DNA of 47,524 nt from Atribacteraceae bacterium. GTDB lineage: Bacteria > Atribacterota > Atribacteria > Atribacterales > Atribacteraceae. The stretch lies in the NCBI GenBank assembly GCA_035477455.1, contig DATIKP010000094.1:1-47524 (forward strand). The letters run 5' to 3'. The position numbers and the translations under genes were made by a program. Positions 1 through 47,524 of the stretch are shown here, in pieces. The notes below the pieces were generated by a model, which did no database searches, was not told where the DNA came from, and was given only the letters and a program-made list of their open reading frames with translations. Position 1 is the first letter of the stretch; each line of letters starts with the position of its first letter.

Positions 1-13
1 CCGGGGAGGCCGA

Positions 14-661
14 GTGAAAGCCATACGCTCCCCGGAGAACGGGAGGATAGCAATGCGGGATGGAATACAACCGGCCGAGAAAACCCGCCGTAAGCAAGCG
101 GCGAAGGCGATTTCTCTGTTTCTCCAGCCGATGACGGCAGCCGCGATCCTCTATGCGATCGTGGCTTGGAATGTCTCCGGAGGCTGGGAGGCGGCGGGTT
201 ATTTTTTGATTGGAGTGAGTTTCATCGCAGTCGGACCGGCGGTTCTGATCCTTCTCCTTAAACACGCCCGCATGATTTCGGATTTGGATCTGAGTGACCG
301 GCGGGAACGGTTCAAACCTTATCTCATGTTCGTTGGGCTCAATACCCTCTCCTTGGTCATTTATGTGCTTGAGGGGGCACCGAAGCCCTTGTTGGGGGTC
401 ACCGCGAGTTATGTGACGGTCACATTGGCCGGGGGAATCATTTCCAACTATTGGAAAATCAGCATGCATCTGGCCGGTATCGCCGGTCCGGTCACCGCCC
501 TGACCATGGTTGTCCATCCCCTGTTGGCTGTTTTTTATCTTCTATGTGTCCCGGTAGGCTGGGCCCGCCTGTTTTTGAACAAGCATACGGTTCCCCAGGT
601 CATCTGGGGCAGTCTGTTTTCAGCTGCTTTGACCATGACGGTGATTTCCCTCATCCTATAA
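14..661 (+). CDS. PAP2-superfamily-like integral membrane protein
   Basis: Polytopic membrane protein of about 215 residues with roughly five or six hydrophobic segments. Near the C-terminus it has KISMHLAG and, about 40 residues later, WARLFLNKHTVPQVIWG. These fit the spacing of the second and third phosphatase blocks of the PAP2 superfamily, with one His in each block, as in undecaprenyl-pyrophosphate or phosphatidate phosphatases. The first block (K..DLDLSDRRERF) is also recognisable. Substrate is inferred only: a lipid phosphate at the membrane. The GTG at 14 has GGGGAGG just upstream; the in-frame ATG at 53, preceded by GGGAGGA at 41-47, is an equally good or better start. The first 13 bases of the window are all that is seen upstream, so operon membership is unknown. 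The 200 bases between this gene and mfd hold no convincing gene. Confidence 0.65.
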   Translation: MKAIRSPENGRIAMRDGIQPAEKTRRKQAAKAISLFLQPMTAAAILYAIVAWNVSGGWEAAGYFLIGVSFIAVGPAVLILLLKHARMISDLDLSDRRERFKPYLMFVGLNTLSLVIYVLEGAPKPLLGVTASYVTVTLAGGIISNYWKISMHLAGIAGPVTALTMVVHPLLAVFYLLCVPVGWARLFLNKHTVPQVIWGSLFSAALTMTVISLIL

Positions 662-863
662 CTTCACCGTTCCGAAACCGGAAAACATCAATGCCGAGCG
701 CTTCGTACACCCGAATCAGGATTTTTGAGGACTTGATCACGTTGCAAAAAACCATCGTACCATTGCGCCGGCCGCGACTCGCCAGTGATCCTCTGATCAG
801 AGAACGGTGGATTCACGGAGAGCATGGTAATTCCGCCTTTCGTCTTCCTGCCGGGGCCTCTCC

Positions 864-3800
864 ATGAATCAGCTTGGAATCAAACGATTATGGTCTGGTT
901 TTGAACAGGTCGCAGACGCGCTGCGCCGGGCTTCTATAGTCCATTGTTCCATTCCTTTTTCCCTGCGGCCGCTTTTAGCCTGTGTGTTGGCCCACCGGCT
1001 TGGGCGTCCGGTCTTCTACGTTGCCTTGAATGAAGAATGGAAACGCAAGGCCTTCAAACAGGCGGAGAGTTTGCGTTTCCTCTTCGGGGTCGGGGATCTT
1101 TCGGTCAATATCGGAGACTTTAGCGAGGAATGGAGCGATGTGCTCTGGCAACGGAGCCTGGTTCCCGGAAAACCCGTGGTCTCCATCCTTGGCGCGGACG
1201 ACATCAGACGGGAAATCGTTGATCTGACATCTTTTGAAGAGCGGTCACTACTTTTTACCTCCGGTGAAGAGCGGAAACGGGAAGAGGTGCTGGACGGGCT
1301 TTTCCGGATGGGATACGAGCGTAAAGATTTTGTCTGGGAACGTGGCGAGATGGCCGTCAGGGGAGAAGTGCTCGATTTTTTTCCACCCGACGCCGAAATG
1401 CCCCTGCGCACGTACTGGTGGGGAAACCGACTGGAAACAATCCGGCGGTTTCATCCCGAAACTCAGCGGACTGCCGACACCATCCAACGGATTTTGGTTC
1501 TGCCCCGCAGCGGGAGTTTCCGAAAAATTCCCCTGCTTGGTTTGCTTCGCCGGGAATCCGCCGTTCTTTTTTGGGACGGGGCCTATTTTGAAACGACTCT
1601 TTTTCGGGATACGCTTCAGGTATTTACCGGACTCTCCCCCTACAAAGACACTGTTACCGTGGACCTTCCGGCCGGCAAACCGCCCAGTTTTCAGGGAAAT
1701 ATCCCCGCACTGGTCGAATGGCTGAAAGCTGAATACTGGACGAAGGTATTCCTGGTCCTTCCATCGGAAAAGCTTGAGTTGATGAGAGAATGTTTGAGCG
1801 AAGAACAGGTTGCTTTTACCCGCCGTCCCGAGGATGAGGAGCGAATTGTTTTGTTTGAAGGGTATCCGTCGGAGGGTTTCCTCCTTGACGATGAGGGTAT
1901 CGCCGTCCTGTCGGCCACGGAAATTTTTGGGACGGAAATACAGTACCCCAGGACCAGAAAATCTTCTCCCCCTGATCCGAATCTGTTGAGGAATATCAAA
2001 CCGGGTGATTACCTCGTTCACGAAGAACACGGTATCGGAATTTATCGGGGCTCGAAAGAAATGTCTTTGCAGGGGATCCGGAAAGCCTATATCACCATCG
2101 AATATGCCGCCGGTGACCAACTCCACGTTCCGGTGGAGAGTCTCTTCCTGGTCCAGAAATACGTGGCCTCCGGGGATACTTTACCCCGGATGTCCCGATT
2201 GGGGAAGGACGAATGGTTGAAGATCAAGCAGCGGGTGAAGAAATCGGTAGAAGAGGTGGCCCGTGAACTCCTCGACCTCTACGCCCGCCGTCAGATCGAA
2301 CACGGACATGCGTTTCCCCCCGATGAATCCTGGGCCAGAAAACTGGAACTGTCATTTCCTTTTGTTGAAACTGCCGATCAACGCCTGGCGATTGACGACG
2401 TCAAACGGGATATGGAATTACCCCGCCCCATGGACCGGCTGGTTTGCGGAGATGTGGGGTATGGGAAAACGGAAGTAGCAGTACGGGCTGCCTTCAAGGC
2501 GGTTATGGGCGGGAAACAGGTGGCCGTTTTATCGCCGACCACGATCCTGTCCGAACAACACTATGTCACCTTCAAGGAACGGCTGCGGAGGTTTCCGGTT
2601 AGGGTGGAAGTGCTCAACCGCTTCAAATCGCCGCCTGACCAGAAGCGAATCCTTGATGAGATAGCCCGGGGTACCGTGGATATCGTGATCGGGACTCACC
2701 GGCTCCTTTCCCGGGATATCGCCTTTCATGATCTCGGCCTTTTGGTGGTGGACGAAGAACAGCGGTTTGGCGTAATGCATAAGGAACGCCTGAAACGGTT
2801 GAAAGCCGCAGTCGATATCCTGACGCTGACCGCTACCCCGATCCCCCGCACGCTGTATCTGTCTCTGATCGGAACCCGCGATATCAGCATTATCGCTACG
2901 CCTCCCCAGGGGCGCAAGGCGGTACATACCCAGGTGTTACCCCGGAAAGCCTCCACGATCCGCGAAGCGGTTGAATATGAACTCAATCGGGGTGGGCAGG
3001 TGTTTTATGTTTGTCCACGGATTCGGGAATTGTTGCGGGTCCGGGAAGAATTGGAGGTCATGTTCCCCGGAGCGTCTATGGCTCTGGCCCACGGCCGGAT
3101 GTCCGGGTCGGAATTGGAACGGGTGATGGAAGGGTTTTACGAAAGAAAAATTCAGCTTCTCCTGTGCACAACCATCATTGAGATCGGCCTTGATGTGCCC
3201 AATGCCAATACCTTGATCGTTGATCCGGCCACCTTGTTCGGCCTGGCGCAACTCTATCAGCTCAGGGGACGGATCGGCCGGTTCGATCGGGACGCGTTCG
3301 CCTACTTTTTCTACCCGTCCCGATTGACCTTGGAATCGCGGGAAAGACTGGAGGCGATCCTGGAGTATTCGGAACTCGGATCTGGTCTTAAACTGGCGAC
3401 CCGGGACATGGAAATCCGGGGAGCGGGGAATATTCTCGGTGCCGAACAGCACGGATTTATCCAGGAAATTGGATTTTCTTTATATACCAGAATGATTCAG
3501 GATGAGATCGCCCGGTTAAAGGGTGAAGAACCGGATACTTTCGGGGGAACCAGCATTGCCTTGAAGGAGGAGGCGTTCATTCCGGAAAGTTATATGGATG
3601 AAAGCGAGCGGTTCGGAGCCTACCAGAGGATACTTCGTCTGCGGGAGCCGTCCGACGTCGAGGCCCTTCGGGAGGAATGGGAGGACCATAGAGGGAGGAT
3701 TCCTCCGGAAGCTCTGAAACTCCTCAACATTGCAAAGCTGCGGGGTTATGGTAAAATATCCCAAGTGGAGAGCATCGAGGAAAGGGACGGGAAAATCTTT

Positions 3801-3989
3801 ATGTTTGGCTCTCTCGAGTGCTTGGTTCGTTTGAGTGAAGCGAGCAAGGAACGAGGGGTGAAAGGGACCTTGGCCCAGCACCAAGGCCGTACCGCCTTGA
3901 AAATCCCGGTAGTGGGAATTGACCGGCTGCTTGAGATATTTGAAGGCTTCAAAGCATCAACCGGGGAACGAGGAACGGCGAATGGATGA
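864..3989 (+). CDS. mfd: Transcription-repair coupling factor Mfd
   Basis: Superfamily 2 DNA translocase that pushes stalled RNA polymerase off damaged DNA and recruits UvrA. The order matches the family: N-terminal UvrB-like part, a CarD-like RNA polymerase interaction domain at about residues 374-433 (KPGDYLVHEEHGIGIYRG), a helicase core with Walker A GDVGYGKTE near 527-535, DEEQRFG near 629, TATPIPRTL, the LRGRIGR motif, and a C-terminal TRCF domain from about 890. At 1041 residues it is about 100 shorter than the E. coli protein, mostly in the N-terminal part. ATG at 864 has only a weak ribosome binding site. Its last codons overlap the mazG start by 8 bases, so the two are probably co-transcribed. 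The long open frames on the opposite strand here are codon-bias shadows. Confidence 0.97.
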   Translation: MNQLGIKRLWSGFEQVADALRRASIVHCSIPFSLRPLLACVLAHRLGRPVFYVALNEEWKRKAFKQAESLRFLFGVGDLSVNIGDFSEEWSDVLWQRSLVPGKPVVSILGADDIRREIVDLTSFEERSLLFTSGEERKREEVLDGLFRMGYERKDFVWERGEMAVRGEVLDFFPPDAEMPLRTYWWGNRLETIRRFHPETQRTADTIQRILVLPRSGSFRKIPLLGLLRRESAVLFWDGAYFETTLFRDTLQVFTGLSPYKDTVTVDLPAGKPPSFQGNIPALVEWLKAEYWTKVFLVLPSEKLELMRECLSEEQVAFTRRPEDEERIVLFEGYPSEGFLLDDEGIAVLSATEIFGTEIQYPRTRKSSPPDPNLLRNIKPGDYLVHEEHGIGIYRGSKEMSLQGIRKAYITIEYAAGDQLHVPVESLFLVQKYVASGDTLPRMSRLGKDEWLKIKQRVKKSVEEVARELLDLYARRQIEHGHAFPPDESWARKLELSFPFVETADQRLAIDDVKRDMELPRPMDRLVCGDVGYGKTEVAVRAAFKAVMGGKQVAVLSPTTILSEQHYVTFKERLRRFPVRVEVLNRFKSPPDQKRILDEIARGTVDIVIGTHRLLSRDIAFHDLGLLVVDEEQRFGVMHKERLKRLKAAVDILTLTATPIPRTLYLSLIGTRDISIIATPPQGRKAVHTQVLPRKASTIREAVEYELNRGGQVFYVCPRIRELLRVREELEVMFPGASMALAHGRMSGSELERVMEGFYERKIQLLLCTTIIEIGLDVPNANTLIVDPATLFGLAQLYQLRGRIGRFDRDAFAYFFYPSRLTLESRERLEAILEYSELGSGLKLATRDMEIRGAGNILGAEQHGFIQEIGFSLYTRMIQDEIARLKGEEPDTFGGTSIALKEEAFIPESYMDESERFGAYQRILRLREPSDVEALREEWEDHRGRIPPEALKLLNIAKLRGYGKISQVESIEERDGKIFMFGSLECLVRLSEASKERGVKGTLAQHQGRTALKIPVVGIDRLLEIFEGFKASTGERGTANG

Positions 3990-4788
3990 GAAAAGCACGG
4001 AAGTGCTTTTCCGGGAACTCCTGGAGACAGTTGATATACTTCGCGGGGAAGGAGGCTGTCCCTGGGATCGGGAGCAAACCCGGGAAACACTCAAACAGTT
4101 GATGGTGGAAGAGGTGTACGAAGCGCTCGAGGCCATCGATCGGCAGGATGACGCCGAATTGATGGAAGAGTTGGGGGACATGTTGCTGCACATCGTCTTC
4201 CATGCCCGTATCGGGCAGGAAGAAGGTTCGTTTACCATGGCTGATGTTCTTCGGACCATTGTTTCCAAAATGAAAAAACGGCACCCGCACGTCTTTGGTT
4301 CCGAGGCGGTAGCGGGGGTTGACGGAGTCCTGGTGAACTGGGAAAGGATCAAGGGAAAAGAAAAGGAACGAGAGAGCATGCTCTCTTCCCTCCCCCGTCA
4401 TTTGCCCGCTCTGGTGTGGGCCAATGCCATCCAGAGTCGGGTCGCCCGGGTAGGCTTTGACTGGAAGAACGCTGAGGCCGTGGCCGACAAGGTCGAGGAG
4501 GAATGGAAGGAACTCAGGGAAGCCTGGCGATCCGAGGACGGGAAGCGGATTGAGGCCGAATGGGGGGACCTGGCCTTTACGCTGGTCAACCTGGCCCGTC
4601 ATCTGAAGGTGGATCCGGAAGAAGCGTTGCGGAAAACCTGCCATCGTTTTAAGGAACGGTTTGCCATGATGGAGGGAGCAGTCCGCCGGGAAGGAAAAAA
4701 CCTGGTGGACGTGTCGTTTGAGGAGTTGGATAAATTATGGGACAATGCCAAAGAGAACCTGGACCCCAAAAACTGGAAATCGACCTGA
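3982..4788 (+). CDS. mazG: Nucleoside triphosphate pyrophosphohydrolase MazG
   Basis: House-cleaning enzyme that hydrolyses (d)NTPs to the monophosphate and pyrophosphate. The first of two MazG folds begins GGCPWDREQT and carries the metal-binding EEVYEALEAI and EELGDMLLHIVFHA helices (ExxE..ExxD). The second fold has EEEWKELREAW and EWGDLAFTLVNLARHL. Length 268 is normal for the two-domain bacterial form. ATG 3982 is preferred over upstream starts inside mfd because the protein then begins MDEKSTEVLFRELLETVDILR like its homologues; it overlaps the mfd stop. It sits between mfd and rqcP as yabN does in Bacillus. Confidence 0.95.
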   Translation: MDEKSTEVLFRELLETVDILRGEGGCPWDREQTRETLKQLMVEEVYEALEAIDRQDDAELMEELGDMLLHIVFHARIGQEEGSFTMADVLRTIVSKMKKRHPHVFGSEAVAGVDGVLVNWERIKGKEKERESMLSSLPRHLPALVWANAIQSRVARVGFDWKNAEAVADKVEEEWKELREAWRSEDGKRIEAEWGDLAFTLVNLARHLKVDPEEALRKTCHRFKERFAMMEGAVRREGKNLVDVSFEELDKLWDNAKENLDPKNWKST

Positions 4789-5174
4789 GACGGCTTCAGG
4801 AAAGAATCCAGGTTTTACTCCCCCTGATTCGCGGGTGGAATCCGGATGTTCTGGTGGCACTTAACCCGGATGGCTTGGTTATGTCCGGCCTTTTGAACCG
4901 ATACCTTCAACGGGATGTGGAGGTTCTGAACGTCGGGAAAAGGAATGGCGAATACACTCTGCTTCTCGGTCACCTGGAAGGACTCGCCGGCAAGCGGGCC
5001 CTTTTGGTAGCCGGCCGGCTCACCGACGAATCCTTGTGGGCTTTTGTCGAAAGCGCTCTACAGAAACAGCAGATTTTGTCGGTATGCCGGTTGATCGCCT
5101 TGGGCAAGGGTGTTGAATATTCCTGCTTTCCGGAGTATTCTGAAGATACGCCGCTTCCCTGGGAAGACCGTTGA
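4737..5174 (+). CDS. Small PRTase-fold-like protein, function unknown
   Basis: A protein of about 145 residues. NPDVLVALNPDGLVMSGLLN followed by a hydrophobic strand ending KRALLVAGRLTDESLW has the layout of a type I phosphoribosyltransferase-like Rossmann fold. The acidic pair of the PRPP loop (normally VDDxxxTG) is replaced by AGRLTDE, so PRPP-dependent catalysis is doubtful. The start ATG lies 52 bases inside mazG; no other ATG, GTG or TTG lies in frame near the mazG stop. Its stop overlaps the TTG start of rqcP (TTGA). Tight coupling to mazG and rqcP suggests a nucleotide-related or ribosome-related role, which is inference. I do not recognise a named family. Confidence 0.6.
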   Translation: MGQCQREPGPQKLEIDLRRLQERIQVLLPLIRGWNPDVLVALNPDGLVMSGLLNRYLQRDVEVLNVGKRNGEYTLLLGHLEGLAGKRALLVAGRLTDESLWAFVESALQKQQILSVCRLIALGKGVEYSCFPEYSEDTPLPWEDR

Positions 5175-5425
5175 GGCTGGACGTATTTCTTCGTAATTCA
5201 CGATTGATCAAGCGCCGTTCTCTCGCTCAGACGGCCTGCCGGAGTTCCCGGATCATTATTAACGGAAAACCGGCTAAACCAGCGACTGATGTCAGGGAGG
5301 GGGATGAGATAACGATTGTTTCCCCGACCTGGAGAATGCGGGTGAAAGTCTTGTGTCTCCCCAGCCGTCCGGGAGGGGGGGATGTCATTGAAGTTCTCGA
5401 GCAGGAACGGGTGGAGGAAGGCTAA
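5171..5425 (+). CDS. rqcP: S4-domain RNA-binding protein, RqcP/YabO type
   Basis: The 84-residue protein is essentially one S4 domain: MRLDVFLRNSRLIKRR, then RIIINGKPAKPATDV and GDEITI. This matches RqcP (YabO), a relative of Hsp15, which binds 50S subunits carrying stalled peptidyl-tRNA and helps RqcH add C-terminal tails in ribosome quality control. The TTG start at 5171 overlaps the previous stop (TTGA), and the protein then begins exactly where the family does. Neighbours mazG upstream and divIC plus an S1 protein downstream agree with the Bacillus yab order. Confidence 0.87.
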   Translation: MRLDVFLRNSRLIKRRSLAQTACRSSRIIINGKPAKPATDVREGDEITIVSPTWRMRVKVLCLPSRPGGGDVIEVLEQERVEEG

Positions 5426-5449
5426 GAAAAACAGGAGGGGGCTGAGATA

Positions 5450-5818
5450 ATGCGGGTTGTTTTTCCTGAAGCCGGTATCGAGGTGGCGGTGGAGCTGGAA
5501 ACAAGCCCTTTGTCAGAGAAAATCCAGAAAGGGCTTCCCGTTTCGGCTCGTGTGGATACTTGGGGGAAGGAAATATATTTTGAGATTCCGGTAAGAAGCG
5601 ATATTGTCAATCCACAGGAAACAGTTCGACCAGGTGATGTCGCATACTGGCCGCAGGGAGCCTGCCTGTGTTTCTTTTTTGGAGCGACACCGGCCAGCCG
5701 TACACCGGATGAAATACGGCCGGCTAGCCCAGTAGAAGTGATTGGCCGAATAAAGGGCGATGTGAAAATCCTGGAAACCATTCCCTCCGGAACCCGAGTG
5801 GAGGTTTACGATCAGTGA
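5450..5818 (+). CDS. Cyclophilin-like protein, TM1367/PF04126 type
   Basis: This 122-residue protein fits the cyclophilin-like beta-barrel family typified by Thermotoga TM1367. It shows GKEIYFEIPV, the GDVAYWPQGACLCFFFGATPAS segment (positions roughly 62-84) and SPVEVIGRI. True cyclophilins are prolyl isomerases, but this family lacks an established activity, so none is assigned. ATG 5450 is preceded by AGGAGGGGG. It lies 24 bases after rqcP and 26 before enolase, in the place where Bacillus has yabP/yabQ. Expected to be cytoplasmic; no signal peptide or membrane segment. Confidence 0.75.
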   Translation: MRVVFPEAGIEVAVELETSPLSEKIQKGLPVSARVDTWGKEIYFEIPVRSDIVNPQETVRPGDVAYWPQGACLCFFFGATPASRTPDEIRPASPVEVIGRIKGDVKILETIPSGTRVEVYDQ

Positions 5819-5841
5819 ACGAGAGAAAAGGGGGTAATTGA

Positions 5842-7408
<1,567 letters not shown>

Positions 7409-7468
7409 TCGGCGCAGATGAGAGAGGATCCTTTCAAATACTAAAGAGGAGGCTTACCATTCGTATCC

Positions 7469-7831
7469 ATGATCGAAGTTGACAGCATTGTGGAAGGTAC
7501 CGTGGTTGGCATTACGAAGTTCGGGGCTTTCGTTGAGCTTAAGGATGGCAAGAAGGGTCTGGTTCATATCTCCGAGATCTCCAATCAGTATGTGAAAGAT
7601 GTGGCCGAACACCTGAAACTCAATGATAAGGTTCGGGTGAAAGTCATCAGCATCACCGATGACGGAAAAATCGACCTTTCCATCAAGCGGTTGAACGAAG
7701 ACGAGGAATATATGGAGAAACTCAACCGCAGCAAGCAGAATTTCGAGCAGAAAATGAGTCGTTTTCTCAAGCAAAGCCAAGAGAAAATAACCGATCTGAA
7801 ACGCCACCGGGAAAACAAGCGCCGTCGCTGA
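7469..7831 (+). CDS. S1 RNA-binding domain protein, YabR/GSP13-like
   Basis: The first 75 residues are one S1 domain: GTVVGITKFGAFVELKDGK, GLVHISEISNQYV, VRVKVISITDDGKIDLSIK. A charged, helical C-terminal tail of about 40 residues follows. Bacillus YabR and the related general stress protein 13 have this layout and bind ribosomes or RNA. ATG 7469 has AGAGGAGG at 7445-7452, an unusually long spacing of 16, and no alternative in-frame start lies closer. It is the last gene of the mfd run and is followed by a strong terminator. Confidence 0.87.
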   Translation: MIEVDSIVEGTVVGITKFGAFVELKDGKKGLVHISEISNQYVKDVAEHLKLNDKVRVKVISITDDGKIDLSIKRLNEDEEYMEKLNRSKQNFEQKMSRFLKQSQEKITDLKRHRENKRRR

Positions 7832-7843
7832 ACAGCCGCCAAT

Positions 7844-7898
7844 GAGTAGGGGAATGGCCTGACCCCCGATGTGGGGCGCCTTCCCCTACTCGTTTTTA
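7844..7898 (+). terminator. Rho-independent terminator of the mfd-S1 run
   Basis: An 11-bp perfect stem, GAGTAGGGGAA at 7844-7854 pairing with TTCCCCTACTC at 7881-7891, is followed by GTTTTTAT. The stop codon of the convergent minus-strand mutase gene lies inside the right arm; the minus direction lacks a good T run, so the signal mainly serves the plus strand. Confidence 0.85.
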
Positions 7899-9535
7899 TC
7901 CTGTCGCAGAGCGGAAATTCTCTGCCGTTCCGTGAGCGGTTGCCCGTCCTTGTCGACTACCCGCAGAATACTATCCCGCAGGCGGGTGATGACTGTACCC
8001 TGCGCTTCCGGATTGCCGGACAGGTGCGGAGCGTCAAGAAGGCCGGTTTCCACCGCGCGGGCCAGGGTTTCCGGCGAGGTCCAGGGGTCTTCGATGCCCG
8101 GCGAAGCGATCTCCCGGATCGTTTCGAGGATCAGGCGCGCTTCCTCTTTTATGCGTTTTTTGTGTTTCTGAATAAAGGGGTCTTGGTCAATCCGCGGGAG
8201 CCCAATCAGTAGATCGGACAGAACGCCCTGCACGATCCGGGCGCTTTCCACCACCTCGAGTGAACAGGCGATATGATTCGCTTCACAAAAACCGACGACG
8301 TGAATGATGTCGGGAAAGAGGTGTAGACCCAAAGCGGTGGAAGCGGCCAGTTGTCCCTTGGCTATATCCAGGTTGGGCGTGAAATGGGAAAGTCCGGCCC
8401 GGATCTGGGTGAAGACATTGAAACCGGGGTCGGTGAGTTCCCCGAGCAATTCCTGTTTGGCCAGCATTTTGGCCAGATCGGCCCGCGGGGAGATACCAGG
8501 CGGGGTGTTGAACATGTACTGGGCAACATAGTGGCGAGCCCCGAAAGCCTTGGCCTGGTAGGCCCCGAGGAAAAAAGCGGCGGCGGCTACCGAATCCGGC
8601 GCGTCCCGCAGGCTCCACTGGTGCGCCTCGTTCACTTCCAGGGGAATACCGAGGTTGATGTAGGTGCGCATCGCCTCCTGGTTTTCCTGGATCGCTTGAA
8701 CCAAGGGTCGGGAAGAACGGCCGTCGAGTGTGCTGTACCAGAAGATAGGGACTACGCCCCAGGCGATATGTATGGTTTCGGCAAGCAAGTGGGCCCACTC
8801 CCGGAGATGGTTGGTGCCGCTGTAACAGCGGAGTAGCGGATAATTTCCCCGCCGGGAAGCCCGGTAGATACGTTCCAGGTCCTCTCTGGTCCGCAGCGGA
8901 ACCCCTCCGGCCCCGTTTTCGTCGCTGCGCATGTTTTCCGGCTCGAAGAAGAATTCCTGGGCATTCTGATCCGGTCCCAGGGAAATGATGTCGACCGCCT
9001 TCTCATCAGCGATTCGCTCTACGCCTAACACGGTCTCCTCAACGGTGGGGACTCCGAAATGGTGGCGGAGCAGGGGAAACGGCTTTTTTGCCGTGACCCG
9101 CTCGGGAAGAGTGGGAGGATATTTTGCTTCGAAGGGAATACCCTTTCCTTTTTCAGTCAGGCTGGCCAGGATGTCGTCGAACGGTTCCCCACCGGTGAAA
9201 ATAAAATCGAAAATTCCGGCATTGACCGCCGCTTGCCGCAGCGCCGGAGGGCAGCTCAAGATCAACGGGAAGGTGCCGGCGAGGCGTTCCCGTTCCAGCC
9301 CCCTTTTTAACTCTCTGAAGAGAAGGGTAGCGGCGTCTTCGCTCAAACGGTAACCCACGATCATCCGTTCGGGATGTTGAGTTTTAGCTTGAGCGACGAT
9401 AGATTCCACCGGGACGGAGGGCCCCAGAAAGACCGCGCGGTAACCGTGTTCTTCGGCCAGCGTCAGAAACCGGTAGATCCCCACCACGTGGACATCGTTT
9501 CCCAGTGAGGCGCCAATGATCGTTTTTTCCCTCAT
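7886..9535 (-). CDS. B12-binding domain fused to a glutamate-mutase-E-like barrel
   Basis: The N-terminal 120 residues are a base-off/His-on cobalamin-binding Rossmann domain, with the diagnostic DxHxxG as D14-V-H16-V-V-G19 and GG at 115-116. The remaining 430 residues resemble the E subunit of glutamate mutase (methylaspartate mutase): a TIM-barrel-like region with VDIISLGPDQN, LEVNEAHQWSLRDA, AYQAKAFGARHYVAQYMFNT and GLSHFTPNLD. In glutamate mutase the B12 and catalytic parts are usually separate chains; here they form one 549-residue polypeptide. The Arg-His-Gly substrate-binding stretch of known MutE is not evident (RCYSGTNH is in that area), so the substrate may not be glutamate. The ATG overlaps the stop of the dehydrogenase gene (ATGA). 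Predicted to be an adenosylcobalamin-dependent carbon-skeleton mutase, substrate unknown. Confidence 0.75.
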   Translation of the reverse strand: MREKTIIGASLGNDVHVVGIYRFLTLAEEHGYRAVFLGPSVPVESIVAQAKTQHPERMIVGYRLSEDAATLLFRELKRGLERERLAGTFPLILSCPPALRQAAVNAGIFDFIFTGGEPFDDILASLTEKGKGIPFEAKYPPTLPERVTAKKPFPLLRHHFGVPTVEETVLGVERIADEKAVDIISLGPDQNAQEFFFEPENMRSDENGAGGVPLRTREDLERIYRASRRGNYPLLRCYSGTNHLREWAHLLAETIHIAWGVVPIFWYSTLDGRSSRPLVQAIQENQEAMRTYINLGIPLEVNEAHQWSLRDAPDSVAAAAFFLGAYQAKAFGARHYVAQYMFNTPPGISPRADLAKMLAKQELLGELTDPGFNVFTQIRAGLSHFTPNLDIAKGQLAASTALGLHLFPDIIHVVGFCEANHIACSLEVVESARIVQGVLSDLLIGLPRIDQDPFIQKHKKRIKEEARLILETIREIASPGIEDPWTSPETLARAVETGLLDAPHLSGNPEAQGTVITRLRDSILRVVDKDGQPLTERQRISALRQDKNE

Positions 9536-10641
9536 ACTTGGACCTCCTTAGCCTCTTCCATCACTACCAGTTCCCGGATTTCCTTGACGCTCAGATTAGC
9601 GAGACCCAGTTTCTCCACGGTCCTTCCCTCCCGCCAGTAATCCCGCTCATGAAGTAGACTGGCGAGATGGATCATGTTGTCGATGGTAGGGGTGGGGATC
9701 CCGAGCATTTTCCCAAAGGAAGAAATGGGGACCAGGCTCATGGGAACGTCTTCGATTATGTAGCGGGTGTAGATGGTGGATGGTGCCTGGATGCCCCGAT
9801 AACCGGAGTTGTTCTGGATCGCCTCATAGAGGTTGCGGCCGTGAGCGTCGTAGGCCGAGTAGAGCCAGTCCCGGGCGGTGATGGCCCGTATACCCAGCCC
9901 TTCGGCAACCTTGACCCGTTCCTTGTCCACTTCGGCCAGGATCAGGGATGTCGCCGGGGTAATACCCTCGATGTAGTAGTCGAATCCTCCGTGGGTGCTC
10001 TCGATGCGGGCGGCGTTCAGGATGGTGAGAGTGGGATGAAAGACTGCGCCGATATTGTTGAAACTCGTTTTCAGGATATTGTCTTCGGGCAGGAACTGGG
10101 GAAGGGCCTTACGCAGGGCCTGGACCACTTCGACCGTTTTGTAGGCGGGCAGGGCTGCGACGGGAATGGAATTTTTCACCCGGAAAATCTTCACTTGGGC
10201 GGGCCCGGTGATCCGGCTGGCGAAGATAAAGGTTTGGGCTTCGGCGATGATCACCCGGGCCTTGATTTCCTGCTCTTTCAGGATCTGCCTGACCTCGAGC
10301 GCCCCTCCCGTACGGCCCGGATTCAATACGATGATCTGTCCGTCCTCGAGAACCGGTCCCAGGTTTTCGGCCATGTAGCGGTGTCCATAAGCCGGGACGA
10401 CCACCATCAGGATCTGGGCGCCTTTGATCGCTTCGGCGATGTTGTCGGTGACGATTCCCAGTTGGGCGAAACCCTGGATTTCCCCCTCCACCTGGATACC
10501 GCCCATCATCCGGACGGAATTGATCCGTTCGTACGTCCGGTTGAACAGATTTACGTTATATCCTTTCAGGGCCAGGTAACCGGCCAGCGCCTGCCCGCCG
10601 TGTCCGGCGCCCAGAACGGTGTAAGTCACGTTAGTTGTCAT
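9532..10641 (-). CDS. Octopine/nopaline (opine) dehydrogenase family protein
   Basis: The protein has an N-terminal NAD(P)-binding Rossmann fold (VLGAGHGGQALAGYLALKGY, residues 9-28) and a second domain of the octopine/nopaline dehydrogenase type with NNIGAVFHPTLTILNAARIE. The HPxxxxxN (H202, N209) matches the catalytic His and nearby Asn of opine dehydrogenases, which reductively condense an amino acid amine with an alpha-keto acid. At 369 residues it is the usual length. ATG 10641 overlaps the ligase gene by 11 bases and its stop overlaps the mutase start, so all three should be translated in step. Ketopantoate-reductase-like activity is an alternative, since these folds are related. Confidence 0.8.
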   Translation of the reverse strand: MTTNVTYTVLGAGHGGQALAGYLALKGYNVNLFNRTYERINSVRMMGGIQVEGEIQGFAQLGIVTDNIAEAIKGAQILMVVVPAYGHRYMAENLGPVLEDGQIIVLNPGRTGGALEVRQILKEQEIKARVIIAEAQTFIFASRITGPAQVKIFRVKNSIPVAALPAYKTVEVVQALRKALPQFLPEDNILKTSFNNIGAVFHPTLTILNAARIESTHGGFDYYIEGITPATSLILAEVDKERVKVAEGLGIRAITARDWLYSAYDAHGRNLYEAIQNNSGYRGIQAPSTIYTRYIIEDVPMSLVPISSFGKMLGIPTPTIDNMIHLASLLHERDYWREGRTVEKLGLANLSVKEIRELVVMEEAKEVQV

Positions 10642-11617
10642 GGCGGCCTCCCACCCGTTCTTCGGCGATGGTCAGAAGCCGGCGGATCATGTCCTTATAG
10701 TCGATGCCCCCGGCCTGGCACATCTGGGGAAAGGCGCTGTATTTGTAATAGAGCAGAGGGAGGGAATTGATCTCGAAAAAGAAGGGGATATTTTCTTTCT
10801 GATTGAAAATCAGGTGAAAGGAGGCATAATCACGCATGTTCAGTTCATTGAAAATGCGGATGACCATGGTTTCGAGCATCGTTTTCTGTTCCTCATTAAG
10901 GTCAGCGGGGCAGAACACATCTTTGACGGAGCTTTGCAGTACCTGGGAATTTTCATGTCGGACTTCCAGGATGGGGAGCATACTGAGCTGTTTGCCGTTT
11001 CCCCACAGCCCGATCACCATCTCCCGGCCCTCCAGGTACTTTTCGATCAGGACTTTTTCTCTGGTCAATTTGTGAAGGGCCTGTATCTTGGCCATGAGTT
11101 CGTCCAAATCATTGGCCACCGAATCGCTGGTAATGCTGGGAAAATGGGTTCGGAAACGGGGTTTGATGATCACCGGGAAGGTTTGACTTTCCGGGACCGG
11201 GTCGTCCGGCAACAAAAGAAAGGACGAGGGGCTGGGGATTCCGATGCCCCGCAGGGAAAGCTTGATCAGGGAACGGTCCAGGCATAAGGAATGCACAGTG
11301 GAGTTGGAGCCCAGATAGGGAATGTGGGTCGCGTCGAGGAGAGACGGCAGAAAGGCCTGATCGTAGATTTCCGATACTTTGACCGCCAGGTTGAACACCA
11401 GGTCGACCCGGCTGGGGTCCAGCGACTCCACGAATTGGTGGATCGGCTGATCCATGTTCAGGCTCCCCACCTGGTATTCCTGATCTGTAAGTGCTTCCTC
11501 GATCAGCGACAGGGTTTTACCTTTGAGGTTGTTTCGGGCTTGGTAAAGGGCTTTTTCCCGTTCATCGAAGATTGTCTCACTGTACGCAATCCAGATATTT
11601 TTCAACGCATTCACCAC
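10631..11617 (-). CDS. ATP-grasp ligase related to D-Ala-D-Ala ligase
   Basis: The protein (328 residues) has the three-part ATP-grasp layout. The N-terminal part has DLVFNLAVK and IPYLGSN, in the place of the Ddl HGxxGEDG region, which is not conserved. The ATP-binding part has FPVIIKPRFRTHF and VLIEKYLEGREMVIGLW. The C-terminal core has NMRDYASFHLIF and FFFEINSLPLL. The Mg-binding E-x-N of Ddl (E-V-N) is kept as E-I-N. It should form an acyl phosphate and join it to an amine, making a peptide-like bond. The substrate is unlikely to be plain D-Ala because the N-terminal recognition region has diverged. GTG 11617 is the first gene of the operon, preceded by AAGG. Confidence 0.78.
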   Translation of the reverse strand: MVNALKNIWIAYSETIFDEREKALYQARNNLKGKTLSLIEEALTDQEYQVGSLNMDQPIHQFVESLDPSRVDLVFNLAVKVSEIYDQAFLPSLLDATHIPYLGSNSTVHSLCLDRSLIKLSLRGIGIPSPSSFLLLPDDPVPESQTFPVIIKPRFRTHFPSITSDSVANDLDELMAKIQALHKLTREKVLIEKYLEGREMVIGLWGNGKQLSMLPILEVRHENSQVLQSSVKDVFCPADLNEEQKTMLETMVIRIFNELNMRDYASFHLIFNQKENIPFFFEINSLPLLYYKYSAFPQMCQAGGIDYKDMIRRLLTIAEERVGGRHDN

Positions 11618-11653
11618 CTTCGCTCACATTGAACTTTTCCGGTTTTTGCCCTT

Positions 11654-11763
11654 GTGTGTGGCTTAAGTTTTCCGGATATAAAGATGTAACGCCTACTGCT
11701 GCGGATATGCTTCGATTGTCTACTGCGTGTGTGGCTTCAGTTTTCCGGATATAAAGATGTAAC
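11654..11763. repeat. Pair of 37-nt direct repeats separated by 36 nt
   Basis: Copies at 11654-11690 and 11727-11763 differ at one base (GGCTTAAG versus GGCTTCAG). The shared core includes TTTTCCGGATATAAAGATG. The 36-bp spacer is unrelated to the flanks. The pair lies 37-146 bp upstream of the minus-strand ATP-grasp start, so it could be a duplicated promoter or operator. Repeat and spacer sizes are also CRISPR-like, but there are only two copies and no cas genes in the window. Confidence 0.85.
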
Positions 11764-12097
11764 CGAGCATCTCTCCTTCCGCTCCCAAAAAAAAATCGCG
11801 AAACATGAAGCCGGGAGGAGGAGAAGCGGGATAGGCTTGGTCGGCTTATGAAGGAATAGCCCGGTGTCATGATCCTGGGATTTGATTCTGATTTTCTGTT
11901 TCCCGGTCCAGGACCTTCCAATACAAAAATGGGGAAGGACCACGACAGATCAGTGTATGTGCGTATTGTAGCATGAATTCGGAAGTTTTTCCGAGGTATT
12001 TTACCAACTGGTAACTCAGCGACTCCCCATACCGCGGATATGGGTTAGCTGGCAACACGCGTGGCACGGGTGCCGCCGGGCACAGACTCTGTCGGCT
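11764..12097. other. Intergenic stretch without a recognised gene
   Basis: Between the repeat pair and the tadA promoter I find no gene, RNA or element I can support. It contains an A9 run near 11790 and a GC-rich imperfect palindrome around 12061-12085 (GGCACGGGTGCC). Short open frames on the minus strand lack ribosome binding sites and family resemblance. No cobalamin riboswitch signature is recognisable upstream of the B12 operon. Confidence 0.5.
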
Positions 12098-12125
12098 TTG
12101 CCTGGGAGACCCGGTTTGCTATACT
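12098..12125 (+). promoter_or_regulatory. Sigma-A-type promoter of tadA, start point on the ATG
   Basis: TTGCCT at 12098-12103, a 16-bp spacer and TATACT at 12120-12125. Transcription would start at about 12132, which is the tadA ATG, so the message would be leaderless unless translation begins at the internal ATG 12222. Confidence 0.65.
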
Positions 12126-12131
12126 TATGCA

Positions 12132-12677
12132 ATGAACGGCGCCAATGGAATCAGAACCCCATTCGGTGGAGCAGCCCGCCTTGCCCCGGACAAGGTCAAA
12201 AATCAGGAGCACGAACGGTATATGGCCTTCGCCCTCCGGGAAGCGGAAAAGGCTTTTCGGGAAGATGAAGTACCGGTGGGGGCCTGCCTGGTCTTGAAAG
12301 GTGAGGTGGTAGCCCGGGGACACAACCGGCGAGAGCGGAAAAACCAGGTCATTTCCCACGCTGAAATCGAGGTACTCCAGAAAGCCGCCCGCCGGCTAGG
12401 GAGTTGGCGTTTGCCAGACGCGGTCCTGTACGTGACTCTCGAGCCGTGCCTGATGTGTGCCGGGGCGATTCTTCAGGCCCGTATCCAGACGGTGGTCTTC
12501 GGGACCCGGGATCCAAAAGGCGGGGTGGCCGGAAGCGTCATCGACGTGTTCAGCACGAAGCTCTTTAATCACCGTACAGAAATAATCGAGGGAATCTATC
12601 GGGAAGGGTGTAGCCAAATCCTACAGAAATATTTTACAATGAAGCGGCAGCGTGGAGAGGTGGCTGAGTCTGGTTGA
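12132..12677 (+). CDS. tadA: tRNA-specific adenosine deaminase TadA
   Basis: Deaminates A34 to inosine in tRNA-Arg(ACG). The zinc and catalytic residues of the cytidine-deaminase fold are present: H76-A-E78 (SHAEIEVL) and P-C106-x-x-C109 (EPCLMCAGAI), with EDEVPVGACLV and RDPKGGVAGS as in the family. About 25 residues precede the usual start (HERYMAFALREAEKA), and the only in-frame starts are ATG 12132 and ATG 12222. The latter would cut off the first helix, so 12132 is preferred even though it has no ribosome binding site. The final eight codons and stop run into the tRNA-Ser gene, overlapping it by 24 bases. The family normally ends near KYFTMKRQR, so the extra tail is dispensable-looking. 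Confidence 0.93.
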   Translation: MNGANGIRTPFGGAARLAPDKVKNQEHERYMAFALREAEKAFREDEVPVGACLVLKGEVVARGHNRRERKNQVISHAEIEVLQKAARRLGSWRLPDAVLYVTLEPCLMCAGAILQARIQTVVFGTRDPKGGVAGSVIDVFSTKLFNHRTEIIEGIYREGCSQILQKYFTMKRQRGEVAESG

Positions 12678-12743
12678 AGGCGCTCGACTCGAAATCGAGT
12701 GTGCCGAAAGGCACCGTGGGTTCAAATCCCACCCTCTCCGCCA
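12654..12743 (+). tRNA. tRNA-Ser(CGA)
   Basis: Acceptor stem GGAGAGG (12654-12660) pairs with CCTCTCC (12733-12739), followed by G and an encoded CCA. The anticodon loop CTCGAAA in the stem CTCGA/TCGAG gives anticodon CGA, reading UCG serine codons. The long variable arm (GTGCCGAAAGGCAC) is typical of class II tRNA-Ser. It begins inside the last codons of tadA, so tadA and the tRNA probably share a transcript. Confidence 0.95.
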
Positions 12744-13224
12744 AGTTTCCCAACCGTCTTTTTTAGAAAATGACTTGTGCATCTTTTCCGGGGTTTCTGC
12801 AAGTATGTCCATGGCGTCAGGAACATCGGCCAGGATTCTATAGATCTGATGGGTCAAAGCTCGGGGGGGGTGTGGCCAGACCTTCTTTAACTGGGTAGGG
12901 AAGGTCTCTTGTTCCTGCTGGGGGATAGGCAGCAGGAGGGGGCAAAGAACAGGAACCTGGCAAACCCTGCCAGCTGGCCCCGTAAACACCTTGGGCTGGC
13001 CGGCTTCAACCTTGCTGGGCCCTAGACCACGAGCCCCCTCGGGGCCCCTCTCCGGCTTTGCCTCTTTCAAACCAGAGGGGGAAGTCCCTTCCGATTCAAA
13101 GATCTTGTTGCCCCCCTCCCTCCGGGGTAAGCTCCTGGAACACCGCACTGGTTCTCCGGATCCCCCTCCTCTAACAGATCTTTTCAAGAGACCCCCGGGG
13201 ACTCCTTTTCCCAGGTGCTCGGTC
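12744..13224. other. GC-rich, hairpin-rich gap of unknown role
   Basis: No convincing protein gene in about 480 bases. The stretch holds many inverted repeats. AGACCTTC pairs with GAAGGTCT around 12878-12909. CCTGCTG pairs with CAGCAGG around 12917-12938, inside a larger TTGTTC/GAACAG pairing. C/G-rich stems follow near 13030-13060 and 13110-13130. I looked for the SRP RNA tip (GGAAGGAAGCAGCC), RNase P and tmRNA signatures on both strands and did not find them. It could be a structured RNA, attenuator material or decayed sequence. Confidence 0.4.
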
Positions 13225-13845
13225 TTAGTTCAAAACGTACCGCGCCTCCAACTCTTCCCGGAAACTCTCAAGATTCTGGTAGTGGAAAGCATGCATGCCC
13301 GACATTCGGGCGGCTTCAACATTGGCCGGTGTATCGTCGATGAACAGGCACGTGCAGGCCGAAAGGGCAAGACGAGACAGACAAGTTAAGAAAATCTGCG
13401 GATTCGGTTTGACGATTCTTTCCTCACAGGAGAATACCAACTCGTCGAAAAGGGTAAACCAGGGAGCTTGCGGCCGCAAGGCGGTAAGGAGATCCGGGGT
13501 GATGTTGGATATCACTGCCATGGTCGAGATTGAACGGCGCAGATTGACCAGGAAAGAGACCATGTCCGGATCAATCACTGACCAGCTTCGGACGTCCAGA
13601 TCCCGAAGTTGTTCCACAGCCTCTGCGGTGAGGCTCACCCTGTGCGTGTCCGCGATCTTTCGCCAGAATTCTCGATAATCGATGGCGCCGGCATCATAAT
13701 GATCCCGGAACATGGAGTATGCCCGGGTAAAATCATCCGGGGCAAGATCGAAAATAGCGGCCATGTCCGCTACCCGCTTACTATCCTGTTTTTTACTGAT
13801 CACCCCGCCGTAGTCGAAAACCAGGCATTGGAGATGTATCTTCAT
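13225..13845 (-). CDS. HAD-superfamily hydrolase
   Basis: Cytoplasmic phosphatase-like protein of 206 residues, similar to the epoxide-hydrolase N-terminal/YihX branch of HAD enzymes. Motif I is DYGGV (nucleophile Asp in LVFDYGGVIS), motif II VISNITPD, motif III KPNPQIF and motif IV FIDDTPANVEAA. A helical cap lies between motifs I and II. ATG 13845 (MKIHLQCLVFDYGG) follows GAAAGGA with good spacing, and upstream in-frame starts would add 40 residues with no counterpart in the family. It stands alone on the minus strand, divergent from glmS. Substrate unknown. Confidence 0.87.
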   Translation of the reverse strand: MKIHLQCLVFDYGGVISKKQDSKRVADMAAIFDLAPDDFTRAYSMFRDHYDAGAIDYREFWRKIADTHRVSLTAEAVEQLRDLDVRSWSVIDPDMVSFLVNLRRSISTMAVISNITPDLLTALRPQAPWFTLFDELVFSCEERIVKPNPQIFLTCLSRLALSACTCLFIDDTPANVEAARMSGMHAFHYQNLESFREELEARYVLN

Positions 13846-13984
13846 CTTCGATCCTTTCTCCGAAAAAGTAGCTTCCAAAATAGAATACCATATCTGTGAC
13901 CATGGGAGATCTCCTAAATACCGCTGAAGAAGATTCGAATTCGCAAAAAATAACGGATATACCAATTACGTATTGGTTCGAGCG

Positions 13985-14013
13985 TTTTTCGCTCTCTGTC
14001 TATATTGTATAAT
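13985..14013 (+). promoter_or_regulatory. Promoter of glmS
   Basis: A perfect TATAAT at 14008-14013 with a weak TTTTTC at 13985-13990 (17-bp spacer). A small hairpin, GAGCG-TTTTT-CGCTC at 13980-13994, sits over the -35 area. The leader would be about 80 bases, too short for a glmS ribozyme, and none is recognisable. Confidence 0.5.
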
Positions 14014-14102
14014 GAAATACTGATGGAGAGCCGGCTGTTCACGGTGGCCGAACTGTTTTTATTTGTGCGGGAGACGGAAATGACAGGGGGCGTGATTGTA
14101 CC

Positions 14103-15920
14103 ATGTGCGGCATCATTGGGTATACCGGAACGAAGCAGGCGTTACCGGTACTCTTGAACGGATTGAACCGACTGGCCTATCGGGGCTATGATTCAGCCGG
14201 GGTGGCCGTAGAAGAGGATGGGCGCTTGATTACCGTTCGAGCGAAAGGCAAAGTGAGTGAACTGGAACGGGAATTGGTTGGAACCGCATATGAATCCCAG
14301 CGAGGAATCGGCCACACCCGGTGGGCGACCCACGGAATTCCCTCGGAGCACAACGCTCATCCGCATATGGATTGCACCAAAAAGGTGGCCCTCGTTCATA
14401 ACGGCATCATCGAGAATTATCTCGCTCTCCGGCAGGAATTGGAAGACGGAGGCCATGTCTTTTCCTCCGAAACTGATAGTGAAGTCTTCGTGCACCTCTT
14501 GGAAGGGTCGGGCCTTCCGCTTGAGCGATTATTGAGGGCAGCCGGCCGTCTGCGGGGTTCTTTCGCCTGCTGTATCCTGTTTCAAGAAGAGCCGGGGATA
14601 CTGTATGGCGTGCGCATGGCCAGCCCGCTCCTCATCGGGATCGGAGAAGGGGAAGGTTTTCTGGCTTCCGATATTCCGGCGATTCTGGAATACACCCGGC
14701 AGGTCGTCTTTCTGGATGATGGTGAGGTGGTCCGATTAAGAGCCGGGAGTTGGGAAGTCTTCGATTTCTGCGGGAACCGACGTGGTTCAAAGTCCATCTT
14801 TACCGTTCCCTGGGATTTGGTTCGGGCGGAAAAGGGGGGTTTCAAACATTTCATGGTCAAGGAAATCTTCGAAGAACCGGCCGTGTTCGAAGATGTTTTG
14901 GCTGGCCGGGTGAATCCCCTCCATGGGGTGATCAGACTCGAGGAACTGGACGGTTGGTCGAGGAGTTGGGAACGGGTGGTGATTGTAGCCTGTGGGACGG
15001 CCGCCCACGCCGGAATGCTTGGCAAGCACTTCATTGAACGGTACGCTCGGATACCGGTTGCAGTGGAGTATGCCTCCGAATTCCGCTACCGGGAACCCCT
15101 GATCGACGAACGGAGCCTGGTCATTGCCGTGTCCCAGTCCGGAGAAACTGCGGACACGCTGGCTGCGGCTGAGCTGGCCCGGAGGAACCATGCGCCGGTT
15201 TTGGCGATATGTAATACAATAGGTAGTTCTTTGACCCGCTTGGCGGAGCGGGTGCTGTTTACCCGAGCCGGACCGGAGATCGGTGTCGCTTCGACCAAAG
15301 CCTTTCTGGCCCAGATGGCGGTTTTTCTCCTGATGGCTCTGTTTCTGGCTGAAAGGAACCCGGAAAAGGGGAAAGAGGAACGGGGGGCTCTCCTGCGGGA
15401 ACTCTTTATGATTCCCCGGCGACTTCGTGACCTCTTGGAAGACGCACCGAAGATTCAGGAGCTGGCCCGCCAGTATTACCAGTACCGTCACTTCCTCTAC
15501 CTGGGACGGGGTGTATACCATCCGCTGGCTTTGGAAGGTGCCTTGAAACTCAAGGAAATCTCCTATATCCATGCCGAGGGATTGTGTGCGGGGGAGATGA
15601 AACACGGGACCATTGCCCTGGTCGAACCGGATGTGGCCAGTCTGGTCTTGGTCGGACAGGGAGAGAGCCGGACGAAAATCCTGGGAAACCTGGAGGAAAT
15701 CCGTGCTCGACAGGGGAAAGTCCTGGCTCTGACAACTTCGGGCGACCGGGAGGTTGAGAACAAGGCGCATCACCTGATCGAAATCCCGGATGGTTCGGAA
15801 GATCTCTCCCCATTCACGGCCATTATTCCTCTCCAGTTGTTTGCCTATTATGTCGCCGTGGAAAAGGGATGTGATGTCGACCAGCCCCGCAATCTGGCCA
15901 AGAGTGTGACCGTCGAATGA
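14103..15920 (+). CDS. glmS: Glutamine--fructose-6-phosphate aminotransferase
   Basis: Makes glucosamine-6-phosphate from fructose-6-phosphate and glutamine, the entry to cell-wall amino sugars. The N-terminal class II glutaminase begins MCGIIGYTG, with Cys2 as nucleophile after Met removal, and has RWATHG and HNGIIENY. Two SIS isomerase domains follow from about residue 285 (ACGTAAHAG, AVSQSGETADTLAA) and about 460 (LGRGVYHPLALEGALKLKE). The C-terminus DQPRNLAKSVTVE is characteristic. Length 605 is complete. ATG 14103 has only weak ribosome binding sequence. The stop overlaps an ATG for the cupin gene (ATGA), suggesting coupling. Confidence 0.97.
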   Translation: MCGIIGYTGTKQALPVLLNGLNRLAYRGYDSAGVAVEEDGRLITVRAKGKVSELERELVGTAYESQRGIGHTRWATHGIPSEHNAHPHMDCTKKVALVHNGIIENYLALRQELEDGGHVFSSETDSEVFVHLLEGSGLPLERLLRAAGRLRGSFACCILFQEEPGILYGVRMASPLLIGIGEGEGFLASDIPAILEYTRQVVFLDDGEVVRLRAGSWEVFDFCGNRRGSKSIFTVPWDLVRAEKGGFKHFMVKEIFEEPAVFEDVLAGRVNPLHGVIRLEELDGWSRSWERVVIVACGTAAHAGMLGKHFIERYARIPVAVEYASEFRYREPLIDERSLVIAVSQSGETADTLAAAELARRNHAPVLAICNTIGSSLTRLAERVLFTRAGPEIGVASTKAFLAQMAVFLLMALFLAERNPEKGKEERGALLRELFMIPRRLRDLLEDAPKIQELARQYYQYRHFLYLGRGVYHPLALEGALKLKEISYIHAEGLCAGEMKHGTIALVEPDVASLVLVGQGESRTKILGNLEEIRARQGKVLALTTSGDREVENKAHHLIEIPDGSEDLSPFTAIIPLQLFAYYVAVEKGCDVDQPRNLAKSVTVE

Positions 15921-16227
15921 ACCGGCCGTTCAAAAACTGGCTGACCTCGTTGCCTACCAGAATGGATCGGTGGTTAGCAGGACGGTCCTGGAACAACCGA
16001 GCGGCACCGTGACCGTTTTCGCCTTCGATCAGGGCGAAGGTCTCAGCGAACACACCGCTCCCTTCGATGCCCTGGTAAACGTGATCGATGGGGAAGCGGA
16101 GATCACGGTAGCGGGAAAACCCTATTCAGTCCGTTCGGGAGATATTTTGATCATGCCCGCCGGTGAACCGCATGCCCTGCGGGCGGTGGCACCCTTTAAA
16201 ATGGTCCTGGTGATGATCCGCTCCTAA
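15917..16227 (+). CDS. Small cupin protein with a frame break near its start
   Basis: Single-domain cupin of about 100 residues with both cupin motifs: GLSEHTAPFDALVNVIDGEAE and GDILIMPAGEPHALRAV. Close relatives begin about 18 residues before the first GTG in frame (15970), with a conserved LADLVAYQNGSVVSRT. That segment is present here in the cupin frame but has no start codon. The overlapping ATG at 15917 (ATGA with glmS) is in another frame. One extra A in the A5 run at 15932-15936 would join the two into MNRPFKKLADLVAYQNG. This is either a sequencing or assembly error, a real mutation, or -1 slippage. Ligand unknown; metal-binding His residues are kept. Confidence 0.8.
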
Positions 16228-16229
16228 GT

Positions 16230-16464
16230 TGGCCGGTATACAGAGTGAACGAGTCGGCTGCCAATCTGTTGGCGTCTTGCTGCCGGAACGATTTGCGCCT
16301 GGCTCAGGAGAATGAACTCGTTTCGATCGCCTTTCCGGACATCTCTGCCGGAGCCTTCGGGTATCTGCTCAAAGAAGCGGGGGGGGGCGGCGTTTCGAAC
16401 CGCAATCAAGGAGGTAACCTGTCTAACACTTGCAAAAAATCCGTTTTATCCTCTAAAAAGATAA
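16230..16464 (+). pseudogene. Truncated, frameshifted macrodomain gene
   Basis: The frame from 16230 reads WPVYRVNESAANLLAS, then RNDLRLAQENELVSIAFPDI and SAGAFGYLLKEA. This matches the second half of ADP-ribose-binding macrodomains (GPVYR...LLASCYRNSLRLA, SIAFPAISTGVYGYP). After a G9 run at 16379-16387 the family match continues one frame over as AAFRTAIKEV and stops at 16462-16464. The N-terminal half, with the ADP-ribose loop, is missing because the cupin gene ends at 16227. It is a remnant rather than a working deacetylase. Confidence 0.7.
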
Positions 16465-16480
16465 GGAGAATCAATTTCCC

Positions 16481-17998
16481 ATGATGAAATTCTGGTTTAT
16501 TACCTCGTTCATCATCCTCACGATCATGGTCGTTTTTCCGGTTTTGGCTATTTCGGCCGTTTCCGAGGCGGTCGTGAAAATTTACGCGGTGTACAACACC
16601 CCCGACTACTCCAATCCCTGGAACATGAGTGGGCCGCGTTCCCGAACCGGATCAGGGGCGATCATCGAGGGTAACCTCATTCTTACCAACGCTCATGTGG
16701 TCAGTGATGTCACGTTCCTACAAGTGCGCAGGCACGGGGAAACACAGCGGTATGCCGCCCGGGTGGCTGCCGTCTCTCATCAGTCCGATCTGGCCCTAGT
16801 CGAAGTGGAAGATCCGGTCTTTTTTGACGGGGTAGAGCCGCTGGCTTTTGGAGGTCTACCCGAAACCCATCAGGAAGTGAAGGTCTATGGTTTTCCCCTC
16901 GGGGGGGACAGCTTGAGTGTCACCCGGGGTATCGTTTCCCGGATCGAACACCGTCCCTATGTACACAGCTCGATCTCTCTTCTGGCCGGTCAAATCGATG
17001 CAGCGATCAACCCCGGATCAAGCGGGGGTCCGGTGATTGTTGAGGACGTCATCGTAGGGGTGGTGATGCAGGGGATTCCCCAAGCCCAGAATATCGGGTA
17101 CATGGTCCCCTCGCCGGTAATCGATCATTTTTTAACCGGTGGGCGGGATGGTGTATACCATGGCTTTCCATCGGTTGGGTTTCTCGTGCAGGCCATGGAA
17201 AACCCGGGTATGCGCTCGGCGTATCGTATGAAGGAGGGCCAGAGCGGTGTACTGATCACCAGGACGATTCCCGGGTCTCCCGCTGACGGCGTACTCCGCA
17301 GCGGCGATGTCCTGCTGACCATCGGCGGTTTTCCGGTGGCCAACGACGGATCGATCGAGTTCCGGCACCGGGAATGGACCAGCTTGAGCTATGTCGTGCA
17401 AAAAAAACAGATCGGAGAAACGATCGGGATGGAGATTCTCCGGAATGGAATTACCCACTCGCTGGAATTGGTCTTGCACCGGTCTATGGACGAAAACTGG
17501 CTGGTTCCCATGGAGCGGTACGAAACCGATCCGACTTATCTTATTTATGGAGGTATTGTCTTTTCTCCATTGAGTAAAGATCTCTTTGGCATTTGGGGTC
17601 CCGACTGGCCTGCAACCGCCCCGACTGAACTTCTGGTGCATCTTTTCAACAATGTTCCCCGGGTGGACGGGGAACAGGTGGTGATTGTATTGCGGGTGCT
17701 GGCCGCCGATGTCAACCAGGGTTACCAGGAGATAACCGGTTGGATCGTAGATCGGGTCAACGGAGAAAAAATCTGGAATATGAAGGATCTGGCTCGCATG
17801 CTGGATGAACAGGATGAAAGATTCTACACGATTCTGGAGAACGACCAGGGCCAACAAATTATCCTCGATTCTCAGAAGGCCCGGGACAATCATGCCCGGA
17901 TCCTCGCAACCTACCGGATTGCGCGGGACCGTTCTTCCGACCTGGTGGTCGATCAGAGCGAGAGTGTGACAGAAGAGGAATCGATAGTTAATTACTGA
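16481..17998 (+). CDS. Exported Deg/HtrA-type serine protease with PDZ domain
   Basis: The N-terminus is a signal peptide or anchor (FWFITSFIILTIMVVFPVLA). The chymotrypsin-fold protease follows with the triad H72 (LTNAHVVSD), D103 (QSDLALVEV) and S181 (INPGSSGGPV). A PDZ domain follows at about residues 245-330 (SGVLITRTIPGSPADGVLRSGDVLLTIGG). The last 170 residues are a further domain resembling the second, non-canonical PDZ region of plant-type Deg proteases. It probably degrades or senses damaged proteins outside the membrane. ATG 16481 has AAGGAGA about ten bases upstream; the next codon is also ATG. It stands between decayed sequence on both sides. Confidence 0.88.
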   Translation: MMKFWFITSFIILTIMVVFPVLAISAVSEAVVKIYAVYNTPDYSNPWNMSGPRSRTGSGAIIEGNLILTNAHVVSDVTFLQVRRHGETQRYAARVAAVSHQSDLALVEVEDPVFFDGVEPLAFGGLPETHQEVKVYGFPLGGDSLSVTRGIVSRIEHRPYVHSSISLLAGQIDAAINPGSSGGPVIVEDVIVGVVMQGIPQAQNIGYMVPSPVIDHFLTGGRDGVYHGFPSVGFLVQAMENPGMRSAYRMKEGQSGVLITRTIPGSPADGVLRSGDVLLTIGGFPVANDGSIEFRHREWTSLSYVVQKKQIGETIGMEILRNGITHSLELVLHRSMDENWLVPMERYETDPTYLIYGGIVFSPLSKDLFGIWGPDWPATAPTELLVHLFNNVPRVDGEQVVIVLRVLAADVNQGYQEITGWIVDRVNGEKIWNMKDLARMLDEQDERFYTILENDQGQQIILDSQKARDNHARILATYRIARDRSSDLVVDQSESVTEEESIVNY

Positions 17999-18622
17999 AC
18001 ATTAGTCCGGAGAGGATCAGCCGTTTATAAATGCAGAGATAGGGACTCTTGCTGGCATAGGATGTTTTACTGAGTTCCCCGGAGCGGCGCTCTTTGGCCT
18101 AAGCCAGCGTGCAGCGCTGGAGCGCTGCTTCATGTTCGCTGTCGTCAATCCAACCGATACCTGCCTGGCCATGAACTGGTTTTTTGAGAGAAGACCTGGC
18201 TTCTCCATCCTGATCCGGTATTTCCGCCCGCCCGATGGAAATCATCCTTATTGAATATCTTCTGTAGAATTTGATCGAATGTTCTCAACTAATAGAGGGA
18301 AGACCTATTTTTGGGTTTTTTGGTATGGTGTAGCTACCACTGATTTACCCGAGGGAGGTTTTCCTTTCATTGGAATTGTTTTCGGAATAAGCTATTTTGA
18401 GCTGGAGTGAGATCGTGGCCATGTTGATTGTGGGCGGGATGGGAACCATCTCTAAACCGCTCGTGGGAGTCGCTTCGCTGCCGACGCTCCGCCATGCTTG
18501 GAAGCGGCGGGAAGAGAGACTAAACCTGTACGGGTTTAGCGAAATCATTTAAACTGTTCTCTTGATTGTGATCTTATTTTTTCACCGGTGCATTCCCGTT
18601 TAAATAAGAGGAGGTTTGATCA
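17999..18622. other. Long gap with decayed protein-like reading frames
   Basis: Two plus-strand stretches look like protein but have no start. The frame from about 18029 to 18253 reads with segments AGIGCFTEFPGAALFGLS and MFAVVNPTDTCLAMNWFFER, ending at a stop. A second, about 18398-18552, contains IVAMLIVGGMGTISKPLVGV and ends LNLYGFSEII before a stop. I cannot name the family; they may be fragments of one lost gene. The end of the gap carries the AGAGGAGG ribosome binding site of the next gene. Confidence 0.35.
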
Positions 18623-19381
18623 GTGGGAAAAATAACATACCATCCGGAATTGACTTACAGTGGTTTCAAGGAAGGAAAATTCGATAAGGCAATCCTGGCG
18701 GTTGGTTCTGCGGAAAACCATGGATTTCATCTCCCCTTTGGTACCGACACCCTCGTGGCGCAGGCTATCGCGCAGGAAGTGGCACAGCAAGTGGAGGGGC
18801 TGCTGATGCTTCCGCCGATCAATTACGGAGTCAGCCACCACTACGCTCACTACCAGTTCACCTTGACCCTGAGTTCCGAGACCATGAATCTTCTCTTGCA
18901 GGAAGTGTTCCGTTCGGTTATTCGACAGGGGATCCACCGGATCCTGGTGATCAACGGTCATGACGGAAATATCGCCCCTATCGAGACCGCAGCCCGTTCG
19001 GTCAAAGTCTCCACACCCACTGTATTTATAGCCTCTCTGGATGCCTGGTGGATCACGGCCAGAGAACTCCTGCCCCCCGATACCTTCGAGATCTGGAACG
19101 GCCGGGGACATGCCGGAGAAGGAGAAACATCGCTCATGCTTCATCTGTTTCCGGAACTCTGCCGGATGGAAAACGCCCGGGGGGTGGTCCCCGATATCCC
19201 GGCGGGTCTCGATATCAAGTGGACATTTGACGAACTGACGCCCTATGGTGCAACCGGAGATCCTACCCATGCCACCCCGGAAAAAGGGAAGAAAATGTTT
19301 GACTTATTGGTCAACCGGATCGTCCATTTTGTCAAGGAGATGGAGGAGCGAAACTGGCGGTACGGGATGAAAAGAGATTGA
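18623..19381 (+). CDS. Creatininase-family amidohydrolase
   Basis: The 252-residue protein belongs to the creatininase family, which includes creatinine amidohydrolase, ArfB and MftE. These are metal-dependent hydrolases of cyclic or formyl amides. Metal-ligand motifs are visible: VGSAENHGFHLPFGTDTL, INGHDGN and GHAGEGETS. GTG 18623 follows AGAGGAGG with good spacing. It precedes asnS by 28 bases and may share its transcript. The exact substrate cannot be told from sequence; creatinine itself is unlikely in this setting. Confidence 0.87.
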   Translation: MGKITYHPELTYSGFKEGKFDKAILAVGSAENHGFHLPFGTDTLVAQAIAQEVAQQVEGLLMLPPINYGVSHHYAHYQFTLTLSSETMNLLLQEVFRSVIRQGIHRILVINGHDGNIAPIETAARSVKVSTPTVFIASLDAWWITARELLPPDTFEIWNGRGHAGEGETSLMLHLFPELCRMENARGVVPDIPAGLDIKWTFDELTPYGATGDPTHATPEKGKKMFDLLVNRIVHFVKEMEERNWRYGMKRD

Positions 19382-19409
19382 GAGAAGGTTAAGGGAGAGG
19401 AAAAAAACG

Positions 19410-20714
19410 ATGACGGTACCCTATACCTATATCGATGAAGTAAGTCGGCACGAAGGCCGGGAAGTGGAAATACGGGGATGGCTTTCCAACAAACGTTTCA
19501 GTGGAAAGGTCGCATTTCTGATCCTGCGGGATGGCACCGGATTCTTGCAGGCCACTGCCTTTACCGGCGGGCATTTCACGACAGAGGAGATCAAGGGGTT
19601 CAAAGGCATATCCCTGGAATCGGCGGTACTGGTGCGGGGACGGGTAAAACGGGAAGAGCGGGCGCCGGGGGGGTATGAGTTGGAGATGACATACTTTCAG
19701 TGTCTCTCGGTGGCTGAAGAATACCCCATTCAGAAGAAAGAGCATTCAGTGGATTTTTTGATGGAATGGCGCCATTTGTGGTTACGCTCTTCCCGCCAGC
19801 ACGCGGTGCTCCGGGTACGTAACCAGATCATGATGTCCATTCATCAGTTTCTCCAGAAACGGGGATTCATTCTCGTTGATTCACCGATTCTCACCCCGGT
19901 CGCCTGTGAGGGAACTTCCGGTCTTTTCGAGGTGAAGTATTTTGATCTCGGGAACGCCTACCTATCCCAAAGCGGTCAACTCTACATGGAGGCGGCGGCC
20001 ATGGCCTTCGGGAAAGTCTATTGCCTGGCTCCCACGTTTCGAGCGGAAAAGTCGAAAACCCGCCGTCATCTGACCGAATTCTGGATGTTGGAGCCGGAGG
20101 TCGCTTTTTACGATTACCAGGACAACATGCGGCTCCAGGAGGAACTGGTTTCTTTCCTGGTGCGGGAAGTGTTGGAGCATTGCGCGGCGGAATTGGAAAT
20201 CTTGGAGCGGAGCATCGCTCCCCTCAAGCAAGTACAGGTGCCTTTCCCCCGGATAGCTTATGACGAAGCGCTGGAGATTTTGCGAAAGAAAGGGTTCTCC
20301 ATCCAATGGGGGGACGACTTGGGTGGTGACGAAGAAACCGCCGTTTCGGAGGATTATGACCGACCGGTGTTCATTCATCATTACCCGGCCAAAATTAAGG
20401 CCTTTTACATGCAGCCGGATCACCAGTGGCCGGATCTGGTTCTCAACGATGATTTGATTGCCCCGGAAGGATACGGTGAAATCATTGGGGGGGGTCAACG
20501 GATCCACGATTTGGCGCTGTTGGAACAACGGATCACAGAGTATGGTCTTCCCCGGGACGCATTCAAATGGTATCTTGATTTACGCCGCTACGGAACAGTT
20601 CCTCATTCCGGATTCGGTTTGGGGATCGAGCGTACGGTGGGCTGGATTTGTGGTATCAAGCATATCCGGGAAGCCATTCCTTTTCCCCGGCAGATTTACC
20701 GCCTGTACCCCTGA
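19410..20714 (+). CDS. asnS: Asparaginyl-tRNA synthetase
   Basis: Class IIb synthetase that charges tRNA-Asn. It has an N-terminal OB-fold anticodon-binding domain (VEIRGWLSNKRFSGKVAFLILRD), then the catalytic core: motif 1 around GFILVDSPILTP, motif 2 with FRAEKSKTRRHLTEFWMLEPE and motif 3 with GFGLGIERTVGWICG. The KSKTRRHLTEFW stretch and length of 434 fit AsnRS better than AspRS. ATG 19410 follows GGGAGAGG. No T-box leader is recognisable upstream. Confidence 0.95.
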   Translation: MTVPYTYIDEVSRHEGREVEIRGWLSNKRFSGKVAFLILRDGTGFLQATAFTGGHFTTEEIKGFKGISLESAVLVRGRVKREERAPGGYELEMTYFQCLSVAEEYPIQKKEHSVDFLMEWRHLWLRSSRQHAVLRVRNQIMMSIHQFLQKRGFILVDSPILTPVACEGTSGLFEVKYFDLGNAYLSQSGQLYMEAAAMAFGKVYCLAPTFRAEKSKTRRHLTEFWMLEPEVAFYDYQDNMRLQEELVSFLVREVLEHCAAELEILERSIAPLKQVQVPFPRIAYDEALEILRKKGFSIQWGDDLGGDEETAVSEDYDRPVFIHHYPAKIKAFYMQPDHQWPDLVLNDDLIAPEGYGEIIGGGQRIHDLALLEQRITEYGLPRDAFKWYLDLRRYGTVPHSGFGLGIERTVGWICGIKHIREAIPFPRQIYRLYP

Positions 20715-21113
20715 GAAGGTTGTTGTTCGATGCAGGGCGAATCCTGGGGTTCCTGGTCTGGCTGATCAGGTTCCTGACCGGAAACGGCGCGTAGGATTCC
20801 ATAGCTGACTGATCATGACCCGCGTCGTGACCGGCCCGGAACGCGTCGAGCGGAACCCACACTTGGAATTCGCTGGTGGAACATCGGGGGTCGAGCTGTT
20901 CGTGGTGGGCCAATGGCTCGGTGAGATAGGGGAAGATGGGTGTAGTTGGACCTGGTGTATGCCAAGGCCCGGAAGCCCTATCTTCCTGCTGGTCAGCTTC
21001 GTCAGGTAGACCAGAGTTTGCTTCGTTCTTATTTAGTCATGGTCAGGATCATCCCTTCATTCTGCGGGGGGGGGACATTTTCACAGAATAAAAACAAAAG
21101 AGCCATTTTTTCA
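20715..21113. other. Gap without a recognised gene
   Basis: Open frames exist on both strands (for example minus 20656-21009), but they lack starts with ribosome binding sites and resemble no family I know. A G9 tract lies at 21066-21074. No terminator for asnS is evident. Confidence 0.4.
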
Positions 21114-21142
21114 TTGACAAAACCACGACTGGGTGGTATAAT
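21114..21142 (+). promoter_or_regulatory. Consensus promoter of the cold-shock gene
   Basis: TTGACA at 21114-21119, a 17-bp spacer and TATAAT at 21137-21142: a perfect match to the housekeeping consensus. The predicted leader is about 50 bases and ends in the AGGAGG site at 21183-21188. Confidence 0.9.
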
Positions 21143-21199
21143 TTTCTTGTGCTTATTCAAGCATGGACTATTTTTCACATTCAGGAGGTTTTGGTTTAC

Positions 21200-21403
21200 A
21201 TGGCAACAGGTAAGGTTAAGTGGTTCAGTGCAACAAAAGGGTACGGTTTCATCGAGTCGGATGAAGGCGGAGATGTTTTTGTTCACTACTCGGCGATTAG
21301 TGGCAACGGCTTTAAAAACCTGGAACAGGGACAGTCGGTTGAGTTTGAAGTTCAGGAGGGGAGCAAGGGTCCGCAGGCGACCAACGTAGCCCTGGTGATG
21401 TAG
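21200..21403 (+). CDS. Cold-shock domain protein CspA family
   Basis: A 67-residue single-stranded nucleic acid-binding protein that acts as an RNA chaperone. It is a complete cold-shock domain: [15 protein letters not shown] includes RNP1 (KGYGFI) and VFVHYSAI is RNP2. ATG 21200 (MATGKVKWF) has AGGAGG 11 bases upstream. It is monocistronic, between a consensus promoter and a strong terminator, as expected for an abundant protein. Confidence 0.97.
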
Positions 21404-21432
21404 TTTCAGTAGCTTGAATTGAACTGAAAACA

Positions 21433-21463
21433 AAAACCCCGGAAGCGATTCCGGGGTTTTTTT
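21433..21463. terminator. Bidirectional rho-independent terminator
   Basis: AAAACCCCGGAA (21433-21444) pairs with TTCCGGGGTTTT (21449-21460) around a GCGA loop, with T runs in both directions. It serves the cold-shock gene on the plus strand and glgP on the minus strand. Confidence 0.92.
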
Positions 21464-21517
21464 GTGGACTTGGTCATGAGCTCTCGGTTGTCCGAGAGAC
21501 CGGCATCGCGACAGTGG

Positions 21518-23293
21518 TTATTTAATCAGAGAATGCAACTGAGGCGTTCCATTGAGGAACTTTGTGGGAAAGCTCTGGTGAAAATAGGCGTCGGTGATGT
21601 AGCGTTTCATCATCCGGTGAGAGTTGAAATAGGAAGCGATTTTACCGATACTGTTTTTCATCAGCTTGATCCACGTGTCGATTTGTTGATAGTACGTGGG
21701 GAAAATGATGTATTCGAGTTTGTTGTACAGATCGTCGAGCTCTTCGCGGATTCGCGCGGACGGGTCATCATGTTCCGGAACCTCGCGACCGATCGCCCAG
21801 CCGGTGATTCCTTCAATGCAACCTTCCATCCACCATCCGTCCAGAACGCTGAAATTGAGTACCCCGTTGTGAGCGGCTTTCATCCCGCTCGTTCCAGAGG
21901 CTTCCATGGGAATCTCCGGAGTATTGAGCCAGACATCCACCCCGGCGATGATTTTCCGGGCGATATCGAAACCGTAATCTTCGATATAGGCCACACTGAT
22001 GCTATCCTGCAAAGTCCTGGCGATTGTGTTGATATGATGAATGATACGCTTTCCCTCTTCATCCTGGGGATGGGCCTTGCCAGCATAGACGATTTGTAGC
22101 GGTCTTTGGCGGGTCACCTTTCTCAACCGTTCGAGGTTAGAAAAAAGTAGGTACGGCCGCTTGTAAGCCGTTATCCGCCGTGCGAAGCCGAGGGTGAGGT
22201 TCTCCGGCTTGAATTCGTGACCGGTTTTTTTTCGGACCAGGTCAATGAGTTTAGCTTTTTCAGCTTGATGAGCATCCCAGACCGCCTTGTCGGGAATGAT
22301 GTCTACCCGGCTCAAAAGTTCCGGTTCATGGGCCCAGCCGGGGATATGTGAATCGTAAAGTTTCCGGAAAGCGGGGGCTGTCCAGGTAAAACTATGAACC
22401 CCATTGGTGACCGTCTGGATCGAGTAACCGGGAAACATGTGCCTGGAGACTTCGCTGTGTTTTTTTGCCACTCCGTTGACATAACCGGATAGGTTCAGAG
22501 CCAAAAGGGTCATGTTCAGGTTGGTTCGGCCGCCTAATTCCTGCAGGATGGAGAAGGGGACCAGTTCTTCGAATTCCCTTCGGACCAACCCGTAGTCGAA
22601 CTTGTCGTGACCTGCCTCGACGGGAGTGTGAGTAGTGAAAACACACAAATCTCTTACGGTTTGAATGTCCCATATTTTTGACTCATCCCAGACCTCCTCC
22701 AGTCGGCGCTGGTGTTTTTTAAGGAGATCAAGGGTCAACAAGGCGGCATGTCCTTCATTGATGTGGTATTTTCTGACTTTGACGCCAAGTTTTTCCAGGA
22801 TCCGCGCTCCACCCACTCCCAACACAATCTCCTGTTTCAGCCGGTACCGCTGGTCTCCTCCGTAGAGATAATCGGTGATCGTCCGGTCTTCCGGATCATT
22901 TTTTTCCAAATCAGTATCCAGAAATATGACTGGAACGATACCCCCGGCAATGCTGCGCCAATGGTATGCCCAAGCCCTGATCCAGACCTTTTTCCCCCCG
23001 ATAGTGACAAAGACCTGTGGAAAAAGTGGTTTCAGGAATTTTTCGATTGCCCAAGCTGCCGGAATCTCCTGTTGTTGCCCTTCGGGGGATATCGTCTGCT
23101 GAAAGTACCCCTTGCGGCTTAAGAGCGTTACGGCGACGAAGGGGATAGAAAGATCGGCGGCTGAACGTACCGTGTCTCCAGCCAGAACCCCGAGCCCGCC
23201 GCTATAGGTTGGAATGTCTTGAAACAAGGCGATTTCCATGGAGAAATAAGCGATTGCCTGCTCATGTCTGAGTTTGTTCAGGATTTCCATCAT
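21518..23293 (-). CDS. glgP: Alpha-glucan (glycogen/maltodextrin) phosphorylase, short form
   Basis: Releases glucose-1-phosphate from glycogen or maltodextrin using phosphate and pyridoxal phosphate. Visible blocks: FSMEIALFQDIPTYSGGLGVL at the N-terminus, INEGHAALL, TTHTPVEAGHD, NGVHSFTW, FARRITAYKRP and the C-terminal EIPMEASGTSGMKAAHNGV with VLDGWWMEG. The length of 591 is shorter than the 750-850 residue animal and E. coli enzymes and matches the compact Thermotoga-like branch. ATG 23293 is followed at once by a second ATG; GGAG lies upstream. It lies 66 bases after dut on the same strand, probably one transcript. Confidence 0.93.
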   Translation of the reverse strand: MMEILNKLRHEQAIAYFSMEIALFQDIPTYSGGLGVLAGDTVRSAADLSIPFVAVTLLSRKGYFQQTISPEGQQQEIPAAWAIEKFLKPLFPQVFVTIGGKKVWIRAWAYHWRSIAGGIVPVIFLDTDLEKNDPEDRTITDYLYGGDQRYRLKQEIVLGVGGARILEKLGVKVRKYHINEGHAALLTLDLLKKHQRRLEEVWDESKIWDIQTVRDLCVFTTHTPVEAGHDKFDYGLVRREFEELVPFSILQELGGRTNLNMTLLALNLSGYVNGVAKKHSEVSRHMFPGYSIQTVTNGVHSFTWTAPAFRKLYDSHIPGWAHEPELLSRVDIIPDKAVWDAHQAEKAKLIDLVRKKTGHEFKPENLTLGFARRITAYKRPYLLFSNLERLRKVTRQRPLQIVYAGKAHPQDEEGKRIIHHINTIARTLQDSISVAYIEDYGFDIARKIIAGVDVWLNTPEIPMEASGTSGMKAAHNGVLNFSVLDGWWMEGCIEGITGWAIGREVPEHDDPSARIREELDDLYNKLEYIIFPTYYQQIDTWIKLMKNSIGKIASYFNSHRMMKRYITDAYFHQSFPTKFLNGTPQLHSLIK

Positions 23294-23359
23294 TCACTCC
23301 GGTAGGTTAAGTCGTGGAAGAACTGGGTTTTTGGGCATGGAATTATTGGTATTTCCGGA

Positions 23360-23803
23360 TCAACGACCTGTCGAACCCAAGCCGTTTTTTCCCCGCCGGC
23401 CTTCTGAAAGATCCCCCGCTTCGACAATCCGGATCGTGGGGAAGGGTCGCAGGGCCCCTTGAACAATGCGATCTCCCCGGCTGATGTGATAGTCTTCATT
23501 GCCCAAGTTGAAGAGCCTTACCAGCCAGTTCCCCCGGTATCCGGGATCGATCGTTCCCGGGTGGAGCATTATCCCATGTTTAATACCCAATCCGCTGCGC
23601 GGTCTGAGACAAACTTCGTAACCAGCGGGAATTTCCGAGGCGATCTCCAGATCGATAATTACACTCCCGCCTTTAGGCACAGTCCGATCGACCGGGCTGA
23701 AGAGATCGAAACAGGCATCTTCCGGATATGCGAAACGGGGTAGAACGGCGTCATTTGACATTCTTTTAAAGGTGATCACGACATCATTTTCCATAGGCAA
23801 CAC
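23360..23803 (-). CDS. dut: dUTP diphosphatase
   Basis: Hydrolyses dUTP to dUMP, keeping uracil out of DNA and feeding dTMP synthesis. All five trimeric dUTPase motifs are present: DACFDLFSP, RPRSGLGIKHGI, GTIDPGYRGNW, RGDRIVQGAL and the C-terminal RGKNGLGSTG. At 147 residues it is full length. The GTG at 23803 coincides with the predicted transcription start; the in-frame ATG at 23794 is the alternative. Neither has a Shine-Dalgarno sequence. Confidence 0.94.
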   Translation of the reverse strand: MLPMENDVVITFKRMSNDAVLPRFAYPEDACFDLFSPVDRTVPKGGSVIIDLEIASEIPAGYEVCLRPRSGLGIKHGIMLHPGTIDPGYRGNWLVRLFNLGNEDYHISRGDRIVQGALRPFPTIRIVEAGDLSEGRRGKNGLGSTGR

Positions 23804-23809
23804 TCAAAC

Positions 23810-23837
23810 AGTATATAGGAAAAGAAATGATGTGCAA
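23810..23837 (-). promoter_or_regulatory. Promoter of dut-glgP
   Basis: Read on the minus strand: TTGCAC (23837-23832), a 16-bp spacer and TATACT (23815-23810). Initiation about seven bases downstream falls at 23803, the first base of the GTG start codon, implying a leaderless or nearly leaderless message. Confidence 0.65.
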
Positions 23838-24085
23838 TAGTGTGGGTGAGGAGTATAGGCAAAGTGTTGAAGGACGACTGCCGGAGTTCGGAAGCGATCG
23901 GTACGTTGAGGGCAGGAGGCGGACTTGTGCCGGAATACACAGAACATGCAAGACCCCCTGCATTTAAGGGTAATTAATGATACAATAACCAGGAAAATGC
24001 GACGGGGATTACACCGGTCATGGGGATAGGAGCCATGCGATTGCATTGGACCAGGGCGTGTTCTTGAGCACCGAGGAAGGACGGT

Positions 24086-24586
24086 ATGCACGAAGGTAAA
24101 TACTTCTACAGTCCCAGCGAAGGTCGTCTCGGCTTCGACCAAGTCATTGTTTCTCTGTTCGATTTTATTTGCGAGGAACCGAGTCGCCATTACCGTGTCA
24201 TCATCGGCACAGACTCAAAAGAAGGGAGAAGCCGTATACCCTTGCAGGTCTTTGTCACGGCGCTGATCATTCACCGGGTGGGATTCGGGGGACGCTATTA
24301 CTGGCGAAAAACCTTCCGGAAAGATCTATACGGGATCCGGGACAAGATTTACCACGAGGCGTTCCTATCCCTTCAGACATCTCAGAAACTGCTCGAAGAA
24401 CTTAAGCGGTACCCCGGCAACCATCTGTCCAATTATCATCTGGAGATTCATGTGGATATAGGCGTGAACGGGCCGACTCGGGCGATGATTCGGGAAGTGA
24501 TCGGGATGATCGAAAGCATGGGCTTTATCGCCAGGATCAAGCCGGATTCTTTCGGTGCTTCTCAGGTGGCCCACCGCCACACGTAG
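24086..24586 (+). CDS. ykuK: YkuK/DUF458 family protein, RNase H-like fold
   Basis: The 166-residue protein matches the YkuK (DUF458) family: YFYSPSEGRLGFDQVIV, YRVIIGTDSKEG, and later LEIHVDIGVNGPTRAMI and IKPDSFGASQVAHRHT. The family is predicted to have an RNase H-like nuclease fold with Asp in GTDS and in HVDIG, but no activity is established. ATG 24086 is preceded by GAGGAAGGA. It is followed by tenA with a 64-base gap. Confidence 0.85.
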   Translation: MHEGKYFYSPSEGRLGFDQVIVSLFDFICEEPSRHYRVIIGTDSKEGRSRIPLQVFVTALIIHRVGFGGRYYWRKTFRKDLYGIRDKIYHEAFLSLQTSQKLLEELKRYPGNHLSNYHLEIHVDIGVNGPTRAMIREVIGMIESMGFIARIKPDSFGASQVAHRHT

Positions 24587-24650
24587 GCATTTGAGTTCAG
24601 TCAAGATTCAGGATTCGGAAACAGAACGCCGGAGAGAGGGCTGGGAAAAA

Positions 24651-25355
24651 ATGGGGCAGGACGGAAGAGAGTTGAAAACGTTGGATGAGAATCAAAAAAT
24701 TGCTTGGTTGATCGAGCCGTCCCGTGAAGTATGGGATTCCTTGATTCATCATCCCTTTCCCCGTGATTTGGCTGCTGGAATCCTGCCTCTTGAAACATTC
24801 CGGTATTATCTTGCACAGGACAACCACTATCTCGAAGATTTCCTCAGGACTGTCGGGCTATTGGTGGCCAAGGCCGCGACCAGCGAACTGAGACGGTTTG
24901 CGGTCACCTTACTCCAGGACACCTTGACCGGAGAATTGGCCATGCATGAGGCCATCGAACGGGACTTTCCTTTTTCCGGGGATTGTCCCATTAATAACGT
25001 CACTTACGCCTATGGAGATTTTCTACTTCGGCAGGCCTACCAGGGTAGTGATTGCGAAATTCTGACCGCTCTGGCCCCGTGTGTAGTCAGCTACCGGCTC
25101 ATAGCCCGGCGTTTGAGCATAGACCCGGTAAAGGATCTCCCGGCCGCCTACCAGCTGTGGTTGGACAGTTACCGGGGGGAGGCATATGGAGCGCTGGTCG
25201 AACGCTTCCTCACCTTGCTGGATGAAAGGCTCTCCGGGCAGGTTCGGGAACAGCGGGAACGGGCGCGGTTGATTTTCCGGAAGGCCTGTGATTTCGAATT
25301 TCTTTTTTGGGAGGAAAGCTACCGCGGTAGGCTGAGATTTATGGTCAAAGACTAA
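24651..25355 (+). CDS. tenA: TenA family aminopyrimidine hydrolase (thiaminase II)
   Basis: All-helical protein of 234 residues of the TenA family, which hydrolyses aminomethylpyrimidine compounds to salvage the pyrimidine half of thiamine. Key positions are kept: D57 in LAQDNHYLEDF, Y121 in YAYGDFL, the catalytic Cys C144 in LAPCVVSYRLIA and E216 in FEFLFWEESY. ATG 24651 is chosen because it follows GGAGAGAGGG and matches family length; upstream starts would overlap ykuK. No other thiamine gene or TPP riboswitch is in the window. Confidence 0.88.
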   Translation: MGQDGRELKTLDENQKIAWLIEPSREVWDSLIHHPFPRDLAAGILPLETFRYYLAQDNHYLEDFLRTVGLLVAKAATSELRRFAVTLLQDTLTGELAMHEAIERDFPFSGDCPINNVTYAYGDFLLRQAYQGSDCEILTALAPCVVSYRLIARRLSIDPVKDLPAAYQLWLDSYRGEAYGALVERFLTLLDERLSGQVREQRERARLIFRKACDFEFLFWEESYRGRLRFMVKD

Positions 25356-25438
25356 CGTCCTCAGTAGTTCCGCAACAAATTCTGGTTGGTGACCCTCTGC
25401 CTGTTTCCAGGAAACACCGCAAGACCATGCGTACCGAT

Positions 25439-25467
25439 TTCATTTTTACCCGGATTTCCGGTATAAT
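25439..25467 (+). promoter_or_regulatory. Probable promoter of the nfn-gcv run
   Basis: TATAAT at 25462-25467 with only a weak TTCATT at 25439-25444. The leader would be about 90 bases, ending in AAGGAGG before the GTG at 25566. No glycine riboswitch signature is recognisable in the 210-base gap. Confidence 0.45.
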
Positions 25468-25565
25468 TTGCATGGCCCGGTGGACATGATCCCGGTACCG
25501 CGTGCCTAGTCTGGGAACCTTTGACGCAGGAACGGTTTTATCGTATAAAAGGAGGCTAAAGCACG

Positions 25566-26414
25566 GTGGCGAAAATTATCAGAAAAGACGTTCTTACCCC
25601 CCAGATCAAGTTGATGGTGGTCGACGTTCCCGGGGTGGCCAGGAAGGCCAAACCGGGCCAGTTCGTGGTCTTGCGTTTTTATGAGGAAGGAGAACGGCTG
25701 CCTCTGACGATCGCTGATTACGATCCTGCGGCGGGGACGGTGACCATCATTTTCCAGGAGGTCGGCAAGAGTACCAGGCAGCTTGGGGAACTCGAAGCCG
25801 GAGACGATATTCTTGATTTTGTCGGACCCCTGGGAAAGGAAATCGAGGAAAAACAGTTCGGTCATGTGGTCTGCGTGGGGGGTGGGGTCGGTATCGCTCC
25901 CGTTTATCCCAAGGCCCGGGCCCTTAAAATGCTGGGGAATCGGGTCACTTCAATTATTGGTGCCCGGTCCGCCGACCTCCTCTTTTGGGAACGGGAAATG
26001 CAGGAGGTCAGCGACACGCTCCATGTGACCACGGATGACGGTACCTATGGCGAAAAGGGTTTTGTCACCCAGGTTCTCGAACGGGTGATTAAGGCCGAAA
26101 AGCCCGACCTGGTCGTGGCGGTTGGGCCGATCATGATGATGAAGATGGTCAGCCTGCTTACCAGGAAGTATGCAGTTCCCACCCTGGTGAGCCTGAATCC
26201 GGTCATGGTCGATGGTACCGGGATGTGCGGGTGCTGCCGGGTCACGGTCAATGGCGAGCGTAAATTCACCTGCGTCGACGGACCGGTCTTTGACGGGCAT
26301 TTGGTGGATTACGACGAATTGCTTACCCGGAGCCGCAGTTACCTGGAGGAAGAGAAGCGGGCACTCGAGAGCTGGTTGATGAAAAAAGCCCAGGAGGAGA
26401 TCGCCCGTGCCTAA
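25566..26414 (+). CDS. nfnA: NADH-dependent ferredoxin:NADP+ oxidoreductase small subunit (NfnA)
   Basis: The FNR-like subunit of the electron-bifurcating transhydrogenase NfnAB, which couples NADH and reduced ferredoxin to NADP+ reduction. FAD-binding RLPLTIADYD is followed by the NAD-binding half beginning VVCVGGGVGIAPVYPKARAL and VVAVGPIMMMKMV. The [2Fe-2S] ligands lie in GTGMCGCCRVTV and, 14 residues on, FTCVDGPVFDG. GTG 25566 follows AAGGAGG. It overlaps nfnB by 8 bases. Older annotations call such proteins sulfide dehydrogenase beta or glutamate synthase-associated subunit. Confidence 0.9.
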   Translation: MAKIIRKDVLTPQIKLMVVDVPGVARKAKPGQFVVLRFYEEGERLPLTIADYDPAAGTVTIIFQEVGKSTRQLGELEAGDDILDFVGPLGKEIEEKQFGHVVCVGGGVGIAPVYPKARALKMLGNRVTSIIGARSADLLFWEREMQEVSDTLHVTTDDGTYGEKGFVTQVLERVIKAEKPDLVVAVGPIMMMKMVSLLTRKYAVPTLVSLNPVMVDGTGMCGCCRVTVNGERKFTCVDGPVFDGHLVDYDELLTRSRSYLEEEKRALESWLMKKAQEEIARA

Positions 26415-27825
26415 AGAGCGACTCACCGGCCGGCCGAAGATGCCTCAACGGCCGGTCAAACAACGGATCACCGACTTTGACGAGGTGCCGACCGGCCTCG
26501 AGGACTGGGCAGCGGTGGGCGAAGCCCGGCGCTGCCTGCAATGTAAAAAACCACCGTGCATGAAAGGGTGTCCGGTAGATATCGACATTCCTGGTTTTGT
26601 CGCCCTGATCGCGGAAGAGCGATTTGATGAGGCGATTCTGAAGATGAAGGAAAAAAACAGTCTTCCCGCGATTTGCGGCAGGGTGTGTCCGCAGGAGGAA
26701 CAGTGTGAACGGGAGTGCGTCCTGGGGAAAAAGGGCGAACCGATCGCCGTTGGTTACCTGGAGCGTTTTATTGCCGATTACGAGAGGGAAAAGGGAATCA
26801 AGGCTCCGGTAGTGCCGCCCCCCAATGGCCACCAGGTAGCCGTGATCGGTGCCGGACCGGCCGGGCTCACCTGTGCCGGGGATCTGGCCAGACTAGGCTA
26901 CCGGGTTACCATTTTTGAAGCATTGCACTCACCAGGGGGCGTTTTGGTCTACGGGATACCGGAGTTTCGCCTTCCTAAAGCGATTGTGGCCCAGGAGGTC
27001 AACTATGTTAAATCTCTGGGGGTCAACCTGGAGGTGAACGCCGTGGTGGGCCAGACCATGACTATCGACGACCTGGAGGAAGAAAGATATGAAGCCTTTT
27101 TCATTGGAACCGGCGCCGGTCTTCCGTATTTCATGAATCTTCCAGGGGAAAATCTGAACGGCGTCTATTCCGCGAACGAATTTCTCACCCGCTCGAACCT
27201 GATGAAGGCCTACCTGTTTCCTCGCTACGATACCCCGATCAAGATCGGCCGGCGGGTCGCGGTCATTGGGGGAGGGAATGTGGCCATGGACTCGGCCCGC
27301 ACGGCCCTGCGGCTGGGTGCCGAAGAAGTCTGCCTGGTATACCGACGGACCAAGAAAGAGATGCCCGCCCGGATCGAAGAAGTGGAACGTGCGGAGGAAG
27401 AAGGCATCAACTGCATCATCCTCACTAATCCAGTCAGATTTACCGGGAACGCCAACGGCTGGGTCACCGGGATCGAGTGTATCCAGATGGAACTCGGGGA
27501 ACCGGATGATTCGGGGCGGCGGCGGCCGGTCCCGGTACCGGGACCGGAATTCGTCATTCCCATCGATACCGTTGTGGTGGCCATCGGACAGGGACCTAAT
27601 CCGGTGTTTCTTAAGAGCGTGGCTAATTTAGCCCTGAACCGCTGGGGCTATATCGAAACGGATACCGAAACCGGAGCCACCAACCGAAAGGGCATGTTTG
27701 CCGGTGGGGATATCGTGACCGGCGCAGCCACGGTTATCTCGGCGATGGGTGCGGGCAAACAGGCAGCCCGATCCCTCAACCGTTATATCAACGATCCGGC
27801 AAGCTTTCCGCAATGGAGGGAGTAA
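26407..27825 (+). CDS. nfnB: NfnB, GltD-like large subunit of NADPH:ferredoxin transhydrogenase
   Basis: The bifurcating-FAD subunit of Nfn, homologous to the small subunit of glutamate synthase. The N-terminal cysteine-rich domain carries two [4Fe-4S] sites (ARRCLQCKKPPCMKGCPVDI and CGRVCPQEEQCERECV). A dinucleotide-binding fold follows (VAVIGAGPAGLTCAGDL), then a second one (VAVIGGGNVAMDSARTA) and the closing GMFAGGDIVTGAATV. Length 472 matches homotetrameric or Nfn forms. No large glutamate synthase subunit is adjacent, and nfnA is directly upstream, so Nfn is favoured. GTG 26407 follows AGGAGGAG. Confidence 0.9.
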   Translation: MPKERLTGRPKMPQRPVKQRITDFDEVPTGLEDWAAVGEARRCLQCKKPPCMKGCPVDIDIPGFVALIAEERFDEAILKMKEKNSLPAICGRVCPQEEQCERECVLGKKGEPIAVGYLERFIADYEREKGIKAPVVPPPNGHQVAVIGAGPAGLTCAGDLARLGYRVTIFEALHSPGGVLVYGIPEFRLPKAIVAQEVNYVKSLGVNLEVNAVVGQTMTIDDLEEERYEAFFIGTGAGLPYFMNLPGENLNGVYSANEFLTRSNLMKAYLFPRYDTPIKIGRRVAVIGGGNVAMDSARTALRLGAEEVCLVYRRTKKEMPARIEEVERAEEEGINCIILTNPVRFTGNANGWVTGIECIQMELGEPDDSGRRRPVPVPGPEFVIPIDTVVVAIGQGPNPVFLKSVANLALNRWGYIETDTETGATNRKGMFAGGDIVTGAATVISAMGAGKQAARSLNRYINDPASFPQWRE

Positions 27826-27828
27826 GCG

Positions 27829-29217
27829 ATGAAAACCACGGACCTTCTGGTGATCGGCGGCGGCCCGGCCGGGTATTCGGCGGCGGTGCGGGCGGCCCGA
27901 AAAGGTTTGAACGTCCTCTTGGTAGAAGACCGGGATTTGGGAGGGACTTGCCTGAACCGGGGGTGTATCCCTACCAAGGCCCTATACAAAGCCCAGGAAG
28001 TTGTGCACTTGGTGCGCAGGGCGGCCGATTTTGGGGTCAAGGGCCGGTTTGAGGGAATTGATTGGACCCGAGTTCAAAACAGGAAAAATAAGATTGTCAA
28101 ACAATTAACCGGAGGCGTTTCGTTGCTCCTGAAAAAAGCGCCGGTGGAAACCGTTTTCGGACACGCTTCGTTTCTCGATGCCCGGACGGTTCGGGTTAAC
28201 CAAGCCTCAGGGGAACAGGAAGAGGTCCGGGCCGAGAGAATTTACCTCGCTTCCGGGTCAAAAAGCGCCCCGCTTTCCGTTCCCGGGGCGGATCTTCCCG
28301 GTGTGGTGGATTCGGAAGAAGCCCTGGAATTCAGCGAGGTGCCCCGCAAGTTGGTGGTCATCGGCGGCGGATACATTGGCATCGAAATGGCCTGTATTTA
28401 CCAGGCTTTTGGGTCGGACGTTACAGTCATCGAAATGCTTCCCGGCATTCTTCCCACCGCCGATGAAGAGACCTCGGCTTTGTTGGCCTCCCTCTTGCAG
28501 AAACAGGGGATGCAGATTCGGACCGGAGCCCGGGTGAAAGAGATCCGGAAAAATGGGGGTCTTCAGGTTGTTTTTGAACACGAGGGCGAGACTCGTTACG
28601 CCGAGGGAGACTATGTTCTGGTCGCCACCGGCCGGATTCCCTCGACTGAGGGGCTCGATCTGGAAGCGGCTGGTGTTCTGGTGAACGGAAAGGCAGTCAA
28701 GACCGATGCGGCAATGCGCACTTCGGTACCGCATATCTATGCCGGGGGGGATGTGAATGGCAAACATCTGCTGGCCCATGTCGCCTACCGGGAATCAGAG
28801 GTTGCCGTCAGTACTATGACCGGGAACGAGAAACGGATCGACTACCGGGCGGTCCCGGCTGTGATCTTCTCTGTTCCGGAAATCGCTTCGGTGGGATTGA
28901 CCGAAGCCCAGGCCCGGTTAGCGGGATATGAAATTTCGGTCGGGAGGTTTCCTTTCCGGCTCAATGGAAAAGCCTTGATCGAAGGGGAGACCGAGGGATT
29001 TGTGAAAATCATTGCCAATGCACCGACCGGAGAAATTCTGGGAACTCATATCGTCGGTCCCCGGGCTTCCGATCTGATTGCCGAGTTTGTCCTGGCTATG
29101 AATCTCGAAGGCACTACGGAGGAGGTTGCCGGAAGCATTCACGCCCATCCTACGCTCAGCGAAGTGAATATGGAGGCGGCCGAAGCGGTCTTCGGAGCGT
29201 CGGTGCATGTTCCCTGA
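27829..29217 (+). CDS. lpdA: Dihydrolipoyl dehydrogenase (L protein)
   Basis: Flavoprotein that reoxidises dihydrolipoyl groups with NAD(P)+. The FAD site is VIGGGPAGYSAAVRAARKG, the redox-active disulfide C41/C46 lies in GGTCLNRGCIPTKA, the second nucleotide site is VVIGGGYIGIEMACIY, and the C-terminal catalytic His-Glu pair is in SIHAHPTLSE. Length 462 is complete. It starts three bases after nfnB and is followed by gcvT, gcvH and lipM, so its partner is most likely the lipoylated H protein of glycine cleavage rather than a 2-oxoacid dehydrogenase. Confidence 0.95.
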   Translation: MKTTDLLVIGGGPAGYSAAVRAARKGLNVLLVEDRDLGGTCLNRGCIPTKALYKAQEVVHLVRRAADFGVKGRFEGIDWTRVQNRKNKIVKQLTGGVSLLLKKAPVETVFGHASFLDARTVRVNQASGEQEEVRAERIYLASGSKSAPLSVPGADLPGVVDSEEALEFSEVPRKLVVIGGGYIGIEMACIYQAFGSDVTVIEMLPGILPTADEETSALLASLLQKQGMQIRTGARVKEIRKNGGLQVVFEHEGETRYAEGDYVLVATGRIPSTEGLDLEAAGVLVNGKAVKTDAAMRTSVPHIYAGGDVNGKHLLAHVAYRESEVAVSTMTGNEKRIDYRAVPAVIFSVPEIASVGLTEAQARLAGYEISVGRFPFRLNGKALIEGETEGFVKIIANAPTGEILGTHIVGPRASDLIAEFVLAMNLEGTTEEVAGSIHAHPTLSEVNMEAAEAVFGASVHVP

Positions 29218-29235
29218 AAAGGGGAGTCAGGATCG

Positions 29236-30333
29236 GTGAAATCGTTGCCCCTTGCTCACCTTCACCAAAGCCGGGGTGCTCGTATGGGGGTATTTGCCGA
29301 CTGGCAGGTCCCCATTTTTTTTTCCCGGATTCGGGACGAATATTTTGCCTGCCGGGAGACCTTCGGCCTGTTTGATGTCTCACATCTGGGAAAGCTCTTC
29401 CTCAGAGGGCAGGATAGCCGAGCTTTGCTGAAACTCACAGCCTGCCGGGCTCTGGACGGAATCTCTCCGGGGCGGGGCCGGTATATGTTTTTTCTGAATC
29501 ACCGGGGTGGTATTGTCGATGGCGTTATGGTTTTTCCGAAAAACGAAGGGTTTTGGATTCTCACCAACGCCGGAGCCAAAGAGAGGGTCTTTCAATGGTT
29601 ACATACCCAGGCGGGTCAGAAAAAAATGGTGGTGGATGTCGAAGACCGGACGGACCGTTTGTTTCTCTTTTCCCTACAGGGTCCCGCCAGTTCCCGGGCG
29701 ATTTCCGAGTTTTTTTGCCGCCCGCTTTCTGACCTTCTCCGGTTTTCCATGTCAGAAGCGGCGCATGGGGGTAGCGAATTCCTCATAAGCCGGATGTCTT
29801 ATTCCCGGGAGGACGGTTTCGAAATCATGGGTGACCGGGATTGTGCGGGTTCCCTGTGGGAAAATTGGCTTGATTTTACCCACAGGAACGACGGGACGGT
29901 GTGCGGGTTCGGTGTTCGGGACCTTTTGCGTTTCGAGGCGGCCTATCCCCTCTACGGTCAGGAAATGGAGGAGACGGTCAACCCCTTGGAACTGGGACGG
30001 GAGAACCTCATCGACTGGGGGAAGGGGGAGTTCATCGGCCGTCAAGCGTTGCTGATGGAGCAAAAACAAGGGTCGAAAAAAAAGCTGGTCGGTTTTGAAA
30101 TCGATGGAAAAAGAATTCCCCGCTACGGTTTTCCCATACAAAACCGGCAGGGGACTCCCTGCGGGCATATCACCAGCGGTAATTATTCCTTTTCGCTGCG
30201 GAAAAATCTGGCCATGGGGTTTCTGAGCCGGCCGAACTGGGATATTGGACAGGAATTGCTGATCTCTGTCCCGCGGACCAAGGTCTTGGCCCGTATCGTT
30301 CCCCTTCCTTTCACTAAGGACAGGGTATGGTAA
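29236..30333 (+). CDS. gcvT: Aminomethyltransferase GcvT (T protein)
   Basis: Transfers the methylene group from aminomethyl-lipoyl H protein to tetrahydrofolate, releasing ammonia. Folate-binding features are present: FGLFDVSHLGKLFLRG, YMFFLNHRGGIVDGVMVF, FSLQGPASSRAI, MSYSREDGFEIMG and LLRFEAAYPLYGQEM, with the C-terminal SGNYSFSLRKNLAMGFL barrel. The folate Asp of the usual D(V/L) site is kept. 365 residues is full length. GTG 29236 has GGGGAG about 12 bases upstream; an ATG within the first 20 codons (RMGVF) would cut off conserved sequence. Confidence 0.93.
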   Translation: MKSLPLAHLHQSRGARMGVFADWQVPIFFSRIRDEYFACRETFGLFDVSHLGKLFLRGQDSRALLKLTACRALDGISPGRGRYMFFLNHRGGIVDGVMVFPKNEGFWILTNAGAKERVFQWLHTQAGQKKMVVDVEDRTDRLFLFSLQGPASSRAISEFFCRPLSDLLRFSMSEAAHGGSEFLISRMSYSREDGFEIMGDRDCAGSLWENWLDFTHRNDGTVCGFGVRDLLRFEAAYPLYGQEMEETVNPLELGRENLIDWGKGEFIGRQALLMEQKQGSKKKLVGFEIDGKRIPRYGFPIQNRQGTPCGHITSGNYSFSLRKNLAMGFLSRPNWDIGQELLISVPRTKVLARIVPLPFTKDRVW

Positions 30334-30423
30334 TCAAGAAAGGGAGGATGGGAATCGGTGGTTTTTACCGGTGACCGATCGCCCATCACCGTTCACCGTT
30401 TTCATTTACCGGGAGGTGACCAT

Positions 30424-30810
30424 ATGGAAACACCGGATGATCTTTATTATACGAAAGAGCATTGTTGGGTGAAAGAGGAAGGGGATCAAGTCCGTTGGGG
30501 GATAACCGACTTTGCTCAGAGCGAGCTGGGTGATGTTATTTTTGTCGAGTTTCCGGCCGTGGGAGAAAAGGTCAACCGGGGCGAGCGGATCGGAGACGTC
30601 GAGTCGATCAAGACCGTGTCCAATCTCTATGCCCCACTGACGGGCACAGTGATTGCAGTCAACACCGCTCTCAACAAGAGTCCCGAGTTCATTAACCAGA
30701 GCCCTTACGGCGATGGGTGGATTTGTCTCATGCAACCCGATTCCAGTGAAGATATCGGCGGGTTGTTGGATGTAGCGCAGTATATCGAATTGATCCAGGC
30801 GGGACAGTGA
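30424..30810 (+). CDS. gcvH: Glycine cleavage system H protein
   Basis: Small lipoyl carrier protein of 128 residues that shuttles the aminomethyl group among P, T and L proteins. It begins with YYTKEHCWVKEEGDQVRWGI and has the lipoylation site K63 in GDVESIKTVSNLYAP, then PEFINQSPYGDGWICLM. ATG 30424 follows GGGAGGTGA at ideal spacing. The stop overlaps the lipM GTG (GTGA). Confidence 0.96.
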   Translation: METPDDLYYTKEHCWVKEEGDQVRWGITDFAQSELGDVIFVEFPAVGEKVNRGERIGDVESIKTVSNLYAPLTGTVIAVNTALNKSPEFINQSPYGDGWICLMQPDSSEDIGGLLDVAQYIELIQAGQ

Positions 30811-31613
30811 GCGTGAAGAGATTCCGGTGTATCGATGATCCGTCCCTGACCGGTTTTGAAAACATGAGCCGGGACGAGGCGATGCTCGATTTGGCCTGTA
30901 GTTTTCCGGTTCCGCCAACCCTCCGCTTTTTCCAGTGGGATCGGAAAACCCTTTCCATCGGCCGGTTGCAGCGGACAGACGTGGTGAATATCGGGCATCT
31001 CGACGATCATTCGATACCGCTGGTGAGGCGGCCGACGGGAGGCCGGGCTATCCTCCATGACCGGGAACTCACCTTCAGCCTTTTTCTTCCCCTGCTTTTT
31101 TTCGGAACCGCGCTCAATCTTTCTCTTCATTACGAACAGCTGAAAAAAGTGCTCTATCGGTTCATGGAATCCATCGACGTCGATGTCGACCGTGAAACGT
31201 TGAACGAACCGTATCTTCTTTCCCCCTACTGCTTTTCTCTGAATGTCGCTCACGAGATCACCATCGGGGGGAAAAAGATCATCGGTGTCGCGCAAGCCCG
31301 CAGCAAATGCGGGGTGCTCTTCCAGGGATCGTTCATCCTAAGAGCGGACCGCCAGGAAATCGCCGCCTGTTTCCAAAAACAGGAAACCGTGTTCGAGGAG
31401 ATTTCCCGTAATATGATTACCTTGGGTGAACTACTCGGGACGGTTCCGGACCGGGATGTACTGATCGGATGGTTAGTAAAGAGCGTTGAGGAGGTCTGGG
31501 AGTGTGAATGCCGCTGGCGATCCTGGTTTGAGGAGGAAATCGAACGGTCGGTAGAACTGATGGGGGAAAAATATTATCCCGGGTCCCCCTTTATCCTGGA
31601 TTATAAGAGATGA
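30807..31613 (+). CDS. Lipoate--protein ligase / octanoyltransferase (LplA/LipM family)
   Basis: Attaches lipoate or octanoate to carrier domains, here surely the adjacent H protein. Family blocks: RRPTGGRAILHD (residues 74-85), SLNVAHEITIGGKKIIGVAQ with Lys157, and GSFIL. A Cys at position 142 (SPYCFS) sits where LipM octanoyltransferases carry the acyl-accepting cysteine. That favours LipM over a true ATP-dependent LplA, and the C-terminal LplA domain is lacking. The GTG start overlaps the gcvH stop. After its end a small hairpin (ATGAAGA/TCTTCAT) has no T run. Confidence 0.88.
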   Translation: MSVKRFRCIDDPSLTGFENMSRDEAMLDLACSFPVPPTLRFFQWDRKTLSIGRLQRTDVVNIGHLDDHSIPLVRRPTGGRAILHDRELTFSLFLPLLFFGTALNLSLHYEQLKKVLYRFMESIDVDVDRETLNEPYLLSPYCFSLNVAHEITIGGKKIIGVAQARSKCGVLFQGSFILRADRQEIAACFQKQETVFEEISRNMITLGELLGTVPDRDVLIGWLVKSVEEVWECECRWRSWFEEEIERSVELMGEKYYPGSPFILDYKR

Positions 31614-31653
31614 AGAAAGCGCTCTTCATATAGGACAAATTTATCAGAAACTC

Positions 31654-31682
31654 TTGCCAAAAGAACGCTTTCCCATTACAAT
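31654..31682 (+). promoter_or_regulatory. Promoter of the tRNA array
   Basis: TTGCCA at 31654-31659, 17-bp spacer, TACAAT at 31677-31682, with the first tRNA starting at 31717. Confidence 0.7.
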
Positions 31683-31716
31683 GGGTAATGCTTCCTATGG
31701 GAAGAAGGGTAGGCGC

Positions 31717-31795
31717 GGGGTCGTGGTGTAGCCTGGCCAAACACGCCAGCCTGTCACGTTGGAGACCGCGGGTTCAAATCCCGTCGACCCCGCCA
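31717..31795 (+). tRNA. tRNA-Asp(GTC)
   Basis: Acceptor stem GGGGTCG/CGACCCC, then G and encoded CCA. The anticodon loop CTGTCAC in stem CCAGC/GTTGG gives GTC. First gene of a five-tRNA array. Confidence 0.95.
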
Positions 31796-31801
31796 TTTAG
31801 T

Positions 31802-31877
31802 GCCGAGATAGCTCAGGCGGTAGAGCGATGGACTGAAAATCCATGCGTCCCCAGTTCGATTCTGGGTCTCGGCACCA
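31802..31877 (+). tRNA. tRNA-Phe(GAA)
   Basis: Acceptor GCCGAGA/TCTCGGC, loop CTGAAAA in stem TGGA/TCCA gives anticodon GAA; CCA is encoded. Confidence 0.95.
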
Positions 31878-31890
31878 TTCTTGAAACCAA

Positions 31891-31965
31891 GCGGAAGTAG
31901 CTCAGTGGTAGAGCGTCACCTTGCCAAGGTGAGGGCCGCGGGTTCAAGTCCCGTCTTCCGCTCCA
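31891..31965 (+). tRNA. tRNA-Gly(GCC)
   Basis: Acceptor GCGGAAG/CTTCCGC, loop TTGCCAA in stem CACC/GGTG gives anticodon GCC; CCA is encoded. Confidence 0.95.
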
Positions 31966-31973
31966 TTTATTGA

Positions 31974-32048
31974 GGCGGCATGGCCAAGCGGCTAAGGCAG
32001 AGGATTGCAAATCCTTTATCCCCGGTTCGAGTCCGGGTGCCGCCTCCA
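31974..32048 (+). tRNA. tRNA-Cys(GCA)
   Basis: Acceptor GGCGGCA/TGCCGCC, loop TTGCAAA in stem AGGA/TCCT gives anticodon GCA; CCA is encoded. Confidence 0.95.
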
Positions 32049-32062
32049 TTTTGGTTCAGTCC

Positions 32063-32137
32063 GGGCGGCTAGTTCAGAGGAAGAACGCTTCCTTGACGCG
32101 GAAGAGGTCACAGGTTCGAGTCCTGTGTCGCCCACCA
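32063..32137 (+). tRNA. tRNA-Val(GAC)
   Basis: Acceptor GGGCGGC/GTCGCCC with one G-T pair, loop TTGACGC in stem CTTCC/GGAAG gives anticodon GAC; CCA is encoded. Confidence 0.95.
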
Positions 32138-32144
32138 TTGGATA

Positions 32145-32184
32145 AAAAAGCGCCGGCCCTTTGGGGCTCGGCGCTTTTTGTTTT
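32145..32184 (+). terminator. Terminator of the tRNA array
   Basis: AAAAAGCGCCG (32145-32155) pairs with CGGCGCTTTTT (32169-32179), followed by GTTTT. Confidence 0.88.
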
Positions 32185-32328
32185 GAGACGACGGAGAGAG
32201 GGCCGGAATATGGTAAGATAAGAGGCTATCTAACAGTAATAAGCTTGGATAACCGTGGGTTCGACGTTTTTCTCCCTGATATGGTAAAGCCCGCATCGGG
32301 TAGAAGACCCTGCGAGGAGGACGAAGAA

Positions 32329-34149
32329 ATGGCACCGAAAAATGCTCTGGCTGCGATCACGAAAGATGGACAGGTGGTCGATCTTGACCGTTCAACGGAG
32401 GATACTGTCGCCTGGGTCACGTTTGAAGAGGAGCGGGGTAAGGAAATATACTGGCATACTACCTCTCACGTGATGGCCCAGGCGGTGAAGCGCCTTTTCC
32501 CGGACGCCAAAGTGACCATCGGACCAGCGATCGAGCAGGGGTTTTATTACGATTTTGACGTTCCCCGCCCGTTTACCGAGGAAGATCTGGCTAAGATCAC
32601 CTTGGTAATGAAAGATATCATCCGTGAAAATATCCCCATCAAACGTCTGGAAATGAGCCGGGAAGAAGCGGTCAAAATATTTCGGGAACAGGAAGAGGAC
32701 TACAAAGTCGAGTTGATTGAGGAGATTCCTGACGCAACGGTCAGCCTCTACCGGCAGGGGGAATTCATCGACCTGTGCCGGGGGCCGCATCTCCCCTCGA
32801 CCGGGACGATCAAAGCCTTCAAACTCCTGAAGGTGTCCGGCGCCTACTGGCGGGGCCGGGAAGACAATCCCATGCTCCAGCGCATCTACGGAATTTCCTT
32901 TGATTCCAAGGACAAACTGAAAGAATACCTCCATTTCCTGGAAGAAGCCAGGAAACGGGATCATCGGAAATTGGGTCGGGAACTGGGTCTGTTCAGCCTG
33001 CACGAAGAAGGGCCGGGTTTTCCCTTTTTCCATCCGAAGGGCATGGTAGTGATCAATACGCTACTCGAACTGTGGCGAAGGGAACACACCCGCCAGGGCT
33101 ATCTGGAGATCAAGACCCCGATCGTCCTTGACCGGTCTCTCTGGGAACGGTCCGGGCATTGGGATCACTACCGGGACAATATGTATTTTACCCGGATCGA
33201 TAACCGGGATTTTGCCGTGAAACCGATGAACTGCCCCGGCGGCATCCTGGTGTACCAGAGCCGCCTACACAGCTATCGGGAATTCCCTTTGCGGATTGCT
33301 GAACTCGGGCTCGTACACCGTCACGAGTTGTCCGGGGTTCTACACGGTCTGATGCGGGTCCGTTGTTTCACCCAGGATGATGCCCATATTTATATGGAGC
33401 CTCAGCAGGCCACTAGGGAAATTCTCAACGTCATCCGGCTGGCTGAACATCTGTACCGGTTGTTTGATTTTCAGTATGAGGTAGAACTCTCCACCCGCCC
33501 CGAACATTCGATGGGGACGGACGAGACGTGGGAGCTGGCGACCCGGTCACTGGTTGACGCCCTTACTCAAGCCGAACTACCCTACCGGATGAACGAGGGT
33601 GATGGGGCATTTTACGGACCGAAAATCGATTTTCACCTGAAAGACAGCCTGGGGCGCCGCTGGCAGTGCGGAACCATCCAGCTCGACTTCTCCATGCCGG
33701 AAAAGTTCGACCTCAACTATATTGCCGAGGACGGTGCCAAACATCGCCCGGTGATGGTTCACCGCACCATCTTGGGGAGTATCGAGCGCTTTCTGGGAAT
33801 TCTTATTGAACATTACGCCGGTGCGTTTCCGGTGTGGCTGTCCCCAGTACAGGTCGTAGTCCTACCGGTCGCCGAAAGACACCTGGAGCATGCGTTTGCC
33901 CTGTCCAGGCGGATCCGCGAGGCGGGAATCCGGGTGGACAGTAATCCCGAAAACGCCACCTTGGGATCGAAAATCCGCAAAGCCCAGTTGGAGAAAATCC
34001 CCTATGTCCTGGTGGTGGGTGACCGGGAGACGGAAACTGGGGAAGTGAGTGTGCGAGACCGCCGGGAGGGTGATCTGGGAAACATGACGGTCGAGACGTT
34101 TGTCGATATAGTGTTTAAACACTATCCCCAGCCCCTGGGTCAGAACTGA
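32329..34149 (+). CDS. thrS: Threonyl-tRNA synthetase lacking a clear TGS domain
   Basis: Charges tRNA-Thr. The editing-type second additional domain is present (HTTSHVMAQAVKRLFP with HxxxH, and LCRGPHLPSTG). It is followed by the class II core: motif 2 region VKPMNCPGGILVYQSRL with the zinc Cys, GLMRVRCFTQDDAHIY, motif 3 HRTILGSIERFLGILIEHYAG, and a C-terminal anticodon-binding domain (VQVVVLPVAERHLEHAF). From ATG 32329, which follows GAGGAGGA, the protein has 606 residues. It has only about 45 residues before the editing domain, whereas the usual TGS domain needs about 60, so TGS is missing or vestigial. No T-box is seen upstream. Confidence 0.96.
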   Translation: MAPKNALAAITKDGQVVDLDRSTEDTVAWVTFEEERGKEIYWHTTSHVMAQAVKRLFPDAKVTIGPAIEQGFYYDFDVPRPFTEEDLAKITLVMKDIIRENIPIKRLEMSREEAVKIFREQEEDYKVELIEEIPDATVSLYRQGEFIDLCRGPHLPSTGTIKAFKLLKVSGAYWRGREDNPMLQRIYGISFDSKDKLKEYLHFLEEARKRDHRKLGRELGLFSLHEEGPGFPFFHPKGMVVINTLLELWRREHTRQGYLEIKTPIVLDRSLWERSGHWDHYRDNMYFTRIDNRDFAVKPMNCPGGILVYQSRLHSYREFPLRIAELGLVHRHELSGVLHGLMRVRCFTQDDAHIYMEPQQATREILNVIRLAEHLYRLFDFQYEVELSTRPEHSMGTDETWELATRSLVDALTQAELPYRMNEGDGAFYGPKIDFHLKDSLGRRWQCGTIQLDFSMPEKFDLNYIAEDGAKHRPVMVHRTILGSIERFLGILIEHYAGAFPVWLSPVQVVVLPVAERHLEHAFALSRRIREAGIRVDSNPENATLGSKIRKAQLEKIPYVLVVGDRETETGEVSVRDRREGDLGNMTVETFVDIVFKHYPQPLGQN

Positions 34150-34155
34150 AAAGCG

Positions 34156-35025
34156 ATGGACCGCGAAGCGTTGAGCCGGCGATACTGGAACGCGAAGGTC
34201 GCCAAAGAAAAACAACGGGACCGTAACCCGGAAAAACGGATCCATACCGACTTGGTCTGGCTTGAACTGGAACCCTTCATCCAGCCAGACATACGGGTTA
34301 TCGACGCCGGAGGTGGGTACGGGCGATATAGTATTGGCCTGGCCCAGCGGGGGTGTCTGGTAACCCACCTGGAGTTTTCCGAGCGCATGCTTTCAGAAGC
34401 CCGGCGGCTCATCGACCGGGAAGGTCTGAAAACCCCGGATTTCGTTTCGGGTAATATCAGGGACCTCAGCGGCTTCGAAGATCAGTCCTTTGACCTGGGG
34501 ATCGCCCTGGATGCACCGATTTCCTACGCCTATCCGGCACATGGGAAAGCTCTTCTGGAATTGGCCCGGGTTACCCGGAAAACGCTGGTCATTTCAGTCG
34601 TGAATCGGTTCGGTCAGCTTCCCGTCGTTATCGAGAACGAATTAAGGTGGTCGTCATCGTTGAAATACTCGAAAAAGTTTCTGGAAACCGGTGATTGGGA
34701 TCACCCAACAGTGCTAGAAAATTTCGAATGCCGGATTCCCTATTTCAGCCGCTTCATTTTTCCTCCCTTCCATGCCTATGCCCCGCGGGAACTGGTCGAT
34801 GAGATTATCGCGACAGGTTTTACGATCAAACGGGTGGCAGCCACCGGTACCCTGGCCCGACTTCTTCCCCGTAAAACCCTCCTGTCCATCCTCAAGAAGG
34901 CGGAATTATACCGTCATTTCCTCCAGATGTCCTTTCAATACGACGCACAGATCGAAGCTTTGGGGGTGGGAGCCAAGAGCGCTTCGGGTCTTCTGATTGT
35001 GGCCGAGAGGCCGGAGGAGAGTTGA
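34156..35025 (+). CDS. Class I SAM-dependent methyltransferase, substrate unknown
   Basis: Rossmann methyltransferase of 289 residues. SAM-binding motif I is VIDAGGGYGRYSIGLAQRG, the acidic motif II ends in LEFSERML, and FDLGIALDAPISYAYP corresponds to motif IV. The C-terminal third contains YFSRFIFPPFHAYAPRELVD. It follows thrS after six bases and its stop shares a base with the prmA start (TGATG), so thrS, this gene and prmA form one unit. A translation-related target is possible from context but not shown. Confidence 0.82.
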   Translation: MDREALSRRYWNAKVAKEKQRDRNPEKRIHTDLVWLELEPFIQPDIRVIDAGGGYGRYSIGLAQRGCLVTHLEFSERMLSEARRLIDREGLKTPDFVSGNIRDLSGFEDQSFDLGIALDAPISYAYPAHGKALLELARVTRKTLVISVVNRFGQLPVVIENELRWSSSLKYSKKFLETGDWDHPTVLENFECRIPYFSRFIFPPFHAYAPRELVDEIIATGFTIKRVAATGTLARLLPRKTLLSILKKAELYRHFLQMSFQYDAQIEALGVGAKSASGLLIVAERPEES

Positions 35026-35852
35026 TGGAGGGAAAGACCTGGGTGAAGTGGACGGTGACTTTCGAGCCTTCCCGTGATCAGGAGTTGATTTTATCCTGGT
35101 TGAGCGATCTCTCGCCCCGGGGACTGTGGGAGATTGACGAGCAGACGGTCGTGGCTTATTTTGACGAAGCACCGCGAAAAACCCAACTTCCCGATGGGGT
35201 GATTTCGTTGAAAAAAGAGATTGAACTGGACCGGTGCTGGGCGGAGACCTGGCGTTCGTTCTTCCGACCTATCCGGTTAGGCCGGCGGATCGTGGTCCGG
35301 CCTCCCTGGGAAAAATCCGTACCGGACACGGTTGATGTGGTGATTTATCCGGCCTATGCCTTCGGCACCGGTGACCATCCAACAACCGCTCTGTGCCTGA
35401 CTCATCTCGAACGATATCTCAGGCCGGGTCTGGACGTGCTCGATATCGGCTCTGGTTCGGGCATCCTGGCCATCCTCGCTGCGAAGCTCCAGGCGGGAAA
35501 AATCGTGACCCTGGACAACGATCGGCTGGCCATCACTGAAATACGGCGCAACATGGCCCTGAATGAGCTCGGGAAAGAACGCATTGAATATCGTCTCACT
35601 GAGCTCGCCGACCTAACTGGTTCATTTGATCTGATTGTCGCCAATATCGGCCTTAAGTATCATCTCGATCAACTTCCGGCTATGTTTGAACGACTCAGGG
35701 ATGGAGGCCGCTTGATCCTATCTGGTTTTGAAGTCGAGGACACCGCCCGGCTGGCCGAGAAAGCCCGGACGATTGGATTGACCGAGGAAGCGAGGCAAAT
35801 CGCTACAGGCTGGAGCTCTTTGGTGTATAATAAGAAGGGATCGGGCTCATGA
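35025..35852 (+). CDS. prmA: Ribosomal protein L11 methyltransferase
   Basis: Methylates lysines and the N-terminus of ribosomal protein L11. The N-terminal half is the divergent L11-recognition domain. The catalytic half has AYAFGTGDHPTTALCLTHLE, motif I VLDIGSGSGILAILAAKL and the NIGLKYHLDQLP segment where the family usually has NI.AxxL. Length 275 is normal. ATG 35025 follows GGAGGAGAG; a TTG one codon upstream is possible. Confidence 0.9.
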   Translation: MEGKTWVKWTVTFEPSRDQELILSWLSDLSPRGLWEIDEQTVVAYFDEAPRKTQLPDGVISLKKEIELDRCWAETWRSFFRPIRLGRRIVVRPPWEKSVPDTVDVVIYPAYAFGTGDHPTTALCLTHLERYLRPGLDVLDIGSGSGILAILAAKLQAGKIVTLDNDRLAITEIRRNMALNELGKERIEYRLTELADLTGSFDLIVANIGLKYHLDQLPAMFERLRDGGRLILSGFEVEDTARLAEKARTIGLTEEARQIATGWSSLVYNKKGSGS

Positions 35853-35925
35853 GGTTGACGGGGCCGATAGCCGGGCAGGTTGAGCCGTGTTTCATCGAAT
35901 TAACTTGGAAGGAGAGACGTCTTTT

Positions 35926-36342
35926 GTGAGAATCGCTTTTGTATTTTCCAAGAAGAACCAGGGATTCATGAGTTTGACCCGTCAGGTAATGGGCCAGTTC
36001 GAGAAATCCGGCCACACGGTAAAAGAGGTCATTGTGGAAGACCTGAACGCGCCGATCAGTTTCCGTCCCTTCGATCTGGTGTTCGTCGGCTCCACCGTGG
36101 AGAGCTTTTTCGGAGGCCGCATATCCAGGGAAATCGGCAATTTTCTGACCGGAAGCACGGGCCTGGAAGGAAAAAAAACGGTCGCTTATATCAAACCCAA
36201 CCTTTTCGGAACCGATAAGGCCATGAGACGGCTCATGGCCCAAATGGAGGCAAGGGGAGCGTTCGTGGTGGATTTCGATTCCATAAAGTCCCTGCACGAA
36301 GCTAAACCCCTTATCGAAAGGCACATCAATAAAAGGGGGTGA
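35926..36342 (+). CDS. Flavodoxin-like fold protein
   Basis: The sequence begins VRIAFVFSKKNQGFMSLTRQ and continues FDLVFVGSTVESFFGGRISR, FLTGSTGLEGKKTVAYIKP and DFDSI, an alternating beta-alpha pattern of a flavodoxin fold. The FMN phosphate loop (usually S/T-x-T-G-N-T) reads SKKNQGFMSLT, so FMN binding may be altered. GTG 35926 has AAGGAGA ten bases upstream and begins right at the first beta strand, giving 138 residues. The next small gene starts within ten bases of its stop and probably shares its function. Confidence 0.7.
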   Translation: MRIAFVFSKKNQGFMSLTRQVMGQFEKSGHTVKEVIVEDLNAPISFRPFDLVFVGSTVESFFGGRISREIGNFLTGSTGLEGKKTVAYIKPNLFGTDKAMRRLMAQMEARGAFVVDFDSIKSLHEAKPLIERHINKRG

Positions 36343-36347
36343 GGACC

Positions 36348-36548
36348 ATGGATAAAGAGATGGAAAAAATGCGGGAAATCTTTGAACAGTTTTTTTTCGG
36401 CCCGCTCAATACGGTGTTCGGTTCCTTCGTCAACGAAGATGCGAAAAAGCACCTCAACAAGGCGAGGTCGGAAGTGTTGAAGGCGATGCGGGCCTTTATC
36501 GACAGCGAGATCGAAAAGCTGGAGCGGGGCGTAAAGCAGGGGGATTGA
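36348..36548 (+). CDS. 66-residue helical protein, function unknown
   Basis: The short, highly charged sequence is predicted helical throughout: MDKEMEKMREIFEQFFFG, then KKHLNKARSEVLKAMRAFID and EIEKLERG. No membrane segment or cysteines. ATG 36348 follows GGTGAGG. Being five bases from the flavodoxin-like gene, it is likely its small partner. I recognise no family. Confidence 0.6.
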   Translation: MDKEMEKMREIFEQFFFGPLNTVFGSFVNEDAKKHLNKARSEVLKAMRAFIDSEIEKLERGVKQGD

Positions 36549-37091
36549 AGTTCCCCTGACCGGACCTCCCCCCGGGAAGCGAATCTCTTCCCTTGAAACC
36601 GTGCTACCCTCGCTCCCGGCATCAATCGTTTGGAACATAATCTATAATCACATTACTCCACATCAACCTTGCTCGTCTCTTTAACGGTCACAAATGACAT
36701 TCTGACGATAAAGGTCAGTGGTATTGTCTACGCTCTCCTTGATTCGGATCGTGTCAACCTATTGTAGGAGCATTTCGTAAAGATCCCTTTCTCCGATTTA
36801 TCTCTCATCCTCTTTTTCAACCTCACCAACCACAAGACCATTCAGATACTGGGCACCCAGGAGTGGTCCTGGCTCAGTCCCTTAAGGGCCATCCGGAATG
36901 AACCTACCGGTCCCTGTAAAGCAGGAATATTGCCGGAGATTTCCCGGAACGTTTGCTTCCCCTTCTCGCGTTCTCGGGCAATAATCTGCTTCTGCCGGTA
37001 CATAATGTCCAGAGATAGCCGGTACATAATGCCTGTGCTTTACCGGATACCATGGCTATGAGAGCTAATGTCAAATCTTGTGTATGACCCA
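36549..37091. other. Gap beside IS wreckage, no gene recognised
   Basis: About 540 bases between the 66-residue gene and the IS256 remnant. Apart from a short tandem repeat near 37000 I see no gene, RNA or terminator. Minus-strand frames (for example 36842-37027, beginning MYRLSLDIMYRQKQIIARE) are open but unassignable. Confidence 0.4.
36994..37031. repeat. Two 14-bp direct repeats, 24-bp period
   Basis: GCCGGTACATAATG occurs at 36994-37007 and 37018-37031. The position beside the transposase remnant suggests element-end or insertion-scar sequence. Confidence 0.6.
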
Positions 37092-37700
37092 TCAGGCGGC
37101 GTCCACATTCCGGCGAACTCCCTCGACGAATATAACTCCTTCTGCTACTTCTGCTAACCTTGGAACTCCCTTCAGTCTTCTCCACCGTTTCCCGGCACTG
37201 AGAAAGAGCTTAAGGACCATACTGAGGACGGTCACTCGGGACCCGCAGTTCTTGGTCTTGTCGGTTTGCAACCTGACGGTACTCATGAGTGGATTTTACC
37301 GGGTTGGTGGTGTACAGATGCCAGTGTTCAGCCGGGAAATCGTAGAAGGTGAGGAACACCTCCCGGTCCTTGGCCAGGCAGTCGGTGGTTTTGGCATATT
37401 TGGCCTGGTATGTGGTGATGAAGTGATCGAAGGCTTTCTCGGCCCTCTCCTTGGCTTCCGCCATCCAGATCTCGTGCAGGTCATCCTTGGCTTTCTGCTG
37501 CACGCTCTTGGGCAGCTTGTCCAGGATGTTGGCGGTCTTGGGCACCCAGCAGCGCTGGGGGCGGGTTTTGCCAAAGACCGGGAGGAGGGCTTTCCAGAGT
37601 CCCAAAGCCCCATCCCCCACGGCACAGTGCGGACCTTTGACCATTCTCCGTTCTCGGTGGCGCCGATGATCACCAGGACACCGGTTCTCTCCTCCATCCG
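37092..37700 (-). pseudogene. Decayed IS256-family (mutator-type) transposase
   Basis: Minus-strand pieces in different frames line up with IS256 transposases. VLVIIGATENGE comes first (about 37697-37645). VGDGALGLWKALLPVFGKT, RCWVPKTANILDKLPKSVQ and FYDFPAEHWHLYTTNPV then run from 37644 to about 37290. VRLQTDKTKNCGSRVTVLSM and SAGKRWRRLKGVPRLAEV cover 37286-37092. The N-terminal half is absent, about 35 codons are missing between the first two pieces, and at least two frame changes occur. The DDE core therefore cannot work. Terminal inverted repeats were not identified. Confidence 0.85.
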
Positions 37701-37775
37701 GGTATTTCTTAAGAATGAAAAAGGTTATCCGCTTTTACAGGGAAAAATGGACTTGACCACTTTCACCCCTCCCCG

Positions 37776-38807
37776 TCAAGGGAGTTTTGATACCCTCAGG
37801 AGTTCTCCCGGCTTCAAGCCTGAGGCGAGGCCCACCGCATAGGCCAGACACTGGGCGGGAATGATTTCGACCAGAGGTCCCAGCTCTTCACTGGGCAGGT
37901 CATAGCTCAAAACCAAGCCTTGCTTGGTTTCCGGATAATTCCCGAGGCTGTGCCGGGAACCCACCAAGAGAACCCGGCCTCCCGTTCGTAAAACAGCCTC
38001 CACCGCCTCGGAAAAGGGGGAATCGATCACCGGCGAAGCATGAAAGAAAACAGCGCCATACCCCTGGCCAACTTGTTCTATCAGGCCATGAAAAAATGCA
38101 CCAATACTAAGAGCCGTCGTGAGGCGGTGGGTCATTTCCCCGAAAATCAGGGCGGCCTGCCGGGCCGAGGGCAACGAGAAACCGCTCCCCATAAACGCCA
38201 AGTGAGGGGTTTGTTCGAAAAACCGCTGAAGGATTTCCTGAAGCCTCACACTCTCCCCCAGCCAGCGCCGCATGGCTGCCAGGCAATCCCGAACTCCGCT
38301 GTCAAAATGATCAGACCGGTGAATCCGAAGATCCACCACGAGGCGGAGCAGGGCACCCAAGGTATTCGTGTAAGTTTTGGTCGCCGATGTTTTCTCCACT
38401 CCGGCCCGTATGTCCACAAACCCGAGCTCGCACGCTCGGGCTAGGGCGCTCTTTGGCCGGTTGGTTATCCCCAAGGTATTTTTTCCCTGGATCCCCCGGA
38501 CACACCCAACTGTTTCCCGACTCTCCCCCGACTGGGAAACGGCGACCAGGAGCACATCGTCATCGAGTAAAGGTAAAAACCCACGCTCCAGTTCCTGGGA
38601 TTCGAACACCAAGGCCGGGACGCCGGAACGGTTCAGAAGCATTGCCCCGTACCAGCCGGCATAATACGAACTGCCCATCCCGGTGAACACCACCCGCCGA
38701 AACCGGGTCAAGCGGGTGAGATCGGTATGGTACACATACTGTGGCTCCGTACGGAAGAGCGCCTCAAGGACATCAGCCTGTTCCACCATTTCCCGCAGGT
38801 AGCTCAT
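37776..38807 (-). CDS. Double-SIS-domain sugar isomerase/deaminase-like protein
   Basis: Two SIS domains as in the isomerase half of GlmS or in AgaS/FrlB-type enzymes, with no glutaminase domain. The first has VVFTGMGSSYYAGWYGAMLL and VAVSQSGESRETVGC; the second has LAFMGSGFSLPSARQAALIFGEM. It probably deaminates or isomerises an (amino)sugar phosphate made by the upstream kinase. Length 343 fits. ATG 38807 follows GGGAGGA. It is the last gene of the sugar cassette, and its end abuts the IS256 remnant. Confidence 0.86.
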   Translation of the reverse strand: MSYLREMVEQADVLEALFRTEPQYVYHTDLTRLTRFRRVVFTGMGSSYYAGWYGAMLLNRSGVPALVFESQELERGFLPLLDDDVLLVAVSQSGESRETVGCVRGIQGKNTLGITNRPKSALARACELGFVDIRAGVEKTSATKTYTNTLGALLRLVVDLRIHRSDHFDSGVRDCLAAMRRWLGESVRLQEILQRFFEQTPHLAFMGSGFSLPSARQAALIFGEMTHRLTTALSIGAFFHGLIEQVGQGYGAVFFHASPVIDSPFSEAVEAVLRTGGRVLLVGSRHSLGNYPETKQGLVLSYDLPSEELGPLVEIIPAQCLAYAVGLASGLKPGELLRVSKLP

Positions 38808-38859
38808 ATTTTTCCTCCCGAGTGATGCCGGATACGCCGCCTGGTTAAGCGAACAGGCA

Positions 38860-39996
38860 TCAGAACTGGTTGCAAGGCTCGAAACTCGCCTGTCTCAATT
38901 CATCGATCAGGACCGGGAGGTTCGCGCTTTGCCCTTCCCGGACGTAATACCCGGCCGTATACGTCCCCAGGATCAGGCAGTGGGCATATGGCTGGCCAAG
39001 TAAAAGGCCGAAACAGAACCCGGCGTTGAAGTTATCGCCCCCTCCGGTCAAAAGCTTTGGACGGAATATCCTTGTTCCCCGGGCCTGAAAGGTCCCCTGT
39101 CGGCTAACCATGAAACATTCGTTGACCAGGTGCACCACAATTCCTTCGATGGACAGCTCCCCAAAAATCTTTTCCACAGCCTGAAGCAGCAGCCGGTTGC
39201 TGGGATCCTCCGGAAAGTGCGCCCGCTGGACCAGACGGGTTTCATTCTCGTTCATACCCAGGAATACCCGGTGAGACCCAGAGAAACGACCGATCAGAGC
39301 AAAGGCCCGCCGCACATCACCGGAGGTTTTTTTGGACAGATCCGCCAGATCGACGAACAGAAACCGCTCTCCAGTAGTCGGAAAATTGGGAGCGAGGACA
39401 ATCTCCGTAAGGACGCCCTCCCAGATGGTTTCCACCGCCGAGAGTTGGCTCCAGTTCAAAAACCCGACAAGACGGCTCTCCTCGAAGATTTCCCGAAGCG
39501 TGGAGCGGGGCACGCGCTCGGTGAGGAGTTTCCAGTTCACCTCATCTAAAATCTTAAGGTCTGAGAGCATCACTTTACCGTCGCTGAATTCAAGGGCGGT
39601 GCAAAAAGAGGGCGAAGATATGGGGATGATCCGGCAGTGAGGATCGATCTGCCGGAACACCGGACAGATTTCCGGATATCCGATCGCGCCCAATAGCGTA
39701 GTGGCTATGCCCAGACGAGCCAGAGCATGAGCCATGATCGGGGAATTCCCGCCGATTTTTTCCATTTCGGTGACATATTCAAGATCACAGCTCTTACCAG
39801 CCGCTTCCCGGATACGGTTCCCGAATTCGCTGATCGTCGCAAAGGGCGTGAACCGTTCCCGGTCCTCCCGTACCTTCACCACCCGGGAGATCCTGTCGAT
39901 AAAACCATCAAATCCAACCACGGCCCGGTCGGTAATCCCATTTTTTCCGGCTTCCTGTAAGACGTTGATCAATTGCCCCAGAGCGTCTGAACCCAC
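38860..39996 (-). CDS. PfkB-family carbohydrate kinase
   Basis: ATP-dependent sugar kinase of the ribokinase/PfkB type, about 378 residues. The start of the fold is AVVGFDGFIDRISRVVKVR. The first signature is IGGNSPIMAHALARLGIATT. The anion-hole and catalytic-base motif is TGGGDNFNAGFCFGLLLG, with Asp as base in place of the common DTxGAGD. GTG 39996 is chosen because GGGGGGTGA lies seven bases upstream; a GTG six codons earlier (40014) has no ribosome binding site. It precedes the SIS gene by 52 bases. Substrate: probably the imported sugar or its derivative. Confidence 0.83.
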   Translation of the reverse strand: MGSDALGQLINVLQEAGKNGITDRAVVGFDGFIDRISRVVKVREDRERFTPFATISEFGNRIREAAGKSCDLEYVTEMEKIGGNSPIMAHALARLGIATTLLGAIGYPEICPVFRQIDPHCRIIPISSPSFCTALEFSDGKVMLSDLKILDEVNWKLLTERVPRSTLREIFEESRLVGFLNWSQLSAVETIWEGVLTEIVLAPNFPTTGERFLFVDLADLSKKTSGDVRRAFALIGRFSGSHRVFLGMNENETRLVQRAHFPEDPSNRLLLQAVEKIFGELSIEGIVVHLVNECFMVSRQGTFQARGTRIFRPKLLTGGGDNFNAGFCFGLLLGQPYAHCLILGTYTAGYYVREGQSANLPVLIDELRQASFEPCNQF

Positions 39997-40082
39997 TACC
40001 TGTTCACCCCCCACATAGATGATACGTACTGGTGAGGATATAGTATTCAGGGAGTTTTAAACAACCACCCAGTGACATCCCT

Positions 40083-40435
40083 CCCTTCATTGAAATGAGG
40101 GGCATCCCGAAGAACGGCTATACCGCAAGTTCGCGCACCATATGGCCGATAAATCTGGCCACGAGCGCGGGGGAAGTCACGTCCTCACTACTCCGCGGGG
40201 CGTTACCCCAGGGAGATACCTTGTAGGCGTTCTTGTATAAGTTGGCTGCTCCATTTAAATCAGCATTTGCCTTGTAGCCACAGGAGCAAGAATACAACCC
40301 CCGGTGCTTCCTGGCAGACCTGCTGACCTTGCCGCAATCATGACATGGCTGGTGTACGCCTCAGACTCACGTTTTGACATTAGCTCCTTACACCTCTTTA
40401 CAAAACCCTCTTCGGTGATAGCCTTTTTAGGCTAT
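40083..40435 (-). mobile_element. IS200/IS605-type remnant with TnpB C-terminus
   Basis: Minus-strand codons 40356-40118 encode CHDCGK, then HRGLYSCSCGYKANADLNGA and a short tail. This is the zinc finger and last RuvC motif (NADxNGA, catalytic Asp) of TnpB, the RNA-guided nuclease of IS200/IS605 elements. All upstream RuvC and DNA-binding parts are missing. Beyond the stop lies a hairpin, CCCTTCAT/ATGAGGGG at 40083-40102, like an IS605 right end. ATAGCC/GGCTAT at 40418-40435 may be left-end material. The element splits the sugar cassette between the MalG-like permease and the kinase. The remaining flanks of this 567-base gap hold nothing else I recognise. Confidence 0.8.
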
Positions 40436-40581
40436 GGTTTCCGAGATGTTTCGAGCCAGCAACGACCCACGCCCCTTAGTTTGAAGTGTGGGAAACGTTT
40501 CCGGAGAAACGGGAAAGGACCGTGAGCGAGATTCGGGTTTGTTGGAACTCGTAGTTTTTATACTTCTATGCTCTTTACTTT

Positions 40582-41421
40582 CTATCCCTTCACCGCTCCC
40601 TTGGTCAGTCCGCCAACCAGTTGTTTCTGGACGAATAGGAACAAAACGAACACCGGGATGCAGATCAGGATCGAGGCGGCCATCAGGTTTCCCCAATTTG
40701 TTTCGTACTGGCCGACAAAATCAAAAATTCCTCGGGGAAGCGTCCGTTTGTCCATTGAGGTGATGAAGGTCAAGGCAAACATGAACTCCTGCCAGGTGAT
40801 AAAAAAGACATAGGAAGCCGTAGCCCCGATGCCCGGCCGCATCAGGGGTAGGATTATCCGCCAAAACGCTTGCCAGCGGGTGCAACCATCGATCAACGCC
40901 GCTTCTTCGAGGTCCCGGGGTAGCGAAGCAAAGAATCCCCGTAAAAGCCAGACCCCAACGGGAACCGAGAACGTCAGATAGGCAATAATCAGGGCCAGGA
41001 AAGAGTCGATGAGACCAAGCCGACTCATAATCCGATACAAGGGAACGATAATCGCTGCCAAGGGGAAAAGTTGACTGAACAACAGTAACACAAAAAACCC
41101 CATTTTTCCTGGAAAATAGAGGCGGGCGAAGGCATACGAGGAGAAAATGGCGACGGCGATGACCATAAGCGTCGTCGAGGAAGCCACCAGGAAACTGTTG
41201 AAGAAATAGCGGATAAACATCGACCCCCGCCCGAAGACATGCAGGTAGTTCTCTATCGTCGGCCGTTGCGGTATGAGGTAGGGAGGAACCGTAAACTGTT
41301 CATCCGGGGCCTTCAGAGACATGGACAGCATCACGGCGAAGGGAAATAGCACAAAGGCCATCAGGAGCACTACAAAGATGGCGGTGGTGATGTTTTTACG
41401 GGTTTCCAGAGCCTTGTTCAT
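40582..41421 (-). CDS. Carbohydrate ABC transporter permease, MalG-like
   Basis: Inner-membrane subunit with six predicted helices. The ATPase-contacting EAA loop is EEAALIDGCTRWQAFWRIIL. The N-terminus begins with a short cytoplasmic tail and a first helix (TAIFVVLLMAFVLFPFAVML). Length 279 is typical of the CUT1 family. The ATG overlaps the stop of the MalF-like gene (ATGA), with GGAG upstream. Confidence 0.94.
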   Translation of the reverse strand: MNKALETRKNITTAIFVVLLMAFVLFPFAVMLSMSLKAPDEQFTVPPYLIPQRPTIENYLHVFGRGSMFIRYFFNSFLVASSTTLMVIAVAIFSSYAFARLYFPGKMGFFVLLLFSQLFPLAAIIVPLYRIMSRLGLIDSFLALIIAYLTFSVPVGVWLLRGFFASLPRDLEEAALIDGCTRWQAFWRIILPLMRPGIGATASYVFFITWQEFMFALTFITSMDKRTLPRGIFDFVGQYETNWGNLMAASILICIPVFVLFLFVQKQLVGGLTKGAVKG

Positions 41422-42287
41422 TCCAGGCTCTCCCTGCGCAGGCTCAGGCGGATATAGAGCAAGCTGAAGATCAAGAGAAAGATAAAATTGAGAACTGCGA
41501 AACGGGAAGCGTCTCCAAAACGGAAGCGCCGGAAGCCCAATGTATAGATATAGGTGGGGAAAATGTGGCTGGTTTCAGCCGGGCCGCCTCCGGTCATTAC
41601 ATGGACCAGTTCGAAGTAATTGAAAGTCCAGATGAAGGTCAACAGCAAGGTAATGATTATGATCGGTTTCATGGTGGGAAGCGTCACGTGAATAAACTTT
41701 TTCCACTCCCCCGCTCCATCGATTTCTGAGGCTTCGTAGAGTTCTTCCGGAACGGTTTGGAGCCCAGCCAGGTACATCAGCGTCGAAAAGGGAAAACCTT
41801 TCCATATGGCGGCCACGATCACCGAGTACAGGGCTAGGCCGGGGAGGCTCAGCCAGGTAACCGGTTTCTCGATCAGACCTAAAACTCGCAGATAGTGATT
41901 GATCAAACCCAGTTGCGGTTCATACATCAAGCGCCAAACCATGGCCGCCACTACACCGGGCATTACCCAGGGCAAAATGACGATCCCCCGCACCAGGGTC
42001 CGCCCGAAAAAAGACCGGTTCAATACCAGGGCCGACCCCAGACCCAGCCAGAACTGGAAGAAGACAACGAGAATCGTCCACACCACTGAGTTGCGGAAAA
42101 CGACGTAGAGCATAGGGGAGGTCAGCAGTCTCTGGTAAGCGCCCCACCCCAAAAACCGGGTTGCCGTAAGCGAGACATCGTACAGGCTCAGGTTGAATGT
42201 AAGCAAAAGTGGATAGATCAAAAGGACGGCCAGAAGAAACACCGACGGCAAAATAAACAGATACCCCGAAATCCATTCTCTTTTCAT
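41418..42287 (-). CDS. Carbohydrate ABC transporter permease, MalF-like
   Basis: Second channel subunit of the CUT1 importer, with six helices starting YLFILPSVFLLAVLLIYPLL. The EAA loop is YEASEIDGAGEWKKFIHVTLP. ATG 42287 (MKREWISGY) follows GGAAAGA; a TTG at 42308 is possible. It follows the binding-protein gene after a 13-bp hairpin and is translationally coupled to the MalG-like gene. Confidence 0.94.
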   Translation of the reverse strand: MKREWISGYLFILPSVFLLAVLLIYPLLLTFNLSLYDVSLTATRFLGWGAYQRLLTSPMLYVVFRNSVVWTILVVFFQFWLGLGSALVLNRSFFGRTLVRGIVILPWVMPGVVAAMVWRLMYEPQLGLINHYLRVLGLIEKPVTWLSLPGLALYSVIVAAIWKGFPFSTLMYLAGLQTVPEELYEASEIDGAGEWKKFIHVTLPTMKPIIIITLLLTFIWTFNYFELVHVMTGGGPAETSHIFPTYIYTLGFRRFRFGDASRFAVLNFIFLLIFSLLYIRLSLRRESLE

Positions 42288-42369
42288 CGATCTAATCTTT
42301 CCAAGCAATACCGTGAGAAGTGAGAAGAGATAAGCAAGATGGGTCCTTCCATCCTAACCTCCGGATTTC

Positions 42370-42402
42370 CCAATAGCCGGGGCGGTAAACCCCGGCTATT
42401 GG
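42370..42402 (-). promoter_or_regulatory. Intercistronic hairpin between binding protein and permease genes
   Basis: A perfect 13-bp stem, CCAATAGCCGGGG (42370-42382) with CCCCGGCTATTGG (42390-42402), loop of seven, no T run after it. It starts eight bases past the binding-protein stop. Such hairpins usually protect the upstream message so that binding protein is made in excess. Confidence 0.75.
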
Positions 42403-42409
42403 ATTCGGG

Positions 42410-43693
42410 TTATAATCTTTCGGCGTAATATTCGTCAAGCAGTTGATCAATCTCTCGTGCCGCATCGTCTAGAGCCTGCTGGACAGTCTTTTGCCCCAGA
42501 AGGATAGCGGTTGTCGCGCTACGCTGCACCTCAGCCAAGTCCGGATAGCGAGGGAAAATCGGCCGGTACAGGGCGGTGGTCAACTGACGGAGGATCACGT
42601 CCGGAAAGAGCCTTCTTTCGGTCAGAAAGGAAACCGCCGCTTCCTTGTTAGCCGGAGTCAATGAGGCGACTTTTTCGTTGACTTCTCTGCTGGTCCAGTG
42701 TTCGATAAATTTCCAGGCGGCGTCTTTGTAGGGGGTCTGCTCAAATATAACCATGTTCCAGCCGCCGAAAGTACCAATACTGGTCTTCCCTTCCGCCTTG
42801 GGGAAATTCCCCAATCCCCAGTCCATCTCCGGTGCCCGGGCCTTCACGGTGCTCTGGCCCCATTCTCCATACCAAAACATGGAAACCGATCCCGCGGTAA
42901 AGAGCATGAAGGAATCCTCTTCGCTACGGGCCACTTCACCGGCTGGGTTCACAGCCTGAAGGCTTTTGAAAAACTCCATGGCCTCGACACCGGCCGGTTC
43001 GTTGAGGACGGCCCGGGTAAAGTCTTCATTCAGAACCGATCCGCTATTGGAAAACTTCAAAGCGTTGGTGATGCACTGAATCGCGTCCCCGGTCCCGACA
43101 AAGAGCGCCGTTCCCCATTGATCGATGATCCCGTCCCCCGAGGTGTCCCGGGTGAGCTTGGTCGCGTATTCGTAAAAATCGTCCCAGGTGACCGGCGGGA
43201 CTTCCGGGTCGAGTCCGGCGGCCCGGAAGTGGTCTTTATTGTAATAGTTCAACGCCCAGACGCCGACATCGAAAGGAATCCCGTAAAGTCGTCCCTTGTA
43301 AAGCGCGGAATCCCAAGCCCCGGAGAAAAACGCGTCTTCATTGACCGTTTCGGATGCGGCAACATAGTCATCGAGAGGAATAATAAACCCGGCTGAGGAA
43401 AATTCCGGGTTCCAGATCTGGTCCACGACGGCGACATCCGGCGGATTTCCCGCCATGGCGGCGATAAGGAGCTTGTCCCGGTATTCGACATAGGGAAACA
43501 CGGTAAATTGGACATCGATGTCCGGGTAGATCGCCTTGAAATCTTCGAGCGCCTCTTCCTGGGCCCGCAGCAGATCGACATCGGCCTGCACCATCATCCA
43601 CACATCCAGAGTGATTCCCTGGGCAAGCGCCATTCCGGAAAACACACCGAAAAGCAGAAGACCGGATAACAGAAACATAGCGAATTTTTTCAT
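42410..43693 (-). CDS. Extracellular sugar-binding protein of the ABC importer
   Basis: Exported solute-binding protein of 427 residues (family 1, CUT1). The signal peptide is MKKFAMFLLSGLLLFGVFSG with cleavage near MALA-QG; no lipobox Cys is present. The mature part shows LEDFKAIYPDIDVQFTVFPY, NPPDVAVVDQIWNPEF and GIPFDVGVWALNYYNKDHF, typical of the family. ATG 43693 is chosen because it begins the signal peptide; GGGAGG lies upstream. Ligand cannot be read from the sequence; the SIS and PfkB neighbours suggest a sugar or amino sugar. Confidence 0.92.
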   Translation of the reverse strand: MKKFAMFLLSGLLLFGVFSGMALAQGITLDVWMMVQADVDLLRAQEEALEDFKAIYPDIDVQFTVFPYVEYRDKLLIAAMAGNPPDVAVVDQIWNPEFSSAGFIIPLDDYVAASETVNEDAFFSGAWDSALYKGRLYGIPFDVGVWALNYYNKDHFRAAGLDPEVPPVTWDDFYEYATKLTRDTSGDGIIDQWGTALFVGTGDAIQCITNALKFSNSGSVLNEDFTRAVLNEPAGVEAMEFFKSLQAVNPAGEVARSEEDSFMLFTAGSVSMFWYGEWGQSTVKARAPEMDWGLGNFPKAEGKTSIGTFGGWNMVIFEQTPYKDAAWKFIEHWTSREVNEKVASLTPANKEAAVSFLTERRLFPDVILRQLTTALYRPIFPRYPDLAEVQRSATTAILLGQKTVQQALDDAAREIDQLLDEYYAERL

Positions 43694-43740
43694 GACTCCA
43701 ATCAACCTCCCTTGAGCAATAGTGTAACTGGCAAACACAC

Positions 43741-43787
43741 AAACAATCCTCGCTAAAGCTGCGCAATCCCAATACGAAAGATTGTTT
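43741..43787. promoter_or_regulatory. Inverted repeat upstream of the binding-protein gene
   Basis: AAACAATC (43741-43748) and GATTGTTT (43780-43787) form an inverted repeat in the 157-bp gap before the binding-protein gene. Read on the minus strand, the repeat at 43780-43787 extends to TTAAACAATCTTTCG and shares AATCTTT with the palindrome in front of the ROK gene, so it may be a site for that regulator. Confidence 0.35.
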
Positions 43788-43850
43788 AACGATGTGCCTA
43801 TCACCTCCCTTGGCCTCCGGATCCCCATTGGCATGCATTTCAACGTTTCT

Positions 43851-44981
43851 TCAAGCGTTTCCGTATTCCGCCACGATCCTCGCAACCAGCTTCACCCGTT
43901 CGATATCCCCCAGCGGCGATATCTCGTCAGAGATCCCCAGGATCAGATGTGGGCTGAACAGGTCGATGACCTGGCGGGTAGTGGATTCCAATTCCTCCTG
44001 AGAATACTCGGGCAGGAAATAGAGCATGGGAATACCGTCTAAAAGAACCATTTCCCCCATGGCTTCCTTGAGTTCCTCAAGGGTCACGTCCCCCTGGGGT
44101 AGTGGAGTGGCGGCTTCGATGCCATCAAAGCCGGGGTCTTTGAGCAGGGGGAGGAGGGGCTTGAGTATGCCGTCCAGATGGACGTGGCAGAATTTACCGG
44201 CCCGGTGCAGTTGATCGACACGCTTCCGGTAGTAGGGAACCAGGTATTTGGAGAAGATGCGGGGAGAGTTGAAACGGCCGTCGAGGTTTTCTCCGAAATT
44301 GAGAATGTTCACCGGGCATAAGGCTAGGACTTCAAACAACTCGTCTTCGGCTTCCTCGGTGATGCGCAGATACTCCCGGATCCGGTCGGGATAATCGTAC
44401 AGCGCCAGGCTGGTCCCGGCGATCCCCAGGTATTCGAGATAGAGCCGCTGAAAAGGACTTCTTTCCCAGTAAAACTGGATTTCACCGCTTCCTCCCATCG
44501 CTTCCCGAGCCTGGTTATAGAAAGCGAAATCAAACCGGTAATGGGTATGACGGTAAATGTACTCGATCACCGTGAGATCTCCGGGGGTTTTCACCGGGTG
44601 TTCCAGATAATGCCAGGAAAGACCGTGTTCGGCCAATCCCTTGAGACCGGTCAGCTCGCCGACCGGGGTGATGAAGTCCACCCGGACCGTGTCTCTCTTC
44701 CGCGTTTCCCGGATCGCGACTCCGCCAGTGTATTCGGTACGAATATAGGTCCGGGGGGTGGAGATGTCGGTTCCCTCGTCGTAATAGTAACGAACCGAGG
44801 CAGGTAGGTCCCGGTACACTTCAAGAAGGCTCATGTCCCGGTAGGGTTTCGGTAAAGAACCGGTGACTTTGTTCACGTGGTACCAATGCTCGATTCTGGG
44901 TTGCCATACTATCCGGTCGACACTCCGGCGTTGAAAAACACTGATAATTCTTTCCCGATCGGTCATTTCGTGCTCAACCAT
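43851..44981 (-). CDS. URO-D-like (uroporphyrinogen decarboxylase superfamily) protein
   Basis: The 376-residue TIM-barrel protein belongs to the uroporphyrinogen decarboxylase/MtaA methyltransferase superfamily: RIISVFQRRSVDRIVWQPRI at the N-terminus, FGENLDGRFNSPRIFSKYL, KFCHVHLDGILKPLLPLL, GFDGIEAATPLPQGD and LLDGIPMLYFL. The zinc HxC motif of corrinoid methyltransferases reads HVH here, so neither haem synthesis nor methyl transfer is supported. ATG 44981 follows GGAGG. It lies 17 bases after the ROK gene and before the binding protein, so it belongs to the sugar cassette. Role unknown. Confidence 0.82.
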   Translation of the reverse strand: MVEHEMTDRERIISVFQRRSVDRIVWQPRIEHWYHVNKVTGSLPKPYRDMSLLEVYRDLPASVRYYYDEGTDISTPRTYIRTEYTGGVAIRETRKRDTVRVDFITPVGELTGLKGLAEHGLSWHYLEHPVKTPGDLTVIEYIYRHTHYRFDFAFYNQAREAMGGSGEIQFYWERSPFQRLYLEYLGIAGTSLALYDYPDRIREYLRITEEAEDELFEVLALCPVNILNFGENLDGRFNSPRIFSKYLVPYYRKRVDQLHRAGKFCHVHLDGILKPLLPLLKDPGFDGIEAATPLPQGDVTLEELKEAMGEMVLLDGIPMLYFLPEYSQEELESTTRQVIDLFSPHLILGISDEISPLGDIERVKLVARIVAEYGNA

Positions 44982-44998
44982 AATTGCCTCCGGACGAT

Positions 44999-46195
44999 TT
45001 ACATTAACTGCTCAAAATAGTTGGTGATGACCCGACGGGCGGCGCCCAGGGCTACCGATTCCTTGCCGGCCTGGCTGGTGAAGATGGGCGTATCCCTGGC
45101 TGCGAGGGAAAAAATGTTTTCCCGGGCACTCACGATAGCATTTTCACACACGAACGGGCACCGCCGACTTATTTCTCCCCCAAGAACCACCACATCGGGG
45201 TTCAGCAGGTTAATGGCTCCGGCCAGACCCAAACCGAGGACCTTTCCGGCTTCGGCAAGGACAGAGCGGATCACCGGGTCGCCGGAAGCGAAATCCTCCA
45301 GGATCGCATCAAAATCATGGATGGCCTCCGGGACATCCGGTTCAGACCGGCACCAGCCCAGCCTTTTTGCTTCCCGCACGATAGCCGCCGTCGATGTATA
45401 TTGTTCGATACACCCCAGATTACCGCAGTAACAGGGAATCCCGTGCCTTTCGACGATCGTGTGTCCGAATTCACCAGCCAATCCGTCGCGACCCCGCCAG
45501 AGTTTTCCATCGGAAACGATCCCCCCTCCGGTCCCCCAGTCGAGATACGCATAAAAAAAGCTTTTATACTCGCGACCCCACCCGAATATTGCTTCAGCCA
45601 GGGTGGATGCCCGCGCGACGTTTTCGATAAACACCGGGTAAGGAAAGAGGGGGGGGAAAATATCGTTTACATTCGTCTGGTGCCACCCGTAAAAGAACGA
45701 GTTTCGTACTCTGGTGGAGGACTTAAAGAGATACCCGGGCGTTCCGATTCCCACTCCGACAACCCGGTCCGGATCAATACCCAAAGTGACCCGAAGTCGT
45801 TCCACCTCAAAAGAGACCTGGCGGGCGATAGAAAGCGGCCCCTCCGAGATGTCCGGGACCAGCGAACTACGCTCCAGGATATTTCCCATCAAATCACAGC
45901 AAATTACACTGCTTTGCCGGGACACCTCCACTCCGAAAACATAGCGGTGGGTAGCGTTAATTTCAACCAGCAGCGGTTTACGACCACCGGAAGATTGCCC
46001 TTTTCCAACTTCCCGGAGTACATCCTCCGCGATCAGGGTGTCGACAATCCGGGATACAGAGGGAAGGGACAGGCCGATTTTTTTCGAGAGCTGGGTCCGA
46101 GAGAGCGGGAAGTCCTTCTCGATCGTCTTGAGGATATTCTTACGGTTAATTTTCCGGATCAAAGGCGGCTGTCCGCACATTGCTTTTCCATCCAA
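44999..46195 (-). CDS. ROK-family transcriptional regulator (NagC/XylR type)
   Basis: N-terminal winged helix (NRKNILKTIEKDFPLSRTQL, then LSLPSVSRIVDTLI) followed by a ROK sugar-binding domain: WGTGGGIVSDGKLW, LAGEFGHTIV, and the zinc site CYCGNLGCIEQY. The C-terminal half has GLGLAGAINLLNPDVVVLGG. At 398 residues it is full length. It should repress the downstream sugar genes until its sugar ligand binds. ATG 46195 is used; ATG 46180 is possible. Its own promoter carries a palindrome, suggesting autoregulation. Confidence 0.9.
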   Translation of the reverse strand: MDGKAMCGQPPLIRKINRKNILKTIEKDFPLSRTQLSKKIGLSLPSVSRIVDTLIAEDVLREVGKGQSSGGRKPLLVEINATHRYVFGVEVSRQSSVICCDLMGNILERSSLVPDISEGPLSIARQVSFEVERLRVTLGIDPDRVVGVGIGTPGYLFKSSTRVRNSFFYGWHQTNVNDIFPPLFPYPVFIENVARASTLAEAIFGWGREYKSFFYAYLDWGTGGGIVSDGKLWRGRDGLAGEFGHTIVERHGIPCYCGNLGCIEQYTSTAAIVREAKRLGWCRSEPDVPEAIHDFDAILEDFASGDPVIRSVLAEAGKVLGLGLAGAINLLNPDVVVLGGEISRRCPFVCENAIVSARENIFSLAARDTPIFTSQAGKESVALGAARRVITNYFEQLM

Positions 46196-46220
46196 TACCG
46201 CAATAGATTGAGGAGATTTT

Positions 46221-46277
46221 CTTACTAAATCTTTGTAAGTATGTTATCAGCATAAGCTACTTCTTTGTCCCTGTCAA
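46221..46277 (-). promoter_or_regulatory. Promoter and probable operator of the ROK-led operon
   Basis: On the minus strand: TTGACA (46277-46272), 17-bp spacer, TATGCT (46254-46249), start near 46242. Directly downstream, 46221-46239 is an imperfect palindrome (CTTACTAAATCTTTGTAAG, seven of nine paired positions match). It would lie at about +3 to +21, well placed for repression. Confidence 0.65.
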
Positions 46278-46473
46278 CCAGAGTTCTCGTGAATAAGAAG
46301 TTCAAAGGACCGACTTCCCAGATCTTGGCCAACCCATCTGGGACGAAACGGAAAGGTGAGTTCACCTAGTCAGATCCAGGGGCGAACGATGGATCACTGA
46401 TGGGTCCGATGGGGTTATGTGGGGAATCTGCCGCTTCGACCGATACCATTTTTCCCGGTTAAGACCGCCGCGG

Positions 46474-47391
46474 TCATCCCAGGGACTCGCCTTCCTGTTT
46501 CTGATTGGCGACATACAGGGCGAAACGGATGGATGAGGCTTTGGAATCGGGCGTTCCGGAGCGGGAAGGAAGGGCGGTGGGGTAGGCGCTCCCCCAAAGG
46601 AGCGAAGCCGTTCGGAAACCGGCGAAATAGACCAGGGATTTTCCCAGGATGTTCCCGGCGTCGAGGTCGGGGACGATTAGGATATCCGGATGCCCGTTGA
46701 ATTTGCCCTGGATCGACTTGAGTTCCATCGCTTCCGGGCTTATGGCGTTATCCAGAGCGAGCGGTCCCTCCACCAGACAATTGGGAATCTGCCCCCGCTG
46801 GTTCATCACGCTTAAGCAGGCGGCATCGACGGTGGAGGGGATACGCGGGTTCACCTTTTCCAGGGGGGCGAGGACAGCGACCTTCGGCTCGCTGATCCCC
46901 ATCGCCCGGCAGAAGGCCACACAATTAGCGATAATTTTCACTTTTTCACTCAGATCGGGGGCGATGATCAGGGCGCCGTCGCTGAGGACCAGGAGTTTGC
47001 CGGAACGGATGTTTTCGAAGATCCAGACCTGGTTGATCAGGGTGTTGTGTCCTTTTTCTTTGTTATGGGCCAGGATCGCGGCCAGGAAGGAAGGGGAATT
47101 GACCATGCCCTTCACCAGGATATCCGCCTCTCCCCGGTCACACGCGCGCAGGGCTTCCCGGGTCATTGCCTCATTGCCACGGCTATCAAGGACCCGGTAA
47201 TGAGCGGGATCAAACGAGAGTTCCCGGAGCGTTCGCATAATTCTCTCCGGATTGCCGATGAGTAGAGAAGTCAGATTGTCGGAGACCCGACAGGACTCAA
47301 GGGCCAGCAGAGTGTTCTGGTCCTCACCGCCCGGAACGGCGGCCACCCGGTGTCTTTGATTCGATGGGATTTCTGAAAAGGTTCTGATCAT
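46474..47391 (-). CDS. ptb: Phosphate acyltransferase, phosphotransbutyrylase (Ptb) family
   Basis: Transfers an acyl group between CoA and phosphate, usually butyryl or branched acyl, allowing ATP formation with an acyl kinase. The family pattern is clear: RVAAVPGGEDQNTLLALESC, ADILVKGMVNSPSFLAAIL, LLVLSDGALIIAPDLSEKV, and HPDILIVPDLDAGNILGKSL. Length 305 fits Ptb and the related Pta. ATG 47391 follows GAAGGGAGAG. The kinase partner is not in view and the remaining 133 bases to the window end carry AT-rich promoter-like sequence. It is separated from the ROK gene by 278 bases and may be a separate unit. Confidence 0.87.
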   Translation of the reverse strand: MIRTFSEIPSNQRHRVAAVPGGEDQNTLLALESCRVSDNLTSLLIGNPERIMRTLRELSFDPAHYRVLDSRGNEAMTREALRACDRGEADILVKGMVNSPSFLAAILAHNKEKGHNTLINQVWIFENIRSGKLLVLSDGALIIAPDLSEKVKIIANCVAFCRAMGISEPKVAVLAPLEKVNPRIPSTVDAACLSVMNQRGQIPNCLVEGPLALDNAISPEAMELKSIQGKFNGHPDILIVPDLDAGNILGKSLVYFAGFRTASLLWGSAYPTALPSRSGTPDSKASSIRFALYVANQKQEGESLG

Positions 47392-47524
47392 GAGCTGGCT
47401 CTCCCTTCAGTCAATCAATGTCCTCGCTTTCGGGCTTATGAAGAAACTGTCTAGTGGTCTCGTTACACCATCCGTTTATATTTTTCTTTTTCTATCATAG
47501 AACAATTTCCTTCCGGAATCACAT

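Follow-up and report, generated by a model that had tools for sequence, protein, structure and literature searches.

Three overlapping genes in the stretch of DNA analysed here (the window, 47,524 nt, contig C94 of the 2.16 Mb source genome G000) probably encode a single small-molecule pathway, to which we give a rough probability of 0.6. At its core is an obligate pair of an adenosylcobalamin (AdoCbl) mutase and an oxidoreductase of the octopine/opine dehydrogenase family (ODH), often joined by an amide ligase, and the mutase would act on a substrate other than glutamate. The co-inherited operon with its undescribed mutase subfamily is real, and the claim at the level of a pathway is well supported. 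The narrower proposal, that a new AdoCbl mutase reaction on an amino acid or opine lies at the heart of an undescribed pathway in several phyla, with a product new for these organisms, we hold at about even odds. The sequence-only reading that drew attention to these genes knew of no characterised pathway with this trio, and the literature we searched likewise held no description of the gene set.

All three genes lie on the minus strand with the two short overlaps that had been read from the sequence, and the order ligase, ODH, B12 mutase-like protein agrees with both the coordinates and the domain matches (Table 1). Pfam places PF07478 on the ligase (E=4e-22) and PF02317 on the ODH (E=4e-47); on the mutase, PF02310 (B12-binding, E=2e-4) and PF06368 (MutE, E=0.03) both fall under the Pfam curated cut-offs. 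As had also been remarked, the trio has no adjoining transporter or regulator in the window. Two copies of the leader repeat, at 11654-11690 and 11727-11763, are 97% identical and spaced 73 bp apart, with no further copy within the window; of the other loci retrieved, L001 alone contains a 21-bp core of it, and L001 is the same stretch as the window. No cobalamin riboswitch and no other Rfam regulatory element turned up around the operon in a search across 15 sources, and a sigma-70 promoter scan gave matches not above those in shuffled sequence. Near the relative L042 a c-di-GMP riboswitch precedes a chemoreceptor gene.

Table 1. Features of the window's operon, of the predicted mutase, and of the fusion genes of sister lineages.
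Feature	Location	Strand	Remarks
ATP-grasp ligase, Ddl superfamily	10631..11617	-	first gene, GTG start, 328 aa
Octopine/opine-dehydrogenase-family oxidoreductase (ODH)	9532..10641	-	ATG start, 369 aa
Single-chain B12-dependent mutase, predicted	7886..9535	-	ATG start, 549 aa
11-nt overlap, ligase end/ODH start	10631..10641	-	
4-nt overlap, ODH end/mutase start	9532..9535	-	
Leader region with 37-bp direct repeat (two copies), directly upstream of operon	11654..11763	-	membership of operon not established
N-terminal B12-binding Rossmann domain of mutase	residues ~1-125		H16, G19
C-terminal TIM barrel of mutase, glutamate-mutase class	residues ~135-549		E418 aligns with GlmE E330
B12-mutase-MutL fusion	L034 5308-8967		
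B12-mutase-MutL fusion	L035 5447-9103		
B12-mutase-MutL fusion	L036 7625-11275		
B12-mutase-MutL fusion	L037 1883-5533		

Our samples comprised 101 related genomes, 50 genomes of the phylum, 25 of the window's order and 103 Thermotogota. The 31 of the 101 related genomes that carry the mutase are also the 31 with a high-scoring ODH; 69 have neither, and in one (G009) a contig ends in an ODH fragment and the mutase is missing. Within the order, 21 of the 25 genomes carry the mutase, always as ligase-ODH-mutase, and it is found in 65 of the 103 Thermotogota genomes, with further matches in more distant bacterial genomes. We strongly infer that the phylum of genome G241 is Thermotogota, and that G372 is Kosmotoga pacifica and G421 K. 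olearia. The ODH adjoins the mutase at every intact locus examined, both in the first set (33/33) and among the Thermotogota loci (33/33; the sets share L113, L114 and L116), and the ligase is present at 19 and 23 of these, respectively. Three gene orders are seen: ligase-ODH-mutase, ODH-mutase-ligase and ODH-ligase-mutase. The co-occurrence of mutase and ODH (Fisher p=3e-25, with no correction for relatedness) and the correlation among the distance matrices of the three proteins (rho 0.89 for mutase/ODH, 0.88 for mutase/ligase and 0.84 for ODH/ligase; 0/500 permutations) are both inflated, as much of the sample is related by descent. Flanking genes differ between loci, with an enolase/DivIC/S1 side in the window's family and others elsewhere, and therefore the unit travels as such. 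A search for plasmid carriage of the mutase gave no match, and a single-protein scan of genome contigs returned two MAGs only, probably an effect of its exact-peptide seeding.

The sequence-only reading had taken the overlaps to imply a joint function, and had proposed looking for conserved co-occurrence in other genomes. Co-occurrence and adjacency now support one functional unit, and the refuting outcome it had named, a trio not found together in other genomes, did not arise. The conserved core, however, consists of ODH and mutase, and the ligase is a frequent but not a universal third member.

The ODH matches CENDH (1bg6), its nearest solved relative, over its full length (E=9e-85). It has the PF02317 helical domain, a Rossmann domain and the catalytic His, and it keeps the GxGxxG Rossmann motif, D298 and the HP pair at 202-203, of which H202 is invariant; the HPxxxxxN signature noted earlier is present as HPTLTILN (residues 202-209). 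CENDH and octopine dehydrogenase (3c7a) belong to the same Pfam family, and their HP and ED motifs are retained, but the trio ODH differs from both in being the constant neighbour of a B12 mutase. It differs from CENDH also after Rossmann strand 2, where it has a nearly invariant Arg (R35) and CENDH has an Asp in the same stretch. Because an Arg in this place is usual in NADP enzymes, R35 suggests that the ODH is NADP(H)-dependent. At locus L111 (3135-4736) a PTS EIIA-2 domain is fused to the ODH N-terminus, which suggests phosphotransfer control there. ODH paralogues without a mutase, scoring about 280-300 bits against the ODH profile, are found at G032:C112:4463-8278 (two, near-tandem) and G006:C111:2942-4033.

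Genes near the unit in a few relatives give hints about the product. In G087 and G232 the mutase is followed by a CBS protein and a Na+/H+ exchanger (the CBS protein was identified in G087, and a same-sized gene is present in G232), and a mechanosensitive-channel-like gene follows in one of the two. At certain ligase-less loci, at a guess Mesotoga-like, a divergent asparagine-synthase-like gene adjoins, and one 38-40% identical to it lies near L112. Together these neighbours point weakly to an amidated solute, and an intracellular solute or osmolyte is a faint suggestion from few relatives. The opine-peptide, metallophore or signal that the sequence-only reading also put forward would be conjecture. 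The compatible-solute literature that we searched for Thermotogota made no link to the trio genes. Two ODH-mutase pairs occur in one genome (G426, genus g345) at L210 3896-6596 and 13960-16639. Each adjoins a divergent asparagine-synthase-like gene. Ahead of the second pair lie a homoserine-dehydrogenase/aspartate-kinase gene and two further genes that recur as close copies before the first. At L109 an MFS transporter lies downstream.

In sister lineages (G028, G033, G034, G049 and others), an ODH about 25% identical to that of the trio lies ahead of a single 1216-1219-aa protein that joins B12-binding domain, mutase barrel and MutL, with TAXI-TRAP transporter genes alongside. All MutL matches above the cut-off within the phylum are this fusion, and since MutL proteins are mutase chaperones, the fusion in these distant relatives ties the family as a whole to AdoCbl mutases. 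The transporter genes beside the ODH-fusion loci L034-L037, a D-glutamate-cyclase-like gene in L036 (matched in position by a gene of similar size in L035) and a GntR-FCD regulator gene in L034 speak for a degradative role, in which the ODH would oxidise and the mutase rearrange an imported amino acid or opine, and the window's version would be a fermentation or salvage route. AdoCbl mutases are reversible, which also suits this role. We consider it unlikely for the window: its locus has no such transporter or regulator and, across the order's remaining loci, none was recognised as a common neighbour, its ODH has the NADP-type feature, an amide ligase would be odd in a degradative route, and an ODH as divergent as that of the sister lineages may have another substrate. 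The distant MutL-fused version with its TRAP transporters may nevertheless be catabolic, and the direction of the pathway may differ between lineages.

The ligase shares with Ddl and VanA (D-Ala-D-Ala and D-Ala-D-Lac ligases) the ATP-grasp fold, its model having these two as nearest folds (TM ~0.75), and the ATP/Mg residues: K152 and N284 are present in 19/19 trio ligases, and E282 in 17/19, with Asp in the other 2. It departs from them in the N-terminal D-Ala motif GGxSxEHEVS, whose columns are not conserved among the 19, and in the catalytic Arg/Asp pair, which is S266/H268 in the window and mostly Ser or Thr and His in the order, while the ligases of L039, L113, L114 and L116 retain the Ddl Arg and Asp. 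A branch with 100/99 support splits the trio ligases from 22 genuine Ddl of the order, in a tree that the program flagged for long branches, L039 in particular. Judged by these sequence comparisons it is a Ddl paralogue, not a cell-wall enzyme; the source genome has a separate, genuine Ddl of its own, and a role as the cell's sole Ddl was rejected on that account. The earlier assignment to a Ddl-like ligase thus stands as to superfamily, but the peptide bond it foresaw is a class-level guess only, because the D-Ala-binding motif is absent, and replacement of the Arg/Asp pair in the order makes the activity uncertain. Apart from Ddl and the trio ligase, the source genome encodes at G000:C7:3430-4002 a different protein, about 680 aa long, whose ATP-grasp domain is Ddl-C-like; most genomes of the order have it at the matching place.

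A mutase, an ATP-grasp ligase and a dehydrogenase are also the roles of PylB, PylC and PylD, which build pyrrolysine from two lysines (PMC8318568). By analogy the trio mutase would make a branched amino acid, the ligase would couple a second one to it and the dehydrogenase would oxidise the result to a free metabolite or a non-standard amino acid; a glutamate-mutase-type migration on lysine would yield the 3-methylornithine skeleton. We think this very unlikely. PylB is a radical SAM enzyme, whereas the trio mutase is of AdoCbl type, with a B12-binding domain and a mutase barrel and no radical SAM match in domain and fold searches, and it was rejected as a PylB on these grounds. The ODH and ligase have their best matches in the opine-dehydrogenase and Ddl/Van families, the ligase is optional and missing from many loci, and an unsystematic look noticed no dedicated aminoacyl-tRNA synthetase beside them.

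The mutase assignment is weak from the sequence by itself, since a profile of 21 mutase relatives gave convincing matches to B12 domains only. An AlphaFold2 model (pTM 0.83, mean pLDDT 89) secures it: among PDB structures the best match is chain B of glutamate mutase (1cb7_B/6h9e_B; 18% identity, E ~2e-16, TM 0.67 by target length), and lysine 5,6-aminomutase, ornithine 4,5-aminomutase and methylmalonyl-CoA mutase come next. Residues were equated with GlmE by profile-profile alignment (hhalign) with five GlmE-family proteins, not from superposed coordinates. In this alignment E418 pairs with GlmE Glu330, to which a stabilising role for the AdoCbl radical pair is ascribed (PMC4413051), and E418 is invariant in all 32 sequences reaching that position. 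H16 and G19 of the DxHxxG B12 motif are present in 33/33 mutases, the Asp in 5/33, with Cys in the other 28. From the modelled fold and the invariant cofactor residues we read the protein as an AdoCbl mutase of a new subfamily, with presumed radical chemistry. A CobA/BtuR adenosyltransferase is found in 24 of the 25 order genomes, the source genome included, and the PduO type in none of 31 genomes, which have the CobA type instead; no separate MutL reactivase was detected in the window's order beyond weak matches under the cut-off. Lysine 5,6-aminomutase and D-ornithine 4,5-aminomutase, the next-best folds, also combine AdoCbl with a barrel and a Rossmann domain, but the trio mutase has its B12 domain at the opposite end from OraE and lacks their PLP lysine: the position of OAM Lys629 is A27, and is A, C, L, M or V in 33/33. 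Membership of the PLP-dependent aminomutases was rejected for want of this Schiff-base Lys. At L213 (7925-9829), L192 (G454) and L109 (8197-10095) the slot beside the ODH is taken by members of a divergent mutase subfamily, some 633 aa long, which in L213 and L192 also adjoin the ligase.

Might the B12 domain serve methyl transfer or cobalamin sensing, with a barrel that is no mutase? The usual Cys in place of the DxHxxG Asp, B12-domain matches that include methyltransferase corrinoid proteins, and the order's lack of a detected MutL would fit; set against top folds that are AdoCbl mutases and aminomutases, the invariant E418 and the MutL-fused distant relatives, they leave this only a slight chance.

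Glutamate mutase GlmES (EC 5.4.99.1) offers the closest comparison, since the trio mutase has the GlmE fold and keeps both the cobalt-ligand His of GlmS and Glu330 of GlmE. It differs in being one chain with the B12 domain N-terminal, in its partnership with an ODH and often a ligase, in the absence of a detected MutL from the order, and in the arginine claw of glutamate mutase (defined in PMC9545868), which by alignment is not kept: R66 and R100 align with the invariant H159 and Q193, and R149 falls near R236 or Y238, where the register is of low confidence. A divergent but ordinary glutamate mutase of the methylaspartate pathway, for which the best fold match would argue, is hardly credible given this claw, the lack of any match above cut-off to the canonical E family TIGR01503 in the source genome, and a canonical GlmE besides the trio-type mutase in G269. 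Membership of glutamate mutase was rejected on the claw and the TIGR01503 result, which likewise speak against plain glutamate fermentation, named beforehand as a possible refutation, and a substrate other than glutamate seems probable from the alignment.

We therefore return to a pathway built on the mutase-ODH pair. A single-chain AdoCbl carbon-skeleton mutase of the glutamate-mutase class would rearrange a non-glutamate substrate, and an NADP(H)-dependent ODH would act just before or after it, most likely by reductive joining of an amine and a 2-oxo acid. In the window's taxonomic order, and in most Thermotogota, the ATP-grasp ligase would then make an amide bond on the product. The reductive direction, the order of the steps, the preference for NADPH and the radical chemistry are the parts of this scheme that we infer. 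The expected product is a soluble amino-acid-derived metabolite, with an intracellular solute as a first and weakly held guess.

To our knowledge few AdoCbl mutase reactions are known, so that a distinct subfamily whose substrate pocket has changed deserves assay. A mutase that keeps a single reductase, and often a single ligase, at its side across no fewer than two phyla and scattered others, in gene orders that differ, is the signature of a real pathway, and its occurrence in genomes matched to cultured Kosmotoga strains makes that pathway directly testable. If the proposal is true, these bacteria would make a metabolite new to them by way of an undescribed AdoCbl mutase reaction.
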